Assembly (NCBI RefSeq): GCF_033473495.1
Contig: NC_088938.1
Span: forward strand, 2,852,001-2,916,000
Direction: 5' to 3'
DNA: 64,000 bases
Source: Cercospora beticola
Taxonomy: Eukaryota > Ascomycota > Dothideomycetes > Mycosphaerellales > Mycosphaerellaceae
Each line of letters starts with the position of its first letter. Position 1 is the stretch's first letter. The notes under the pieces are model-generated. The model had not been told where the DNA came from. It saw only the letters and a program-made list of their open reading frames with translations, and ran no database searches. Positions 1-64,000 of the stretch are shown here, piece after piece. A program made the position numbers and the translations under genes.

Positions 1-1005
1 ACCGACCGCCCAGTACGCGTCTACGCCGATGGTGTCTTCGATCTATTCCATCTCGGGCACATGCGTGTTCTGCAACAGGCGAAGACCGCATTCCCAAACA
101 CCCGATTGATCGTCGGCGTCACAGGTGACGAGGAGACATTCAAGAGGAAGGGTCTTACTGTCATGAGCGCCAAAGAAAGAGCCGAGAGCGTGAGACATTG
201 CAGATGGGTGGACGAGGTGATTGAGGATTGTCCTTGGATCATCGACGTCCCATTCTTAGAGAAGCACAACATCGATTATGTCGCGCACGACGACCTGCCA
301 TATGGTGCATCCGAGGGAGATGACATTTACGCACCGATCAAAGAGAAGGGCATGTTCCTTGTCACACAGCGAACGGAAGGTGTCAGCACCACGGGCATCA
401 TCACCAAAATTGTACGAGATTATGAGAAATACATCAGTCGACAACTGAAGAGAGGGACGACGAGACAAGAGTTGAACATTTCTTGGTTGAAGAAGAATGA
501 GATGGATGTCAAACGACATGTTTCGGAGTTGAGGGATACCATTCGACAGAACTGGAGCACGACGGGCAGAGAACTGAGCTCTGAGCTGGGAAAATTGTGG
601 CAGCCTAGCAGGCCCAGCAGTCCTGCTCCTTCGGCCACCCCGAGCCTTAAGAATGGTCGCGGTGGTACGGTAAATGGCATCGATTCTCCACTCCCTGCTG
701 TCTCTGCTTCTGATAGATTGAGAGTTGAAACTGCCGCGGGCAGCAGCGGCAGGAGTTTGACACCTTCGCGCGGCAAGAATCTGGACTTCGCGGCTGGTGT
801 GGCTTTTGGTTTGATCGGTGGTGTCAAATCATGGATGGAGGGATCGAAGAGGAGAAATCTTTCGGACAGCAGAGCGCAGTCGCCGAATGATTCGCCTGAG
901 AGGAGTCCGGTGGATGACGAGGATATGGATGGAGATGTGAGAGGGAGACATGGCAGGACGCCGGTGGTGGAGAAGAGAAATCCTTTGGAGACGTTGCACT
1001 CTTAG
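1..1005 (+). CDS. PCT1: Choline-phosphate cytidylyltransferase, 5' partial
   Basis: Makes CDP-choline from CTP and phosphocholine, the rate-controlling step of the Kennedy route to phosphatidylcholine, at the nucleus/ER membrane. The frame is already open at base 1, so the N-terminus lies outside the window. The cytidylyltransferase fold is clear: VYADGVFDLFHLGH carries the HxGH nucleotide-binding motif at residues 17-20 of the visible part, and RTEGVSTT follows at 124-131. An amphipathic, charged stretch after residue 140 fits the lipid-sensing membrane-binding helix, followed by a Ser/Pro-rich tail as in other family members. The frame ends at TAG 1003-1005, but the same frame stays open to 1845. 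A possible intron 937-1005 (GTGAGA...CTCTTAG, 69 nt) would remove this stop. The family call is very safe; the 3' end is not. Confidence 0.93.
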   Translation, partial: TDRPVRVYADGVFDLFHLGHMRVLQQAKTAFPNTRLIVGVTGDEETFKRKGLTVMSAKERAESVRHCRWVDEVIEDCPWIIDVPFLEKHNIDYVAHDDLPYGASEGDDIYAPIKEKGMFLVTQRTEGVSTTGIITKIVRDYEKYISRQLKRGTTRQELNISWLKKNEMDVKRHVSELRDTIRQNWSTTGRELSSELGKLWQPSRPSSPAPSATPSLKNGRGGTVNGIDSPLPAVSASDRLRVETAAGSSGRSLTPSRGKNLDFAAGVAFGLIGGVKSWMEGSKRRNLSDSRAQSPNDSPERSPVDDEDMDGDVRGRHGRTPVVEKRNPLETLHS

Positions 1006-1845
1006 GCGGGTGAAGATTCTCTTATATCTCCTGGGACGGCGGCGACAGATTCTTCGACGACATTGCTAGGAGGTGTTGCTCCGCCGATGATGCAGGTTCC
1101 GAAGACGATCCTGTATCCTCCTGGTTTGGGGTTCTCGGCTCCCGCTCCTGCTGCAGCACAAGCGCCATCAGTTGGAGCTATTCCTACTACTGCTACACCT
1201 GTTTCTTCCACTTCACATAATAGACAGGACAGTTTGGTGGAAACTACAACTTCTAATACTGCAAAAACTGCTGATGATGCTGCTACTGCCGATACTCATG
1301 CTGCCAATCTCGCAGCTGCACACGATATTTTGGACGAGCTTCTTGCTACTTCCCAGTCTTCAGCTTCTTTGACTATGAAACGACTTGAGAATCTCACGCT
1401 TCATCCTTCGTTCTTTCAGCCGGCTTCTGCTGGCGCTCCTACGACAGTCAATCCGGCGGATGTCATGCCCAGAGGAAAAGAACCTGCTCCTGGGGCGGGA
1501 CTTTGGCAGGAGGTTCCTGGGTTGTCTGCTGCTCCTCCTCCTTCGTCTCTGCAGCCTCTGCCGCCTCTGATGTCAGAGCAAGAAATTCTGGACTCTTTGA
1601 GTGCAAATTTGAACGTCAATATGGATATGGCAGACGTCGGAGGTGTTCCGGTTCTGGATGAGCCCTTGTTTGATGAGCATAGGAGGTTTGTCGATCCGGG
1701 GATGGAGGGTTTGCCGGCGACGGGACAGGTAGCGCCGTTGGATGTTGATGCTACGGAGGGTGAGACGGGCCCATCGGGGGCGGAGAGGAGTTGGGAAAAG
1801 ACGGTTGGGGAGTTGGATGAGGAGATGGGTGGGTTTGGGGGTTAA
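1006..1845 (+). CDS. In-frame 3' extension of choline-phosphate cytidylyltransferase (alternative C-terminus)
   Basis: This stretch continues the cytidylyltransferase frame directly after the TAG at 1003-1005, for 279 codons to TAA at 1843-1845. The first ATG is at 1063, only 57 nt after the stop, which is too close for an independent fungal gene with its own promoter. The product would be low-complexity and acidic, rich in Ala, Pro, Ser and Thr, with a C-terminal stretch rich in Glu and Gly; I recognise no domain. Three readings are possible: splicing of 937-1005 joins it to the enzyme, stop-codon readthrough joins it, or a recent nonsense mutation cut it off. The splicing model keeps phase exactly (donor after codon 312, 69 nt removed), but I see no good CTRAY branch site in that segment. 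It is coding-like; how it is expressed is inference. Confidence 0.5.
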   Translation, partial: AGEDSLISPGTAATDSSTTLLGGVAPPMMQVPKTILYPPGLGFSAPAPAAAQAPSVGAIPTTATPVSSTSHNRQDSLVETTTSNTAKTADDAATADTHAANLAAAHDILDELLATSQSSASLTMKRLENLTLHPSFFQPASAGAPTTVNPADVMPRGKEPAPGAGLWQEVPGLSAAPPPSSLQPLPPLMSEQEILDSLSANLNVNMDMADVGGVPVLDEPLFDEHRRFVDPGMEGLPATGQVAPLDVDATEGETGPSGAERSWEKTVGELDEEMGGFGG

Positions 1846-3549
1846 GGCGGAAGTTCTTCACGGGTGACTGCGTTGTGGGTGAGCATTACTTGTGGATGTG
1901 ATCTGGAAATGGTAGTGGGACGGGAAACAAAATGGAACGAAAAGTTTGGGTGGAGGTGTAGATATTGATAGGCCTTTGAACCAGAATGGAAAATGGAAAG
2001 GAAGCAATTGATCGAGTTGGGCTTCTACCTAGCGTATATGGCTGTTGCTGCTCTTTACTGCGGTCTGGAATGACACAAGAGGAATGAGGTTGCCTCTTCA
2101 GAAAGTGCTGTCCGTGTTGCAAGCTCATCAGCAAGCAACGACTCTCTGACACCGGCATCCAGTATGCCGTGACTTGTCGCGCAGCGTGCGCAGTACTATC
2201 GGTAACACTTGCCACTCCAAACGCTCCGTTGATGTCGTGGACTGAGTCGTGGTGGCATTCAGATGCATCATTATGATCTGGCAATGGATCGTCGCACACT
2301 TGCCCGCTTCATCTTCCCTCAAATCCGTAAGTAGGTTGAGTCAACCGGCGAGGTTCTAGCAACATGCCAGATACACAGTGGGATAGACTTTGAGAGAGTG
2401 AAGCCGCAGCTGTTGCGCAATCGTCAGGGACGACGATGCTTCTTCTGGAACTCTATGCCAATTTTCATTCCGGAAGATTGTGAGTAATCCACACGGAATT
2501 GCTCAAGTGCAGTCTTGTATAGCGCGATTCTGAAGGAGCCGTTGTGTGCAGAACTCTGTCGGAATGAGTTACTTTTGTCAACGTGTGCTGTTTGTGTTGG
2601 CCCGATTGGGTGTCACCGCTTCTTATTGACCGCTTGTTCTGAGACAATTGAGATCAACATTTGTGCTTGGGCGCCTGCGTAATGCGTTGGAGCGAGTGCA
2701 ATGTGGTCTATTTTCACATGCCGTCTGGCGATCTTCTAGGCGTTTCTCGTCTGCGCAGTACAACTTAGTCATGAATGCAGCGCTCCGCAAGGCCAGAAGA
2801 AGACCACGACGTCTCAAGTGACGCGATCGCTGATGGACACGCTGCTGTGACGAGGAGGTGGAGTGGAGAGAGTGTGACGAATACGGGCGGTGGGTGCTGC
2901 TTCTGTCATCTTGCCTGCCCCAGATGTCATGATGTGGAGAAAAACGCGGCATGCCGGGAGCCGAGCCGATGGTCGGAAAACAACACGCGTTCTCGCTTTT
3001 CAGAATTTTCCCAAGACAAGTCCGACGGCAATCCGTGGGCCCAGCTTCTCGCCCAAATCCGTTTCTGCTTCACATCGCAAAATCGACGCGGCCAGACTCC
3101 TGTAGCTGTCGCTGACACAAACTGCGTCAGGGATTCATCCTTACTTCCGGACATGCTCCGGCAGACGGCGACAAGTGGCACCTATAACGATTCTCGGCTT
3201 GCGCAGGTGTTATGTAACACGAACTACCAGAAAAAGCTTGCGCTCGGCACGCCTTCTTTACACTAAACATGTCTGGAAATGGAATCCAGGAACCAAGAAC
3301 TTGACTCTTGAGTGATGCCGCTGATGCGTACGCTCATGTACCCCATGTAGACAATGAGTCCTGAGCATAATCCCTGGACGGAACGCGAATGTTCCACAAC
3401 CGTTTCACTATATAGAGATGATTGAAGCCTGTATACATCGCTGGTCTCCGATTGCCTATTGACAGCGATTCAGTCTTACCTGCCACTTGGGTCTTTCATT
3501 GTAAGTTTGATACGCTACTCTCGTTCATTCTTTCATCATCTCCGATAAT
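1846..3549. other. Intergenic region upstream of the PRM10-like gene
   Basis: About 1.7 kb without a gene I can support. The longest frame (2775-3266, + strand, 163 codons) has no recognisable domain. A TATA-like element lies near the right end. Confidence 0.5.
3409..3415 (+). promoter_or_regulatory. TATA-like element
   Basis: TATATAG about 135 nt upstream of the ATG at 3550, a plausible core promoter position for a fungal gene. Motif match only. Confidence 0.3.
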
Positions 3550-5916
3550 ATGGATCGCCCTACGCCGCAACAGCCTTCAAGTCCGGGCGAACTGGACGAC
3601 GACCCGGATATTCAATACGAGTATGCGATGGGGGAGGGTGGTGAGAGAAGAGTGCGAGTTCGATTCAATTCTCGCGCTGCAGCGCAGTCGCCACCTGCTG
3701 CACATGAGCCTACTTTCCCTTCTGCTGCTATTACACAAGATCAAATCAAGGATTCGAAACGGCCACATCCCATACTGCGAGACAGGTCGAAAGAGAATGT
3801 ACCAACGCTGGGAAGCAATGATGAGAATGATAAGCATGCTCAAGATCGAGCTGCTGCTGAGGCTCAGAGTCGAGGGAATGCAATGGCGGAAAGAGTCAGA
3901 CGAGACTCGCCGCCATACTCTTCTCGGAATTCCATTGAGTCTACAGCATACACAGAAGATGGCGAGAGCGATTTTGAACTACTTGGAAACTCCGGAGACA
4001 TTGCGATGAAGCCGTACGCTCATGACGAAGATGGACATAGACGTACCTACAGCCACGATACGTTGGTAGGTTATCCTGCGCCCGATGGATACGCCACAGA
4101 CTTGGAGAGAGGTCCGGATTCCGAGGAAGCGACAGAGAACAAGGACGAGAAGCCACAAAAGCAATACGAAGAGATCTACAATGGGTATGTGGATGGGTCG
4201 TACAATGTTCCCAAGCCGGAGAAGTATCGTGGTGGTGTGCTTTCTCAGCTTCTGAAGCTTCACAAGCAGTCTGAACTTGGTGGCATGCGAGATCTGATGC
4301 AAACACCGCCAACTCCTGGCCACCGCAAAACTGGATCCGAGTCTTCTGTATCCGCTTCTGGGACGAGCACGCCTGGTCGAAGGAAGTGGTATGAACAGAA
4401 TGAGCAGTCTCGGGACACTTTGGCAACTCTCATTGGAGCCTCCAATAGTTTGGCTACGCCGGCAGGTCCGAAGGTCGATGGGAGAGTACCACGGCTAAAG
4501 AAGAAGCGAGATTCGAGCATGGCTCACCGACTGAGTGCATTCTTCAAGCAAGAAGAAACGCAAGTCAAGATGCACATTTCTGGAATTCTTGCTCGACAGG
4601 AATTCATTCTCAAGATGTGTAGGGCGCTGATGTTGTATGGTGCCCCAACTCACCGACTGGAGGAATACTTGACCATGACTGCACGAGCACTGGAAATCGA
4701 GGCTCAGTTCTTGTACATTCCCGGCTGCATGATTATCTCCTTCGATGATGCGACAACGCACACCACGGAAGTGAAGCTGGTTCGCCTTGCGCAGGGTATC
4801 GATCTGGGTAAACTCAAGGACGTCCATCGGGTATACAAGGAGGTCATTCACGATGTGACGAGCGTGGAAGAAGGCACCGGCCAACTGGACGAACTCATGG
4901 CTAGGAAGCCACAATTCCATCCCTGGTTCCGGGTTTTCGTGTTCGGTATGACGAGCGTCACGGCTGCTCCATTTTCCTTCAACGCGCGATTGATCGACCT
5001 TCCACTTTGCTTCTTCTTCGGTTGTCTGGTTGGAGCTCTCCAGCTCATTGTGGCTCCTATGTCACCTCTTTACAGCAACGTGTTTGAAGTGAGCGCGACT
5101 GTGCTCGTCAGCTTTTTGGCTCGTGCGTTTGGCACGATTCGAGGCGGCAGTCTCTTTTGCTTTTCCGCTCTGGCACAAGGTGGCATTGTCATGCTGTTGC
5201 CGGGATACATGTTTCTGTCTTCGTCGCTGGAATTACAAGCAAGAGCTATTGTTCCTGGTTCAATCCGGATCGTCTACGGAGTGGTCTATTCTTTGCTCCT
5301 CGGATTCGGCATCACCATTGGATCAGCTTTGTACGGGCTCATCGACAAGAACGCTACTTCCGATCTTGAATGCCGGAATCCACTTCCGTCAGAGTATGGA
5401 TTCGCGTTCGTTCCATTCTTCGTGATCTGTATTAGCATCCTCTACCAGGCGAAGTGGAAGCAGATGCCGATCATGGTCATTGTGGCTTGCGCTGGCTACG
5501 TCGTCAACTACTACAGCAGCTTGCGCTTCGCAAAGAGCCCGCAGATCGCGAGTACCTTAGGCGCGTTCGCTGTCGGTGCTCTGGCAAACTTGTACTCGCG
5601 TTTCCGGCACGGCGTAGCGGCAGCTATCCTCGTTCCAGCCATCTTCACGCAAGTTCCGGGAGGTCTTGCAAGCACTGGCGGGTTACTGAGTGGGCTTCGT
5701 GTCGCGAATGAGATCAACAACTCGACTTCTACAATCAATGGCGCAAGTGGATATGAGAAGATTGGCGCGGTGACTGGAGCTAGCTCCAACGAGCTGGTAT
5801 TCAACGTTGCGGGTTCGATGATTCAAATTGCGGTTGGCATTACTGTTGGATTGTTCTTGAGCGCTTTGGTAATTTATCCTCTCGGAAAGAGAAGGAGCGG
5901 GCTTTTCAGCTTCTAA
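3550..5916 (+). CDS. PRM10: PRM10-like membrane protein with ThrE/DUF1212 domain
   Basis: Single-exon gene of 788 codons. The N-terminal ~330 residues are hydrophilic, Ser-rich and probably disordered. The ThrE (DUF1212) domain then begins around residue 345 with the typical stretch containing LMLYGAPTHRLEEYL and continues into a hydrophobic half (about 455-788) with around ten membrane segments, as in yeast Prm10 and bacterial threonine/serine exporters. This argues for an integral membrane transporter; the substrate in fungi is not established, so threonine/serine export is only a family-based suggestion. The ATG at 3550 is the first in frame, with A at -3 and a TATA-like element upstream. 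The protein ends with short basic residues after the last membrane segment. No intron is needed. Confidence 0.9.
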   Translation: MDRPTPQQPSSPGELDDDPDIQYEYAMGEGGERRVRVRFNSRAAAQSPPAAHEPTFPSAAITQDQIKDSKRPHPILRDRSKENVPTLGSNDENDKHAQDRAAAEAQSRGNAMAERVRRDSPPYSSRNSIESTAYTEDGESDFELLGNSGDIAMKPYAHDEDGHRRTYSHDTLVGYPAPDGYATDLERGPDSEEATENKDEKPQKQYEEIYNGYVDGSYNVPKPEKYRGGVLSQLLKLHKQSELGGMRDLMQTPPTPGHRKTGSESSVSASGTSTPGRRKWYEQNEQSRDTLATLIGASNSLATPAGPKVDGRVPRLKKKRDSSMAHRLSAFFKQEETQVKMHISGILARQEFILKMCRALMLYGAPTHRLEEYLTMTARALEIEAQFLYIPGCMIISFDDATTHTTEVKLVRLAQGIDLGKLKDVHRVYKEVIHDVTSVEEGTGQLDELMARKPQFHPWFRVFVFGMTSVTAAPFSFNARLIDLPLCFFFGCLVGALQLIVAPMSPLYSNVFEVSATVLVSFLARAFGTIRGGSLFCFSALAQGGIVMLLPGYMFLSSSLELQARAIVPGSIRIVYGVVYSLLLGFGITIGSALYGLIDKNATSDLECRNPLPSEYGFAFVPFFVICISILYQAKWKQMPIMVIVACAGYVVNYYSSLRFAKSPQIASTLGAFAVGALANLYSRFRHGVAAAILVPAIFTQVPGGLASTGGLLSGLRVANEINNSTSTINGASGYEKIGAVTGASSNELVFNVAGSMIQIAVGITVGLFLSALVIYPLGKRRSGLFSF

Positions 5917-6094
5917 AAAGTTTGGAGAAATAGACAATAGATCAAAAAGGATAGAGATACAGCGGATCGGGAGGGCGATCTGCTTCATGACACTTATGAG
6001 GTGTGTACGATAGAAAGGGAAGAGAAAAGTAATGATATGATCTGAAGCGGGCAACACTGAGCCCCACGCCAAGCATAATGCCCCCACTTTGTCG

Positions 6095-7168
6095 ATGAAG
6101 CCTTCCATCACTGCTAGCCTCTTCTCCTCTCTGCGACATCGACTTCATCGTCAGAGCATGATTGGAGAAGCAGTAAAGGCACTCCGACCAGTAAGCCTCA
6201 TCAACAAATTTGGGAGACGCATAAAGACCATGACCGACGCCTCAATGGCTGCAAGACTTCGCGCGTTCAGCAAGCTCGTACCTGAGCTTGAAAGCGGCCT
6301 GAAGGCCTTCCAGAGCTCAGAGGCGAAGTTCCGAGTACTCAAGACCATAACTCCATCACATGAGGAAGCGCAGAGTCCATCTTTGCCAACTGCCGACCAG
6401 TCGCCAAAGACGCTGTTTATCCTAGATTCTTCCTTCAACCCGCCATCGATCGCCCACAGAACACTTGCGCAATCCGCATTGGAGCGAGCTTCTTCTGCCC
6501 AACATGCCAAGCCTCATCGTCTACTACTACTCTTTGCAATCATGAACGCAGACAAGGCTCCTTCGCCTGCTTCCTTCGAACAACGCCTCGCTCTAATGAC
6601 AGTCTTTGCGCGGGATCTACAAGACTCTTTTCAGCAAGAACCCGACAAATACGACACATTAGCTATTGATATCGGCGTCACAAAGCTTCCGTACTACACA
6701 GACAAGTCGAAGGCGATTGAGACAGAAGGCCAGGAATGGTATCCGGATAAGCCGCATCACACTCATCTAGTCGGCTTTGATACCTTGACGAGGTTCTTTG
6801 GCGCGAAGTACTACAAGGACTTTGACCCGCCTTTCGCGGCTCTGAATCCGTACTTTGATGCTGGGCATCGACTACGAGTCACACTACGCCCTGATGATGA
6901 TTACGGTACGGTTGAGGAGCAGAAGGCCTTTGCGAAGAAGCTTGAGCACGGAGAAATGGCAAAAGATGGCGGAAAGCCAGAATGGGCGAAGCAAGTTGAG
7001 CTCGTGGCCCCCAATCCGAAGGCCGGAGTAAGCAGTACGAAGATTCGGAAGGCTGCCAAAGCCAAAGATTGGGAGACGATCAAACAGTTGTGCACTCCTA
7101 CAGTCGCAGAATGGGTCCAGCAACAGGAGCTATACCGGGACGATGACAGAGGAGCAAAGATGGCATGA
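6095..7168 (+). CDS. POF1-like nucleotidylyltransferase (NMNAT-type fold)
   Basis: The core begins with a cytidylyltransferase-type motif, DSSFNPPSIAH, which is the SFNPPxxxH form of the HxGH nucleotide-binding loop, and ends with SSTKIRKA, the second phosphate-binding motif (ISSTxxR type). This matches the fungal Pof1/nicotinamide-nucleotide adenylyltransferase-like family; adenylyl or cytidylyl transfer to a small substrate is the likely chemistry, exact substrate unknown. Start choice is open: ATGs lie at 6095, 6158 and 6230. The 6230 start gives a 312-residue protein similar to cytosolic relatives. The 6095 start adds 45 residues rich in Arg, Ser and Leu with almost no acidic residues, which looks like a mitochondrial presequence. 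No intron seen. Confidence 0.82.
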   Translation: MKPSITASLFSSLRHRLHRQSMIGEAVKALRPVSLINKFGRRIKTMTDASMAARLRAFSKLVPELESGLKAFQSSEAKFRVLKTITPSHEEAQSPSLPTADQSPKTLFILDSSFNPPSIAHRTLAQSALERASSAQHAKPHRLLLLFAIMNADKAPSPASFEQRLALMTVFARDLQDSFQQEPDKYDTLAIDIGVTKLPYYTDKSKAIETEGQEWYPDKPHHTHLVGFDTLTRFFGAKYYKDFDPPFAALNPYFDAGHRLRVTLRPDDDYGTVEEQKAFAKKLEHGEMAKDGGKPEWAKQVELVAPNPKAGVSSTKIRKAAKAKDWETIKQLCTPTVAEWVQQQELYRDDDRGAKMA

Positions 7169-7538
7169 GAGAGATCCAGCTATCTACCAGGCTTCAAGTT
7201 GCCGACATGAATTGCAATCTGCTCACCTGGAGCTCTCTCGCCGCGCTAACCCAAACCGGCAATTCCCTTGCCACGTAGGAGCTTGCCTACACCGGAATCA
7301 CGCGAGCTGAGCTCTTTGTGCCATACGAGCCAATAAGAGCTTCGAAGGCTCCCACTTCATGTTGTATAACAGCATACACGTCGGAAGCCCGATCTGCTTA
7401 CCATGCACATTTATCCAGATTACTAGAAGTAGCTCTTCAAGCTTCTTCCATTTGCAGCTGAAACAACCAGGCTACCACTTGAATGCCAACTCCCGGACGA
7501 GAGGAACAAGATCTACAGTCGCGAACTGCTGCCGCCAC
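7169..7538. other. Intergenic
   Basis: About 370 nt of promoter-sized sequence; no gene or clear motif seen. Confidence 0.5.
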
Positions 7539-8075
7539 ATGGCAAGCTGGGTATGCACAGGATGTCTAGAAAAGAACCCCGGCGTCCCCATGCACTGCTG
7601 GAGCTGCGACGCCCTAACATGTTCCGACTGCCTCCTCTCCAACGGCGGACACTGGTTCAACTTTCTCCGAGGACCCCTCTCACAACAATACATCCAAGCC
7701 CAACAACGAAACCTCATAGCCCCAGCTCTCTGGTCCGAGAAATTTCCTCCACCTACCAACGCGGAACAAATCATGGAGCTTGCGGAAGATTATTGGTTTG
7801 GGCTGGAGCAGAAACAAGGGGATAGTTTTGGGGCGCATAGGAGAATTTGTGCGGATCGGGCGTTTGCTGAGGCGTTTGGGTATGAGGATGATGAGTATAA
7901 GTGGATTGCTGGAGGGCAGTGGCAGAGTGCGTTGGTGTTGGTGTGGTATTTTGCGGATGCGGAGAATGTGGCGGTTGTGGATGATGAGGATGATGTGCCG
8001 TTTGAGGATGCGTGGTGGGATGAGATGGAGGAGGATGAGTTGCAGACTAGTGGGGCGGAGGTTATGGGGAGATGA
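7539..8075 (+). CDS. Small putative zinc-binding protein, unknown function
   Basis: 178 codons from the ATG at 7539 (MASWVCTGC...). The upstream in-frame sequence is unlikely to be translated because this ATG begins the conserved-looking part. The N-terminus holds three CxxC pairs within 29 residues (CTGC, CWSC, CSDC), which suggests a small zinc ribbon or RING-like knuckle. The middle has aromatic-rich sequence and the C-terminal 50 residues are strongly acidic. I do not recognise a named family. A Cys-rich neighbour (8346-8579) follows on the same strand. Confidence 0.6.
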   Translation: MASWVCTGCLEKNPGVPMHCWSCDALTCSDCLLSNGGHWFNFLRGPLSQQYIQAQQRNLIAPALWSEKFPPPTNAEQIMELAEDYWFGLEQKQGDSFGAHRRICADRAFAEAFGYEDDEYKWIAGGQWQSALVLVWYFADAENVAVVDDEDDVPFEDAWWDEMEEDELQTSGAEVMGR

Positions 8076-8345
8076 TTTGGCTGCCGAGATTCAGGTGACA
8101 GCTTGTGGGGAGGATTTCTCTGCTCCGTTATTTTAGAGGTCGTGCTGTGGGAGTGGGATCAGGTGAGAGCAGCATAGATCGATCTCATCTCTCGCGACAC
8201 CAATATCTGAAGATCTCGCCTCTCGATCCGATACGGTTTGCTGTCACCAATTTCAGCAACCGTGGTACAAAAAGCCTCTCCTTCCCTCCAGCTTGTTGAT
8301 ATTCTCCATCACTGAATGCATCCTCCAACCGCAACAAAATTCACC

Positions 8346-8579
8346 ATGTCTCAACATCCACGAACTCCTGATCCAGTTCCAAGATCTCACGCCGACTGCT
8401 GTCACGAGTCGAGCACATTGCCTTCACGAGAATGTTACGAGGTATTCACGGATCCTTTCGGCGTACGACACGTCGTATGTGCGGAATGTGATTGGCAAGG
8501 CTGTGCGATTCATCATCTACTTCATGACTGTACCGGGACTCGGGAGGCACGGTCCTGTGACGAGGAGGAGATGAGATGA
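8346..8579 (+). CDS. Small Cys/His-containing hypothetical protein
   Basis: 77 codons starting at an ATG in good context (ACCATG). The product has a CC pair near residue 18 and later CAEC, CAIHH and HDC, so it could bind a metal, but this matches no motif I can name. It sits 270 nt behind the other Cys-containing small gene on the same strand, perhaps as a small family. It is short, so it could be a chance frame. Confidence 0.4.
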   Translation: MSQHPRTPDPVPRSHADCCHESSTLPSRECYEVFTDPFGVRHVVCAECDWQGCAIHHLLHDCTGTREARSCDEEEMR

Positions 8580-9066
8580 CGCGGTGGCAATGTTGATTGG
8601 GGTATTGGACACCTCGTCGGAAAGAAGGGGAAGAACAAAATTCCTTTGTAGTGTGCAGAGCATGGGGCGGATGAAGAAATCTAAGAAACAAAAACTTTTG
8701 ATTGATCAACATCTCAGACTCAAGCTAGATTTTGCGAGATTTCTTCACCAATGAGATGAACCGCTCGTGTCTGATGAATGCATTTTCTGGATCTGTCGAG
8801 CCTACACCTGGCATTGCAGGAGTTGCGACCCGAAATGCAACGAAAATACACTGTTCTCGACCCCCTTTCTGGAACTTCCTTTGAAGAAGCGTGAGTGATC
8901 TTGCAGTGTATCATGTTCATGAGTACGGGTAAGAAATGGTCTTGCTTGATTGATGCTACCGATGTAGCTGTACGCTTCGGCTTGCTTCCGGAAGGTCGAA
9001 CGATAACCGATGGTGTATACACTCTGCTGTGGTCGACGAGGCTCGAGTTGTAGAGACGCACGAACT
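8580..9066. other. Intergenic between convergent genes
   Basis: About 490 nt between the ends of convergent genes; only short overlapping frames, nothing supported. Confidence 0.5.
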
Positions 9067-10074
9067 TCAGTCAGAATCATCATCGCTACTGAGCTCCACA
9101 ACCTCTGGCTTCTTTCGTGGTGGCAGGTGAGCGGTCGAGATCTGTTGAGGTATAGCGCCTTGCAGGTCGTACAGAGTATCGTCGGCGCTCAGCTCGTTGC
9201 GCGGGCGCTTGTTGGATCTGGATTTCAATGGTTCCAAACGCTCACGCTTCAGGTTTGCTGGTACACTCTTCGCAATAGTCAGTACCTCCCGTGAACATGT
9301 ATCTGTGCAATTGTTTCGTACCGTCAACTCCCTCATCTGTCTCTGCAACTCGCGAACTTCCTCTTGGCTGAGCTTCTCTTTCTCGTAAAGCGGGGGCGGT
9401 GAAGGTGTGCGTGGTATGATCATTTCTGTCTTCAGACTCTCGTTTGATCGATACTTGAAGGCAATCTTCCCCGCGCATGGCTCATCTTTATTGACCAGCT
9501 CTGTCTCATAGCATGTCCATACTTTCGTCGTTCTTGGTGCCTCGAACGCCACGCTGTGGGAAAGCGCACGACCTTGTAGTGCTTTCTCGGACAAAATCCC
9601 AGTATCGGAAACGAAATCTGAGGGTCGGGACATCTTGTGCGACCTAGTCCTATGGCTGCATTTGACCTCTATCGTGCCAAGGCTCTTGACGAGAGCGGCT
9701 TCTCGCTTGAGGATCTTGCCATCCGATGCTTTCTCCAACGAATCGAAACGAAATGATCGGACTGTAGTCGCCGAGGGCATATGGCCTTCGACAACCCGTG
9801 TAAGGCTGCGGTATCGAACAGACTTTGAGGTCACGATGGGTTGAATAACCCGCTGTCCGTCGACGTATACCTCAAAGCACAGACAATCGCCTTTCATGTG
9901 AGTGCCTTTGGTAGTCTTGATGCTGATCGCAAAGTTCTGGTTTGACTTGGCTTCCACGTAACGAGTGACGGTCTTCGGTTCTTCTTCAAAGCCAGCTTCC
10001 GTGTATTCTTGGAGCGACTTCCCATCAACCGTGATGGCTATTTCGACGCCTGGAACCGCATCGTTGATGGCCAT
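9067..10074 (-). CDS. DUF7918-type fungal protein
   Basis: 335 residues from the ATG at 10074 (MAINDAVPGVEIAI). The frame stays open upstream, but that stretch has no conserved features. The first ~220 residues follow the pattern of a fungal domain of unknown function (DUF7918 in my recollection): VPGVEI, a GKSLQEY segment, a YVEAKSNQNFAI segment and a later FKYRSNESL. A helical stretch around KLSQEEVRELQRQMRELTV follows, then a basic segment (SRSNKRPRN) that may be a nuclear localisation signal, and an acidic tail (SSDDDSD). Members are common in multiple copies in ascomycetes; function unknown. No intron. Confidence 0.72.
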   Translation of the reverse strand: MAINDAVPGVEIAITVDGKSLQEYTEAGFEEEPKTVTRYVEAKSNQNFAISIKTTKGTHMKGDCLCFEVYVDGQRVIQPIVTSKSVRYRSLTRVVEGHMPSATTVRSFRFDSLEKASDGKILKREAALVKSLGTIEVKCSHRTRSHKMSRPSDFVSDTGILSEKALQGRALSHSVAFEAPRTTKVWTCYETELVNKDEPCAGKIAFKYRSNESLKTEMIIPRTPSPPPLYEKEKLSQEEVRELQRQMRELTVRNNCTDTCSREVLTIAKSVPANLKRERLEPLKSRSNKRPRNELSADDTLYDLQGAIPQQISTAHLPPRKKPEVVELSSDDDSD

Positions 10075-11355
10075 ATTTGCTGAAAGATGGCGCCTGTTGT
10101 CGTGATGTATTTCCGGTATACGCGTGTGGTGTTGGTGTTTGTAAATTTTCGCGATTGATGGAGAGAGCAAAGAAGAAAGCGTAAGGCGAGTAAAAGTGTG
10201 CTGGTAAGTGGGTCGTTAGGCAGCTAAGTGAAGTGAAGCTGCAGTAGTGAGGAAAGCTCGGCATGTGCAGAGTCACAAAAGCACATGCAAGCGAAGGGCA
10301 AATGAAACTGAAGTTGCGCCTCGTGAACATTGTAGCAGAGCACGAGGCTGGGAAAGTGAGGAGGATTCCCTATTGCAAAGGCGACTATATCGTAGCAGGT
10401 GAAAGCCTAGTGCGTCGGCGGTGACTACTTGTCATGTTGCTGTATTGATTATTGGTATGCCGATGACCTTTGCGCATTGTGGCTCCTTATGTCCCAGGGG
10501 AGTTGTTAATGTTACCAACGCCACTGATCTTGAAATCTTTCGACTTGCCGCCACTCCTGTTCCGAGGCATGGCCACAGTCGCTCGGCACTGATGTACATT
10601 CCCTACACTGACTCCAAGAATCGCAGACGGCCTGGGCCTGAACCTGGTATGATCCGTCACTTGATGCCTGTGACCGAGCTTGTCTCCACGCTGTCCAACT
10701 CTTCTGCAGTACTAGCCCGACTGGAGATGCGTTCTCTACAGTGCCTCCCATGCCGTGCCGTCTACACAGATTGTATTCACTATGTTTCACGCGCTGCTTG
10801 ATACTTGTCCTGCGTTGAACTTTTCGGACAACAAGGCCTCCTGGAGCTGGCAGTGAGAAAGCCAAGCGTTTGATCGATCGCATGGAGACGGAGATTGCTT
10901 GAGAGGGCGAGCGAAGTGCGGTTCAGGAGTACAGCTTGAGATTGAATCAGTATCTACGTTCTTCGCGACGGCAATCATGCTTCTGGCGGTAGCAGTTGTG
11001 ATCAGTCATGCTCGACACTTCTGAGAGAAATGGGATCGCGCGATCCTAGCGAGCTCGTAAGTGAAGCACAGGCCCAACAGACATTTGCATGTCGGCGAGC
11101 GCTTGATGCTCACAATGGAAATTTCAGTCGCTTGTGCGATGCTCGTCGAGTGGTTTCGAGGTCGAGATGCAGATATGCGGCTCTGCGCGGGAGATCCCGT
11201 TCACTCCTTCCGAAAGATCACCGTCACCAGCGCAGGTCGAACATAGCAACATCACCACGATCTCTCATTCTCCACTCTCACCACCGCGACGAGCCACACC
11301 ACCACCGTACGATCCACCGTCCGGAAGCCTGAGACTCTGCTAACATACCTCGAAG
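10075..11355. other. Gene-poor interval
   Basis: About 1.28 kb. Several overlapping frames below 130 codons occur on both strands, with no recognisable domain and no consistent splice pattern. The right end should hold the COX8 promoter. Confidence 0.5.
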
Positions 11356-11718
11356 ATGCTCGCCCAATCCCGTGTCATCGCGCGCCGCGCACCAACTGCC
11401 GCTCTCCGCCGCAACTTTACAACCACCCGCCCACAGTTCGGCTCGCCATACCACTACCCAGAGGGTCCACGAAGCAACATCCCATTCAACCCTCTGACCA
11501 GATTCTTTGCCTTCCGGTACTGGGCATTTATGGGTGGGTCATGGAAGAGTAGAAGCAAAGTGAAGGGAGACACTGACAGGGAGGACAGCTACTGGATTTG
11601 GACTGCCATTCGGCATTGCTGGTAAGTACAGAACATGCTGCGCAACTTGCTGCAGGCAGTACTGGATAGGCAGGCGCTGACGAGGAGTACAGTCTGGCAA
11701 ACGTACAAGAACCAATAG
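11356..11718 (+). CDS. COX8: Cytochrome c oxidase subunit VIII (VIIc-type)
   Basis: Three exons, 11356-11533, 11589-11621 and 11693-11718, give 78 residues. The first intron runs GTGGGT...ACAG and the second GTAAGT...ACAG; splicing restores one frame ending in TAG. The N-terminus (MLAQSRVIARRAPTAALRRNF) is a clear mitochondrial presequence. The mature part, with NIPFNPLTRFFAFRYWAF followed by a Gly-rich membrane helix (TGFGLPFGIAVW) and a short polar tail, fits the small single-helix subunit of respiratory complex IV in the inner membrane. The 33-nt middle exon is easy to miss by automatic gene calling. The call rests on size, presequence and helix pattern. Confidence 0.8.
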
Positions 11719-12060
11719 ACGAGCGAAACTGGGAAGGAAGAAGTGAGCTTCTGTGTATTCAAGCGCATCGAGGAGTGGCTGGAAAGCAGGCAGTTAGAAA
11801 CAATGGCATTGTACAGATACTTCTAGAGCCATTTCATATGTCAATGGATGACGACCAAGCAGCAGTGCGCTTCCTCTTTGCTCCCATCTATCTGACACTT
11901 TTGCGCGTCGTGATTGGCTGCGGCCTTGGCTCCGTGACTTCAGAACTTCAATTCGTGCATGTGAACTTTTTATCAAATGTCCAACCACTACAACTCGACA
12001 CGATGCAATGATATTCACGAATCCAAGGCTCTCAAATACTCTCTTTTCTGACCAGCCAAA
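11719..12060. other. Intergenic, ELP1 promoter side
   Basis: About 340 nt; no gene seen. Should hold the COX8 3' UTR and the ELP1 promoter. Confidence 0.5.
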
Positions 12061-15000
12061 ATGAGGAACCTCCGCAACATCTCGCACTCAATTTTCCACT
12101 TTCCCGCCTCTGACTCCGAATCTCCACTCACAGCAACAGCCTGGGACGGCCCTTCAAATCTCATCTGCGCCTTTGGACCGACGCCCACAAACCCAGCGAT
12201 AACTCTCAAGCGCTACAATAAGACCCAAAATACTCCCTCATCCGATGGCGCCCTCATCGCATCCTGGGACGCTCCTTCCCCAAACCCAGATCTTCCATAC
12301 GACAAAATCTTGAACATCCACAGCCACCCGGACCAAGGCACCATCTCTCTCATCCTCGCCGGTGGAGACATCATCGTCGTCCGCGAAGACCCTCAAGATG
12401 GCCAAGACCTTATTGAAATCGTCGGATCCGTGGACGTGGGAATTTCTGCCGCGGAATGGTCGCCGGATGAAGAACTGCTCGTCATCGTCACGAAAGCCCA
12501 AACGATTCTGTTCATGAATCGGGATTATGAGAGTACGACTGATGGATCTGCGATTGAATTGCGTCCAGAAGATGTTTTGCATAGTGCGAATCTGCATGTG
12601 GATGTTGGGTGGGGAAAGAAGGAAACGCAGTTTTTGGGTCCTGGTGCGAGGGCGAAGGGTCTGAAGGATCCGACTGTGAAGGATGTGGTTGATCGTGGTG
12701 TTTTGAGTCAGTATGACGATGGCGAGAGTGTTGGAGTCAGCTGGAGAGGCGATGGCGAATTTGTTGCTGTGAATTCGGTCGTGGAAGTGGATGGGCGAGA
12801 GGACGGGGAGAAGTTGAGGCGGAGACTTGTGCGAGTCTACTCGAGAGAAGGCGTGCTTGACTCTGCTTCTGAGCCTGTCGATGGCTTGGAGAGTGCTGTC
12901 GCTTGGAAGCCCAGTGGGCAGATTATTGCTGGTGTGCAGAGACGAGAAACAGAAGAGCGAATCGATGTTGTATTCTTCGAGAGGAACGGTCTACGACACG
13001 GCGAATTCGAATTGAGGCTATCCAAGGACGAATGCGATACCTTTGGGCAAAAGATCGACCTGCAGTGGAATTCAGACTCTAGCGTCCTGGCTGTGAGTAT
13101 GAAGGACAGAGTACAGCTATGGACGATGGGCAACTACCACTACTACCTCAAGCAGGATATCTCGATAACGCCATCGGGAGACGATAAAGTGAAAACGAAC
13201 TGGCATTCCGAAAAGCCCTTGCAGCTGGCGTCTCATACTGGTCAGGATCTTAGATGGCTCAATTACTCTTTCGAGGTGTCCAGAGGAAGTGTCAAGCCAC
13301 CTTTTGATTACGGGGTCGTGGCTGTGATTGACGGGAAGAGACTGAAGGTCACGCCGCTGCGGACTGCCAACGTTCCTCCACCAATGGCGTTTGACGAGAT
13401 TGACCTGCCCGATAACGCGATAGATGTGGCTGTTGACCCGAGCGGCATGCGGATAGGAGTGCTGCACTCGAATAAGATCTCAGTACTGAACTGCAATTAT
13501 AGTCAGAAGCCGGCTAGGAAAGCCAAGATACTAGAGTCTCTGCACTTGGATCTGCCACCTGGCACATCAGGACAACAGCTCTGCTTCGATGCGGATGACG
13601 GAATAGTTGTGGCCTCCTCGACACCAGCCGAAGAAGGCACGCGAATCAGCACTGTCTCGGACTTTGGTACATCCGATATGCGGATCGAGACGGAGGTGGT
13701 CTCGTTGTTCAGACCTACTAATCACGATCGGATACTGTTCGAGGATAGCAAGGGAGCTGTTCATGACTTTCAGACGAAAGAGATTGTCGGGACGCTCCCA
13801 AATGCCTGCCCGCAGGTGGAGGTGTGGCACGGCGACGACGGCGACATCCTTTTCGGTCTCACAGCGGGCGGGCTGCTGCACATCCAGAGCGACCTGCAGA
13901 AGTTGAGAATCACCGGGTGCACCTCATTTGCTGTAACTCATACGCATCTTGTGTACACGACCAGCAACCATCTGCTGAAGTTTGTGCATTTGCAAAACGA
14001 CAGTGAGCTCGAAGTGCCGCCTGATGAGCCTGAGAAAGATGAAAGATGCAGAAACATTGAGAGAGGTGCGAAGTTGGTCACAGTCATGCCTGGTGCATAC
14101 TCCCTCGTTCTGCAGATGCCACGAGGCAATCTCGAAACGATTTACCCACGAGCCTTGGTGCTAGCGGGTATTCGGCATGAGATCAGCAAGAGAGAGTACA
14201 AGAAGGCGTTTCTCATCTGCCGGACACAGAGAGTGGATATGAACATCTTGCACGATTATGCGCCTGAGCAGTTCATGAATGATGTTGAGCTCTTCATCAA
14301 GCAAGTGAAGAAAGTCGAATACATCGATCTTTTCCTCAGCTCGCTGTCCGAAGAGGATGTCAGCCAGACGATCTACAAGGAGACTTTGAAGTCGCAGGGC
14401 TCTTCATCAGGCATGAATGGGCTAACAAACGGCAATATCACGCAATCGACAGGATCGACAACGTCGAAGGTCAACAAGGTATGCGATGCTTTCCTCAAAG
14501 CACTTTCAAATCAAGAACAGACGTATCTGCAGTCGATCATCACAGCGCATGTCTGCAAAGATCCTCCAGATCTTCCTGCTGGTCTCGCGCTTGTCTCGAC
14601 GCTTCGAAAGGAGGGCAGACAAGATCAGCTAGAGCAAGCTGTAGATCACATCTGCTTTCTGGCGGATGCGAACAGGCTCTACGACACGGCACTGGGTATC
14701 TACGATTTGGAGGTTACACTACTTGTGGCACAGCAATCGCAGAAAGACCCTCGGGAGTACCTACCCTATTTGCAGTCGCTGAAGGACATGGAGCCTCTTC
14801 GTCAGCGATTCGCCATCGACAATGATCTCAAGCGTCACGTCAAAGCTCTAGGCCACCTACATGCTCTTGAGGCCTTCGATGAAGTCAAAGCTTACGCTGC
14901 AAAGCATGAGCTATACAGTCAAGCGATTGAGCTTTACCGCTACGATAATGCGAGACTGACGGAGCTGACGCGGATATATGCCGACTTCTTGCTCTCGCGC

Positions 15001-16050
15001 AATCGCTACAAGGAAGCTGGTATCGCCTTCGAGTATATCGGCAACTACTCTGCTGCCTTTGAAGCATATCGCAGCGTGGGTTCCCTGTGGCGAGAATGTC
15101 TTTCATGCACGGCCGATATGCCTGAGGAGCAGGTCCTCGCCGCAGCACGCGATCTTGCAGAAGGCTGCGAGGAGTCCAAAGACTACACTTCAGCTGCAAC
15201 AATCCACCTCGAATACCTCAATGATCTCAACGAGGCCTGCAGACTCCTATGCAAAGCATATGCTTTCGCAGAGGCTATTCGCCTCGTAACCCAACGCAAA
15301 CAACTCGACCTGCTCAAATCCGTCATCGATCCTGGTCTTATCGAGACCTCCGCAACCACAACTGAGCTCCTCGCCGAGATGAAGACTCAGCTTCAACACC
15401 AACTCCCTCGCCTCCGTGATCTCCGACAGAAGAAACAAGAAGACCCGATGGCTTTCCTCGACGGCTCTGGCGCAGCAGCGAATGTGGATATCCCGGATGA
15501 CATTTCCCTCGCACCTACAGATGCCACTACGAGCGCTGGTACGTTCATGACTCGGTATACTGGTAATAAGAGTAATCTGCTCGGGTCCGTTGCAACGGAT
15601 GCGACACGAAAGACATCAAAGAATCGACGAAAAGAGGAGAGGAAGCGCGCGAGAGGAAAGAAGGGTACGGTGTATGAGGAAGAGTATCTGGTGAATTCGA
15701 TCGAGAGATTGATTGAGAGGCTGAACGAGACGGGCTCCGATGTCAGTCGACTTGTGGAGGGGTTGATGAGGAGGTGTATGCGGGAACGAGCTGTTGCTGT
15801 GGAGTCAGCATTCGCAGATGTGGAGGCGGCGTGTAGGAGCTGCTTGGATGAAGTCTTTGTTGTCGAGGACGGTGCTCAGCAGCAGGCTCAGCCTCTGCAG
15901 GAGCAAGAGCAGCCCGGGCAGTCCGGCCTGGGCCCGGAGATGCATCGTCCGTGGGGTGGCGAGGGTGTCTTGTTCGAGGCGTTGACTGCGAAGAGGAAGG
16001 AGAAGCCTGTCATCAAGAGTTTTGAGAAGTTGGGACTGCTGGAGAGGTAG
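12061..16050 (+). CDS. ELP1: Elongator complex subunit 1 (IKI3/IKAP)
   Basis: Single exon of 1329 residues, the normal length for Elp1, the scaffold of the Elongator complex that adds the 5-carbonylmethyl group to wobble uridines of tRNAs in the cytoplasm. The start MRNLRNIS is typical of the family. Residues 1 to about 720 are WD-repeat-like (two beta-propellers), with segments such as VSWRGDGEFVAV and AVDPSGMRIGVL. The rest is helical TPR-like sequence, including RAYALAEAIRL-type repeats and an HLEYLNDLNEACRLLCKAYAFAEA segment in shorter pieces. A strongly basic patch, KNRRKEERKRARGKKG near residue 1185, matches the tRNA-binding region of Elp1, followed by the YEEEYLV motif. No frameshift or intron. 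Confidence 0.95.
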   Translation: MRNLRNISHSIFHFPASDSESPLTATAWDGPSNLICAFGPTPTNPAITLKRYNKTQNTPSSDGALIASWDAPSPNPDLPYDKILNIHSHPDQGTISLILAGGDIIVVREDPQDGQDLIEIVGSVDVGISAAEWSPDEELLVIVTKAQTILFMNRDYESTTDGSAIELRPEDVLHSANLHVDVGWGKKETQFLGPGARAKGLKDPTVKDVVDRGVLSQYDDGESVGVSWRGDGEFVAVNSVVEVDGREDGEKLRRRLVRVYSREGVLDSASEPVDGLESAVAWKPSGQIIAGVQRRETEERIDVVFFERNGLRHGEFELRLSKDECDTFGQKIDLQWNSDSSVLAVSMKDRVQLWTMGNYHYYLKQDISITPSGDDKVKTNWHSEKPLQLASHTGQDLRWLNYSFEVSRGSVKPPFDYGVVAVIDGKRLKVTPLRTANVPPPMAFDEIDLPDNAIDVAVDPSGMRIGVLHSNKISVLNCNYSQKPARKAKILESLHLDLPPGTSGQQLCFDADDGIVVASSTPAEEGTRISTVSDFGTSDMRIETEVVSLFRPTNHDRILFEDSKGAVHDFQTKEIVGTLPNACPQVEVWHGDDGDILFGLTAGGLLHIQSDLQKLRITGCTSFAVTHTHLVYTTSNHLLKFVHLQNDSELEVPPDEPEKDERCRNIERGAKLVTVMPGAYSLVLQMPRGNLETIYPRALVLAGIRHEISKREYKKAFLICRTQRVDMNILHDYAPEQFMNDVELFIKQVKKVEYIDLFLSSLSEEDVSQTIYKETLKSQGSSSGMNGLTNGNITQSTGSTTSKVNKVCDAFLKALSNQEQTYLQSIITAHVCKDPPDLPAGLALVSTLRKEGRQDQLEQAVDHICFLADANRLYDTALGIYDLEVTLLVAQQSQKDPREYLPYLQSLKDMEPLRQRFAIDNDLKRHVKALGHLHALEAFDEVKAYAAKHELYSQAIELYRYDNARLTELTRIYADFLLSRNRYKEAGIAFEYIGNYSAAFEAYRSVGSLWRECLSCTADMPEEQVLAAARDLAEGCEESKDYTSAATIHLEYLNDLNEACRLLCKAYAFAEAIRLVTQRKQLDLLKSVIDPGLIETSATTTELLAEMKTQLQHQLPRLRDLRQKKQEDPMAFLDGSGAAANVDIPDDISLAPTDATTSAGTFMTRYTGNKSNLLGSVATDATRKTSKNRRKEERKRARGKKGTVYEEEYLVNSIERLIERLNETGSDVSRLVEGLMRRCMRERAVAVESAFADVEAACRSCLDEVFVVEDGAQQQAQPLQEQEQPGQSGLGPEMHRPWGGEGVLFEALTAKRKEKPVIKSFEKLGLLER

Positions 16051-16315
16051 TGTTAAAATGCGACTATAGCACGAATAACAACGTGGCGATTTGTGCTCCA
16101 TCAACTGCAACGGCTGGCCTGCAGATAAGAGGAATCATATTGAGGGTCAAAATCGCCCGGGCGAAATGGAAGACGCTCAACAGGTTTCGATGATACAGCG
16201 CACACATACATACACAGATACATTCATGGATACAAAAACATCTGGCGGCTTTGCATCCATTCTTTGTCGCCGGAAACACTTGCAGCAAAGACAAGACCCG
16301 AATTCGGTAGCAACA

Positions 16316-18184
16316 TCACAGCTTCGCCTTGCCTTCCTTCTCCTCCGCCTTGACCCTCTCCTTCAACACTCTCCTCAAGATCTTTCCGCTCGGACTCTTC
16401 GGCACTTCTTCAATGAATCGGATGCCACCTCTCAGCTTCTTGTGATGCGCAACCTTCTTACCCAGCCACTCAATAATCTCCTCTGCATCTTTGGCTGCTT
16501 TGTCCGTGGGTTTGCCCGTCTTCGGGTCGCCCGCGTCTTTTCCGAGTTTGTTGTGCACGATGTATGCGCGAGGAACTTCGGTGTGCTGGGATTTGTCGTC
16601 GACACCGATGACGGCGACATCGTCGACAAGAGGGTGGTCCAAGAGTTTGCCTTCGAGCTCGGCGGGGGCGACCTACATTTTACATCTGATCAGTACATGC
16701 TCGGACGCCAAATCAAGGAGAAGAGGAAGGGCGAATTTACCTGGAAACCCTTATACTTGATCAATTCCTTCACACGATCTGTGATGTAGAAATTGTGCTT
16801 GTCGTCCTGGAAGCCGACATCTCCCGTCTTGAACCATCGATGGCCGTCAACGACCTCAATGCAATCCTTCGTCGCGGCATTGTTCTTCCAGTAACCTTGG
16901 AAAATGTTTGGACCTGCCATCCAAAGCTCTCCAGTCTCTCCCGGACCCAATTCCTTTCCTTCAGCACTTACATACCGCGCCAGCATATTCGGAGCGATCT
17001 TGCCTACAGATCCGATAGATGACTGCCACTCCTCCCAAGGCTGGCAATGTGACATTGGGCTGGATTCAGAGAGACCATATGCTTGGTTGATCTTGATATT
17101 GTACTTTGAGTTCACCGTCTCCACGAGCTCGCTGGTCAATGGAGCCGCACCCGAAGTCATCATTCGGAGACTGCTGAGGTCGTAATTCTTGACTGTGTCA
17201 TCTCGTGCAAGTCGCACAATGACTGGTGGTGCGACGTAAATGTAAGTGATCTTGTGCTTTTGGATAGATTCGAGGAAGATTTTGAGGTCGAAGCCTGGCA
17301 TTACCACAAGCTCGATGCCGCGGTGAAGAGGTTGGTGGACGAGGGCTGTGAGACCGTACTAGTGTGAAAGACCAAGGTTAGTCGCTTTCTCCCATTCAAC
17401 AAATCTGCTGACTTACAATATGGAAGAATGGCAACACTGCTAGAATTTTGTCTTGGCCACTTTTGTAGTATGTGCCTGCCATGGCGTGGACCTGATTCAG
17501 ATTGGCGACGATATTCCGGTGCGTGAGCATGACGCCCTTGGGAAGACCAGTTGTGCCAGAAGAGTACACAAGAAACGCCAAGTCCTTGCTGGGATCCTTG
17601 ACCTTTCGTCGCTTGTAGCGCTGCGCTCCCGAAGTCTTGCGGATGTTGGTCCAGTGCTTGACACGGTGTGTGTCATCCTTCTCCTCGCCGAGGATGATTA
17701 CACGATCTTGGTCAATGCCCGCTTCCTTCGCGGCCTTCAATGCGGTGGGTAGAAATGCCTTGGTAGTAACGATAGCCTTGCTCTCGGAGTTCTTGAGCTG
17801 GAAGGCGAGTTCATCTGCAGAGTAGCCAGGGTTTGCAGGAGACACGATGCCTCCAGCAAAGAAGACACCGAGAATAATTGGTCCGACATCAATGTCGTTT
17901 GGTGCGTAGATATTGAGAGTATCGCCACGTTGCCAGTCCCAAAGGTTGCAGAGGCCTTCTCCGAATGCTGTAGCCGCAGCCTTGACGTCCGCGAACGTGT
18001 ATAACCTGTTGGTGTTTAGGGCAGATCGATATATCACTACTTCACGTTAGCATGTGATCTCGAGCTGTTCCACTCGGCACATACCTTGGTCATCTCCAAA
18101 GTCCCGATCTTTGCGATCAAACATAAGTCCCCAGATGTCTACATCTGGGACCGTGACATCAGCGTATGAGGACTTGGTCGGCAT
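16316..18184 (-). CDS. 4-coumarate-CoA ligase-like acyl-CoA synthetase, peroxisomal signal
   Basis: Four exons on the minus strand: 18184-18085, 18036-17417, 17358-16741 and 16672-16316 (564 residues). Introns are 48, 58 and 68 nt; the first has a GCTAAC branch site. Splicing rebuilds hallmark adenylate-forming motifs: YSSGTTGLPKG (P-loop-like AMP binding), LPFFHIYGL across intron 2, TSGAAPL, YGLSE, FKTGDVGF, and KYKGFQVAPAELE across intron 3, ending with the catalytic-lysine motif SGKILRR. The C-terminus AKL is a PTS1-type peroxisomal signal. The enzyme should activate a carboxylic acid to its CoA thioester; an aryl or fatty acid substrate cannot be told from sequence. It faces away from the sugar transporter at 19064. 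Confidence 0.92.
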
Positions 18185-19063
18185 CTTGATGGATTCCTCT
18201 CGGGTGGTCCTGCAGCGCTCCGTATGTGGTACAACCCGTCGACAAACTAGCTATGCAATAGCAATGATGAAAAGGACATGTCAGCACTGCGGCTCTCCCC
18301 ACCTCTGTGAGGTGCCAACGATATTCGGCCATAGCGCGTAAAGATGAGTGATGGGCCTCGGTTAGCGAGTAATCGAATAGGAAAGCATGCATCATAGCCG
18401 CCAAGATCGGCGTTTCCTTTTTCCGGATTCGGGCCAGCAGTGAGCATCGTCACTTCTTCTCTCCTTTATGTACTTCTGTAGTCTTTCTTCGACAGTCAGA
18501 CTAGATTTTGTAAGGGCCAAGAGATGGAGAACAGCTACAAGCATAATGCTGTCCGCATTTTTGACTCTTGTCTCGACGTCACCTAGCATCCCAACCAACA
18601 TGTCGGATCGCGCTTCCAATTGCCTCGACGACCAAGCGGGATATGGTACTGCACCTCGAGGCACATCTTCGGCATCTGCATCAAACATGCGGCCCTAACT
18701 TCGACCAATCTCCAACAAGAACTGAACGCGGAGGACTCAGAAAACAAGACCAGTTTCCCCATGGTGAACTCAGTAGCACAGGCCACCGTTGCCGAACATC
18801 TTCCTTGATAGGCACGGAGCATGAAGTCGAAACTTTTGCACGCATGCGGGATGCCGATGAAGAATCTTTACGCGCCCACCGTGCCCTGAGAGGGTTACAC
18901 AACCCACACTTCTCCATCAATTGCCCCATACCGACCAGGGTTCGCCATGTGGGCGAACGTGGGCACGCCGATGATGCGGGTGAACACGCGATAGACATAA
19001 AAGTACAGGTAGGAGTGCTATCCCGGTTTTCTGGCTCTTGCACGCTCGACAGTATTGAACATC
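18185..19063. other. Divergent promoter region with possible gene remains
   Basis: About 880 nt between the acyl-CoA ligase and the transporter. Minus-strand frames at 18159-18404, 18392-18688 and 18583-18822 overlap in different frames and vaguely recall the C-terminal half of a fungal transcription factor, but no zinc cluster is present and no splice pattern joins them. Not annotated as a gene. Confidence 0.35.
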
Positions 19064-20839
19064 ATGCCTTTGTCTGGCCGCCTTCTCAATTGGGCCATTA
19101 CGGCCGTGGCCGGTTCTGGTTTCCTTCTATTCGGTTATGATCAAGGTAGGACGATGGGATTTGGCTGAGATGCGCGTCCACTGACGCATTGAAGGTGTTA
19201 TGTCTGGCCTGTTGACAGGCGTTGCATTCACCAAACAATTCCCAGAAATTGACACCACGGATACCGGCACCGGATCGTCCTCCCTCCAAGGCACAGTCGT
19301 AGCCATTTACGAAATTGGTTGCTTCTTCGGCAGTATCTTCTGTCTCTTGTTTGGAGAAAAGCTTGGACGAAGAAACTGCATATGGCTTGGGTGCTTTGTT
19401 CTAAGCATTGGTGCTGCTCTCCAGGCCGCTTCTTATGGCATCCCACAAATGATCGTCGGTCGCATCGTGGCTGGGCTTGGGAATGGTATCAACACGAGTA
19501 CAATTCGTAGGTTCACGGGGGTTCAATGGCAAAGAACAATATTGACCACTTCCAGCTGTGTGGCACTCCGAACTCATGAAAGCAGAGAAGCGAGGCAAGG
19601 GACTGTCCATTGAGCTTGCAATCAACATCTTTGGCGTGGCCACTGCTTACTGGGTCGATTACGGGATGAGCTTTGTTGCGAATGAATCACAGTTCCGATT
19701 CCCCTTGGCTCTTCAGATCTTATTTGCTCTGGTCACAGCTGCGGGACTCTTCGCGTGCCCTGAATCACCAAGATGGTCAGTTATGATCCCTCGTCAGCTA
19801 AATCATATTGCTTACGTTGCCCAGGCTCATTGCGCACGACCGCTTCGAAGAGGCTCGCGATGTCCTCTCACGCCTCCGTCTTTCCTCCGAGAATCAAGAT
19901 ACCGTGAATCACGAAATGGCGGATATCAAACATGCTGTCGATGAAGAACGTGCTGCAGCAGCTGGCAATGGCTTTCGAGCTTTGACCAAAGACGGCGGGC
20001 AGCGCTTCAGGTACCGCACTCTGTTGGGTATTGGAGGGCAATTCATGCAGCAACTCAGCGGCATCAGTAAGACATACTTGACACATTCTCATTTGCGTAA
20101 TGCTTACAGCAATACAGATCTCATCACCTACTACGCCCCTGTCATTTTCCAGCAATCGGTCGGATTATCTCATTCACTCTCGCTGCTCCTCGCTGGCTTC
20201 AACGGGATTGCATACTTCTTCTCCTCACTCCCTCCGATTTGGGTCCTCGATAGACTCGGCCGCCGAAAACTCATGCTCTTCGCCTGTGCTGGACAAGCAT
20301 GCTGCATGGCAATCCTTGCCGGAACAGTCTGGGATGGCTCTACTTCCTCTGGCATTGTTGCAACGATCATGCTCTTCTTGTTCAACTTCTTCTTTGCTGT
20401 CGGTCTGCTTGCTATTCCATGGCTGCTGCCGGCAGAGTACGCACCGCTGGCCATTCGTACGAAAGCTGCCAGTTTGGCCAGTGCTAGCAATTGGATCTTT
20501 ACGTTCCTGGTCGTCGAGATCACGCCTGTCAGTATCAAGAGCATCGGGTACAAGACTTACAGTGAGCAAAATTAATCATAAGCTGTTCACGAACGACATC
20601 ACTAACAATTCATAGTTTACTTTGCCATCTTCAACGCATGCTTCTTGCCGTTGATCTACTTCTTCTACCCAGAGACACGCAACTTGTCGCTCGAACAAAT
20701 CGATCGTTTATTCACTGGGCCCAAGGTTGTTCTTCACATCAAGGATGCTATTGGAGGAGCCGATATCGTTGCGCCTGATACTGCTGCAAACGGTGACACC
20801 AAGGAGATTGTTGTGGATCGTTTGGACAGGGTTGATTGA
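19064..20839 (+). CDS. MFS sugar transporter
   Basis: Six exons: 19064-19145, 19195-19506, 19556-19775, 19825-20066, 20118-20561 and 20616-20839, giving 507 residues. Introns are 49, 49, 49, 51 and 54 nt with CTGAC or CTAAC branch sites. Splicing restores the sugar-porter hallmarks: FGYDQGVMSGL in helix 1, GRR in loop 2-3, GRIVAGLGNG, PVWHSE, PESPRWLIAHDR, QQLSGINLITYYAP, DRLGRRK, and the closing PETRNLSLEQID signature. Twelve membrane helices are expected at the plasma membrane. This belongs to the hexose/sugar permease family; the sugar is not predictable. Its end faces the SDR dehydrogenase gene with 149 nt between them, so the two 3' UTRs probably overlap. Confidence 0.93.
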
Positions 20840-20988
20840 GCGGCAATTTGCGTGTAGTTTGCAAGTTGCATGAAGGTCTTTTTACATGAAAGGATTCTAT
20901 CCTTCCAACATTGTTCCTTGGGAACACAATTCCCGTTGTCAGACTCGTTTCCTCAACATTGTCAGCAAGGTGCTTTCTCTTTTGCCGC

Positions 20989-21903
20989 TCAGCGCGAAAG
21001 GTAACCACCTTCCACAGGAAGCGTATGCTGATCACGAAGTCAGCACAGATCTCATCAGCCCAAAATTTTTCCACTCACCCCAGTCACCCACTGAGCATCC
21101 TCACTAGCCAAGAAAACAGCAGCCTTCGCAAGATCCTCAGGCTGGCCCAAACCTCGGAAAGGATGCTTCTCTACCAACTTGGCCTTTGCAACAGGATCAG
21201 CCCACAAAGGCCCCGTCATCGACGACTGTGTATACCCAGGTGCCAGCCCATTGACATGAATTCGATGTGGGGCACAATCTATCGCCGCCGCTCTTGTGAA
21301 ATTCAGCACAGCGCCTTTACTCGCACAATAAGCCGCAGTATGCTCTGCAGCAACATAGCCGAGAATCGAAGAAGTATTGATGATCCATCCCCGATCACCA
21401 CTAGAATGAGGTTCCTGCTTCAACATCTGTTGCACAGCATACTTCGTCCCAAAGAACACACCCGTTGAGTTCACGTCTTGTGTCCCCTGCCAGATATCGG
21501 TCTCGATCTCCCACACAGGACGGAAATTCTTTGCTTCGAGGGATACGCCAGCATTATTGACCATAATGTCAAGTCTGCCGAATTGTTTGACTGCAGATTG
21601 GATCAAACTTTCGACGGACTCTGCTTTGGTTACGTCGACAGGGCTGAAAATTGCCCGACCTCCGAGGGCTTTTACTTGTTCTACTGTCGTGCCATTTTCT
21701 TCGCTGCTGCCTTTGTAGCGAGTGGTTTCTCGGATATCAGCACATACGATTTTGGCGCCTTCTTTTGTGTATGCGAGGGCTGTTGCTCGGCCTATTCCTG
21801 ATGCTCCGCCGGTGATCTGTTGGCTGCTCTTAGCGAAAAATCAGGGTGAGACTGACCGACTTACTATGGCGACCTTGCCAGCAAGACGTCCAATTGAGGC
21901 CAT
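20989..21903 (-). CDS. Short-chain dehydrogenase/reductase (classical SDR)
   Basis: Three exons on the minus strand: 21903-21865, 21816-21079 and 21027-20989 (271 residues). Introns are 48 and 51 nt (GTAAGT...ACAG and GTGAGT...TCAG), both in phase 0. The first junction restores KVAIITGGASGIG, the TGxxxGxG cofactor site. NNAG follows, then the catalytic Ser (about 163), Tyr 176 and Lys 180 in YCASK, and a short last exon ending PVEGGYLSR. An acidic residue after the second strand (CADI) suggests NAD preference. Glucose- or polyol-dehydrogenase-like members look like this, but the substrate is unknown. Being next to a sugar transporter hints at sugar or polyol use; that is inference. Confidence 0.9.
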
Positions 21904-22735
21904 TTCTCTCTACGATGCAATGTTCAAGAACTGGTGAAGTGAGTTGTCTGCTGATGTTGGTTATGTAGCAGAAGCTGGAAGTACTGAAAAGGTAATCCGG
22001 CAATGGACTATTACCGAAATAGGACTTGCAATGCAGGAGCGATGCTGCATCGTGAGAAACTATCGCGAGGCCGTGGAGCGGATCTAGAAGCTCTAGCTCA
22101 CACAATTCGCTGTCATGTTCGAGTTCAAGCGGGGTATGGAAGGTAAAGCGATGTTGAGTCTGATGGTAGTGCTTCAATATGCTCCTGCCTCATTTTTGCA
22201 TACAAGGAAAGTGCTGTGAAGACGGAGAAATTTGACCAGTCCAGAGTAGCATGGTAGACATTGTCTGAATGGTTGCCGTTGATTGAAATAGAGCACTTCA
22301 GTTGAATCGTTCGACGACATTGTTTGGAATGCGTGAAGCACCTTCTGCTTCGACTGGGCCCATTTTCGCACCCTGTGCCACGAGACGTGGCGCCGGAAAT
22401 CGTCTCGCGGCTAATTATAGGGTCGCTTTCAACGACGCGAACATGCTTGATACAGTCGGGTATGACCGCCTGATGATATGGAACGATCGTTGCAGGCTCT
22501 CAAGGTCGCATAGAGGCGTTGTAGAAGTCGTTGCTGCATGGTAGCAAAGGTTGTGGAGTAAAAGTGCCAAGTCTTCACTTGGCGCACGGACCACGCACAT
22601 CCAGAAATTTCCGATAAATCCCCACCCATTACCCAATCGAAGAGATTGCAATCTTTCCAGGCTAGTTTCGTGCTGTCTGAGCTCTGCTGAAGCATCATGT
22701 ACAACAGTTTCTGCTCTAACAACATCCAATCACAC
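21904..22735. other. Intergenic between SDR gene and tRNA-Leu
   Basis: About 830 nt. Contains the SDR promoter; no further gene seen. Confidence 0.5.
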
Positions 22736-22756
22736 GGTGAGATGGCCGAGCGGTCT

Positions 22757-22811
22757 GTGAGTATTCACCTCCAACTTCTTCACCTACAAACATTCGCTGA
22801 CAATCGCCAAG
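22757..22811 (+). other. GT-AG intron-like insertion in the D loop of tRNA-Leu
   Basis: 55 nt starting GTGAGT, with CTGAC at 22797-22801 and ending CCAAG. The size and signals match the mRNA introns of this window (48-61 nt; AAG acceptors also occur in the transporter and cupin genes). Removing it joins GCGGTCT to AAGGCGC and restores the D arm. Confidence 0.75.
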
Positions 22812-22881
22812 AAGGCGCTAGCTTAAGGAAATCATTCAGTTGGTTTCAATCCGCTAGTCCGAAAGGGCGTGGGTTCGAATC

Positions 22882-22932
22882 GTAAGCTCTACCAAAGAGG
22901 TCAATTCCAAAACCACGAACTAACAAGACTAG
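22882..22932 (+). other. GT-AG intron-like insertion in the T stem of tRNA-Leu
   Basis: 51 nt starting GTAAGC, with a perfect CTAAC at 22920-22924 and ending CTAG. Removing it joins TTCGAATC to CCACTCTCATC and restores both the T stem (GTGGG/CCCAC) and the acceptor stem. Confidence 0.78.
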
Positions 22933-22958
22933 CCACTCTCATCAACATTCAGATTGTC

Positions 22959-22965
22959 TTTTTTT
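22959..22965 (+). terminator. RNA polymerase III terminator
   Basis: Run of seven T residues 14 nt after the discriminator base of tRNA-Leu, as expected for a Pol III transcription unit. Confidence 0.75.
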
Positions 22966-24608
22966 GCATTTTTGTTGCGAGAGACGACTCATTTTGTTGT
23001 TCGGTAGCTTGCTGCTTGTGGGCAGGATGAGAAATGCCTTTCGCAAACTTTTGTAGACATCAATCACTTGAGAATTTTTATTATGTCAGATCGAACTGCG
23101 CCAAGCCTCCAGGTTTATTTCAGACTGCTAACAGACTCCGAGGTCTGCGGGCAGCAAGCTTCTCAGGACGCGCGGATGGTGTGCCTGTAATAACATATGT
23201 CTAGGGAGAGATTTGAGGAATAATTCCTTTTCGTGTTTATTTTGCAATCTTTACGGTGTCAGCAGCCACCGTTCGTTACAAGCTGGCGTGGTGATGAGCA
23301 ATACGTTGATGCAGGTAGGCGCCATACCTAGTTGTCAGATATGGTCGGAAAAGAAAGCAAGAAGCAGATCATTGCCAGAAGGCGTCTCAATTTGCTCACG
23401 TGCAGTCTACCGTAGTCCACAGCACCAGAACGGCAGCGACTGTGCGTGTTTACCAGTTTTGATCCGTCGACAACCCTGAGATTCACCCAGTGATATTTGA
23501 CCTATCTTCACGAGCTCATAAAATGGCTACCATCGTTGTGATGACCAAGCCAGAACCAGGTAGTGACCATCCTGCTCGAAACGCGACCGATATACACACA
23601 CACTATGCCGAAGGCATCGAGAAGCCAATATCGTAAGCCAAAGTCGATTACACAAGTATGCATACTGCTTGTCTGGCGGTCGCATTTACCAGCGCCAGTG
23701 GTAGAGCAGGCAGTGCCCTGTAAGTTCCATGCCGTGAAATATTACCCCAACACTGAACGCCCATAACATGTACAAGTCATCCGCTGACCAGCAATGGTGT
23801 AATTTCGTGTTGTGGGAACATCGGGTGTTGCGGTGAACAGGAGGTGAAGTCGTCGCTCAAAGCACAGACACTTCATGAAGAGGAAAGAGCAACGACGGAC
23901 TCAACACACCTCAACAGCGCTTCTGCATCAACCATGAACCCCAGTGACCAGTTCCAATCCAGATAGGACGTGCAGCGAGAACCGAACAAGAACGGGAAGA
24001 CAATCAGCCAGCAGCGACACGGCTGAGCCACAGGGACTTAGTGAAGGCTCGGCGGCTTCTTCTCTCGCAGCAGGTCAACTCGACTCAAGTCGGTAATGCG
24101 TCCAGCGATTCGAGAACTCGCCCGGAATCGATTGCGGGAATGCCAATACATTCCAAGGGCCAGGCACCTGTCAAAACATCAGCGACACCAAGAAGTGCCC
24201 ACACCTGCGCACCCGCCTTCCTTGAACCTCGAAACGACAAAGAATGACCTCAAGACCAGCTCATTACAATCATCTCAATATTCTTCTACTGATTACCAGT
24301 TCCTCTACGTCCGGAAATATTCACAAGAGAATGTGAGGGATCCCTCCCCTTCTTCATCGTCGTTTCAACTTTTCTCCTTCTACTGTGTCGCAGCCGTTTC
24401 GATCTATCGACACCTCTCAAAATGCAATCTCGTCTCATCAATATGTTCCCATCCGATCTATTTCCAAGCAGCTCGCCTGTCCATGCAGCCTTCCGATGAT
24501 GTCAATTCCGTTCTCCCATCATTACGCTCAAATTGCAGCAAAACAAAATCAGAAAATCCAAGGATGGATCTGTCGTCTCTTTCTCGCGGACCGATCAGGA
24601 CTTCATTC
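22966..24608. other. Gene-poor interval
   Basis: About 1.6 kb with only short frames. The frame at 24096-24899 (+) runs antisense into the Mid2-like gene and shows no domain. Nothing supported. Confidence 0.5.
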
Positions 24609-25565
24609 CTAGAAATTGCTCGCCGTGTTCACACTCCCAGGGTTCACAACACCCGGGTTGTTGTGCGGCTGCTGATATCTCTCCAACCCCGTCCCACTGG
24701 CAAGCTGTGGCGAACTCTTCCTCACACTGTCATTCTGGGAATCGACGCCGCCGCCATAAAATGGATCCATTGCGGCTTCTTTCTGTGCTTTCTTTTTGCC
24801 CCAGATTCTCCAGGCCACAAGCGCAACGCCGCCAACCAGTATCGCTCCTCCAATACCACCGACGACTCCTCCAATGATCTTTTGCGAGCTGGACGATAAT
24901 CCGCCACCTCCGCCACCGGAACCGCCGTCTTGAATTGAAGGTGCGATTGTGGACGTCGCAAAGCCGGTGGTGCTCGCAATTACACGCTGAGTTGTGCCAG
25001 TGGTAGTAAAAGCTGAGCCATCTGATGTGAAGACGGATGTGTAGGTCGAAAGTTCGGTTCGAGATGTTACGAGTGGTGCGGTGACTACGGTGGCGCTGGA
25101 GAGGGTTGAGCGATTAATCGTCGTGCTGCCCAAGTCGACAACTTCGCTCGATGCTGTGGTTGGTACCACCGCGGTCGATGTTGCGATTCGCGAAGTCACG
25201 GTCGAGCCATCGGCGTTCGTGGTGGTGACATCGATCGAAGTCGGCACATTCGTTGTTGAGGGCGCTGCCTCTGTCGTCGGCGTCGTTTCTGCTGTCGGCG
25301 TGGTCTCGGGCTGCGTCGTGGGAGTCGTCTCTGCTGGAGCGGAGCTCGTCGTCTCCTCCGGCGGGGCGCTGCTCGTTGAGCTCGACATTTCTGATTCTGA
25401 TGATGTTGTTTCGGCGGCGCTGGAAGTGACTCCTGTTCCGACGACCTGTCTCTTATTGGGAACAATACCGGCAGGAAGTTCTTCTGCTCCAATCTGGGCG
25501 AATCCAAGGAACAGTCCGAGCATGATGGATGCTGGGAAGGCCTGGTAGGGTTGTTGGGGTGTCAT
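24609..25565 (-). CDS. Mid2/WSC-like cell-surface protein with Ser/Thr-rich stalk
   Basis: 318 residues from the ATG at 25565; the frame is open 24 nt further but only from a non-ATG codon. Order: hydrophobic signal sequence (SIMLGLFLGFAQIGA region), a long ectodomain very rich in Thr, Ser, Pro and Glu (about residues 30-220, with repeated TTP/TTPT units) that should be heavily O-mannosylated, a Gly-rich spacer, one membrane helix (IIGGVVGGIGGAILVGGVAL) and a basic stop-transfer WGKKK, then a 75-residue cytoplasmic tail. This is the layout of fungal cell-wall sensors such as Mid2, or other single-pass mucin-like proteins. It has no WSC cysteine domain. Role in wall stress signalling is inferred from architecture only. 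Confidence 0.75.
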   Translation of the reverse strand: MTPQQPYQAFPASIMLGLFLGFAQIGAEELPAGIVPNKRQVVGTGVTSSAAETTSSESEMSSSTSSAPPEETTSSAPAETTPTTQPETTPTAETTPTTEAAPSTTNVPTSIDVTTTNADGSTVTSRIATSTAVVPTTASSEVVDLGSTTINRSTLSSATVVTAPLVTSRTELSTYTSVFTSDGSAFTTTGTTQRVIASTTGFATSTIAPSIQDGGSGGGGGGLSSSSQKIIGGVVGGIGGAILVGGVALVAWRIWGKKKAQKEAAMDPFYGGGVDSQNDSVRKSSPQLASGTGLERYQQPHNNPGVVNPGSVNTASNF

Positions 25566-27683
25566 ATGCCAAGCAATTCTGGTCTTCAACAGACTCTAGT
25601 CAGGAAGATCACGATTGGCCGCAAGCTCAAAATTACGAACGCCGACGGGTCTTCCGGGCGGAGCTGACGTAGGCTTCGGGCGGTGATCAAGTGTGATGAG
25701 TGATGGTCAAGCGAAGGTGAGTCTCGTGTTTCTTTCAAAACTACAAGATGAATTTCAAGCGAGTGAATGTGAAGTGGTTGTCTGTGGGTCGGTGATGAGA
25801 AGACGGAAAGGAATGGTCGTGGATGCATCAGCTCGTGAAGAGAAAACCCGCAGGGCGCCACCTTTGGGGCAGCATCTTGCTGGGTTGTTCGGGCTCGTAC
25901 TTCCGCTCAGCATTCTATTTTAGACTTTTTGTCGCGTGCCGCGCCCGTGCCACGGGACTGGAGCGTCGCCCGGTGGGTCTTCAAGCACTTTGAGTACGAA
26001 TCTGCTCTCCTGCTGACATCACAGAAACCTGCTTTGGATGCATCATCACAGCACTTCTCTCCATACACCAAAGAGCTTATACAGAATGCCTTCTGATGAT
26101 AATGAGAGAGACACGAGCTGAGCGCGCTTGCAACGACCACCCAATGGGCTGCGCGAGACATGGGACAAAGCAGGGACCAGCAGTTGTCAAACGCGCAACG
26201 CGCAATCCTCCAGCAGGGATGCTTCACGACACGAGCTCAATCCAGATCTTTCTGGCAAATCCCCCATCACCACGACGCACCGTTTCAGGAGTAGCGAAAG
26301 CAGGATTCACACCCTCTCCTCTGGCACATCCAATCTTCTCAATTTTCCTGTGCACACTCTGCTAATTTCTGGCCTGTGGTTGTGGCAGTTGACCTACAAA
26401 TTCGACCAAGCTCGTGTTTCCATGGCGTCCATTCGAAACGCTGACCAAGCGCGCGGTGGGGCTTTGCGCGAGTACGACTCGTCTCGGCGAATATTGTAGA
26501 AACCCAAGCTCTGGGGGTGTAACAGCTCTGTGCACGAATCTCGCTCCAGTTCGGAGTACCGTAACGATTTGGTGCCCAGAAAATGCATAACGCGTTGGAG
26601 TGCCACCCAAGAATGTGTCATGCTGAACTGAGACGGGGGCGGTCAATGTGATGTTCGATTTCTTCACTTTGGTCCACCGGGCGCTTCAACACCCGAGCCG
26701 GGTCCACGCAACAGGCAGCATTATTATTCGGAGACAATTGTGACAATGACAGCCTCATCATCTTGCCACGCCGTTCTTCAGCCAAGACCGAACCACACCG
26801 CCCGGCTCGCCGGTGCTATCGACGACGCGTTGCGGGTCTTATGAAATTCTGAGCGGACATGTGAATCGCGGATTGTTGCTTTCAAATGCATCGGAGCCAA
26901 GTCTCCGAACATGTCGCCATTGATGATCGTAGTCACAGAATCGACTGCACTCACAGGGTCTTGCAACAGCTGGTCCAAATTATCACACTGTTCGTGTCAC
27001 AAAAGCTACATGACCGTTTCAAAGGCTTCATCGCACAATTGTGCTACCTGGTCAATTTGATCTCAGAGCTGTCGCGGAGGAATTGCGTGGAATCGCTGGG
27101 TCTCGAATATTCCAGTCTCAAACGCGACGCAGCATGAATGTTGCTCAATCTGATGACGGCGAAACAAACCCGAGTTCCGCACGATCGCCGTGAACGACCA
27201 ATGCTGATATGCTGCATTGGATACTCCCAAGGAAACTACATACTGTTAGCAGGTTCTGCTCTGGCTGAACATGGCCTATCGTGGTGAACACTTCTGTCGA
27301 ACTTGGTCATTCTCATGGTCACCTGCTCGTTGATACCTGATCTGCTTTGCTCATATCTTCTATGGACGAGCCAGCTCCGACACTATGCGCTTCTTCCTCG
27401 GAAGCCAGAGTTGCACAGAAGACACTGAACAACGTTGCTGCACTCATACTTTAATCGAGCATCTGGTCGCCGTCGTGCATGTAGTAGAATATACCATTGC
27501 CATCGCGCATTCACAACAGAAGTCAATCCACTCACAAAAGCAGTGCCATGGCTGCAGATAAGTCCTTGACAATGACCAGAAATAGTCAACTCACAGCAAT
27601 TCCATACTCAAACACATCGGCATCCGACAACAAGAAGACGCGAGCAACTAACATCCAAGATCTCAGAACAACACACAATCACA
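25566..27683. other. Gene-poor interval
   Basis: About 2.1 kb. All frames are short, without domains or convincing splice links. A gap this long is unusual beside the compact neighbourhoods at 12-22 kb and 28-36 kb. Confidence 0.5.
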
Positions 27684-28124
27684 ATGTGCTCTTCCGCAGA
27701 CGTGGACGACTTCATCGCATGCACCAAACGAATCAACCTTGCAATCGAGCATGGACTCACGACAGATTCTGATCTTTCCACCTGCCTCGCCAAACTTCCC
27801 AGCCATATCCTCATCGATGTTATCGAACACTGCAAGGCCCATCTTTACGAAATTCTGGAAACCAACGCAAAACTTTACAGCAAACTGAACGATTCGCACC
27901 CTGGAACCGACCTGTCCGAATATGATCATTTACGGCCGGACGACACTGCACTCTCCAACATCTCCGCACTCTCTGGGGTGTCAGACCCTCAAAGTCTGAG
28001 GTCATACATTCTGATTCACCTCCTCCCCCTGATTCAGTCAGTCACAACACTGAATCGTTGCCTCTACCACTATTGTATACTTCGCACCACTCAGACGGCT
28101 CTACCCGATCATCCAACGACCTGA
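27684..28124 (+). CDS. Hypothetical protein
   Basis: 146 codons from an ATG in a good fungal context (CACAATG). Codon third positions are rich in C and T as in the real genes around it. The product is mostly helical in character with four or so Cys residues, and shows no signal peptide, membrane segment or motif that I recognise. It is isolated: the nearest supported genes are 2.1 kb upstream and, on the other strand, 0.6 kb downstream. It could continue in a further exon, but I see no compelling donor. Confidence 0.45.
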   Translation: MCSSADVDDFIACTKRINLAIEHGLTTDSDLSTCLAKLPSHILIDVIEHCKAHLYEILETNAKLYSKLNDSHPGTDLSEYDHLRPDDTALSNISALSGVSDPQSLRSYILIHLLPLIQSVTTLNRCLYHYCILRTTQTALPDHPTT

Positions 28125-28741
28125 ATCCAAGGCTGGCCTCTTTCGATTCCGTACTCAAAATCTAAAACCCTCCCTCGGCTTTTCTTTTCTACTACAAAAT
28201 CCCCCAAGCACATCCTCCGCAACCTCAAAGTTGATGCTCTTGACAATTCCCATAAACAAAACAAACTGCCCGACAAACCTCTCATCAGAGCAGCACCACA
28301 TCGTATGAGCAATGCGATATTCCCGAAAAAAGTCTGCAAAGGGGCCCCTATCGAAAAGAGCCAACACACAGCACGATCGCGAAAACTAGCACAATGCATC
28401 GAGAAGGTGTTCGCCCAAACCTGCAAATTACGGTTGGTTTGGAAGATCGAATGAAGAATGTTGGGAAATGCATTGAAGAATTTGATTTGGTCGTTCGATT
28501 GTTTCTGTGTAACCCGATAAGAACGACGAAAGCGCCCCCTTCCCGTCCACTTTCCTCCGATCCAGCAAAGCCATCGTGCCCCACACCAGTAACGACCCTT
28601 TCCACCATCTGTTCCGATAAGTGACCCGTTCAGGAAATTCTGTCTCTGTACAGCAATCCGGGCAACAGAAGCAAAAAACGATCGCTCAAACAGAAGTCGC
28701 TCGCTCGCTGAACAGCAATATCAACGAAAATGTCGAATTCC
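28125..28741. other. Intergenic between convergent genes
   Basis: About 620 nt; no gene supported on either strand. Confidence 0.5.
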
Positions 28742-30847
28742 TCACACCATCATGCTTCGTCTTCTACTCGCCATTCGCGAGCCATGTCCGACAGTCGTAG
28801 TAGCAGTAGTCCCGGCATTTGCGCTCGCACTTGCGCTCTTGGCCGCGGCAGCAGTGACCGTAGCTGGTGGCGTTGCTTTTGGTACACTGCTATGCCTTCT
28901 GTGAGCCGCAATAACCCTTCCGCCGACCTTGCCACTCGTCGATGACGAATCGTCCACACTTGCTGGAGAGCTGGATTCTTTGAAGTCGTACAGGTCGAGC
29001 TCTTCCAGCCTCTTAGTCGCAGCGTCAACCTGGTCTGGAGGCGGACTGATCCTCTTATCTAAAGCTTCGCGTCTTTTCCTAGAATTCGCGAGTAGAGTCG
29101 AGATGGAGTCCGCTGTGGATGAGCGTGGGGAGCGGGGTATGACATCGATGGATTCTCCAATGTCGCCCAAGAGACCAGCCGAAGATCGGGCAGGCGATGC
29201 ACGAGGTGAAGGGCGTGGAGAGATGTGTGGCCGGTCGTCAGTTGTAAGATGCCGAAGTGGTGAGCCCATGCTCTCTCTGCTGAGACTGCTAGTATGCGGG
29301 AGGCCGCCCCATGACGAGTCGTCTGCGGCTTCTTCTTTAATCTTCACAACACCCGAGCCTGTTCTCTTGGTCGTAGTAGATGTGCTCATGACTCGTCGCG
29401 GATCTTGCAGGCCAGATATGGCGTCTGCCATCTTCTTGTCAGGTCGACGCATCTTCGCCACGAGCGACGGCTCAGCATAATTTACTGCTGATCGTGCCCG
29501 CCGCGAAGGTCGCTGGCTGCCTTCTGTGGTGTTGCTGATCGACGAGAGGTCCGCCGGCGGAGGTGTATCGCGACCTCCATTCTTCTCAGACGGCTGGGAC
29601 GTAGCGGGCGAGAAGACATCGAAATTGGCTGGCGTTTCGGGTATCACCTCAGTAGAGGAAGGTCGAGATGGAGCGATTTCTGCTATCGCTGGTGCATCGT
29701 CGTCATGAGGAGCAGGGACCGGAATTGCTGACATGGATGATAGCCTTCGACTGCTGCGCGATGGTGCACGCTCACGCTCAATGGTAGGCTTGGAGTCGAC
29801 TGGCTTCCTCAGATCCTCTTGCACTGGCTCCGTCGCTCTGCGAGTAGTCTTGACAGGCGACATATTGGTGCTCTTGTCGCCAAGAACCCTCCTTCCTGGC
29901 TTCGTGGGCGACGACGGCCTCTCAATGTACTCCACAGGTGGTTTGATCGCGACAGTCGGTATTTCAGTCTCCTCGGGTGCTGGTTGCGTCGCAGAAGGTT
30001 TTCTGCTGAACGTGAAGTCTCCCTGCGCAGGCGGCTTTATGGGCTTGTCATTATCACGATCAGACAGTTTCCTCTTGGCACCTGTCTTCAGTATCGTAGT
30101 TGGGGCATCATCAGTCTTGTCGGGACTATGTGCCAGAATTGAAGATCTCCTTGATTCCCGTGGTTGCGATGGATCCTTTCTCTTCCGGCGTGTTTCGAGG
30201 TTGATAGATGGAAGAAGCTCCTCCACTTGGTTGCTACTGTCCTCTGGTTCCACAGGGTCTTCCTGGCTCAGCTTTGGTAGGTCGTCAAAATGCGCAACAG
30301 GCGGTGGCCCCAGATCTGGACTCCCACTCGCGGTACTGCCTCCGCTAAGACGGATCTCCCTGATCTCCAGCTCCTCGAGAGTCCGTCTTGGAAACATCTT
30401 ATTCTCGGTGATAGTCGGCATTTGCGTATCTTGCATGAGCTCGGCCAAGGGTTGTCTCTCGCGATACTGTTGTCTGCTCGGGCTGAGGATGCGAGCTTTT
30501 TCGGGCATGTCTCTTTCCTCGACCGCATCACCACCCTCGTCGATGCCATCTACCAGCCCGCTGAGTTCTGCCAGCTTCGCCTTCAGGTCCTGCTTGACTC
30601 TCCTTGCCGCAGCGCTGCTCGCCTGCATCCGCGCGTCGTACAACTCATTCTGTAGGCTGAGCACCTGTTCCCTCAAATCTAAATTATCGCTCAGCAGCTT
30701 GCTGACTTCCAGCTCCAAGCTTCGGATGCGGAGGGATTGTGTCGAATTGTTCTTTGCGAGTTCGCGATTCTGTCGGATAAATCTGCGTTTTACTTCGGCA
30801 AAATCAGCTGCTGGCGGCAAGTTGTGTGGCTTCGATTTCGTGCGCAT
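28742..30847 (-). CDS. SGO1: Shugoshin
   Basis: 701 residues, single exon. Shugoshin protects centromeric cohesin from separase by recruiting PP2A and helps sense tension at kinetochores. The N-terminal domain is typical: KRRFIRQNRELAKNNS leads into a coiled coil (roughly residues 20-95) with LRIRSLELEVSKLLSDN in heptads. A long disordered middle rich in Ser, Pro and basic residues follows. The conserved C-terminal basic box appears as SRRARSAVNYAEPSLVAKMR near residue 455-480, the region that binds phosphorylated histone H2A. About 220 further low-complexity residues follow, ending in an Ala-rich stretch and SRRRSMMV. The gene is divergent from DAD2, another kinetochore gene, across 516 nt. 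Confidence 0.92.
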   Translation of the reverse strand: MRTKSKPHNLPPAADFAEVKRRFIRQNRELAKNNSTQSLRIRSLELEVSKLLSDNLDLREQVLSLQNELYDARMQASSAAARRVKQDLKAKLAELSGLVDGIDEGGDAVEERDMPEKARILSPSRQQYRERQPLAELMQDTQMPTITENKMFPRRTLEELEIREIRLSGGSTASGSPDLGPPPVAHFDDLPKLSQEDPVEPEDSSNQVEELLPSINLETRRKRKDPSQPRESRRSSILAHSPDKTDDAPTTILKTGAKRKLSDRDNDKPIKPPAQGDFTFSRKPSATQPAPEETEIPTVAIKPPVEYIERPSSPTKPGRRVLGDKSTNMSPVKTTRRATEPVQEDLRKPVDSKPTIERERAPSRSSRRLSSMSAIPVPAPHDDDAPAIAEIAPSRPSSTEVIPETPANFDVFSPATSQPSEKNGGRDTPPPADLSSISNTTEGSQRPSRRARSAVNYAEPSLVAKMRRPDKKMADAISGLQDPRRVMSTSTTTKRTGSGVVKIKEEAADDSSWGGLPHTSSLSRESMGSPLRHLTTDDRPHISPRPSPRASPARSSAGLLGDIGESIDVIPRSPRSSTADSISTLLANSRKRREALDKRISPPPDQVDAATKRLEELDLYDFKESSSPASVDDSSSTSGKVGGRVIAAHRRHSSVPKATPPATVTAAAAKSASASANAGTTATTTVGHGSRMASRRRSMMV

Positions 30848-31363
30848 TTCATCGCGTTGAAATGTGTGTGGCTGGGGGCGTCAGCACGACGAGGACGACT
30901 TACAGACTTCAACACTCTCTGCTCCTGCAGCACCAACGCCCGCGACCAGACTCGTCGCTGTCGTCGGAGCAGGTGCAATGGGCGGCTCGTTCAACCGCGC
31001 CATGCACGAAACTCGCGCGTGCGCCCGCGCGTATGAGATGATCGATTGTGCGAAATTCGATATCGGTGGTAGTGATGGTGGTGCGCAAGGTCGCCAGAGG
31101 TTCTCGGGTGGATATCCAGACTTCCAGAGGAATACGACAGGCGCAGCAATCGCAAATTGTGTATCGAGTCCTCGTGTAACCTTATCGTGCAGCTCCTGCC
31201 GTGTAAACAGATGCGCGTTGTGAGGAGAAACAGGAAGCTTTCTCGCTAGCTGCGGCTCTGCCCGCCCGAGACGAAACGCTCATCGATGGAACGCGTTCCT
31301 GGGCGCAAACGCGGGAAGGGTCTTCTATGCACCCACTTCGACACAACGCGCCGGTACGCAACG
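30848..31363. promoter_or_regulatory. Shared divergent promoter region, SGO1/DAD2
   Basis: 516 nt between the ATGs of two divergently transcribed chromosome-segregation genes, so both promoters must lie here. I found no named cell-cycle box with confidence. Confidence 0.5.
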
Positions 31364-31848
31364 ATGTCATACGCACCACGACCGACGTCCGGCATGATGC
31401 GCCCGTCCTCGGGCTTGGGCGGGCACGGGTCGACGAACTCGCAGTCCTCCGTCATTCAATCGCGCATCAACGAGAAGAAGTTGGAATTGGAAAGTCTGAA
31501 GCAGCTACGCGATCTTTCCGCTGGTCTGGCAGGACAAATGCAGCAATTGGAAGAGAGGCTGGCCACGCTGAGCAATGGCACGGAAGCTGTGGCTGCGGTG
31601 ATGGCGAACTGGAACACTGTGCTCAGAGCGATACACATGGCTAGTGGTATGCTGCGTCTCGTATTTCTATCTATTCATGTGTTGCTGATACTGCCGTAGC
31701 TGCTATCCCGAAGCCAAAGGAGGCCGACGAGCAACAGCAGACGGAACCGAACGCAGAGCCGCAGCTTCCACAGACGTTGGTCCGCATCCCGATTGAGCAG
31801 GCTGAACATGCGAAGAAAGCGATGCAGGAAAGCCAGGCCGGTGAATGA
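31364..31848 (+). CDS. DAD2: DASH/Dam1 complex subunit DAD2
   Basis: Two exons, 31364-31646 and 31700-31848 (143 residues), joined over a 53-nt intron (GTATGC...CGTAG). The core SRINEKKLELESLKQLRDLS followed by GLAGQMQQLEERLATLSNGT and AVMANWNTVLRAI is the Dad2 signature, a short helical protein of the DASH ring that couples kinetochores to spindle microtubules. The first ~35 residues are Ser/Gly/Pro-rich and the second exon adds a hydrophilic, Gln/Glu-rich tail. I chose the ATG at 31364 because the family begins MSYxxRP; upstream in-frame sequence is not conserved in character. Confidence 0.92.
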
Positions 31849-32269
31849 ACTGCTGCGGCGCCGAACGGACTGATATCGTCTGTCCTCAACTTTTTCCACC
31901 TACGCACGGCCAGCCTTTCTCAGCAATCGAAACCGAGGTAGTGGTGTTACCTGCTGCTGCTGCGCAATGACGCAGACCATGTTCGAGAAGCACACAACCA
32001 CGCTGCCGAAAAAGCTGAATGGTGCTACCACCTAGCCTAGACATACCGAGAAGCCAGCGTCCTGGTCTGCAAAATCTACAGGCTGGTAGAAGTACCAGTC
32101 TCGTGTCTTGCACGAACCCCTCGGGCAGCTCCGAGGGGTATACGTTACGATGCCACGCCCGTGTGGACAGACTGCCTTAGCAAGTCGATTGCCTTGGTAA
32201 TGATGTCCGGATAATCTCATAGAAGATGACCAGAATAAAGAGAATATCCTCCGAATGAAAACCTCATCC
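31849..32269. other. Intergenic between convergent genes
   Basis: About 420 nt; 3' sides of DAD2 and YPI1. Nothing further seen. Confidence 0.5.
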
Positions 32270-32752
32270 TCAGCCCTCGCTCTTGTTCTTTCCCTTTCCT
32301 TTGTATTTCGGCTGCCTCTCGTACGCGTTCGGGCTCGGCTTCCTATCTTTCGCACTCCCTTCTCCCTTTTCATGATCATGATCGTGCTTGCCTTTCCTCC
32401 CTCTTTTGCCACCGTCTCCAGCTCTCCTCGCTCTGCTCAAATCGGGTTCGGAGTCGCTATCGTCGTCCGAGCTGGAGGAGGAATCACTGTCGCTGTCGCC
32501 AGGTTCGTGAGGTTTGTGGTAGATACAGCAAACTTTGGAGCTCTTCTTGCCCATGCCTTCGTTGTCAATGACATCTTCAGCCCATTGTACGCGTGGGCCT
32601 GTCCCAGATGCGGGTGACGCGCCTCGAAGGCGAAGTGTAGCAGACGGCTGCGAGCTGGAAGTTGCGGTGATCGTTTGGCTGCCCGATGTAGGTGTCGCTG
32701 TGCCAGACCGAGAGCCTGCAGCGGCGAGATGTGTTTGGGGATGGGGAGCCAT
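32270..32752 (-). CDS. YPI1: Type-1 protein phosphatase inhibitor YPI1
   Basis: 160 residues from the ATG at 32752 (MAPHPQ); upstream in-frame sequence is open but not family-like. Ypi1 (inhibitor-3/PPP1R11 family) binds and regulates PP1 in the nucleus. The two key elements are present: an RVxF-type PP1 docking site RVQW at residues 54-57 followed by acidic sequence, and the Cys/His motif KVCCIYHKP at 73-81. The rest is disordered, with a Ser/Asp run and a Lys/Gly-rich basic C-terminus ([12 protein letters not shown]), as in the fungal proteins. It is divergent from CRM1 over 699 nt. Confidence 0.9.
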
Positions 32753-33451
32753 GTTTGGATGTATCTCGCGATTACTGTGTGTCCTGATTGGGATTACGAG
32801 CACACACACGTTCTGAGGTCGTAGGTAGACATGAGCAGGCTGTGCTCGCGCAATGTCGGATAGATGATGTAGGCAGGAGGGAACCTTTGTTCGCAGCAAA
32901 AGTGACGCCGTTGCTGCAGGGCACGTGGAAGAGCAAACCCCGCCGCCAAATCGAATCGACTAGAGCCGCCTTGGGACAGCCACCTGCAGCAGACAACCAA
33001 GCTCGCTCTCCCAGCAACACTGACAACACCGCGCTGCTGCTTCTGCGACTGCTCAGAGTGTTACGGCGGGTCTTTGCACAATCTATTCGGCTTCGAGTCG
33101 GCCGCTTTGTCATCGTGGCAGCGCGCGCAGTGACGCTTTCCACTCCTCTCCACGCACGCTAGCACGCGGCACCCGCCACTTTGGCCAGCCAGAGCACAAA
33201 CACGCCCACCTCTCTCGCACACTAACAGTGCAGAGCTTTCCACTCAACACCGCTCCCAACACCGACAGGCTCCTCTCCTTCACGTGCACCACCACCGCAA
33301 TTCACTATCCCGCCCGCCGCTGTCACAGCTGCATGAACCCCGCCTAGCCACCCTCCAAGCGGTCTGCGCGTTCATCTTTTCAGAGCACCCGCCTGCTTGC
33401 GAGACACCCAACACCGAACTCGAGTGGTGACCACCACACCCGGCTACAAAC
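32753..33451. promoter_or_regulatory. Divergent promoter region YPI1/CRM1
   Basis: 699 nt between divergent start codons, rich in C on the + strand near CRM1. No specific factor site identified. Confidence 0.4.
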
Positions 33452-36400
33452 ATGGCGACCACAATCGAAGAGCTCGACGCCACGGTGCGCGCCTTCTACG
33501 AGGGTCGTGGTGACCAGCAAAAGGCGGCACAAGCCTCACTCAATCAATTCAAAGAGAACCCCGATGCCTGGCTCATGGTCGACCAGATCCTCGAAAAGGC
33601 GCAATACCCTCAGACTAAGTACCTTGGGCTGCAGGTGCTCGACAACGTGATCATGACGCGGTGGAAGGTGCTGCCGCGAGACCAGTGCATGGGCATCCGG
33701 AATTTCGTCGTCAACGTTATCATCCAACAGAGCAGCTCGGAGGAGAGCCTGAAGAAGGAGCGCGCATTGCTCAACAAGCTCAACCTGACACTGGTCAGCA
33801 TTCTCAAGCAAGAGTGGCCGCACAACTGGCCCACCTTCATCAACGAAATCGTCACATCATGCCGTAGCAGCCTTCCCATATGCGAGAACAACATGGCCAT
33901 TCTGCGATTGTTGTCAGAGGAAGTCTTCGACTTCTCAGCGGAGCAGATGACGAGTACCAAGACGCGCCAGCTCAAACAGAGCATGTGCGACGAGTTTACC
34001 AGCATCTACCAGCTCTGCTCTGAGATTCTACGGACCGCAGACCAACCCAGTCTGATCAAGGCCACACTCGAGACGCTGTTGCGCTTTTTGAACTGGATCC
34101 CACTCGGCTATATCTTCGAGACCCCACCCGGTACTCAAATGTCGCTGATCGAGCTCTTGCGCAGCCGTTTTCTCGAGGTGCCTGAATTCCGCAACATCAC
34201 TCTCAAGTGCTTGACCGAGATTGGCAGCCTGCAGACCGAGCAAAACTGGAACGAAAAGCTGGTGGAAATGTTTACTGAGACGCTTACCACCATCTCCAAG
34301 ATCATTCCTCTTACGTTAGACCTCAAACAGACGTACGCTTCTTCAAACGGCAGAGACCAAGAGTTTGTCCAGAATCTCGCACTCTTCCTGTGCAATTTCT
34401 TCAGCAATCACCTCAGCCTCATCGAGGCGTTACCGAATCGAGACTTCTTGATTCATGGCCACTTCTACCTCATTCGGATAAGTCAGATTGACGATCGCGA
34501 GATCTTCAAGATCTGCCTCGAGTACTGGACGAAATTGGTGTGTGAGCTGTACGACGAGATGCAGCAGATCCCCATCACAGAGATGAACCCACTCATCAAC
34601 ATGAGTGGGATGGCGAATGGAGGCGGCGCGATGAATCCACAAATCTTGGCTAACTACCCACTTCGTAAGCACAAGTACACCGATGTGCTCTCCAACCTGC
34701 GACAAGTCATGATCGAGAAGATGGTCCGACCTGAGGAGGTGCTCATTGTGGAGAACGATGAAGGAGAGATTGTGCGTGAGTTCGTCAAGGAGTCGGACAC
34801 GATCCAGCTCTACAAGACGACGAGAGAATGTCTAGTGTTCCTGACACATCTTGACGTCGTCGACACTGAGCAGATCATGTCCGAGAAGTTGGCGCGACAA
34901 GTCGATGGTACAGAGTGGAGCTGGGCCAACTGCAACACGCTCTGCTGGGCTATTGGTTCGATCTCAGGTGCCATGAACGAAGAAACCGAGAAGCGTTTCC
35001 TTGTCACTGTCATTAAAGACCTGCTGGGACTTACGGAAATGAAGCGCGGCAAGGACAACAAGGCTGTCGTGGCATCCAACATCATGTACATTGTTGGACA
35101 GTACCCACGATTCTTGAAGGCGCACTGGAAGTTCCTCAAGACTGTCGTCAATAAGCTTTTCGAATTCATGCACGAGACGCACGAGGGTGTGCAGGATATG
35201 GCTTGCGATACGTTCATTAAGATTGCTAACAAGTGCAAGCGGCATTTCGTCATCCAACAGCCTGGCGAGACAGAACCGTTCATCGATGAGATTGTCAAGA
35301 CCATGCGCAAGATTACCTGCGATCTGTCTCCCCAGCAGGTCCATACTTTCTACGAGGCATGCGGTTACATGATCAGCGCACAGGGCCACAAGAATACTCA
35401 GGAGCGTCTGATTGGTGAGTTGATGAGCTTGCCCAATGCTGCGTGGGACCAGATCATCCAGTCAGCCCACCAGGACCCGAGCATATTGCAGAATGCCGAG
35501 ACGATCAAGGTCGTCGGCAACATCATGAAGACAAACGTTGCAGCTTGCAGCAGCATCGGAGCATACTTCTACCCACAAATTGGCCGGATCTACATGGACA
35601 TGCTCACCATGTACCGCGCATCATCACAACTCATCGACGAGGCCGTGCAGCGTGATGGCAACATCGCCACCAAGATGCCCAAAGTGCGAGGTCTGAGGAC
35701 CATCAAGAAGGAGATCCTGAAGCTCATCACGACCTATGTCGAGAAAGCAGACGATCTGGAGATGGTGCACACAACGCTGGTGCCTCAGCTGCTTGAAGCC
35801 ATCCTCCTCGATTACAAGAACAACGTGCCAGATGCACGCGAGGCGGAGGTCCTGGCAGTCATTACTGTCTTGATCACGAAACTTCAGGTACGTTGGACCC
35901 AGGCTACCAGCAAATACATGATCGTACGCGCACTCGCGACGACAGGTAAGCTCGACGACGCTAACATGACCCCACAGGGCATGATGACCGAACAAGTGCC
36001 TGCAATTCTCGACAATTGCTTCGAATGCACTCTCGACATGATCAACAAGGATTTCTCCGAATACCCAGAACATCGCGTTGAGTTCTTCAAGCTGCTGCGT
36101 GCGATCAACCAGCGTTGCTTCCCGGCTCTCATCAAGCTCGATCAGGCTCACTTCAAGCTCGTCATTGACAGCTGCATGTGGGCTTCTAAGCACGACAATC
36201 GTGCTGTCGAGGGCGAGGGTCTCAACATGTGTATCGAGTTGGTTGAGAACATGGCGAACCACACCGACCAACAGACGTGCGATGCCTTCTTCCAGAGCTT
36301 CTACACGACGATCTTGCAGGACGTCTTCTTCGTCCTTACCGATTCCGACCACAAGGCCGGCTTCAAGTACCAGTCGATGCTGCTCGCCCGACTCTTCTGG

Positions 36401-36769
36401 CTCGTTGGCGCCAACAAGATTTCTCAGCCAATCTACACCCCAGACCAAGCTACCGCCGGCACCACCAACAAAGACTTTTTGCAGAACTTTGTCGCGTCGC
36501 TGCTCAGCAATGCATTCCCGAACCTGCAGGCCGCACAGATCACCAACTTCATCAAGCAGCTTTTCGACAGCACAGAGGACCTGCCCAAGTTCAAGCTGAT
36601 CCTTCGTGACTTCCTCATTCAGCTAAAGGAGTTCGCTGGTGACAATGCCGAGCTCTTCCAGGAGGACCGCGAGAAGGCCATTCGCGACGCCAAGGACGCC
36701 GAGCGCGAGCGCATGTCCAAGGTCGGCGGTCTTCTCAAGCCTTCGGAACTTGACGAGGACGACTTGTGA
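33452..36769 (+). CDS. CRM1: Exportin-1 (CRM1)
   Basis: Nuclear export receptor for leucine-rich export signals. Two exons, 33452-35887 and 35978-36769, give 1075 residues, the normal family length. The 90-nt intron (GTACGT...CTAAC...ACAG) is a multiple of three and has no stop, so an intron-free reading adds 30 residues that break the conserved block between VLITKLQ and GMMTEQVPAILDN; I therefore splice it. Importin-beta N-terminal domain covers about residues 35-105; the CRIME/export groove includes KRGKDNKAVVASNIMYIVGQY and FLKTVVNKLFEFMHETHEG. The residue aligned with the leptomycin-B target cysteine (human C528) is Thr 528 here. The acidic C-terminal tail ends ELDEDDL. Confidence 0.96.
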   Translation: MATTIEELDATVRAFYEGRGDQQKAAQASLNQFKENPDAWLMVDQILEKAQYPQTKYLGLQVLDNVIMTRWKVLPRDQCMGIRNFVVNVIIQQSSSEESLKKERALLNKLNLTLVSILKQEWPHNWPTFINEIVTSCRSSLPICENNMAILRLLSEEVFDFSAEQMTSTKTRQLKQSMCDEFTSIYQLCSEILRTADQPSLIKATLETLLRFLNWIPLGYIFETPPGTQMSLIELLRSRFLEVPEFRNITLKCLTEIGSLQTEQNWNEKLVEMFTETLTTISKIIPLTLDLKQTYASSNGRDQEFVQNLALFLCNFFSNHLSLIEALPNRDFLIHGHFYLIRISQIDDREIFKICLEYWTKLVCELYDEMQQIPITEMNPLINMSGMANGGGAMNPQILANYPLRKHKYTDVLSNLRQVMIEKMVRPEEVLIVENDEGEIVREFVKESDTIQLYKTTRECLVFLTHLDVVDTEQIMSEKLARQVDGTEWSWANCNTLCWAIGSISGAMNEETEKRFLVTVIKDLLGLTEMKRGKDNKAVVASNIMYIVGQYPRFLKAHWKFLKTVVNKLFEFMHETHEGVQDMACDTFIKIANKCKRHFVIQQPGETEPFIDEIVKTMRKITCDLSPQQVHTFYEACGYMISAQGHKNTQERLIGELMSLPNAAWDQIIQSAHQDPSILQNAETIKVVGNIMKTNVAACSSIGAYFYPQIGRIYMDMLTMYRASSQLIDEAVQRDGNIATKMPKVRGLRTIKKEILKLITTYVEKADDLEMVHTTLVPQLLEAILLDYKNNVPDAREAEVLAVITVLITKLQVRWTQATSKYMIVRALATTGKLDDANMTPQGMMTEQVPAILDNCFECTLDMINKDFSEYPEHRVEFFKLLRAINQRCFPALIKLDQAHFKLVIDSCMWASKHDNRAVEGEGLNMCIELVENMANHTDQQTCDAFFQSFYTTILQDVFFVLTDSDHKAGFKYQSMLLARLFWLVGANKISQPIYTPDQATAGTTNKDFLQNFVASLLSNAFPNLQAAQITNFIKQLFDSTEDLPKFKLILRDFLIQLKEFAGDNAELFQEDREKAIRDAKDAERERMSKVGGLLKPSELDEDDL

Positions 36770-37628
36770 CTTGATCAAGAAGTGGAGTTGAGCAAAGGGC
36801 GGAGTATAGACGCGGAAAATGATGCATTGGAACAGTTGGGCTGGGTTGCTTGAATTGTTCGATACCTTTCATACATTCAATTGTGGAAAAAGAGCTCAAG
36901 AGAGCGAGGGCAGACACGCATGAGACGGCTGCACACGACGAGTGCGGTCAGAGGTAGGCTTGCGTGGTCCGAAACTTGCTCCTTGGTACATCTCTGGAGA
37001 GTGTGAAATGATGGCGCGCAGGCGAATCGAAGGGATGATACGAGATACATGCGCGCGATACGGCCGAACTATAAGATCAAAAGAAGAAAAGAGTTTGACG
37101 AAAGGGCATGAGACTACTGTAGCTGTCGTCGAGAGCGACAAGCTGTAGGAGATGTAGAGAGACAGTGTTAGATTTCCAACAAACAAAAAATAGCATAGCG
37201 CGACGATCGCGGAGAAATGGAAAGTTTGAAAGTGAACTCATTCTACTTTCGTGCTTCCTGCTCATGATTCTGTCGTATTCCGTACCGAGAACTCTTGTCG
37301 AAGGGGATACCGAGTGGCTTCGTGCGTAACGTGAATGTGGAGAAAGGGCCGGCTCTGATCGTCCTTCCAAATTAGTGCTAGGAGAAAAATCCTTGGAAGC
37401 GGAGAGATGATGGCAGGCAATGAGCTCGAGGGACAGAGAAGAGCACAAGGGAGCATGATGATTCCGAAATGTTGCTTTTCGAATGACACCAGGCGATGGG
37501 GTATGCAGTTCCTCCCCCTGTCTCCGCGCGACTTGGTTCTTGCGCGCCACTGTGTCTCCATCTCATCTGACCTACGCGATCTGCGACCTCTCGTAGAAAC
37601 GCTTCCCACATTCGGGCACGTCGCAGGC
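36770..37628. other. Intergenic plus remains of the zinc-finger gene's 3' end
   Basis: About 860 nt. The part next to 37629 still encodes, beyond the stop, a recognisable third zinc-finger start (ACDVPECGKRFYERS) broken by further stops. The rest shows no gene. Confidence 0.5.
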
Positions 37629-38513
37629 CTATGGCTTGATGCCCGAATGCCTCCTGGTGTGTCTGTTCAGTTCGTGCTGATGGAAGAAACGCTCTCCACA
37701 CCCGGTGATGTCGCGGACGTATGGCTTGATGGTGGCATGCGTCTTGACGTGTCCGTTCAAGTCTTTTCGCTTGTGGAAAGGCTGTCCACAAACGTCGCAC
37801 ACGTATGCCCTGTCTTCGTAGACACCGAAGTACTTCTGAATCTGCACCTCCCCAGTAAGGCCTATGAGGTGAGTCAGGGTCAGATCCTCAAAGCCGATGG
37901 CTGGTCTCTGTCGTCCCAGGAGACTATACATGAAGTTTCGTCTCACATCTGCGCTGAGTGCTGCCGTGATCTCCAGGCCGTCCTTCATCATCCTGTACAC
38001 ATTAGGCAATGGGGTGAGCAGACTGTGTACCTCATTCCTGTCGAAACGGATCTCGATACATGGCCCAGTTCCAGCTCTGGCATCGTCCTCGCACAGATAC
38101 AAGAATTGCCTCCGAGCACGTCTTGTGTTGCTGATATAGCTGTTGTGTGGCAGGTTTCCCGTGAAGAATACCAAGTACGCATTGGAATTCTCGATTGTTT
38201 GACACATAGAGTCTTGGAGATCTTCGTGTACGTCCACTGGCTGTGGTTGCCTCAGAAGTCGCCCGTTCCCAGACGAAAAGCCGGCAGCTCTTGTGGGGTA
38301 CTTGAATGGCACGATTTCGACGATCATACCATTGTCTTCTTGTAAACCAAAGCAGTGTCGAGCGATCTGTATCGAGGGCGCCTCAGTGCCAAACTCGTGT
38401 AGTAGAGTTTCGTCGGGGACGGCTGTGGACTTTCCAGCAAATGGGTAAGTGGTAGATGCTTCACACAAAGTTTGAATTGCCTGGTACGGCCGCGTCTGGC
38501 CACTCGGCAGCAC
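37629..38513 (-). pseudogene. Degenerate C2H2 zinc-finger gene
   Basis: The open frame runs from about 38513 to TAG at 37629-37631, but 38513 is not an ATG; the first ATG is near 38330, so an upstream exon may be missing or the start is lost. Finger 1 is intact (CDVCGQPFHKRKDLNGHVKTH). Finger 2 lacks its first Cys: YVRDITGCGERFFHQHELNRH has R where C belongs. After HSGIKP the reading hits TAG exactly where the usual Tyr of the linker (KPY) should be, and the next codons spell a third finger start, then two further stops. This looks like a C2H2 regulator in decay, although a truncated one-finger protein could still be made. The N-terminal ~200 residues match no domain I know. Confidence 0.6.
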
Positions 38514-38675
38514 TCAAAAGTCGAGTTGGATGGAGTCATAGGCTCAGCGCTTGCCGTCTCCGTGTTTATCGTCGTGAGCTTCCAGTGCGCTGTTGGGAAA
38601 CCGAACAGCCCACAGCGATTCCAAAATATGGAGTCACGAAAAGTATAACGATGGTCACGAAAGCGAGCTGCAATC

Positions 38676-38717
38676 ACTGCAGGCCATCACCAACGAGACG
38701 GGATAGCCAAGCGTGGG
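38676..38717 (+). repeat. Dispersed ~40-nt repeat, copy 1
   Basis: Shares CTGCAGGCCATC near its start and GGGATAGCCA near its end with copies at 38844, 39054 and 39527. Confidence 0.6.
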
Positions 38718-38843
38718 TTAGTCACATTATTGCATTTACAAGCTATCTCTGATTAGCTGTACATCGCCTCGCGCTTTGCTTTATTACCTCGAACGACATG
38801 GTTAGTACAAGACGCGCGGAAGCAAAGCTGTAGGTGAAGTTCC

Positions 38844-38880
38844 CCTGCAAGCCATCGCTGTAGGATAGCCAGGCAGGTTA
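38844..38880 (+). repeat. Dispersed ~40-nt repeat, copy 2 (shortened)
   Basis: CTGCAAGCCATCGCTG then AGGATAGCCAGGCAGG; a few bases shorter in the middle than the other copies. Confidence 0.55.
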
Positions 38881-39053
38881 ACCAACTTCAGCTGAATCCA
38901 AGATCGTGAGCGAAGATTTCACTTGATGTCAGTAGCCCTTGTGTCGCGACTTACTGCCTCCAGCCCCAATCTAATCGTCAGTGGGATGCGTCTTGTGTTC
39001 TGGTGGCGTCGTCGCTTCTGTTCAGGCAGAGATCGTCTTGTAATTAGTGTCAC

Positions 39054-39096
39054 CACTGCAGGCCAATCTCCAAATACGGGATAGCCAGGCAGGGTG
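39054..39096 (+). repeat. Dispersed ~40-nt repeat, copy 3, left of the tandem array
   Basis: ACTGCAGGCCAATC, then ACGGGATAGCCAGGCAGGGTG; lies 12 nt before the 137-bp tandem array. Confidence 0.65.
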
Positions 39097-39107
39097 CGCG
39101 TCAACTT

Positions 39108-39518
39108 GAGGGTCAAATACGCTCCCTCAAAACAGCGGTCAATACGCTCCACTGACTCTCCGGTCCTTCAACTGTTCCGGCATCGGTCCATTTCTTGTCC
39201 TGGCACCACTGTCGGTGTCGTTCGGCGAGAGAAGGGTCCAGTCCGAGGGTCAAATACGCTCCCTCAGAACAGCGGTCAATACGCTCCGCTGCGTTTCCGG
39301 TTCGTGAAGAATTCCAGAATCGATCCATGTCTTGTCCTAGCGCCACTGTCGGCGTCGTTCGGCCAGAGAATGATCCAGTCCGAGGGTCAAATACGCTCCC
39401 TCAGAACAGCGGTCAATACGCTCCGCTGCGTTTCCGGTTCGTGAAGAAATCCGGATTCGATCCGTTTCTTGTCCTGATACCACGGTCGGTGTGGTTCATT
39501 CGGAAATGGATCTGTGAT
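39108..39518 (+). repeat. Tandem array, three units of 137 bp
   Basis: Units begin at 39108, 39245 and 39382, each with GAGGGTCAAATACGCTCCCT followed by CAGCGGTCAATACGCTCC. Spacing is exactly 137 nt twice. Units 2 and 3 are nearly identical over their first ~65 nt; unit 1 differs there and unit 3 diverges at its end. 137 is not a multiple of three, and the open frames crossing the array change frame, so it is not coding. Copies 3 and 4 of the 40-nt repeat flank it in direct orientation. Confidence 0.85.
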
Positions 39519-39526
39519 GTGTCACA

Positions 39527-39569
39527 CCTCTGCAGGCCATCGCTCAGTATGGGATAGCCAGACAGGGTG
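39527..39569 (+). repeat. Dispersed ~40-nt repeat, copy 4, right of the tandem array
   Basis: TCTGCAGGCCATCGCTC, then ATGGGATAGCCAGACAGGGTG, close to copy 3. Confidence 0.65.
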
Positions 39570-39736
39570 ATCAAGATTTAGTGATCGGGATGCTCGTGTG
39601 TATGCATCACCGATGAAACGTCAATTCCGCCCACGGGATCTGCCTCTGCGCTAGCGCCAAGCTCCAGGTCGACTCGTCGGTATGTCCAGTGGCTGTGATG
39701 ACCAGCCACGCACAGAGCCACGATGGCAGCTTTCGA

Positions 39737-40732
39737 TTACCCGAAAGGCCTGCCTCCGAGCCCGTGCGCGTTGGTGACCCAAGCGACAGGGAGCTTCTTC
39801 AGGTTGGCGCCCCCGTAGTGCTGAGGAGTCTTCCCTTGGGCGACCCAATCCTGGGCTGCTTGCATGTGAGCGGCAGCAACAGGACGAGAGGTTCCAGCCA
39901 GCTCGAAGAAATGGTCTCCGTCTTTCCAGCGGAGGCCATATTGCTTAGCCCAGTCATGCACAGCTTTCTTGGAGTAGGCTATCTTTTGCTTGTCCCGAAC
40001 CATGTCTCCGTTCCACTTGCAAAGCTTCGTGATCTGCTTTGCCATGCGCTGGGGGCCCTGCTGGTAGCGACTCTTCTGAAGCTGGCGCGTCACCTCCCCC
40101 GGAGTCTTCTGGGCAAGTGTCCTCCGTGGCGCCCGCGTCGTCGCTCCACCGGTTGCTTGGGCGGGAGCTGCAGCTGCCGGAGTGGCCAAAGGACCCACCC
40201 CTTGGTGGCCGTACTCACCCCACTGTCCTGCAGGAACGTACTGAGCGTTCACCTGCGCCACATCACCCTCTCCACCGAACGTCTCAGCTGCCCGAGGACC
40301 CGTATGGAAACCTAGTACCTCGGCGGCAGGTCGTCCAGGGCGAGGGCCAGAGAAACCAGCAGCGTTGTCTCCACCAGGCGCAAAAGTGGCCTCCTGCTGT
40401 GCATTGACCGGTTGTGGCTCGGTCAGATTGGCGAGGGCGGAGCGATCCTGAAAGTTTGCTCCATGGACAATGGGAGCATTGACCTGCTGGGTTGCAGGTA
40501 AGCTTGGCGTGACCAGGGCTCTGAGGTCGGCAACATTTCCGTCGAAGGCAGGATAGTTTTGCCTTTGCATCGGCGGTTGCAAAGGCGCGGCTGCCTGGTC
40601 GAAATCGAAGTCGCCAGGCGGAAGTTGACGAAGGCACCGTTCACATGGCGCGCGGGTAACGTCCGACAACTCCCGCATGCAATTCCAGCAGCAGGGTTTG
40701 ACGTCTGCGAAAAAGTCCATCTCTGCTGACAT
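39737..40732 (-). CDS. Hypothetical protein with N-terminal Cys knuckle
   Basis: 331 residues, single exon, ATG at 40732 in frame with no upstream alternative. The N-terminus has CCWNC and CERC spaced by 11 residues (Cys 14, 15, 18, 30, 33), compatible with a small zinc-binding knuckle. Residues 40-200 are low-complexity and rich in Ala, Pro, Gln and Gly. The C-terminal ~110 residues are more ordered and basic, with Trp-containing segments (CKWNGDMVRDKQKIAY, HDWAKQYGLRWKDGDHFF) that may bind nucleic acid or protein; this is a guess. I do not recognise a family. It lies next to the repeats and the decayed zinc-finger gene, in an accessory-looking region. Confidence 0.6.
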   Translation of the reverse strand: MSAEMDFFADVKPCCWNCMRELSDVTRAPCERCLRQLPPGDFDFDQAAAPLQPPMQRQNYPAFDGNVADLRALVTPSLPATQQVNAPIVHGANFQDRSALANLTEPQPVNAQQEATFAPGGDNAAGFSGPRPGRPAAEVLGFHTGPRAAETFGGEGDVAQVNAQYVPAGQWGEYGHQGVGPLATPAAAAPAQATGGATTRAPRRTLAQKTPGEVTRQLQKSRYQQGPQRMAKQITKLCKWNGDMVRDKQKIAYSKKAVHDWAKQYGLRWKDGDHFFELAGTSRPVAAAHMQAAQDWVAQGKTPQHYGGANLKKLPVAWVTNAHGLGGRPFG

Positions 40733-43591
40733 TTTGTGAGGTTCTGACTACCTCGATCCGACTTGCTTGGCGTGGTGTTGGTTGAAGCCTTGGAGAGTGT
40801 GTTGAAAAGAGCTGTGGTGTTCGCTTATTCAACGTGGTCGGCTTCAGAAATCTGACTGTAATTCGACTGCCAGAGGGCGTGGGGACTGTAGCATATATTG
40901 TTGCAATGCGTCCGACCTACTGTGTCTTTTTTCGAAAATTTGGTACTCTCCAAGAGGTGAGCGAAAAGGGGATCCACTCACTCCCCAGCGACAATGACAG
41001 CGATGTCGCGTTACGAAAGCTCACAATATGGGTATGTGCAGATAGCCACGCTTCGGAGCTCCAAGCTCGTGTTTTCAGCATATCCATGCGACACCGACAG
41101 CGTCGTCGGCGGCGTTGTGAAGCAAAATGAGGCCGTGGAGAGAAAATTTTCAAGAACGTTCCAATGGAACGCTCTCTCTGTAACTCCAATGGAGCTGCGC
41201 CTCCCTGGCCGACTTCGCTCCAGAAAATAGACGCAACATGATTTTGAGAAAGCTGTGCAGCTGAGGATGCTGTGATGTAGAGCAGAGCCGCGCGAATCCT
41301 CCCGTTTCTCCGGAAGCCGTACGACGCATAAACGTTGCGTTGTAGCTGTTCGGAGCTGAACATGTGCCGAAGCTAGGGCACACGAGCCGATCGCTTGGTC
41401 GGCGTTCCAAGATCTCTTTGCAGGAGCAGCATGGGCAGGCATCCTGCGGTAAAGTTGCACTGGCCCATGTTGGAACCACAACTACCAGCCAAGCAGCTGC
41501 TTAGGGTAATCACAGTCGAGATAGAGGTCAGGATAGGTCTCCAAGCAGCGCGTTCTTTCCCTCTCGCTCAATATCGATAGCCGAAGAGCAAGCCAGCATG
41601 TGCCGCGCTGCAAGTGCTATGCAGTAGGCTACAAGATCGGACTGAGCCATCTTCGATGGAGATCCCATAAACATCGCGGGAGGTGCTGGTGGATGCACGA
41701 TAGGATCGCCATTGACTTGCACTCGTGCCTCTTTCTGTTCCAGATTGCCCGCGATTCCACACTAGGCACGTGTTTGACGGGACTTCGCAGTTGGGCAACA
41801 CTCCTAAACAGCGGCATTTGCGCGGCTAGCTCTGCAACAAAGCTCGTGGAAGTTCCCCCTGCTTTGGGGCTCCGTCAAACCATGTGCTTCGAACGCGCTC
41901 GATGCAGCCTTCACGCAACAGCAGCGCGCTCAACACGGCGACAGCCACCAGCGTCGGTGCGAAGATGCAGACCGCTGCAAATAGGTGCCCACAGCTGGCG
42001 ACGATTGGGTCCAGCCCACTGCTCTCATGTTGCTAGCTAGCGAAGACACATTCTCGGTGACCGGTATTCACGTCCGCGCGCGCGACAGGCCGCTCACGAG
42101 CACTAAGACACGTGGAGAAGGAGAAGCCACAATGCGCGAGCTCTTTCGTGGACCATACACTCCCCCTACTTCGTGCCACGTCGAAGGCGTGAAACCCGTT
42201 GCGCGGTCGACGGGTGGCTGCATGGAATGGGGTCCGTCGCAAGGACGAGAGGGCATGGATTCCTGCAACAACCTCTCGCCAGGCGCTTTGAAGGTCGGAT
42301 CTGAGGGGATCTTTGAAGCCGAGGCTGTGCCCAAAGAGAAGAGCCTTGATACCTGCGCGTGGCCGATAGCTGAAGTTCTCTGGACCGCACACCACGCCGC
42401 TGCGGCTTCGAAGAGATCCCAGCCAGTCTCCCCAGCATAAGCATAGCGATGTTGCAAAGCCGTATTTGCTCAGCATCTCAGCGACCTACGCACTAGTTCA
42501 CAGACACGAAAGACGTCGAAGACATATCAGAGCCGACAAAGTCGTCGAAGACTGCAGCATATGCTGAGCATATTCTAATAATCGGGCTCGTCACACATGT
42601 CATCAATGAAGCTTCAGCGCTGTGAACTATTGCGATCATCAATGCCAATCATTGCATCCTGCCAAGCTCAGAAGCAGCTTGAGACCGAGTCCTGGCAGCA
42701 TAGCTCTTCCATTACCACCGGAGTTCGCTTATGTCCGGCCGGCAAAAGTCCTGAGTGGTCCATACGAAGATCAGGCGAGCATATAATTGACGCTGATGAT
42801 GGGACTCCACTACCATGACGCCTTTTGCAGAACTGCGATCAAGGCCGCACGAAAAGAGAGGGCCACGAGAGCACACCTCGGCCGTTCCAGCTTCTTTTAG
42901 CAGCCACAATCAGCAATACTGCTGCTGCAATGACACATCGTTGTCATTGACAACAAGCATGTGTCGGATGGCTGAAGTTTTGATCCAGCTCAACTCGAAG
43001 GGAATCTACTCTTCGTGACATCATAAGCCGTCAATGGCGAGACAAGATGAGGTTTCCCTCAGCGAATCTGCCAGCCGTCAGCTCATGAAGGAACGAAATG
43101 CTCCAAGATAGTAGCGTCAGGTAGGTAAGCTCTAAAGCTCGCAGCCCTCCAGTTCGGAAAATCTGGCACATCGAATCTTCTCACGTGTTGCCTCGTTTGG
43201 CCTTGTCGCATCTTGACGTCGACCTTGTCGTTCTTTCCCATCATTTTTGGTAGTTGTGCAAAGGGTGGGAGTCGCGTTAAGCTTCACTAGCGCCTTGGCA
43301 ATACTCCACGACGCGGTCTTCAGATCCTGGTTCGGCCCTCTCAGCCCGCAGATGCACATCGCCTTTGCAGACAACACATCTCATCGCCTCCGGCAACGCT
43401 CGACCGAGCATTGCAACGACTGGTCTGGGCCCTCTTGGGACCGAAGCGCGCCGCAAACCCCAGAGGACACCCACGCAGAAGCCTTGCCGCCCACGGATCG
43501 AGTCCGCCGCCCACATTGCGACTGGTCGCGGCGATTGGCCTTTCATAGAGTGTAAGCCAGCCCCAGTCGCCGAGACTGGGGTCGTATCAAG
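40733..43591. other. Longest gene-free interval of the window
   Basis: About 2.9 kb with many overlapping frames of 60-150 codons on both strands, none with a domain or a consistent splice pattern. No terminal repeats, transposase or tRNA pattern seen. The right end holds the LST8 promoter. Confidence 0.5.
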
Positions 43592-45037
43592 ATGTCTGTC
43601 ATCCTCTGTACCGGTAGGTAGATGGGGTCGTGCGAGCATCTGCTTTGACTTGTTGGCTGATTGGGCTGCCAGCTGGGTACGATCACACCATCCGGTAAGC
43701 AGTCGCATTGTCCTGGCTTGCATTTCTTCATCTCGAGACGCGTCGCAAAATATGTCCAGTCGGGGCCAACTTGCAAGAAAACTCGCTGTGTAATGGACGG
43801 CTACCTTCGAGGCAGGGGATCGTGCAAGTTCGAACGGAATCTCATCTTAAGTACAATGCGCGAAGACGAATATTACGGGATGCACCGAATTCTACGTCCT
43901 TACTATTGGCCTCGACCTGTTCTGCACTCCAATTGAGGACATGATGCTATGCGAAGGCTCAAGGGCGTAGCAGCCAGAGCGCCCTCACGTACGAAATGGT
44001 TCGGCTGACACCTTCGATGCAGCTTCTGGGAAGCCCTCAGTGGAATTTGCTCGCGTACCATTCCGCATCCCGACTCCCAAGTCAACCGATTATGCATATC
44101 TCCAGACAAGCGCTTTCTCGCCGCTGCTGGACACCATACTGTCAAACTCTATGATATCAAGTCGACGAATCCCGCCGCAGTACTCACATTCGAGGGCCAC
44201 ACCGGCAACATCACTGGCGTTGCGTTCCACTGTGAAGGCAAATGGATGGTAACATCTTCAGAAGACGGTAGGTGATCTGCTCACATGCTATCAGCTGTTT
44301 CTAACGACATGATAGGCACTGTGAAGATTTGGGACACCCGCAGTGGCCACATCCAGCGCAATTATTCACATGGCGTTCCTGTGAATGACGTCGTTATTCA
44401 CCCGAATCAAGGCGAGCTCATCTCTTGTGATCGTGGAGGTAATCTCCGGATCTGGGACCTATCAGAGAACAAGTGCAGTCATCAGCTAGTGCCAGAGGAA
44501 GACAAAAGTATTGCTTCAGTCACTGTGGCCACGGATGCTTCACTTCTTTGCGCTGCTGTCAGCTCAAGCACAAATGGCGCTGTGTTCGTATGGCGACTTG
44601 TCACTGTCAAGGATATGACTACCCTCATTCCAATCACGAAATTCAAAGCACACGGCACATACATCACCAGAGTCCTGCTGTCGCCAGACGTTCGTAAGCT
44701 CGCCACTTGCTCTGCCGACCACACCGCGAGAATCTGGACTGTTGATCTGGAGAAGGCCGCATCGCCAGAAGAGACGACAGATGAAGATGGTGCCGTCGTG
44801 TCCGCCTCTGGCGAGGACAATACTGGGGCATTCCCACTCGAGAATGAACTGGACGGCCACCAACGCTGGGTGTGGGACTGCGCTTTCTCGGCAGATTCTG
44901 CATACCTCGTCACCGCTTGCAGTGACCACTATGCAAGGTTGTGGGAGTTGGCGAGTAAGAATATCATTCGACAGTATAACGGGCACCATCGTGGCGCTGT
45001 CTGCGTCGCACTGAACGACTATTCTGAGACGAGGTGA
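43592..45037 (+). CDS. LST8: TOR complex subunit LST8 (WD40)
   Basis: Four exons: 43592-43613, 43673-43694, 44023-44267 and 44316-45037 (336 residues). Two 22-nt exons encode MSVILCT and AGYDHTI, and the third continues with FWEALSGICSRTI, the family's N-terminal blade. Splicing rebuilds the seven-blade propeller: VNRLCISPDKRFLAAAG, GHTGNITGVAFH, SSEDGTVKIWDTRSG, VNDVVIHPNQGELISCD, TRVLLSPDVRKLATCSADHT, and WVWDCAFSADSAYLVTACSD. LST8 stabilises the TOR kinase in TORC1 and TORC2. Introns 1 and 3 are 59 and 48 nt; intron 2 is 328 nt, far longer, yet its donor (GTAAGC), CTGAC branch and GCAG acceptor are good. An insert between blades (EEDGAVV region, acidic) is lineage-like. Confidence 0.92.
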
Positions 45038-45342
45038 TCGGTATTGATGAATGCGGACAGAGTTGCATGGAGGGAGCAACAGGCGTCACGGCGTTGACTA
45101 CAATTTGCTCACGGGACAAGGCACTGGCAATGTCACTACATCGCGAACACAAAGTGGTCAGTACGAATTATTTCTGCCATAAGTGCGCATCCGCATCGTT
45201 GTCAGTCGTGGATTGGGATATGTGCCTTGATTTCCAACTGTAATTTCACCAATACGGACACTGCTACCACTATCAGAAAACCCAAAGCATGAGCTGTGCT
45301 CTTTCTCCCATTATCGCCCTTTTGCCACGCGCCATCTTGTCT
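45038..45342. other. Intergenic between convergent genes
   Basis: About 300 nt; nothing seen. Confidence 0.5.
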
Positions 45343-46230
45343 CTAGCACTTCTCAGCAAAACCGAAGTCCCCAAGCCACTGATGACCATAACTGTCCCAA
45401 TCACAATCGTCCCCATTAAGGGAAAGTTTCCGGCCACACCTCTTGATACGTTCCTTAAAGATCCCCTTATGTGTATTCTTCCTCCCCTGACACGTCCTCT
45501 GCCACTCATCGCTTTGCGAATCATAAGTCTTATTGATATTCTTATCAATCGGCGGCAGCAAAAATTGTTGTTGATGACCAGTCGCATTCGCAGGTCCGTA
45601 TCTAACAATCGCAGTATTTTTCCACTGATCTGTCACGCCTAGTCCAGCCTTGTTGAGACTTTTCAGTTCGTCTGATGAGTAGCAGTCCACAAAGATAGAT
45701 TTTCCGCCGATAGCTGGAACGCAGACATCGGAGGCTTCGTTGGTCATTTTGACGATTCGGGAGTTGAGTTTGCATTTTGGTTCGGAGAAGACTGTGACGT
45801 TGCAGCGTTCCATGGGCATGAGGAGATGTTTTTTATTCGCGCTGGGGAATTGCCAGTAGAGGCCGGAGAAAATGTAATCTTCTGGGTGGTTTGCGCGTTC
45901 GACGTCTTCTTTTGTGACATGGGGCTTGTCTTTGAGCTCGTCGAGCCATCTGTCGCGTCCGTTGTGGGCTGCGTCGAGTTCTGCGTCGAAGGTTATGCAG
46001 CGGTCAATTTGGATGTCGCGGGTTTGGAGGTGGGCGTAGTTTGTCATGTTGTGGCGACAGCCGGTGTAGCGGACTACACGGACGCGTGGATATAGTGCGT
46101 CTGGCCATGGGTTGCGGCGGAGGAGGTGGTGGTCTTCCTGAAAGTCGGTGTAGTCGCCAACAGGTGTAGGGGTCGCTCTGATACCTTGGATGAAGCTCAA
46201 GAAGTGGAGAAGGAATTTTGTGAAATGCAT
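45343..46230 (-). CDS. Secreted Cys-rich protein, unknown function
   Basis: 295 residues, single exon, ATG at 46230. The N-terminus (MHFTKFLLHFLSFIQGIRA) is a signal peptide, with likely cleavage before TPTPVGD. The mature part has ten cysteines (in RYTGC, DRC, MERC, EPKC, DVC, VDC, RTC, KRC, DDC and the final KC), an even number compatible with five disulfides, plus N-glycosylation sequons (NMT, NVT, NAT, NKT). There is no membrane segment or GPI signal, so it should be released. No enzyme motif is visible. Secreted, Cys-rich and without known domains, it could be an effector-like or wall-associated protein; that is only a possibility. Confidence 0.72.
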   Translation of the reverse strand: MHFTKFLLHFLSFIQGIRATPTPVGDYTDFQEDHHLLRRNPWPDALYPRVRVVRYTGCRHNMTNYAHLQTRDIQIDRCITFDAELDAAHNGRDRWLDELKDKPHVTKEDVERANHPEDYIFSGLYWQFPSANKKHLLMPMERCNVTVFSEPKCKLNSRIVKMTNEASDVCVPAIGGKSIFVDCYSSDELKSLNKAGLGVTDQWKNTAIVRYGPANATGHQQQFLLPPIDKNINKTYDSQSDEWQRTCQGRKNTHKGIFKERIKRCGRKLSLNGDDCDWDSYGHQWLGDFGFAEKC

Positions 46231-46857
46231 GCTGGCTGTTCTTTACGGTACTTGTGTGTAGTTGGTGGCTGTTGAGATGCCCTCTTCATGATCGGTGTCT
46301 TGAGAATTTTTCCTGTCCGGAAATCTGGTGGCTAAGCGAGGTGAATGAAGCGAGAGAATCTTGAGGGGCTGTAGCTTATGAGGGTAGCACCTATTTTTTT
46401 TTTTTTTTTCAATCTTTGGCTCGAAGCTTGTGCCGGCGTTGCTAGACCCACTTCTGCCTTAAGGACAGAGGACAACTTTTCTCATGGGCTCTGCGTGGGA
46501 CAAGGCCACTGGATCGAAAATGTTCCGCGCACATGTATGCACGTGACAGTAGAAGACTGGTCGCAATACTCGACTCCGAATGAGCTGTCGCGGATTCGAG
46601 CAGCTGAGAACGAGCGTATTCACACACAAGCATATGTGATCAGCTGCAAGCAACGAGCATCTGACACCAATCCACTCTTGCGACAGCACCTTTTCTTGAT
46701 CATGTTGCTCTGCGCTTTCTCCTTCTGGTGTGCGACCGGTATGGACTTGGTGTGCTCATCGCAAGGCTGATTAATGCGACGGGGACGCCCATGGTCTTAC
46801 CGCTGTAGCAGGGACCGACAGTACTGAGCCAGAGCCTTCACTCAAGTGAAGTCAAGT
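46231..46857. other. Intergenic with T16 homopolymer
   Basis: About 630 nt; a run of 16 T at 46394-46409. The open frame through it (46378-46770) begins with a poly-Phe stretch made by the T-run and is not believable. Confidence 0.5.
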
Positions 46858-47649
46858 ATGGCCAGGTCAGGCGACCACGACATGAAGAACTTGGTGCGGG
46901 CCCGTACCAGAGGCCGATTCTCCGGTAAAGAAGCGTTTTCCGCCATGGAGGTAGACCTGGCCAATCTCAAGATGGACCCAGAGACCCTAGAAGCCGACTT
47001 CTTCAGAGTGCCCGAGCCACCCACGATGGAACGATCAGTCATGAGGATAATGCAGCGATTTCCAGTGATCGCTCTTGCACAGCACAGGCTCCCGAGCATA
47101 TCCTCCGTCGTTGCCAGTCCGCAGAACTTGGAGAGCAGAATCGAGAAAATGCGCGCCATCATGCGAGATTACACGTTGTCGGCGAAGGAGAGATCGCAAA
47201 GAGTTCGGAATTTGACGATTCTGGCTGAGAAAGATTTCGTCGAAGCGATTGGCGCCAGCGACAGGCAAAAGGACGATGTAGTGGCCCTCAAACAAGTCAA
47301 CGATCGAGCAGACCGTGCAAGCCGTGGCACCCATTCCAGAAAAGACTCCTGCGTCGCCTCGGGGTCTTTCTCAAAGTTGCCGACCATTACCGAGGAGGAG
47401 ACAGAGGTCTGCAAGGTGCTCAAGCAGAGTCGTACCAAGATCGGCTCAAACGAGGGTCTACACATGAAGCCGCGCATCTCAAGATTGCCAAAACCGAGTT
47501 CACGCATCCGGACTCGACGTGACACAGTGAGTGCAGTTGTGCGAGTGACGAAGGAGGAGAAGGGCTGGGAGCACACAGGATTTCCTTCGATGGAAGCAAA
47601 GTTGGCGAGCTTGGACGCGTTCTTCGATGTCAAGCTGGACCCGTGCTGA
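46858..47649 (+). CDS. Hypothetical protein
   Basis: 263 residues from the ATG at 46858; the open frame reaches 46846 but only at a non-ATG codon. The product is basic, rich in Arg, Lys and Ser, with one helical stretch around residues 80-130 (VASPQNLESRIEKMRAIMRD) and a basic segment (KPRISRLPKPSSRIRTRRD). No signal peptide, membrane helix or domain recognised. The single uninterrupted frame of 264 codons argues for coding; function unknown. Confidence 0.5.
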   Translation: MARSGDHDMKNLVRARTRGRFSGKEAFSAMEVDLANLKMDPETLEADFFRVPEPPTMERSVMRIMQRFPVIALAQHRLPSISSVVASPQNLESRIEKMRAIMRDYTLSAKERSQRVRNLTILAEKDFVEAIGASDRQKDDVVALKQVNDRADRASRGTHSRKDSCVASGSFSKLPTITEEETEVCKVLKQSRTKIGSNEGLHMKPRISRLPKPSSRIRTRRDTVSAVVRVTKEEKGWEHTGFPSMEAKLASLDAFFDVKLDPC

Positions 47650-47935
47650 GATGGCAAGACGCAGTCCAGGTTGAGAAGACCGGTGGTGGTTGAGAGTGAG
47701 ATCTGAGGCGAAGTGTGCTGTCACGTAAACGGGCTGCGATCTAGAGCAAGATACGTTGGAGTGGTGGCATTTCCAGCTGCAATTTCCAGAGAGACACAGA
47801 TCTTGCAGAGCTTGGAAACACGATGGTAGAATTTCGTCATCCTAAGTTCAGAATATGCCAATGTAACGAATGATGATTCCCGATTCACAGCCTGGCATTG
47901 TTAGCAGTTATGAATGACAGTCATATATTGCCGGC

Positions 47936-48125
47936 AATCTTGCTTACTCAGACGAGTCGTCTCGCAAAGCGTCGAATTTCGGCAGACCACATGTATAGAG
48001 TGCGGTCGACTTGTCTTTTGCCTGTGCGGTGCGTTAATCTTGAACGCCGCGCGCAGGTCACCGGTTCGAATGCTGGGCGGTACGTTCATTTCCTCCTTCG
48101 ATTTTGCTCTCCTTTTTGCCTTACG
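47936..48125 (+). repeat. Pol III-like repeat element, copy 1
   Basis: Shares TGCTTACTCAGAC, GTCGACTTGTC and a B-box-like GGTTCGAA in the same order and at similar spacing with copy 2. A T5 run at about 48114 follows. The T arm cannot be folded as a normal tRNA, so a tRNA gene is not called. A tRNA-derived short interspersed element is one option. Confidence 0.45.
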
Positions 48126-48149
48126 TGCTTGCTCGAAAAGGACTGGAGA

Positions 48150-48340
48150 TAAGAATCCTGCTTACTCAGACAAGTTGGCGACTCATCACCGACCTTAGTT
48201 CCGGCAGATCCCCATAAACAGGATCGTCGACTTGTCGTTTTACTGTTTCGACGCGGAATTCATGTAGGTCAGGGGTTCGAACTGGTGGCCGATTGGTGTA
48301 CGGTTGACTTTTTGTTTTCTTTTTGCGCACTGAAACTACT
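48150..48340 (+). repeat. Pol III-like repeat element, copy 2
   Basis: Second copy, about 220 nt downstream: TGCTTACTCAGAC, GTCGACTTGTC, GGGGTTCGAAC, then T-runs near 48309 and 48321. Overall strongly diverged from copy 1 outside the shared blocks. Confidence 0.45.
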
Positions 48341-49388
48341 GCAAAATGCGGACTTCGCGCTGTAGGCTTCCAGAATGGCAAAGAGCTCTTCCATGCACGT
48401 CGTAGTAGGTGGACATGAGATGTATCATGGTGAAGAATGAATCGAGGTGAATTGCGCTCTACAGCATTTGCCTCTGTGTGCGCAGACCTGAGGTCTCTCG
48501 ATGCTCTGCAGTATGCTCGGCAGTCCGCTTGTTCCGTAGACATTGATAATGTAGCGCATCATATGCTTCTCGAACGGTCATCGCTCGACTGGCGGGCTGG
48601 CGTCCGGCTGTTCACGGGAATCATGGCGGAAGGTGAGGCGCCTAGAAATTGGAACGCAGACGCGTTCCCCGTATGTGAGTTGTCGAGTTCACACGGCATG
48701 GCGCGTCGAGATGACCGCTGGCATCGTCCTCGCGATTTGCACTCCACTGAAGATGCTCGCGTGGTGCTGTACTTATCGCTCAGCCATGACGATGTCTGCC
48801 CCTCAGCTCTTCACCTGCAAGCATCTTCATCCTCCACCGTTCCAATACGTCTCTTGTTCCTAGCTCTTGCTCCGGCGCGGCTTCTTGTCAATCGCTTTCC
48901 ATGCAGCAGTGAAGTCCACAAACGCACCAGGAGCCGGGGTCCCGCCTACCAAAACAGTCTTGGCCGTGCGGCCACTGCCTCAACTTCGCCCTGCTCGGTC
49001 CAGACACTCATCGATCAAACATGGTCTCCCAATGGGCAATCCTGAAGGATGCCACAAAACAACACGAGAGGCCGCGTGAACAGTTCATGTGGTAGCCGGC
49101 ATGACGTCTGCACAGCCATGAACAACCAAGCCGCGTGTGACACCATGCCGATCGCGCTCTTCCCTCGCGGAAAGATTGACAATGAGCTCAAAATAGCACG
49201 AAAAGCAACAGTCTAGGAATGCTATATAGTGATACTTTGACGAGGGTGTCATTGACATGGTTTGTAGAGCGAAATACAGTACCAATTCTTACTCTCTCAA
49301 ACAGAAGCGAATGCTGCGTAGTCAGCACAACTTCCTTCAAGCCACCGATTAAGCGAACAAGGCACGTGGACGAGCGGCCTCAAAGGGA

Positions 49389-49394
49389 TATATA
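49389..49394 (+). promoter_or_regulatory. TATA-like element
   Basis: TATATA about 120 nt upstream of the ATG at 49510. Motif match only. Confidence 0.35.
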
Positions 49395-49509
49395 CAAAAG
49401 ACTTCGAATTGAGCCATCGAGCTCGCAGAAGGCAGACTAGCAGAAATTCAGCACTCACCAAGACCTACCTCTAGCAACTCAAAGGCATACTTCGCGTCCA
49501 AAAACAAAC

Positions 49510-49845
49510 ATGACCGATCGCAAAGACCCACCAGGCACCATGGCCTCCGGAGGCTCAAGCTGGAACGACTCCGGTTTCGCTTTTGCACCCAATACCAATA
49601 CACTCGACGCGCAAGCTATGCCATCTGATCAAGCCGCCGCAGCACGCGTTAAAGCGGCAGAAGTCATGGCTGCGTTGAAGAGCGGCGAACCTGGCGCCGC
49701 AAACAAATTAATGGGCGACAATGAAGGGAAGAGCTCTGGCGGAGGTTTGACTGGTCTGGGAGGACCGAATGGTTTCTTTCAGAAGCTGAGGAAGAAGAAG
49801 GCAGAGAAGGAGAGTAAGAAAGCGAATGACGGGGTGGTGCGATAG
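49510..49845 (+). CDS. Small conserved-type hypothetical protein
   Basis: 111 residues, single exon, ATG in good context (AACATGA), with a TATA-like element 120 nt upstream. The middle contains a short helical segment (AAAARVKAAEVMAALKSGEP) flanked by Gly/Ser-rich linkers, and the end is strongly basic (FFQKLRKKKAEKESKK), so it is probably soluble and may enter the nucleus or bind nucleic acid or membranes. I cannot name a family. It is convergent with the GH92 gene, 89 nt apart. Confidence 0.6.
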   Translation: MTDRKDPPGTMASGGSSWNDSGFAFAPNTNTLDAQAMPSDQAAAARVKAAEVMAALKSGEPGAANKLMGDNEGKSSGGGLTGLGGPNGFFQKLRKKKAEKESKKANDGVVR

Positions 49846-49934
49846 ATGATGTGAAGAAACGAATGATGAATGATGGGATGATGATGTATTATGATTTTGG
49901 CAGCTTTCATGATCAATCAGTTCTGAACTCTTGA

Positions 49935-52584
49935 TTACATGAAATAATCGAACTCGTTGCGTTCATAACCTGCTGAAGTTGACACGCTGGGTGGCAGATC
50001 TTCAGGCCTCATACCCCAAGTGCTTTCATTTCGTCCAAGAGTGAGTTCCAGCACGCCGCCCTCCAAGAAGAACGAGTGTGAGTACCAGTTCTTCGTATAG
50101 GGCTCACCATTCAAGGTAGCACTCTGAACGTAGATGTTCTGGTACTCTGGGTCGAAGTTGATGTTCCGGATCGTGGCCTTCTTGCCGGTAAGCTTGTTGG
50201 TAACGCTGACCTCTTCGAAGAATGGAGGTGTGATGAAGTAGACGTCTTGCCCAGGATTTGGGAACATGCCCATCATAGATAGTGCCACGAAAGATCCCAT
50301 AGCTCCGCTATCGTCGTTTCCAGGAATTCCATTAATGGTGTCGTTGAACTGTGATGGAATGTAGAAGTGTGCTCTCTCGGCGCTCTTGCCAGGCCGCCCT
50401 GCGTAGTGGTACTGATAGACAGGAAGGAAGCCCTGCTCGTCGCCAATGTACAGCAGACCGGGGAATTCGTGCAGGTAGTCAAGACGGTTGACAAAAGTCT
50501 GAGCGCCACCCATGGTCGCAATCAAGGAAGCTTGGTCATGTGGCACGAAGAACGAATAGAGCCAGGAGCTTCCCTCGTAGGTCTCATGCCCGTCCGGGTT
50601 GAGATAGCAGCTTGTGAAGTTCAAGATGAGAGAGCAGAAGATTGGGTCTTGAAAACCCCATGTACCATTGAGGAACTTCGGCATCAGGAATCCTTCAAAG
50701 CCAGTGTCAGTGCCGTTGATGCTGCTGTTTTGATCGGCCTTCCACATATTTCGCCAGTATTCTGACGACGCCAGGTACTTTTCGTAATCAGCAGTGTTGC
50801 CCATTCCGCGAGCCATCTCTGCGATGCAGTAGTCGTCATAGGCATATTCGACAGTTCTGCTGATGCTGCGTGTGAAGGGACCCACGCCATACGGGTCATA
50901 ATCGTCGGTCGGTATGTAGTTCAGAGTCTTCCAACTCAAGAGACCGCCACGGCCTTCCACCGCCCAGTTCTGAGGCTCTTCCTCGGCGTCTTTGACGACA
51001 GCCTCGTACGCGGTCTTCCAGTCGACACCATGGTCCGCAGCCAGCTGTCCCAATTTCAGGTATGATTCCGCGATGACAACATCGGCATTGGACCCTCCTT
51101 GAGTGAAGCCCTTGCACAGCGACATTCGGCAATCCGGAAGCCATCCTTCCTGCCGGTAGATATCGATAAGACTGCGAATCATCTGAATCTGGCTGTACGG
51201 ATCCAGAATGGTGATCAGAGTGTCGATGCTACGGAAAGAGTCCCAGATGCAGTAGTACGAGTCGTAATAAGGCTCAGTGCTGTTCCATAACGGGTTCTCA
51301 TTAGTGTAATCCTGAGGCGAGATGGACGCACGATACAGCCCGGACCAGAGCACAGTCTGTAAGCTTTCATTGACTCCACCAGGCTTTACCTCGACGACTC
51401 CAAGCGTATCTCGCCAAGCTTCTTGAGCTGCTGCATAAGTGGCATTGAAGTCAAAATCGGGAATCTCTGTTTCTGCGTTGTGGCAAGCCTGACTGATGGA
51501 GATGAAACTGACGCCTACTCTTGCCAAGATCTGACGATTCTCGGTGGGCGTCTCGAATCTTGTCCAAGCGCCAGCAGGCAGAAGGTCTGGAGAGTTGTTC
51601 ACCCCATCAGTCACAATGCTGAGGTTCTTGGGCTCGGTGCCAGCACGGTTATTCATGAAGACTCCAGTATCTCGAATGTCGGCTCCAGAAAAATCGGCAC
51701 AGAAGTGCAGTTCATAGTTGCCAAACCCGAAGCTGGGAGAGAAAACTCCACTTCCAGATATACGTCCTGAGCTGGCATCGACAGAAATGGATCCGTTGAT
51801 CCTCGACCGCGGCAGATCGATCAAGTCTACGAGTATAAGCGGGCTAAGTGTGGCATTCCTCTCCACTGGCTGCTCTGGGAAGTTGAAGCGATACAGAGCT
51901 GTGTGGTTCGTCGCCGTCATTTCAGTATGGATGTTGGTTTGCATAGAAACAGCAAAGTATCCCGGGCGAGCTTCCACGGAGTCATTGATGCGAGGCACCG
52001 AGCGCAAGTCGTATGGGAATACGCATTGATTGACATCATCGTCGGGACAGCCGGCCTGTGGGAAGAGTGGGAAATTCCCCAATGATGGACTCTGTACTCT
52101 GTTAGTCGATAATCTCAAACTAGTAGAACACGGTATGTGGGCAGATGTGAGGTTCATCAGAAATGTTGATACAGCTTGTAAGTTTCATGAAATTTCAATT
52201 GGTCTCCAAGAAGTGTTTTATCATCATTTGAATGTGCAAGATGTTGAAAGAAGATGTCACTTACTCCTCCTGTGCCCGAATCGTGCATGTGTGAGAATCC
52301 CTGCGCCCCGTAGTCAGCGCTTGAAGCATCAGATACTGCTGAGATGTGCATACCGTTATGTTCCCAGTCACGTCTCCGGTGCTGAATCCGCCTTGATTCT
52401 CGACATTCACGTCTGCTCCAGCTTTTGCCATGCCGAACGGCAGCGTTGCGCCAGGAAAGACATGGCCGCCATTAGTCGTTCCTATGAGAGGATCGACGAA
52501 AGACAAGATGTCAACTTGTGCTTGTCCATGAGCGGCGAAGAATGCACTCGCAAGAGCAGCGAGTTTGGCGTATCGGGAAGCCAT
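49935..52584 (-). CDS. Secreted GH92 alpha-1,2-mannosidase
   Basis: Three exons on the minus strand: 52584-52354, 52300-52265 and 52091-49935 (807 residues). Both junctions are phase 0; the 36-nt middle exon encodes GFSHMHDSGTGG and splicing gives the GH92 block HDSGTGGSPSLGNFPLF. The signal peptide is MASRYAKLAALASAFFAAHGQA. Further family marks are DPLIGTTNGGHVFPGATLPFGM, WDSFRSIDTL and GIPGNDDSGAMGSF, the last holding the conserved acidic residues of this calcium-dependent exo-mannosidase family. It should trim alpha-mannose from glycoproteins or mannans outside the cell. Many N-glycosylation sequons are present. Intron 2 (173 nt) is longer than usual here; its CTAAC branch and ACAG acceptor are good. 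Confidence 0.94.
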
Positions 52585-53604
52585 CTAGGAAGCAACCATG
52601 AGAGAGCCAGAGGCACAAACTTCAGGCATCTCGCGGGTCAGGGACTAGGCCATTAAAGGCTTCATGTACCTGACCGCTACCGGGGTTCCCCGCCCTCAAT
52701 ACGGACGGATGCTGTGGAACAGCACAAAGCGCGCATGAGAAGAGCAATGACCGCTGATCTGCCGGCCGGCGGCTGAAGTGCGTCCATTGATGGTCGGTGG
52801 TGATGTAACGTGAACCCCAGATGGATGTTGAAAGTTCGGAGTGGGAGAAAGAGGAGAGGAGCTTGGACAGAACGGAGCGAAATGCCGCGAGCCGAGGACG
52901 GTGCTTGGCGGGTCAATTCAATGCTTGTTCTTTTCGAGACATCTTCATTTGCGGTCAGTCATCAAGAACTTCCCAATTCTGCAAGCCGGTCGTGAGTGCT
53001 TGATGTCTGCTGGCTGCACGGAAATGTGAGCGCTGCCACTGCCTCAAGTGACTGGAAGGCTTTATGCACAAGGTAAGAGACGACCGAAGGCAGAAAGGCA
53101 ACCTCCGGATACCCCGCGAGATTCGAGCCTCTGTGCTACCAGTCTTTGGTCAGTGGTCGAACGTTGCAGCACCTATTCAGCAGCAAACTCCCAACTACCG
53201 GAATTCAGCGTTGAGATGCCATCGTAATGTTCTTATCGTTTTCTCAATTTTGCCATTGCGAGGTGCTGCTTTGCGGCCGACATGAACAATTCGTTCTCTG
53301 CAGAAGTGGGCGTGAAAACATTGCACAATACAACCAAATCTTGTCCCACGACAGCGGAAGGCATCATGGTAAAGGATCAAGCAGTACTTCCGTGCGACCA
53401 CTTGAAGTGCTTCCATACACGTCCTCAACTTGAAAGGATTAAAGTGCCAAATTAGGAAAGACTACACACCGGGACTTTATGAACTTCTAGAAACCCTTGC
53501 AAGCACGCAAAAGGCATTGTGCAGAATGGCTAGATAAGCAATCAACGACCATCGCTTCTCTCGTCACTCTCTCAATTTACAACTTCATCATCAGGCAATT
53601 CACA
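52585..53604. other. Intergenic between divergent genes
   Basis: About 1 kb between GH92 and the cupin gene; only short frames. Nothing supported. Confidence 0.5.
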
Positions 53605-54123
53605 ATGGCACCAACACTCAAGCACTTCGCGGCAGGCGACTACGCCAAGCTCCACCAATACAACGAGCACAAAAACATCCAAATCGGCGACACCCATTCC
53701 AGGTATCCGTTTCTCTCACACTGCTAACTTGAACGTTCACAATCCTAACCTCATTCTATTCAGCGTCGAACAAGACCCCCAAGCCCCAATAACGTCCGGC
53801 TTTTTCACGCTCGAGAAGGGCTGCAAAGCTACCACAACCTTCGGCTTCTCAGAATACAAATACGTCCTCTCCGGGACTTTCATTGTTTCAGACCAATCTG
53901 GTCAAAGATTTGTTGGAAGGCCCGGGGATGTGATTTATATTCCAAAGGGCTCGACTGTTACGTTTGAAACTGAGGAGGGAGGGAAGACGTTTTTCGTAAG
54001 TTTATGGCTGTGATTTCGCTATGATTGTGTATGTGAGTATGATGCTAATGAGTTTGGTTTTTGAAGGTGGCGCAGAGACTTGCGAATGAGAGTCGGAGGG
54101 CGGGAGTGTTGGCCAAGTTGTGA
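53605..54123 (+). CDS. Small EutQ-like cupin protein
   Basis: Three exons: 53605-53702, 53764-53995 and 54067-54123 (128 residues). Introns are 61 nt (GTATCC...TTCAG) and 71 nt (GTAAGT...TGAAG). The product is one small beta-barrel: FFTLEKGC, then KYVLSGTFIVSDQSGQ, a Gly-containing turn and GDVIYIPKGSTVTFETEEGGKTFFV, the two cupin motifs of the EutQ-like subgroup. The usual metal-binding histidines of cupin motif 1 are not evident, so a catalytic role is uncertain. Likely cytosolic; function unknown. Confidence 0.82.
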
Positions 54124-54415
54124 GCAAATTGGCAGAGTACACGAATTGGATGAAAGAATGGGACCATGATGATATGCAGCACATTTATTAGGGAATCGCA
54201 ATACCTCGAGGTCTTGAGCATCATGTTGAGATAGACGTTTCGTGCCTTTGAGATACACCAAAAACGCTGCTCAAATTTCACTATATGTCACTGAAGCACC
54301 CAATAGCGCAATAGCTCATCCAGCTAGCTCTACCAATGACCCCACTCGCGTCGCTTCTACATTCGACCTAAGCACCCAAATCTCTCTACACAAGCCTCAA
54401 TGAAACCCTCAAACC

Positions 54416-56110
54416 ATGTCCATATTCCCATCTTCTGCACTCCTCCATTGTCCTTCAGCACCAAACGGCATAGACTTCCCCGCCCACTGGCACCGCTTCA
54501 CCAACGTTCCAAATTTCTGGATTTGCTCCAAATGCTACGAAGAGCACATAGCGTCTTCCCCGCTTCTAATCACCCTATGTGAGCAATTCTACGATGATCC
54601 ACTCCCAGGCACGACATCATATTGCGATTTCAACACTGCGCGAGCGAAACAGCTTTTGCAGAAGACGTTGAGATCTGGAAATGCAGATGAGCTTCTGGCG
54701 TTTGCGAAGAAGCGATCTGAGATGCCGATGTGTGAAGGAGACGCTGGCGTGCGAGGCGGAAAAGGTTTGAATTGGTGGGGCTTGAGAGGAGTTGAGGGAT
54801 TCGTGGTATGTGAGGCTTGTTTTGAAGATTGGGTTGGTGCTACGCCGTGGGCAGAACGATTCCATCTGCGCGATAGAACGGAACATGGTGCTGATGATCT
54901 GTGGAATTGCGATTTGGCCGTGCCGTTCATCAGGAGAGGTCTACTGCAATATGCGGCGAGAGACGCGTGGCAGGACTTCGTGGGCGCTTGTCAACGAAGC
55001 CTTGCGGCGCCTGCTTGTAGTGGTCTGGTGGTGAGGAGAGGGTCGAGGAAATGGTTCAGACCGGCTAGACCGCAGCGAATTGCAAAGATGCTGGTGTGTG
55101 AGAGCTGCTTCTTGAACTACGCTGGTGGCCTGGCTGTTGCCGGGAATTTCGAGGAAGTGAAGACCTTACCACTCGAAACGGAGACAGAATGCACATGTAC
55201 TTTCAAGCTCCCAGCATTCAAGGCTTGCAGCGACGCACTGCTTGCGAAGAAACAGGACCTGTGGCATGAGATTGTCATCGAGATGATAGCAGAACCAGCA
55301 TGCTCAACAGGAGCGATTACTGATGTAGACTGGTACGTGTTAACAGATCCAGACGACTCAAGCGTCGAGGTGCAGGAGTTCGATGTATGTGTTGCTTGCT
55401 ATGCTGGGCTCTTTATGGCCACAGAACTTGGACACGTCTTGCGAAGGAAGCGGTATCCAGTCGGCACAGAGAGGATTTGCGACTTCAGTCCAACGGCCTC
55501 ACGATCCCGGCAGTACCTGCAACAATGGCGGAGGATGAATTTCATTGGAGATACCAATGTCTTCGCGTGTTACGTGAAGCGCGTCTCTTTGCTGCCGTCG
55601 TGCCCAGGTTCCTCACCTGTGAAAGACCGAAGGTGGTACGGGATGGACGATTTCTACTTCTGCGAATCATGTTACGAAGAGATTGGACGTGGTAGCTTTT
55701 TCGCTGCATCCTTCACTATCCAGAATGGAACACAGGCCGAGGCTTACTGCGATATGTATACCGATAACATGCGGAGTCGTTACGTCCTTGCTTGCCGGGG
55801 AAGGGATTTGTCCGCGTTCATCTCGTATTGCAAGCAGAGAGCTCAAGTCTGGAGAATGTGTAGAGACAACCTCGAGGTCTCTGCGCAGATGCAGACCAGC
55901 AGCCAGCAGCAATTGAACGTAGTGGCTTCGACGGGTTTTGTAGGAGATGTTGGCACGGAAAGAAGCCAAGGTGATGCATCTTGGCATCCACTGACTGTAG
56001 GCGCGGAGGCGATACATCGGCATGCTCAAGTCCACGGGCAGCTTAACATGGCCAATCATTCGAATCCCGTCGACCTCGCCATATGGAAGCAATGGGCAGA
56101 GATGGAATAA
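54416..56110 (+). CDS. Five-module CxxC repeat protein, unknown function
   Basis: 564 residues, single exon. The protein is built from five modules of about 95 residues. Each begins with an aromatic residue and a CxxC pair: Cys 37/40, 132/135, 228/231, 325/328 and 416/419 (CSKCYEE, CEACFED, CESCFLN, CVACYAG, CESCYEE). Between them come a C-D or C-T-C motif followed by a helix with R and L spacing, and an F-x6-R-x3-P-x-C-type element (for example RSEMPMC, QRSLAAPAC, VSLLPSC). Each module therefore brings about four Cys and could bind one zinc ion or form disulfides. No signal peptide or membrane helix, so zinc binding in the cytosol or nucleus is likelier. I do not recognise a named domain. 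Confidence 0.75.
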   Translation: MSIFPSSALLHCPSAPNGIDFPAHWHRFTNVPNFWICSKCYEEHIASSPLLITLCEQFYDDPLPGTTSYCDFNTARAKQLLQKTLRSGNADELLAFAKKRSEMPMCEGDAGVRGGKGLNWWGLRGVEGFVVCEACFEDWVGATPWAERFHLRDRTEHGADDLWNCDLAVPFIRRGLLQYAARDAWQDFVGACQRSLAAPACSGLVVRRGSRKWFRPARPQRIAKMLVCESCFLNYAGGLAVAGNFEEVKTLPLETETECTCTFKLPAFKACSDALLAKKQDLWHEIVIEMIAEPACSTGAITDVDWYVLTDPDDSSVEVQEFDVCVACYAGLFMATELGHVLRRKRYPVGTERICDFSPTASRSRQYLQQWRRMNFIGDTNVFACYVKRVSLLPSCPGSSPVKDRRWYGMDDFYFCESCYEEIGRGSFFAASFTIQNGTQAEAYCDMYTDNMRSRYVLACRGRDLSAFISYCKQRAQVWRMCRDNLEVSAQMQTSSQQQLNVVASTGFVGDVGTERSQGDASWHPLTVGAEAIHRHAQVHGQLNMANHSNPVDLAIWKQWAEME

Positions 56111-56889
56111 GATGTTCCCCGTGGACTTGTTTATATCCGGTGTCTTGCATGTCCGTCCTTCACGCCGGCTCGTCGAGTTGTATGTGTTCGGTTCTAGTAT
56201 GGATCGCATGTGGTTCCTTTCGATGCCATGGCCGAATTTTGATGTCGATACGATCAGCCTTCGAAGCTCTCACCACTGACTGAGTTGGGGTACCACACTT
56301 CAAGAACCCCCATACAGCTATCGGCGCATCGATTCGTCTTGCTAGCGCCGCGAGATAGCTAATGTGCAGAGCTCACTTGCATCATGGTGTTCAATCTTCG
56401 GCTACGAAGCTCTTATCGCGGATAGGTCATCGTATAGCCCACTGCTCTCGCCGCTTTGATCACTCGTGTCGTTAGGAGGGAAGTTGGAAGTTGTGTCCCG
56501 TCGTGGAACACATCCAGATGCGTAGGTGCGAGTTTGTCATTTGTACCATTCGAATGGCAGAGGCTAAGTTCTGCGGAGCGGCTGGAAACGGCAAGCGCAG
56601 AGCACGAGCCACATCGTTGCGGCAAGCTCGATGGTCGATGGTCGTCGTGTGACCGATGACACGCCCGCTGCATCACCAGCCCCGAATGCAGCAAGTGACA
56701 AACCAGAGAGCTCGCTTGCCTTGCTTGCGCCATAGTTCAAGCTAAACACACCTGACTGCACTGCCGTGATATTCTGCTGCCTTGCACGCTTCCTCCTACT
56801 CTCTTCCACCACACCCACACACTGACAGCAGCAGCGGCCACGACAGCACTCACAGCAAACAGACAGTCGACTGCACAGCTTCTATCAGC
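56111..56889. other. Intergenic
   Basis: About 780 nt; no gene seen. Promoter of the following small membrane protein near the right end. Confidence 0.5.
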
Positions 56890-57269
56890 ATGGCACTCTT
56901 CAACGCCTTCCTCCAGCTCTGCCTGGCTGCCCTGACATTCGCCGCACCACTTGAGAACAGCGAGCTGCTTCATGCCACCAAGACCGATGCATGGCAATAC
57001 GGCACTGGTGGTGGTATCATCGGCTTCATCGTGTTGGTGATCGACATCATCATCTGGGGTGAGTAGCCACTACATTCTGCAGCATGGCTTGTCACGATTA
57101 AGATGCTAATTATCTCACAGTTGAGCTCTTCCAGTCCAGTCGCCCCGTCTCGCATAAGCTCCTCTGGGCAATTGTCGTCTTCTTCTTTCCCATCGTTGGT
57201 GCCATCATCTACTTCATCTTCAGCAACCGCCAGCAGCACAAGGCTGGAGGATACGAGCCAATCCCTTAG
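56890..57269 (+). CDS. Small two-helix membrane protein, PLDc_N-type domain
   Basis: Two exons, 56890-57058 and 57121-57269 (105 residues), with a 62-nt intron (GTGAGT...CACAG). The N-terminus is a signal peptide (MALFNAFLQLCLAALTFAAP). After a short polar segment come a Gly-rich hydrophobic helix (GIIGFIVLVIDIIIW) and a second helix (LLWAIVVFFFPIVGAIIYFIF), joined by VELFQSSRPVSHK. The WAIVVFFFPIVGAIIYFI pattern is that of the short PLDc_N domain (also found before phospholipase D-like domains and as stand-alone proteins in fungi). No enzyme domain follows, so catalysis is not expected. Function unknown. Confidence 0.8.
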
Positions 57270-58089
57270 GCCACAAACCGGCGTGAGATGAATTAGGACG
57301 TTGCCGAGCAACCTCTATCAGCAGGGACTGCAGAACTGCGGGGAGCAAAGCAACACACGCCTGATACAGACCATGGTGGAGGTGGCACGTTGTTGGATCT
57401 GGTTGTACCCATTTGCCTGGTGCATAAATATGGAGTAATGGATGGAGCTGTGATCTTGAGAAAGGAGACAGCTGCTTTGGATAACGACAGATAAGCTATG
57501 AATGATGATTTGATGCTAGATTTGGGAATACGGATTCCTGACTGCAGTTCTTCCTCGGAGTGAGCGGGCTGGAGCGGCAATTGAACAGCCCCTTCTGCTC
57601 AAGTGAACCACTGTTTCGATGTAATTGCAGGTACTTGGGACGATTGAATCATTTTGCTCTAGCCAGCACCGTACCATGTTGCATGCACGTGGTCAAGACG
57701 GCACAGACCATGGTATGTGTCTATGAATATGAACGGACCTGTTTCCGCGCAGATCGCAAAGCCGTCCAAAGCTTCGGCCGCATGCGCTGCTTGGGATCTG
57801 CGTGGAATAAAGACTTGCCGCTTTCGTTCGCATGAAACATGTGAAAGCGGATGCTGAGCCCTGGCGCCGACCCAGCAATCTCCAACACGTTGCTATGCAG
57901 TTTCACGATGACCAAGCAGTAGAAGTGTGGTTTTAGTCATCTGCCGTCGACAGGCTTCCACGAGCTCGTGCAAGCGATTGCCAGGATCACGCAGCTGGAA
58001 GGCGTCATTGTGCCAGCCACCCTGCCTCTCCTCAACTCAACTGCCTGCTGACCTGACGACCCGACGACGTCGACCAGTATTCCTACCGG
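57270..58089. other. Intergenic
   Basis: About 820 nt; short frames only. Confidence 0.5.
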
Positions 58090-61017
58090 ATGGCAGACAC
58101 CACCATGTCGCACCCCACCGGCGTGGACCGCATACCCGCCGACACCAACATCGACATGTCCGACGACACCGAGACCGACCAAGAGCCTCGACAAGTCTAC
58201 GCTCCTCCACCTCACATCGCCGCTCGCTTCTACCGCAACCAGCTGACGCGCCGGAAGTCCTCAGCGGCATCTTCTCGGAGGAATTCGCTATCATCAGCCC
58301 AGTCGCAGGCGCATTCTCACACGTCAGGCCGCTCGTTGCGCCGCAGTTCGACGGGATGCCGGTCTACCACGATTGCCCAGCACCTGCGACGGGCGTCAAT
58401 CATCGAGTCGAGGAAGGCGCGCCTGGCCGACCGAGCTGCCCATGCCGAGCAAGTGCGACTGCGAGCAGCGCTCGCCAAAGCAGCACCACGAGGCAACAGC
58501 ACGAGCAGTGAGGAACGCGCCCTCGCCGCGCAAGCCGCCAAAGAGAAGTTGCTAGCAAAGGTTGCGGCACAATGTGCCGAAGAGGTGGCGCGCGCAAAGC
58601 GCATCGCAGAGGAGGTCAAGGATCGCAAGCTGGCAGAAGAAACGCGCTTGCGCCTGGAAATGGAGGAGCGGCACGCTGAGGCTGAACGAAGGAGGGCAGA
58701 GTACCAGCGCAACATCCAGGCACGGAGAGCGAGACGTGCGGATAGTGCCGAGAAGAAACTCGCCGTGCTGGAGGAGGTTGCTGATGTGGAGGAGGATGCT
58801 ATCGTTGAGGAAATCGCAGAGGTCTTGCTCCTGGATCTCGAGACAGCCGTGAGCCGAATCCAGCGAGCATGGCGCCTGCACCGGAGGAAGCAGCCTGTCC
58901 TTCGTTTTAGAGAACTCGGACTGACCGCTGCAAGAGCCAAGGATACGCCCTTTGAAGAGATGACAGAGTTGGTGGCCAGTCAGCAGGTCATCCAGGCCAC
59001 GACTGACATGTTGATGCACCTTGGCCTGCAGGACGGAAACGATGCGAATGCTGCGTTGAACACCAGAACTTTCCTGAGCGGGTATATGATCGTTGCTCAC
59101 CCCATTTCAGTGCTTCTGAACAAGACTGGTGCCCAGGAGTCGGACCTAATCGCAAATGCTTCTGAGTTGATCAGCCTTTTCGAAGCTTCTGTGGCGAGAC
59201 TCGATACGTGGAACAACTTCACTGCCAACGAGACACAGCATGAGACTCTCAATCAGACCTATACCACCTACACCTCCGCGTTTGCTGCCTGGAGGCTCCA
59301 AGATTCTAGTGTTCTAATCGAAGGCATGGTGGCCTCCTTTGTCGAGCTTGACGCAATTTGGCAGACTGTCAAGGACGATACTCGAGGCGAGGTCGCCAAA
59401 GACTATCGTGAAGGCATTCGTGACAATCAGGTTATGCTTCTGAGTAGAATCCGGAAGCTGGCTGGTCCTGACCGAGCAGACTTCTTAATCAAGAAGGCCA
59501 TTAGGGAGAGCCGACGCAGAAGGCCTAAGAAGCGACCAGCGGCCGAAGTGAGACCACGAGGTGTCGAACCTTCTTCTGAGGCTGCAGTGTCTTCTGAGCA
59601 AGCGGTCGAAGATGCTTTCGCACCTGTCCCCATCGGCTCTGGCGAACTCAACAAGCTGTTCACAACGATGCCGAGCAACAGAGTCCTAACCCACGAGCTT
59701 GCGATCGACAAGGACTACAAGCTCGAGGACAAGAATAGCGAATTACGAGAGCAGATGTACCGCAGCATTTGCGAAAGTATGAAGGTCGGTTTCGAGGCTG
59801 GGAATGGAGCGCGATGGACTGTGTCTGCCGCAGAGAATATCAAGGAGAAGCTCTTGCGGATGCTTAAGCCTGGTAGCAACATGCATAAGATGCTCTGCGA
59901 AGCACTGGACCTGGACAACATCCAACGGCAGTGTCAGCAAGGGGTGTTCAGCTACCCTGGATTCTTCGGCTTTATGGCTAATGTCCTACCTAAGCTCTGT
60001 GCGCCTTTTCGCGATCAGCAAGTCAAGACGCTGGCTGAAGAGTTGCGCACGGAGAACGACGAGCTTGATGGCATGATTGAGAAGCTCTTCAAGCTGTTGA
60101 AGATGGTCGACTGTCTGAGTCTCGACTACACGAATTTCATGATCATGCAATCGGCTCCCACGCTAACGAAAGAAGCCGCTGGCTACGAAGCACGCATGTT
60201 CCGACGGGATATCGAGGCACATCAAATCACTCTCACGAACACGAAGCGATGGTGGCACCAGTCGCGCCGTGCTCTGGAAGCCGAGTCGGATCGACGAGAT
60301 CCGGAGAACATGAGGAATCCGGCCGATCGGCCATCACCTCAAAAAATCTACACGCATGCCCTGGTGGAGCTCGCCCTGACCTCGAATGAGCTCGATGACA
60401 CCGCATGCCCCGAGACGTTGCACCTGGATCTGGAACGTATGCAGAAGCTTCGCACGAAAGCCATCAGAATTGCTGTGATCGGTGCCATTCTTCTCACCAC
60501 CAAGAACCTCCTTAGGCGTGATGTCCGAAGCCAGTGGAAGAATGAGGCCAATAGACTGTGGACCCTTCTCTCCGCAGAGCCGTACGAGAGCACGAACGCA
60601 GACGAGCCTACGACCGCTCAAAAGGCTTTTTCGGTGCTTGAGACGGCGCACAACATGCCCGAGAGCACGAAACGTTCTGTGCAAAGTACCATCAACAAAT
60701 TCTTTGCGCAGGCGGCTCAAGTCAGCATTCCCAGCGGCGCACAGCAAGTCAATAGCGTTCGCTTCTCAGATCCGGTCTTGAAGGTCTTGTTCCAGCGACT
60801 CAAGACCCATATTCTGTCTCGTCTCTCGGCCGAGAGCAGTGCGGACAGGGTCCGGGCTGCAAGCTCAGCTTCTGAAAAGTTGGCCTCGAGCGGCATGGCG
60901 GAGTTCGTCCCGCATGTTGCTGTTATTGTGGATTTGCTGGAGCGGGTCCGGAAGGTGGATTGGGAGAGCCATGGAGTGTGGTATGAGGAAATTGCCGTCG
61001 TTCAGGAACAGCAGTGA
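58090..61017 (+). CDS. SOK1: TCP11/SOK1-family protein
   Basis: 975 residues, single exon. The fungal TCP11-like proteins (yeast Sok1) act in cAMP/protein kinase A-linked signalling. The N-terminal ~110 residues are Ser/Arg-rich and disordered. Residues 110-240 form a long charged helix rich in Ala, Arg, Glu and Lys. An IQ-like motif (VSRIQRAWRLHRRKQ) sits near 255. The TCP11 domain fills the rest, with hallmark segments such as LDNIQRQCQQGVFSYPGF around 611, PKLCAPFRD, and DYTNFMIMQSAP. ATGs lie at 58090 and 58105; I keep the first. The neighbour GET1 runs towards it with about 290 nt between. Confidence 0.88.
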   Translation: MADTTMSHPTGVDRIPADTNIDMSDDTETDQEPRQVYAPPPHIAARFYRNQLTRRKSSAASSRRNSLSSAQSQAHSHTSGRSLRRSSTGCRSTTIAQHLRRASIIESRKARLADRAAHAEQVRLRAALAKAAPRGNSTSSEERALAAQAAKEKLLAKVAAQCAEEVARAKRIAEEVKDRKLAEETRLRLEMEERHAEAERRRAEYQRNIQARRARRADSAEKKLAVLEEVADVEEDAIVEEIAEVLLLDLETAVSRIQRAWRLHRRKQPVLRFRELGLTAARAKDTPFEEMTELVASQQVIQATTDMLMHLGLQDGNDANAALNTRTFLSGYMIVAHPISVLLNKTGAQESDLIANASELISLFEASVARLDTWNNFTANETQHETLNQTYTTYTSAFAAWRLQDSSVLIEGMVASFVELDAIWQTVKDDTRGEVAKDYREGIRDNQVMLLSRIRKLAGPDRADFLIKKAIRESRRRRPKKRPAAEVRPRGVEPSSEAAVSSEQAVEDAFAPVPIGSGELNKLFTTMPSNRVLTHELAIDKDYKLEDKNSELREQMYRSICESMKVGFEAGNGARWTVSAAENIKEKLLRMLKPGSNMHKMLCEALDLDNIQRQCQQGVFSYPGFFGFMANVLPKLCAPFRDQQVKTLAEELRTENDELDGMIEKLFKLLKMVDCLSLDYTNFMIMQSAPTLTKEAAGYEARMFRRDIEAHQITLTNTKRWWHQSRRALEAESDRRDPENMRNPADRPSPQKIYTHALVELALTSNELDDTACPETLHLDLERMQKLRTKAIRIAVIGAILLTTKNLLRRDVRSQWKNEANRLWTLLSAEPYESTNADEPTTAQKAFSVLETAHNMPESTKRSVQSTINKFFAQAAQVSIPSGAQQVNSVRFSDPVLKVLFQRLKTHILSRLSAESSADRVRAASSASEKLASSGMAEFVPHVAVIVDLLERVRKVDWESHGVWYEEIAVVQEQQ

Positions 61018-61306
61018 TTGGTTGAAGTGGGTTTCTTTTGGGTCGAGGTTTTCTTACTGGGGGAAGGGATTGACATTCATTTCTGGTCGCCTGAGCAGAG
61101 GCAATTTTGATGCATGCGCAAACTTGCATCGTGGGTTGTTCATGAGGTCCTGGTGTCATGATGTTATGGGGTTGGGGGATTGGGCTCATGAGAATGGCAG
61201 AATGAACATGAAACATCATCGGAGTCGTTGTGCACTGTGCCCTTTCTTTCAAGATTTGGCTGTTTCGACTGTTGCTGCACGCTTGCATAGTCTGTCCTTC
61301 GTCCTT

Positions 61307-62021
61307 TCACAACTCCTTCTTTCTCCCTCCCACACCTGCGGGAGTGTTCGCCGGTATCTTGGCCTTCTCCCCTACTTTCCCTTCTCCCTTCTTCAAAGCC
61401 AACGCTGCCACGACCAATTCCATTACCATCCCTATCACGCTCCCGCATGCGATTGCCCAGACGTTCACAGATACCCCGCCGACAGGCGCGCGAGGGAAGG
61501 AGAGCAGCCATTCGGCGTGATATGGTACCCAGCCTTGTGGGAGGTAGAACATGGGTGTTTTGGAGTAGTAGGTGTTGAGCAGGAAGTTGACACCTTGGGT
61601 GCCCACCCAGCGGAGTTTGGAGACGATGGACATGAAGGTTGAGCGGAAGGAGGTTAGGGAGGATGCTGTATTACCAATCAAGTCAGTCAACTTCATTCTG
61701 TGAGTGCGAGATGGTTCGCTGCAGGCGTGTGTAAAGAGTGTACGGACCTTGCTTCTCATACTTGTCTTTCGCTTTATCGTGCTGTCTGCGGATCTTGGCC
61801 CATTTGGCGAATTCGTCTTGCGCGGAGGTCGCGCGGAGTTCGCGCTCGAGTTGGACGACTTCGCGGCGGAGTTTGAGGTTCTCTTTGGCGGCGCGGGATT
61901 GTGGGGTCGGGAGGAGGGTGAAGATGTACCAGGCGAGGTCGTTGATGGCTTGGGCTCCCACTGTGCTGATGAGCGACAGTAGGAGCTGCACGACGAAGAC
62001 GACGAGGATGACGGAGGGCAT
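61307..62021 (-). CDS. GET1: Tail-anchored protein insertion receptor GET1
   Basis: Two exons, 62021-61748 and 61665-61307 (210 residues), with an 82-nt intron (GTCCGT...ACAG, CTGAC branch). Get1 is the ER membrane receptor that with Get2 receives tail-anchored proteins from Get3. Layout fits: first membrane helix at the N-terminus (VILVVFVVQLLLSLISTVG), an antiparallel coiled coil facing the cytosol (KENLKLRREVVQLERELRAT to RRQHDKAKDKYEK), then two further hydrophobic stretches after the intron, including WAIACGSVIGMVMELVVAAL. The C-terminus is polar and ends KKEL. The donor GTCCGT is weak, but the joined frame matches the family (ending KYEKQASSLTSFRS). It is divergent from ECT1 with 383 nt between. 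Confidence 0.9.
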
Positions 62022-62404
62022 GGTGGCGGAGTTGCCGTCGCCGCGGCAGAGCTGGGGGAGAGAGGCGATGTCGGTGTTGGTGAAGTTTGGTCGATGAAGC
62101 TGGTGTAACGCGGCGGTGGTGCTTCACTTCAAAAGTTGGCTTGTGACGCAAGACCAGCCAGAGTCCGTGCGTTGCATGTGTTGTTCGCATGGCGGGGCAC
62201 TTGCACTATTGCATTGACTTTGGCCCCTTCGCTAGGACTCCACCTCCGAGACACACGCCATCCCTTCATATCTCCCAGCCTGACCGCCCTTATCTGCTCT
62301 CGTGCGCGACCGAGAAACGCTACTACACTTCATGGCGCCATCATAGGATCAATATTTCGGCTTCGTCACTTTCTTCCGTACACATATTCCACCCTTCCAC
62401 CACG
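62022..62404. promoter_or_regulatory. Divergent promoter region GET1/ECT1
   Basis: 383 nt between the two ATGs. No specific factor site identified; pyrimidine-rich towards ECT1. Confidence 0.4.
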
Positions 62405-63874
62405 ATGCCACAACGAGATCCCGAAACAGGCTGCGTTGTGCCCGACACCGGCGAATGGCCCGCTCCTCCACAAGAAGACGTGCCCATCAAGGAAGATCGG
62501 TTATGGATTGACGGCTGCTTTGACTTCTTCCATCATGGTACTACTGCCTACTTGCCTACATGAAATTCTGCACGATATCCTATCCTCCACAAGAACCGCA
62601 AAGAAAAGAACACATGGCTGATCAGCGGACTCTCTCTTTGATCAGGCCATGCAGGTGTCATGCTGCAATCGCGCCGCTTCGGCGATGAGCTCCTCGTGGG
62701 CCTGCACAACGATGAAGACATCCTTGCGAACAAGGGCCCCACAGTCATGTCCCTCGCCGAACGAACTGCCGCCGTGAACGCCTGCCGCTTCAGCACAAAA
62801 TGTATTCCGCACGCTCCTTACGTTACTTCGATTCCCTGGATCAGTCATTACGGGTGCAAATATGTCACGCATGGCGATGACATCACGTCAGACGCGAGCG
62901 GTGAGGACTGCTATCGTTTTGTGAAGAGAGCAGGGAGAATGAAGATTGTGCCTCGGACGCCGGGTATCAGTACAACGGATCTTGTGGGGAGGATGCTGGA
63001 TGGGACGAAAGATCACTTCATTAAGAATTTGAGTGACTGCGTGGAGGGGAAAGAAGGAAGGCCAGAGTGGAATGAGGCGGAAAGGAGACAGCATGGGAAA
63101 GACATGCAGAAACGCTTCATCGAATACGCTGCTGCTCCTAATGGGAGAGACCCGTTCGTTGTCGTGTACGCTTTCACGCCCGATACCAGCAGGACTGGAA
63201 GTGGGAACTTCACAAGCTTGGTAGCAGGGATACCTCCGCGGCCGGGGCAGAGATTGGTATACGTGGACGGCGGTTTCGATCTGTTCTCCAGCGGGCACAT
63301 TGCATTTCTGGAGACTGTCATCAGATTGGAAGAAGAAAATGCGCAAATACGAGGCTGGTACAACGAAGCCGCTGTGCAGCAACGCATCGACCTGACTGGA
63401 TCCGACTACGCACCCGCGTACGTCATTGCAGGAGTCCACGACGACGAAATCGTTAACTCCTACCGCGGAGCGAACTACCCAATCATGAACATTTTCGAGC
63501 GAGGGCTTTGTGTGGTGCAATGCACATATGTCCACGGCGTTGTCTTTGGGGCTCCGTACACACCTAGCGTTGGATTTCTGGAATCTCTACCCTTCAGTCG
63601 CAGGCCCGATGCAGTATACCATGGGCCCACCGCTTTCATGCCGCCGAGCGCGAAAGAAGGCGATCCTTACCGAGACGCAAAAGCTTTGGGCATTTTTGTT
63701 GAGACGCCAGAACATGAGTTCCAAGATGTCAACGCGGAGCATATTGTGAAGAGGATTCTAGGGAGGAGAGACGAGTATGAGGAGCGGCAGAGGAAGAAAG
63801 GGGTCAAGAGTGTTGGCGAAGCTGAGCAGAGAAGAAAAGAGATGGAGGAAGGAAGGGGCAGTGTTCGAGCGTGA
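62405..63874 (+). CDS. ECT1: Ethanolamine-phosphate cytidylyltransferase
   Basis: Two exons, 62405-62537 and 62646-63874 (453 residues), with a 108-nt intron (GTACTA...TCAG). The splice falls inside the nucleotide-binding loop and restores WIDGCFDFFHHGHAG (HxGH) in domain 1; RTPGIST follows. The second cytidylyltransferase-like domain starts at RLVYVDGGFDLFSSGHIAF, which keeps GH but not the first His, as is usual for the C-terminal half of this enzyme. It makes CDP-ethanolamine from phosphoethanolamine and CTP in the Kennedy pathway to phosphatidylethanolamine. The tail after about residue 420 is charged. Together with the choline enzyme at the left edge, both Kennedy cytidylyltransferases are in this window. 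Confidence 0.95.
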
Positions 63875-64000
63875 ATGACATTAGCGTTTCGTTGAGGGTA
63901 GCTGAGCGAGGAGTTTTGCAATGTTGAGTGTCTTACTGTGCGTGTGCGGTTCAACAGTGTAGTGTAATATGATACCCCACTGCAGGTGCGCGAGTGTAGA

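Follow-up and report, generated by a model that had tools for sequence, protein, structure and literature searches.

Can a tRNA gene carry introns of the kind that the spliceosome removes from mRNA? The question is raised by a tRNA-Leu(AAG) gene of Cercospora beticola, located at 22736-22944 of a 64,000-nt stretch of contig C4 (the window; positions without a contig name refer to it). Introns of tRNA genes are the textbook domain of the tRNA endonuclease, and mRNA-type introns in a small RNA gene are known from fungal U6 snRNA genes, such as that of S. pombe. A first-pass annotation, made from the letters of the window, read this gene as a tRNA interrupted by two spliceosomal-type introns and an ordinary anticodon intron. 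Our analysis confirms that observation, and the feature is wider than a single gene: no fewer than 31 tRNA genes share it, as does one U6 gene.

Removing exactly 22757-22811, 22829-22851, and 22882-22932, as was first proposed, leaves four exons of 21, 17, 30, and 12 nt (22736-22756, 22812-22828, 22852-22881, and 22933-22944), and the joined 80 nt are called as tRNA-Leu(aag) by ARAGORN, with all stems closed and a single G-U pair in the acceptor stem (Table 1). The two outer inserts had also been described as equal in size; at 55 and 51 nt they are only similar. The middle insert lies one base 3' of the anticodon, as canonical tRNA introns do, and is expected to be a substrate of the tRNA endonuclease; neither outer insert lies there. 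Both outer inserts start with GT and end with AG, and their positions are also occupied in a second copy of the gene on contig C3, in which the intron interiors have diverged. The AAG acceptor of intron 1 belongs to a rarer type (3/36 introns) and, being less usual, counts against a spliceosomal reading. The gene otherwise looks like a Pol III gene, with a complete A box, a B box that matches 8/9 consensus letters on unspliced DNA and 9/9 once spliced, and a T7 run downstream.

Table 1. Features of the interrupted tRNA-Leu(AAG) gene in the window.
Feature	Position	Strand	Content and basis
CCAATCA, just upstream	22726..22732	+	within a 13-nt block common to the C3 copy
Exon 1	22736..22756	+	5' acceptor strand, D stem 5' side, start of D loop; cloverleaf; identical in the C3 copy
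A box TGGCCGAGCGG, uninterrupted	22743..22753	+	7/7 consensus letters
Spliceosomal-type intron 1, 55 nt, D loop	22757..22811	+	GTGAGT..CTGAC..AAG; signals and spacing
Putative branch A of intron 1	22800	+	in CTGAC, 11 nt from intron end
Exon 2	22812..22828	+	D stem 3' side, anticodon stem 5' side, anticodon AAG, base 37; cloverleaf
Ordinary tRNA intron, 23 nt, after base 37	22829..22851	+	position; C3 copy has 21 nt there
Exon 3	22852..22881	+	anticodon stem 3' side, variable arm, T arm to base 61; cloverleaf
B box GGTTCGAATC(G)	22872..22882	+	final letter from the intron donor
Spliceosomal-type intron 2, 51 nt, T stem, bases 61/62	22882..22932	+	GTAAGC..CTAAC..TAG; signals and spacing
Putative branch A of intron 2	22923	+	in CTAAC, 9 nt from intron end
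Exon 4	22933..22944	+	end of T stem, 3' acceptor strand, discriminator A; cloverleaf
T7 run, putative Pol III terminator	22959..22965	+	14 nt 3' of the gene

The tRNA call depends on the removal of both outer inserts. ARAGORN makes no call on the unspliced gene and either no call or a wrong SeC call when one outer insert alone is removed; with both removed and the middle insert kept, it calls Leu and reads the anticodon as taa, because it shifts the anticodon intron by two bases. The raw 64-kb window yields no tRNA by ARAGORN (bacterial setting, no introns) and none by Rfam. Under strict signals the window contains 17 candidate introns on the forward strand and 12 on the reverse strand, a count that is not raised, since the reversed sequence yields 25. 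Five candidates lie around the site, and two of the six possible removal pairs restore a tRNA-Leu, namely 22882-22932 with either 22757-22811 or a variant 3 nt longer. We chose 22757-22811 because the second copy reads TAG/AAGGCGC there (a slash marks the splice junction here and below).

This second copy (C3:2482868-2483076) is identical to the window gene at 80/80 exon positions and carries inserts of 54, 21, and 54 nt at the same three places. The interiors of the outer introns agree in 14/33 and 10/32 aligned columns, and both introns of the C3 copy keep GTGAGT, CTAAC, and TAG; the two genes also share CATCCAATCACAC upstream and a T run downstream. The first-pass annotation had held that relatives with the same inserts and decayed splice signals would mark a pseudogene, and that its reading would also fall if no spliced RNA were seen and other, intact Leu(AAG) genes supplied the tRNA. 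The comparison made here, with a paralogue rather than a sister species, finds the signals intact, and the 80-nt spliced query recovers only the two interrupted loci from the 36-Mb genome, even at E<=10, with no intact Leu(AAG) gene. A diverged Leu(AAG) gene (L046), with a GTTAGT..CTAAC..CAG insert in the T loop, was found by its A box, bringing the other Leu(AAG) genes to two, both interrupted. Further diverged copies could be missed, because the spliced query overlooked L046.

Across the genome (36.07 Mb, 10 contigs), at least 31 tRNA genes carry 38 spliceosomal-type introns, and 37 nuclear tRNA or tRNA-like loci have no visible insert, giving 68 recognised loci in a list that is incomplete, so that 31 is a lower bound. 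Fragments (L149, L162, and L167), mitochondrial-type genes (L015, L023, and L026), and two loci of unclear type (L078 and L085) are omitted from both counts. The loci come from an RF00005 search (30 matches at E<=0.001 and 44 at E<=10, with 62 of 905 candidates scored), an A-box pattern (25 matches, 24 inspected), two queries of the genome with joined tRNA sequences (29 and 50 rows), and the B-box pattern GGTTCGANTCC, of whose 61 matches eight had been found previously and 53 were newly inspected. The latter is a poor census tool, since its control gave 58 matches. A pattern for the interrupted initiator gene had 0 matches in the genome-contig set and 0 in the viral-contig set.

The interrupted genes include Leu(AAG) (three), Leu(CAG), Leu(CAA), Leu(UAA), initiator Met (two), a Met-like pair, Thr(AGU) (three), Val(AAC) (three), Asp (three), Phe (two), Arg(CCU), Arg(ACG) (two), Arg(CCG), Ala(UGC), Ala(AGC), Ser(UGA), Lys(CUU), and Cys (two). 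Their inserts are located in either strand of the acceptor stem, the D arm, the variable region, the T stem, and the T loop; the Arg(CCG) gene L069, considered as His and reassigned by the ARAGORN call on its spliced form, has three. Every locus found for initiator Met (2/2), Phe (2/2), Thr(AGU) (3/3), and Cys (2/2) is interrupted, the Cys gene L117 having been rejected as an intact gene on account of an intron in its 5' acceptor stem. The joined tRNA queries found no intact initiator Met, Phe, or Cys gene; in the same incomplete list, Trp, Asn, Ile(AAU), and other isoacceptors were not identified. If this word-based search missed no intact copy, splicing of the initiator, Phe, and Cys tRNAs would be indispensable.

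Several loci met in this survey are worth recording in their own right. The Met-like pair (L032 and L125) was dropped as elongator Met, for which we take L007 to be the better fit, and is excluded from the claim about sole sources; its anticodon-loop insert of ~47 nt, which by eye can fold into hairpins, is nearly identical in both genes, in contrast to the diverged spliceosomal introns, and the anticodon stem has a U-U mismatch. Seven tRNA-like loci (L020, L066, L094, L114, L119, L120, and L166), part of them clustered at C8:748686-749136, have inserts in the anticodon region, several of them long and G+C-rich, and ambiguous anticodons. Four further loci (L043, L044, L045, and L054), not recognised as tRNA, share a block like AACGATC..CTTGGCCGAGYGGTA..AAGTCG around the A box, with a short T run ~150 nt after it, and are possibly a Pol III-transcribed family. 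The three mitochondrial-type genes are clustered in a large contig (G000:C2:3502591-3503121), perhaps as a nuclear insertion of mitochondrial DNA. L006 (G000:C7:2750480+), an intact tRNA on a nuclear contig, is called Ile(GAU), an anticodon that is unusual in cytosolic eukaryotic Ile tRNA.

When the inserts are removed, ARAGORN returns the assigned isotype for 24/30 genes, a different one for five (Leu(CAA), one Thr, two Asp, and one Ala), and none for one. The Cys-2 gene receives no call with one of its two introns removed and is called Ala with both removed; the case for Leu(UAA) is weak, as ARAGORN says Leu with or without the insert. We set these discordant and weak calls against the best explanation. 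On unspliced genes, with anticodon introns allowed, one of 30 is given the right isotype, seven a wrong one, and 22 none, and standard tRNA finders would therefore overlook or misname such genes.

The inserts are uniform in their signals. All 38 run from GT to AG, with G at position 5 in 37, and measure 51-61 nt (median 54); CT[AG]A[CT], its A placed 9-14 nt before the end, is present in 32/38, as against 29/1728 background tiles, and the looser [CT]TNA[CT] in 38/38. These signals and sizes are in line with a single mRNA intron of this genome, the only one examined, which is a 48-nt GTAGGT..CTAAC..TAG intron in the LST8 gene of the window. The window also carries a CRM1 gene that is readable as a single ORF; it shares 97% identity with its counterpart in Cercospora berteroae, 94% and 92% with those of two Pseudocercospora species, and 90% with that of Dothistroma septosporum, which places the host among the mycosphaerellaceous fungi, and a PDB search with CRM1 was uninformative. 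Self-splicing introns were rejected because 51-61 nt is too short, known self-splicing introns being larger. The tRNA endonuclease might instead remove the inserts as non-canonical tRNA introns, in the manner of Cyanidioschyzon or nucleomorphs, in which tRNA genes with several introns outside the canonical site are known (PMC4090602); we regard this as extremely improbable, given the GT and AG ends, the branch-like motif, and the tight size distribution found throughout, and a crude bulge-helix-bulge score at the junctions of 36 inserts that is no better than random (mean 5.53 vs 5.73, of 10), none of the 36 reaching 9/10.

Insert boundaries were picked to fit the cloverleaf and the signals, so these signal counts are not blind, and the paralogues serve as an independent check. 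Asp(GUC) L060 is continuous both at the D-arm insert site of L072 and at the T-stem insert site of L135 and L136. Insert-free genes likewise stand beside interrupted ones for Arg(ACG) (L027 vs two genes), Ala(AGC) (L022 and L159 vs L160), Lys (L018 vs L161, which has two inserts), and Val (L008 vs three genes, with a slightly different junction and equal spliced length), and the Met-like L032 and Cys L117 each lack one of the two inserts of L125 and L163, respectively. From L117, the 5' exon GCTC was predicted for L163 and then read as GCTC/GTAAGT, 54 nt from the acceptor. Among the Val(AAC) genes, L123 and L126 have the D-loop intron at one place and L121 ~3 bases further, with the same spliced sequence, which reflects either intron sliding or separate gains.

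Base pairs that span an insert also covary: pair 7-66 of initiator Met changes from G-C to A-U, pair 5-68 of Arg(ACG) from C-G to U-A, and pair 5-68 of Cys from U-A to C-G, in a small sample of three pairs from three two-gene comparisons. Together with the insert-free paralogues, these pairs point to the spliced RNA as the form under selection. This bears on whether the interrupted genes are non-functional copies, their tRNAs being supplied by intact genes elsewhere, as the presence of insert-free paralogues for several isotypes might suggest, along with the 68 loci recognised here against published tRNA-finder predictions of 200 tRNAs for Cercospora sojina (PMC7032006) and 81 for Passalora sequoiae (PMC7640444). 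Such a loss of function is nonetheless highly improbable: the Leu(AAG) exons remain unchanged around diverged introns, the splice signals are intact in every insert, pairs covary across the junctions, and the searches turned up no uninterrupted gene for initiator Met, Phe, or Cys and no uninterrupted close copy of Leu(AAG). Judging from its sequence and its paralogues, the window gene is very likely functional, encoding tRNA-Leu(AAG) and interrupted by two U2-type spliceosomal introns as well as an ordinary tRNA intron, and one of at least 31 genes of this kind; among the readings considered, that of the first-pass annotation is the best supported, with splicing as its inferred step.

As to their origin, the inserts could be recent copies of an introner-like element that happened to strike tRNA genes, such elements having been described in Dothideomycetes (PMC4457414). 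Near-identical copies in large number were not found: a genome search at E<=0.01 with 36 of the introns returned their own loci only (34 rows), and a recent introner origin thus appears very unlikely. An old or diverged intron family may lie behind them, because the search was insensitive enough to miss the related Val-2 and Val-3 introns, which are identical at 25/31 interior positions.

How the interrupted genes are transcribed can be judged from the DNA around and within them. A T5+ run lies within 60 nt downstream of 24/30 genes, compared with 27/1066 tiles on one strand and 22/1066 on the other, and for two of the six genes lacking a run the sequence inspected stopped within 18 nt. A TATA-like motif is present within 60 nt upstream of 10/30 genes (7/1065 tiles), and CCAAT within 45 nt upstream of 10/30 (56 and 51 of 1420 tiles). 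On unspliced DNA, the A and B boxes are unchanged in 13/30 genes, lose one letter in nine, and lose two or more in eight, one of which has its A box beyond the stretch scored; we count these eight against the best explanation. In some cases the splice site itself supplies box letters, as in initiator Met (GCA/GTGAG) and Phe (CAG/TTCGATCC).

Small RNA genes of other families provide a comparison within the same genome. The U6 gene L156 (G000:C7:2731470+) has three spliceosomal-type introns of 49, 50, and 52 nt, which lie between blocks that read as U6, and a second, U6-like gene, L155 (G000:C2:3146896-), has none. Fungal SRP RNA (one locus) and U2 (four loci) gave full-length model matches with no inserts, so that among these four families inserts were seen in tRNA and U6 genes only. 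Spliceosomal splicing is usually coupled to Pol II, and A or B boxes are interrupted in some genes; it is conceivable, then, that Pol II makes a longer precursor from which introns are removed as in mRNA and the tRNA is trimmed out. That route is unlikely, as T runs follow the genes far above background, 22/30 genes lose at most one box letter, and one U6 gene of this genome, of a type transcribed by Pol III, carries three introns of this kind. Because of the T runs and the A and B boxes, Pol III transcription of the interrupted tRNA genes is most likely.

A pathway for the Leu(AAG) gene can be proposed on this basis. Pol III would read the gene as far as the T7 run, using its internal A and B boxes and perhaps elements upstream. 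The spliceosome would then take out the D-loop and T-stem introns, as we infer from the signals, the paralogues, and the covariation. Next the ends would be trimmed, and tRNA endonuclease and ligase would excise the anticodon intron. We propose this order since the T arm, which the end-processing enzymes and the tRNA endonuclease require intact, is interrupted by the T-stem intron. The exon-intron anatomy and its conservation between the two copies are read directly from the DNA; the RNA steps of this pathway are proposed.

Translation in this fungus probably depends on the spliceosome, with initiator Met, Phe, and Cys tRNAs made solely from genes with spliceosomal introns and some pre-tRNAs having to pass, in a set sequence, through two splicing machineries unrelated to each other. 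The proposed dependence is weakened by the incompleteness of the tRNA list and by the uninterrupted U6-like gene beside the interrupted one. If it is true, splicing capacity could set tRNA supply, and the spliceosome would become a tRNA maturation enzyme, given at least 31 genes that include every initiator, Phe, and Cys gene found. It would also open to study how the spliceosome acts on Pol III transcripts, how two splicing systems are ordered, and how introns enter Pol III genes, for which insert-free and insert-bearing paralogues within one genome are natural controls.

Several known systems resemble these genes in part. The canonical eukaryotic tRNA intron, after base 37, has its counterpart in the middle insert, from which the outer two differ. 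Fungal U6 introns are likewise GT-AG spliceosomal introns in a Pol III small RNA gene; unlike U6, the present case involves many tRNA genes with internal promoters, some of which have an ordinary tRNA intron as well. In Cyanidioschyzon merolae and nucleomorphs, several introns per tRNA gene are found in the D arm, the T arm, and elsewhere, removed by the tRNA endonuclease or an unknown route and only 3-24 nt long in Guillardia (PMC4090602); by contrast, the introns here have 51-61 nt, spliceosomal signals, and no bulge-helix-bulge signal. Section 5 of that paper covers canonical tRNA introns and the nucleomorph and Cyanidioschyzon exceptions, and the word stem "spliceosom" is absent from the whole paper. 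Among the matches listed, open-access titles and the openings of abstracts contained no precedent for spliceosomal introns in tRNA genes. The introner-like elements of Dothideomycetes (PMC4457414) are likewise spliceosomal introns gained in the same fungal class, and the word tRNA is absent from the text of that paper; unlike them, the tRNA introns show no detected common sequence. By its sequence features, the set described here would add a class of tRNA intron for which we found no precedent, and would place tRNA genes beside U6 as Pol III genes with spliceosomal introns.
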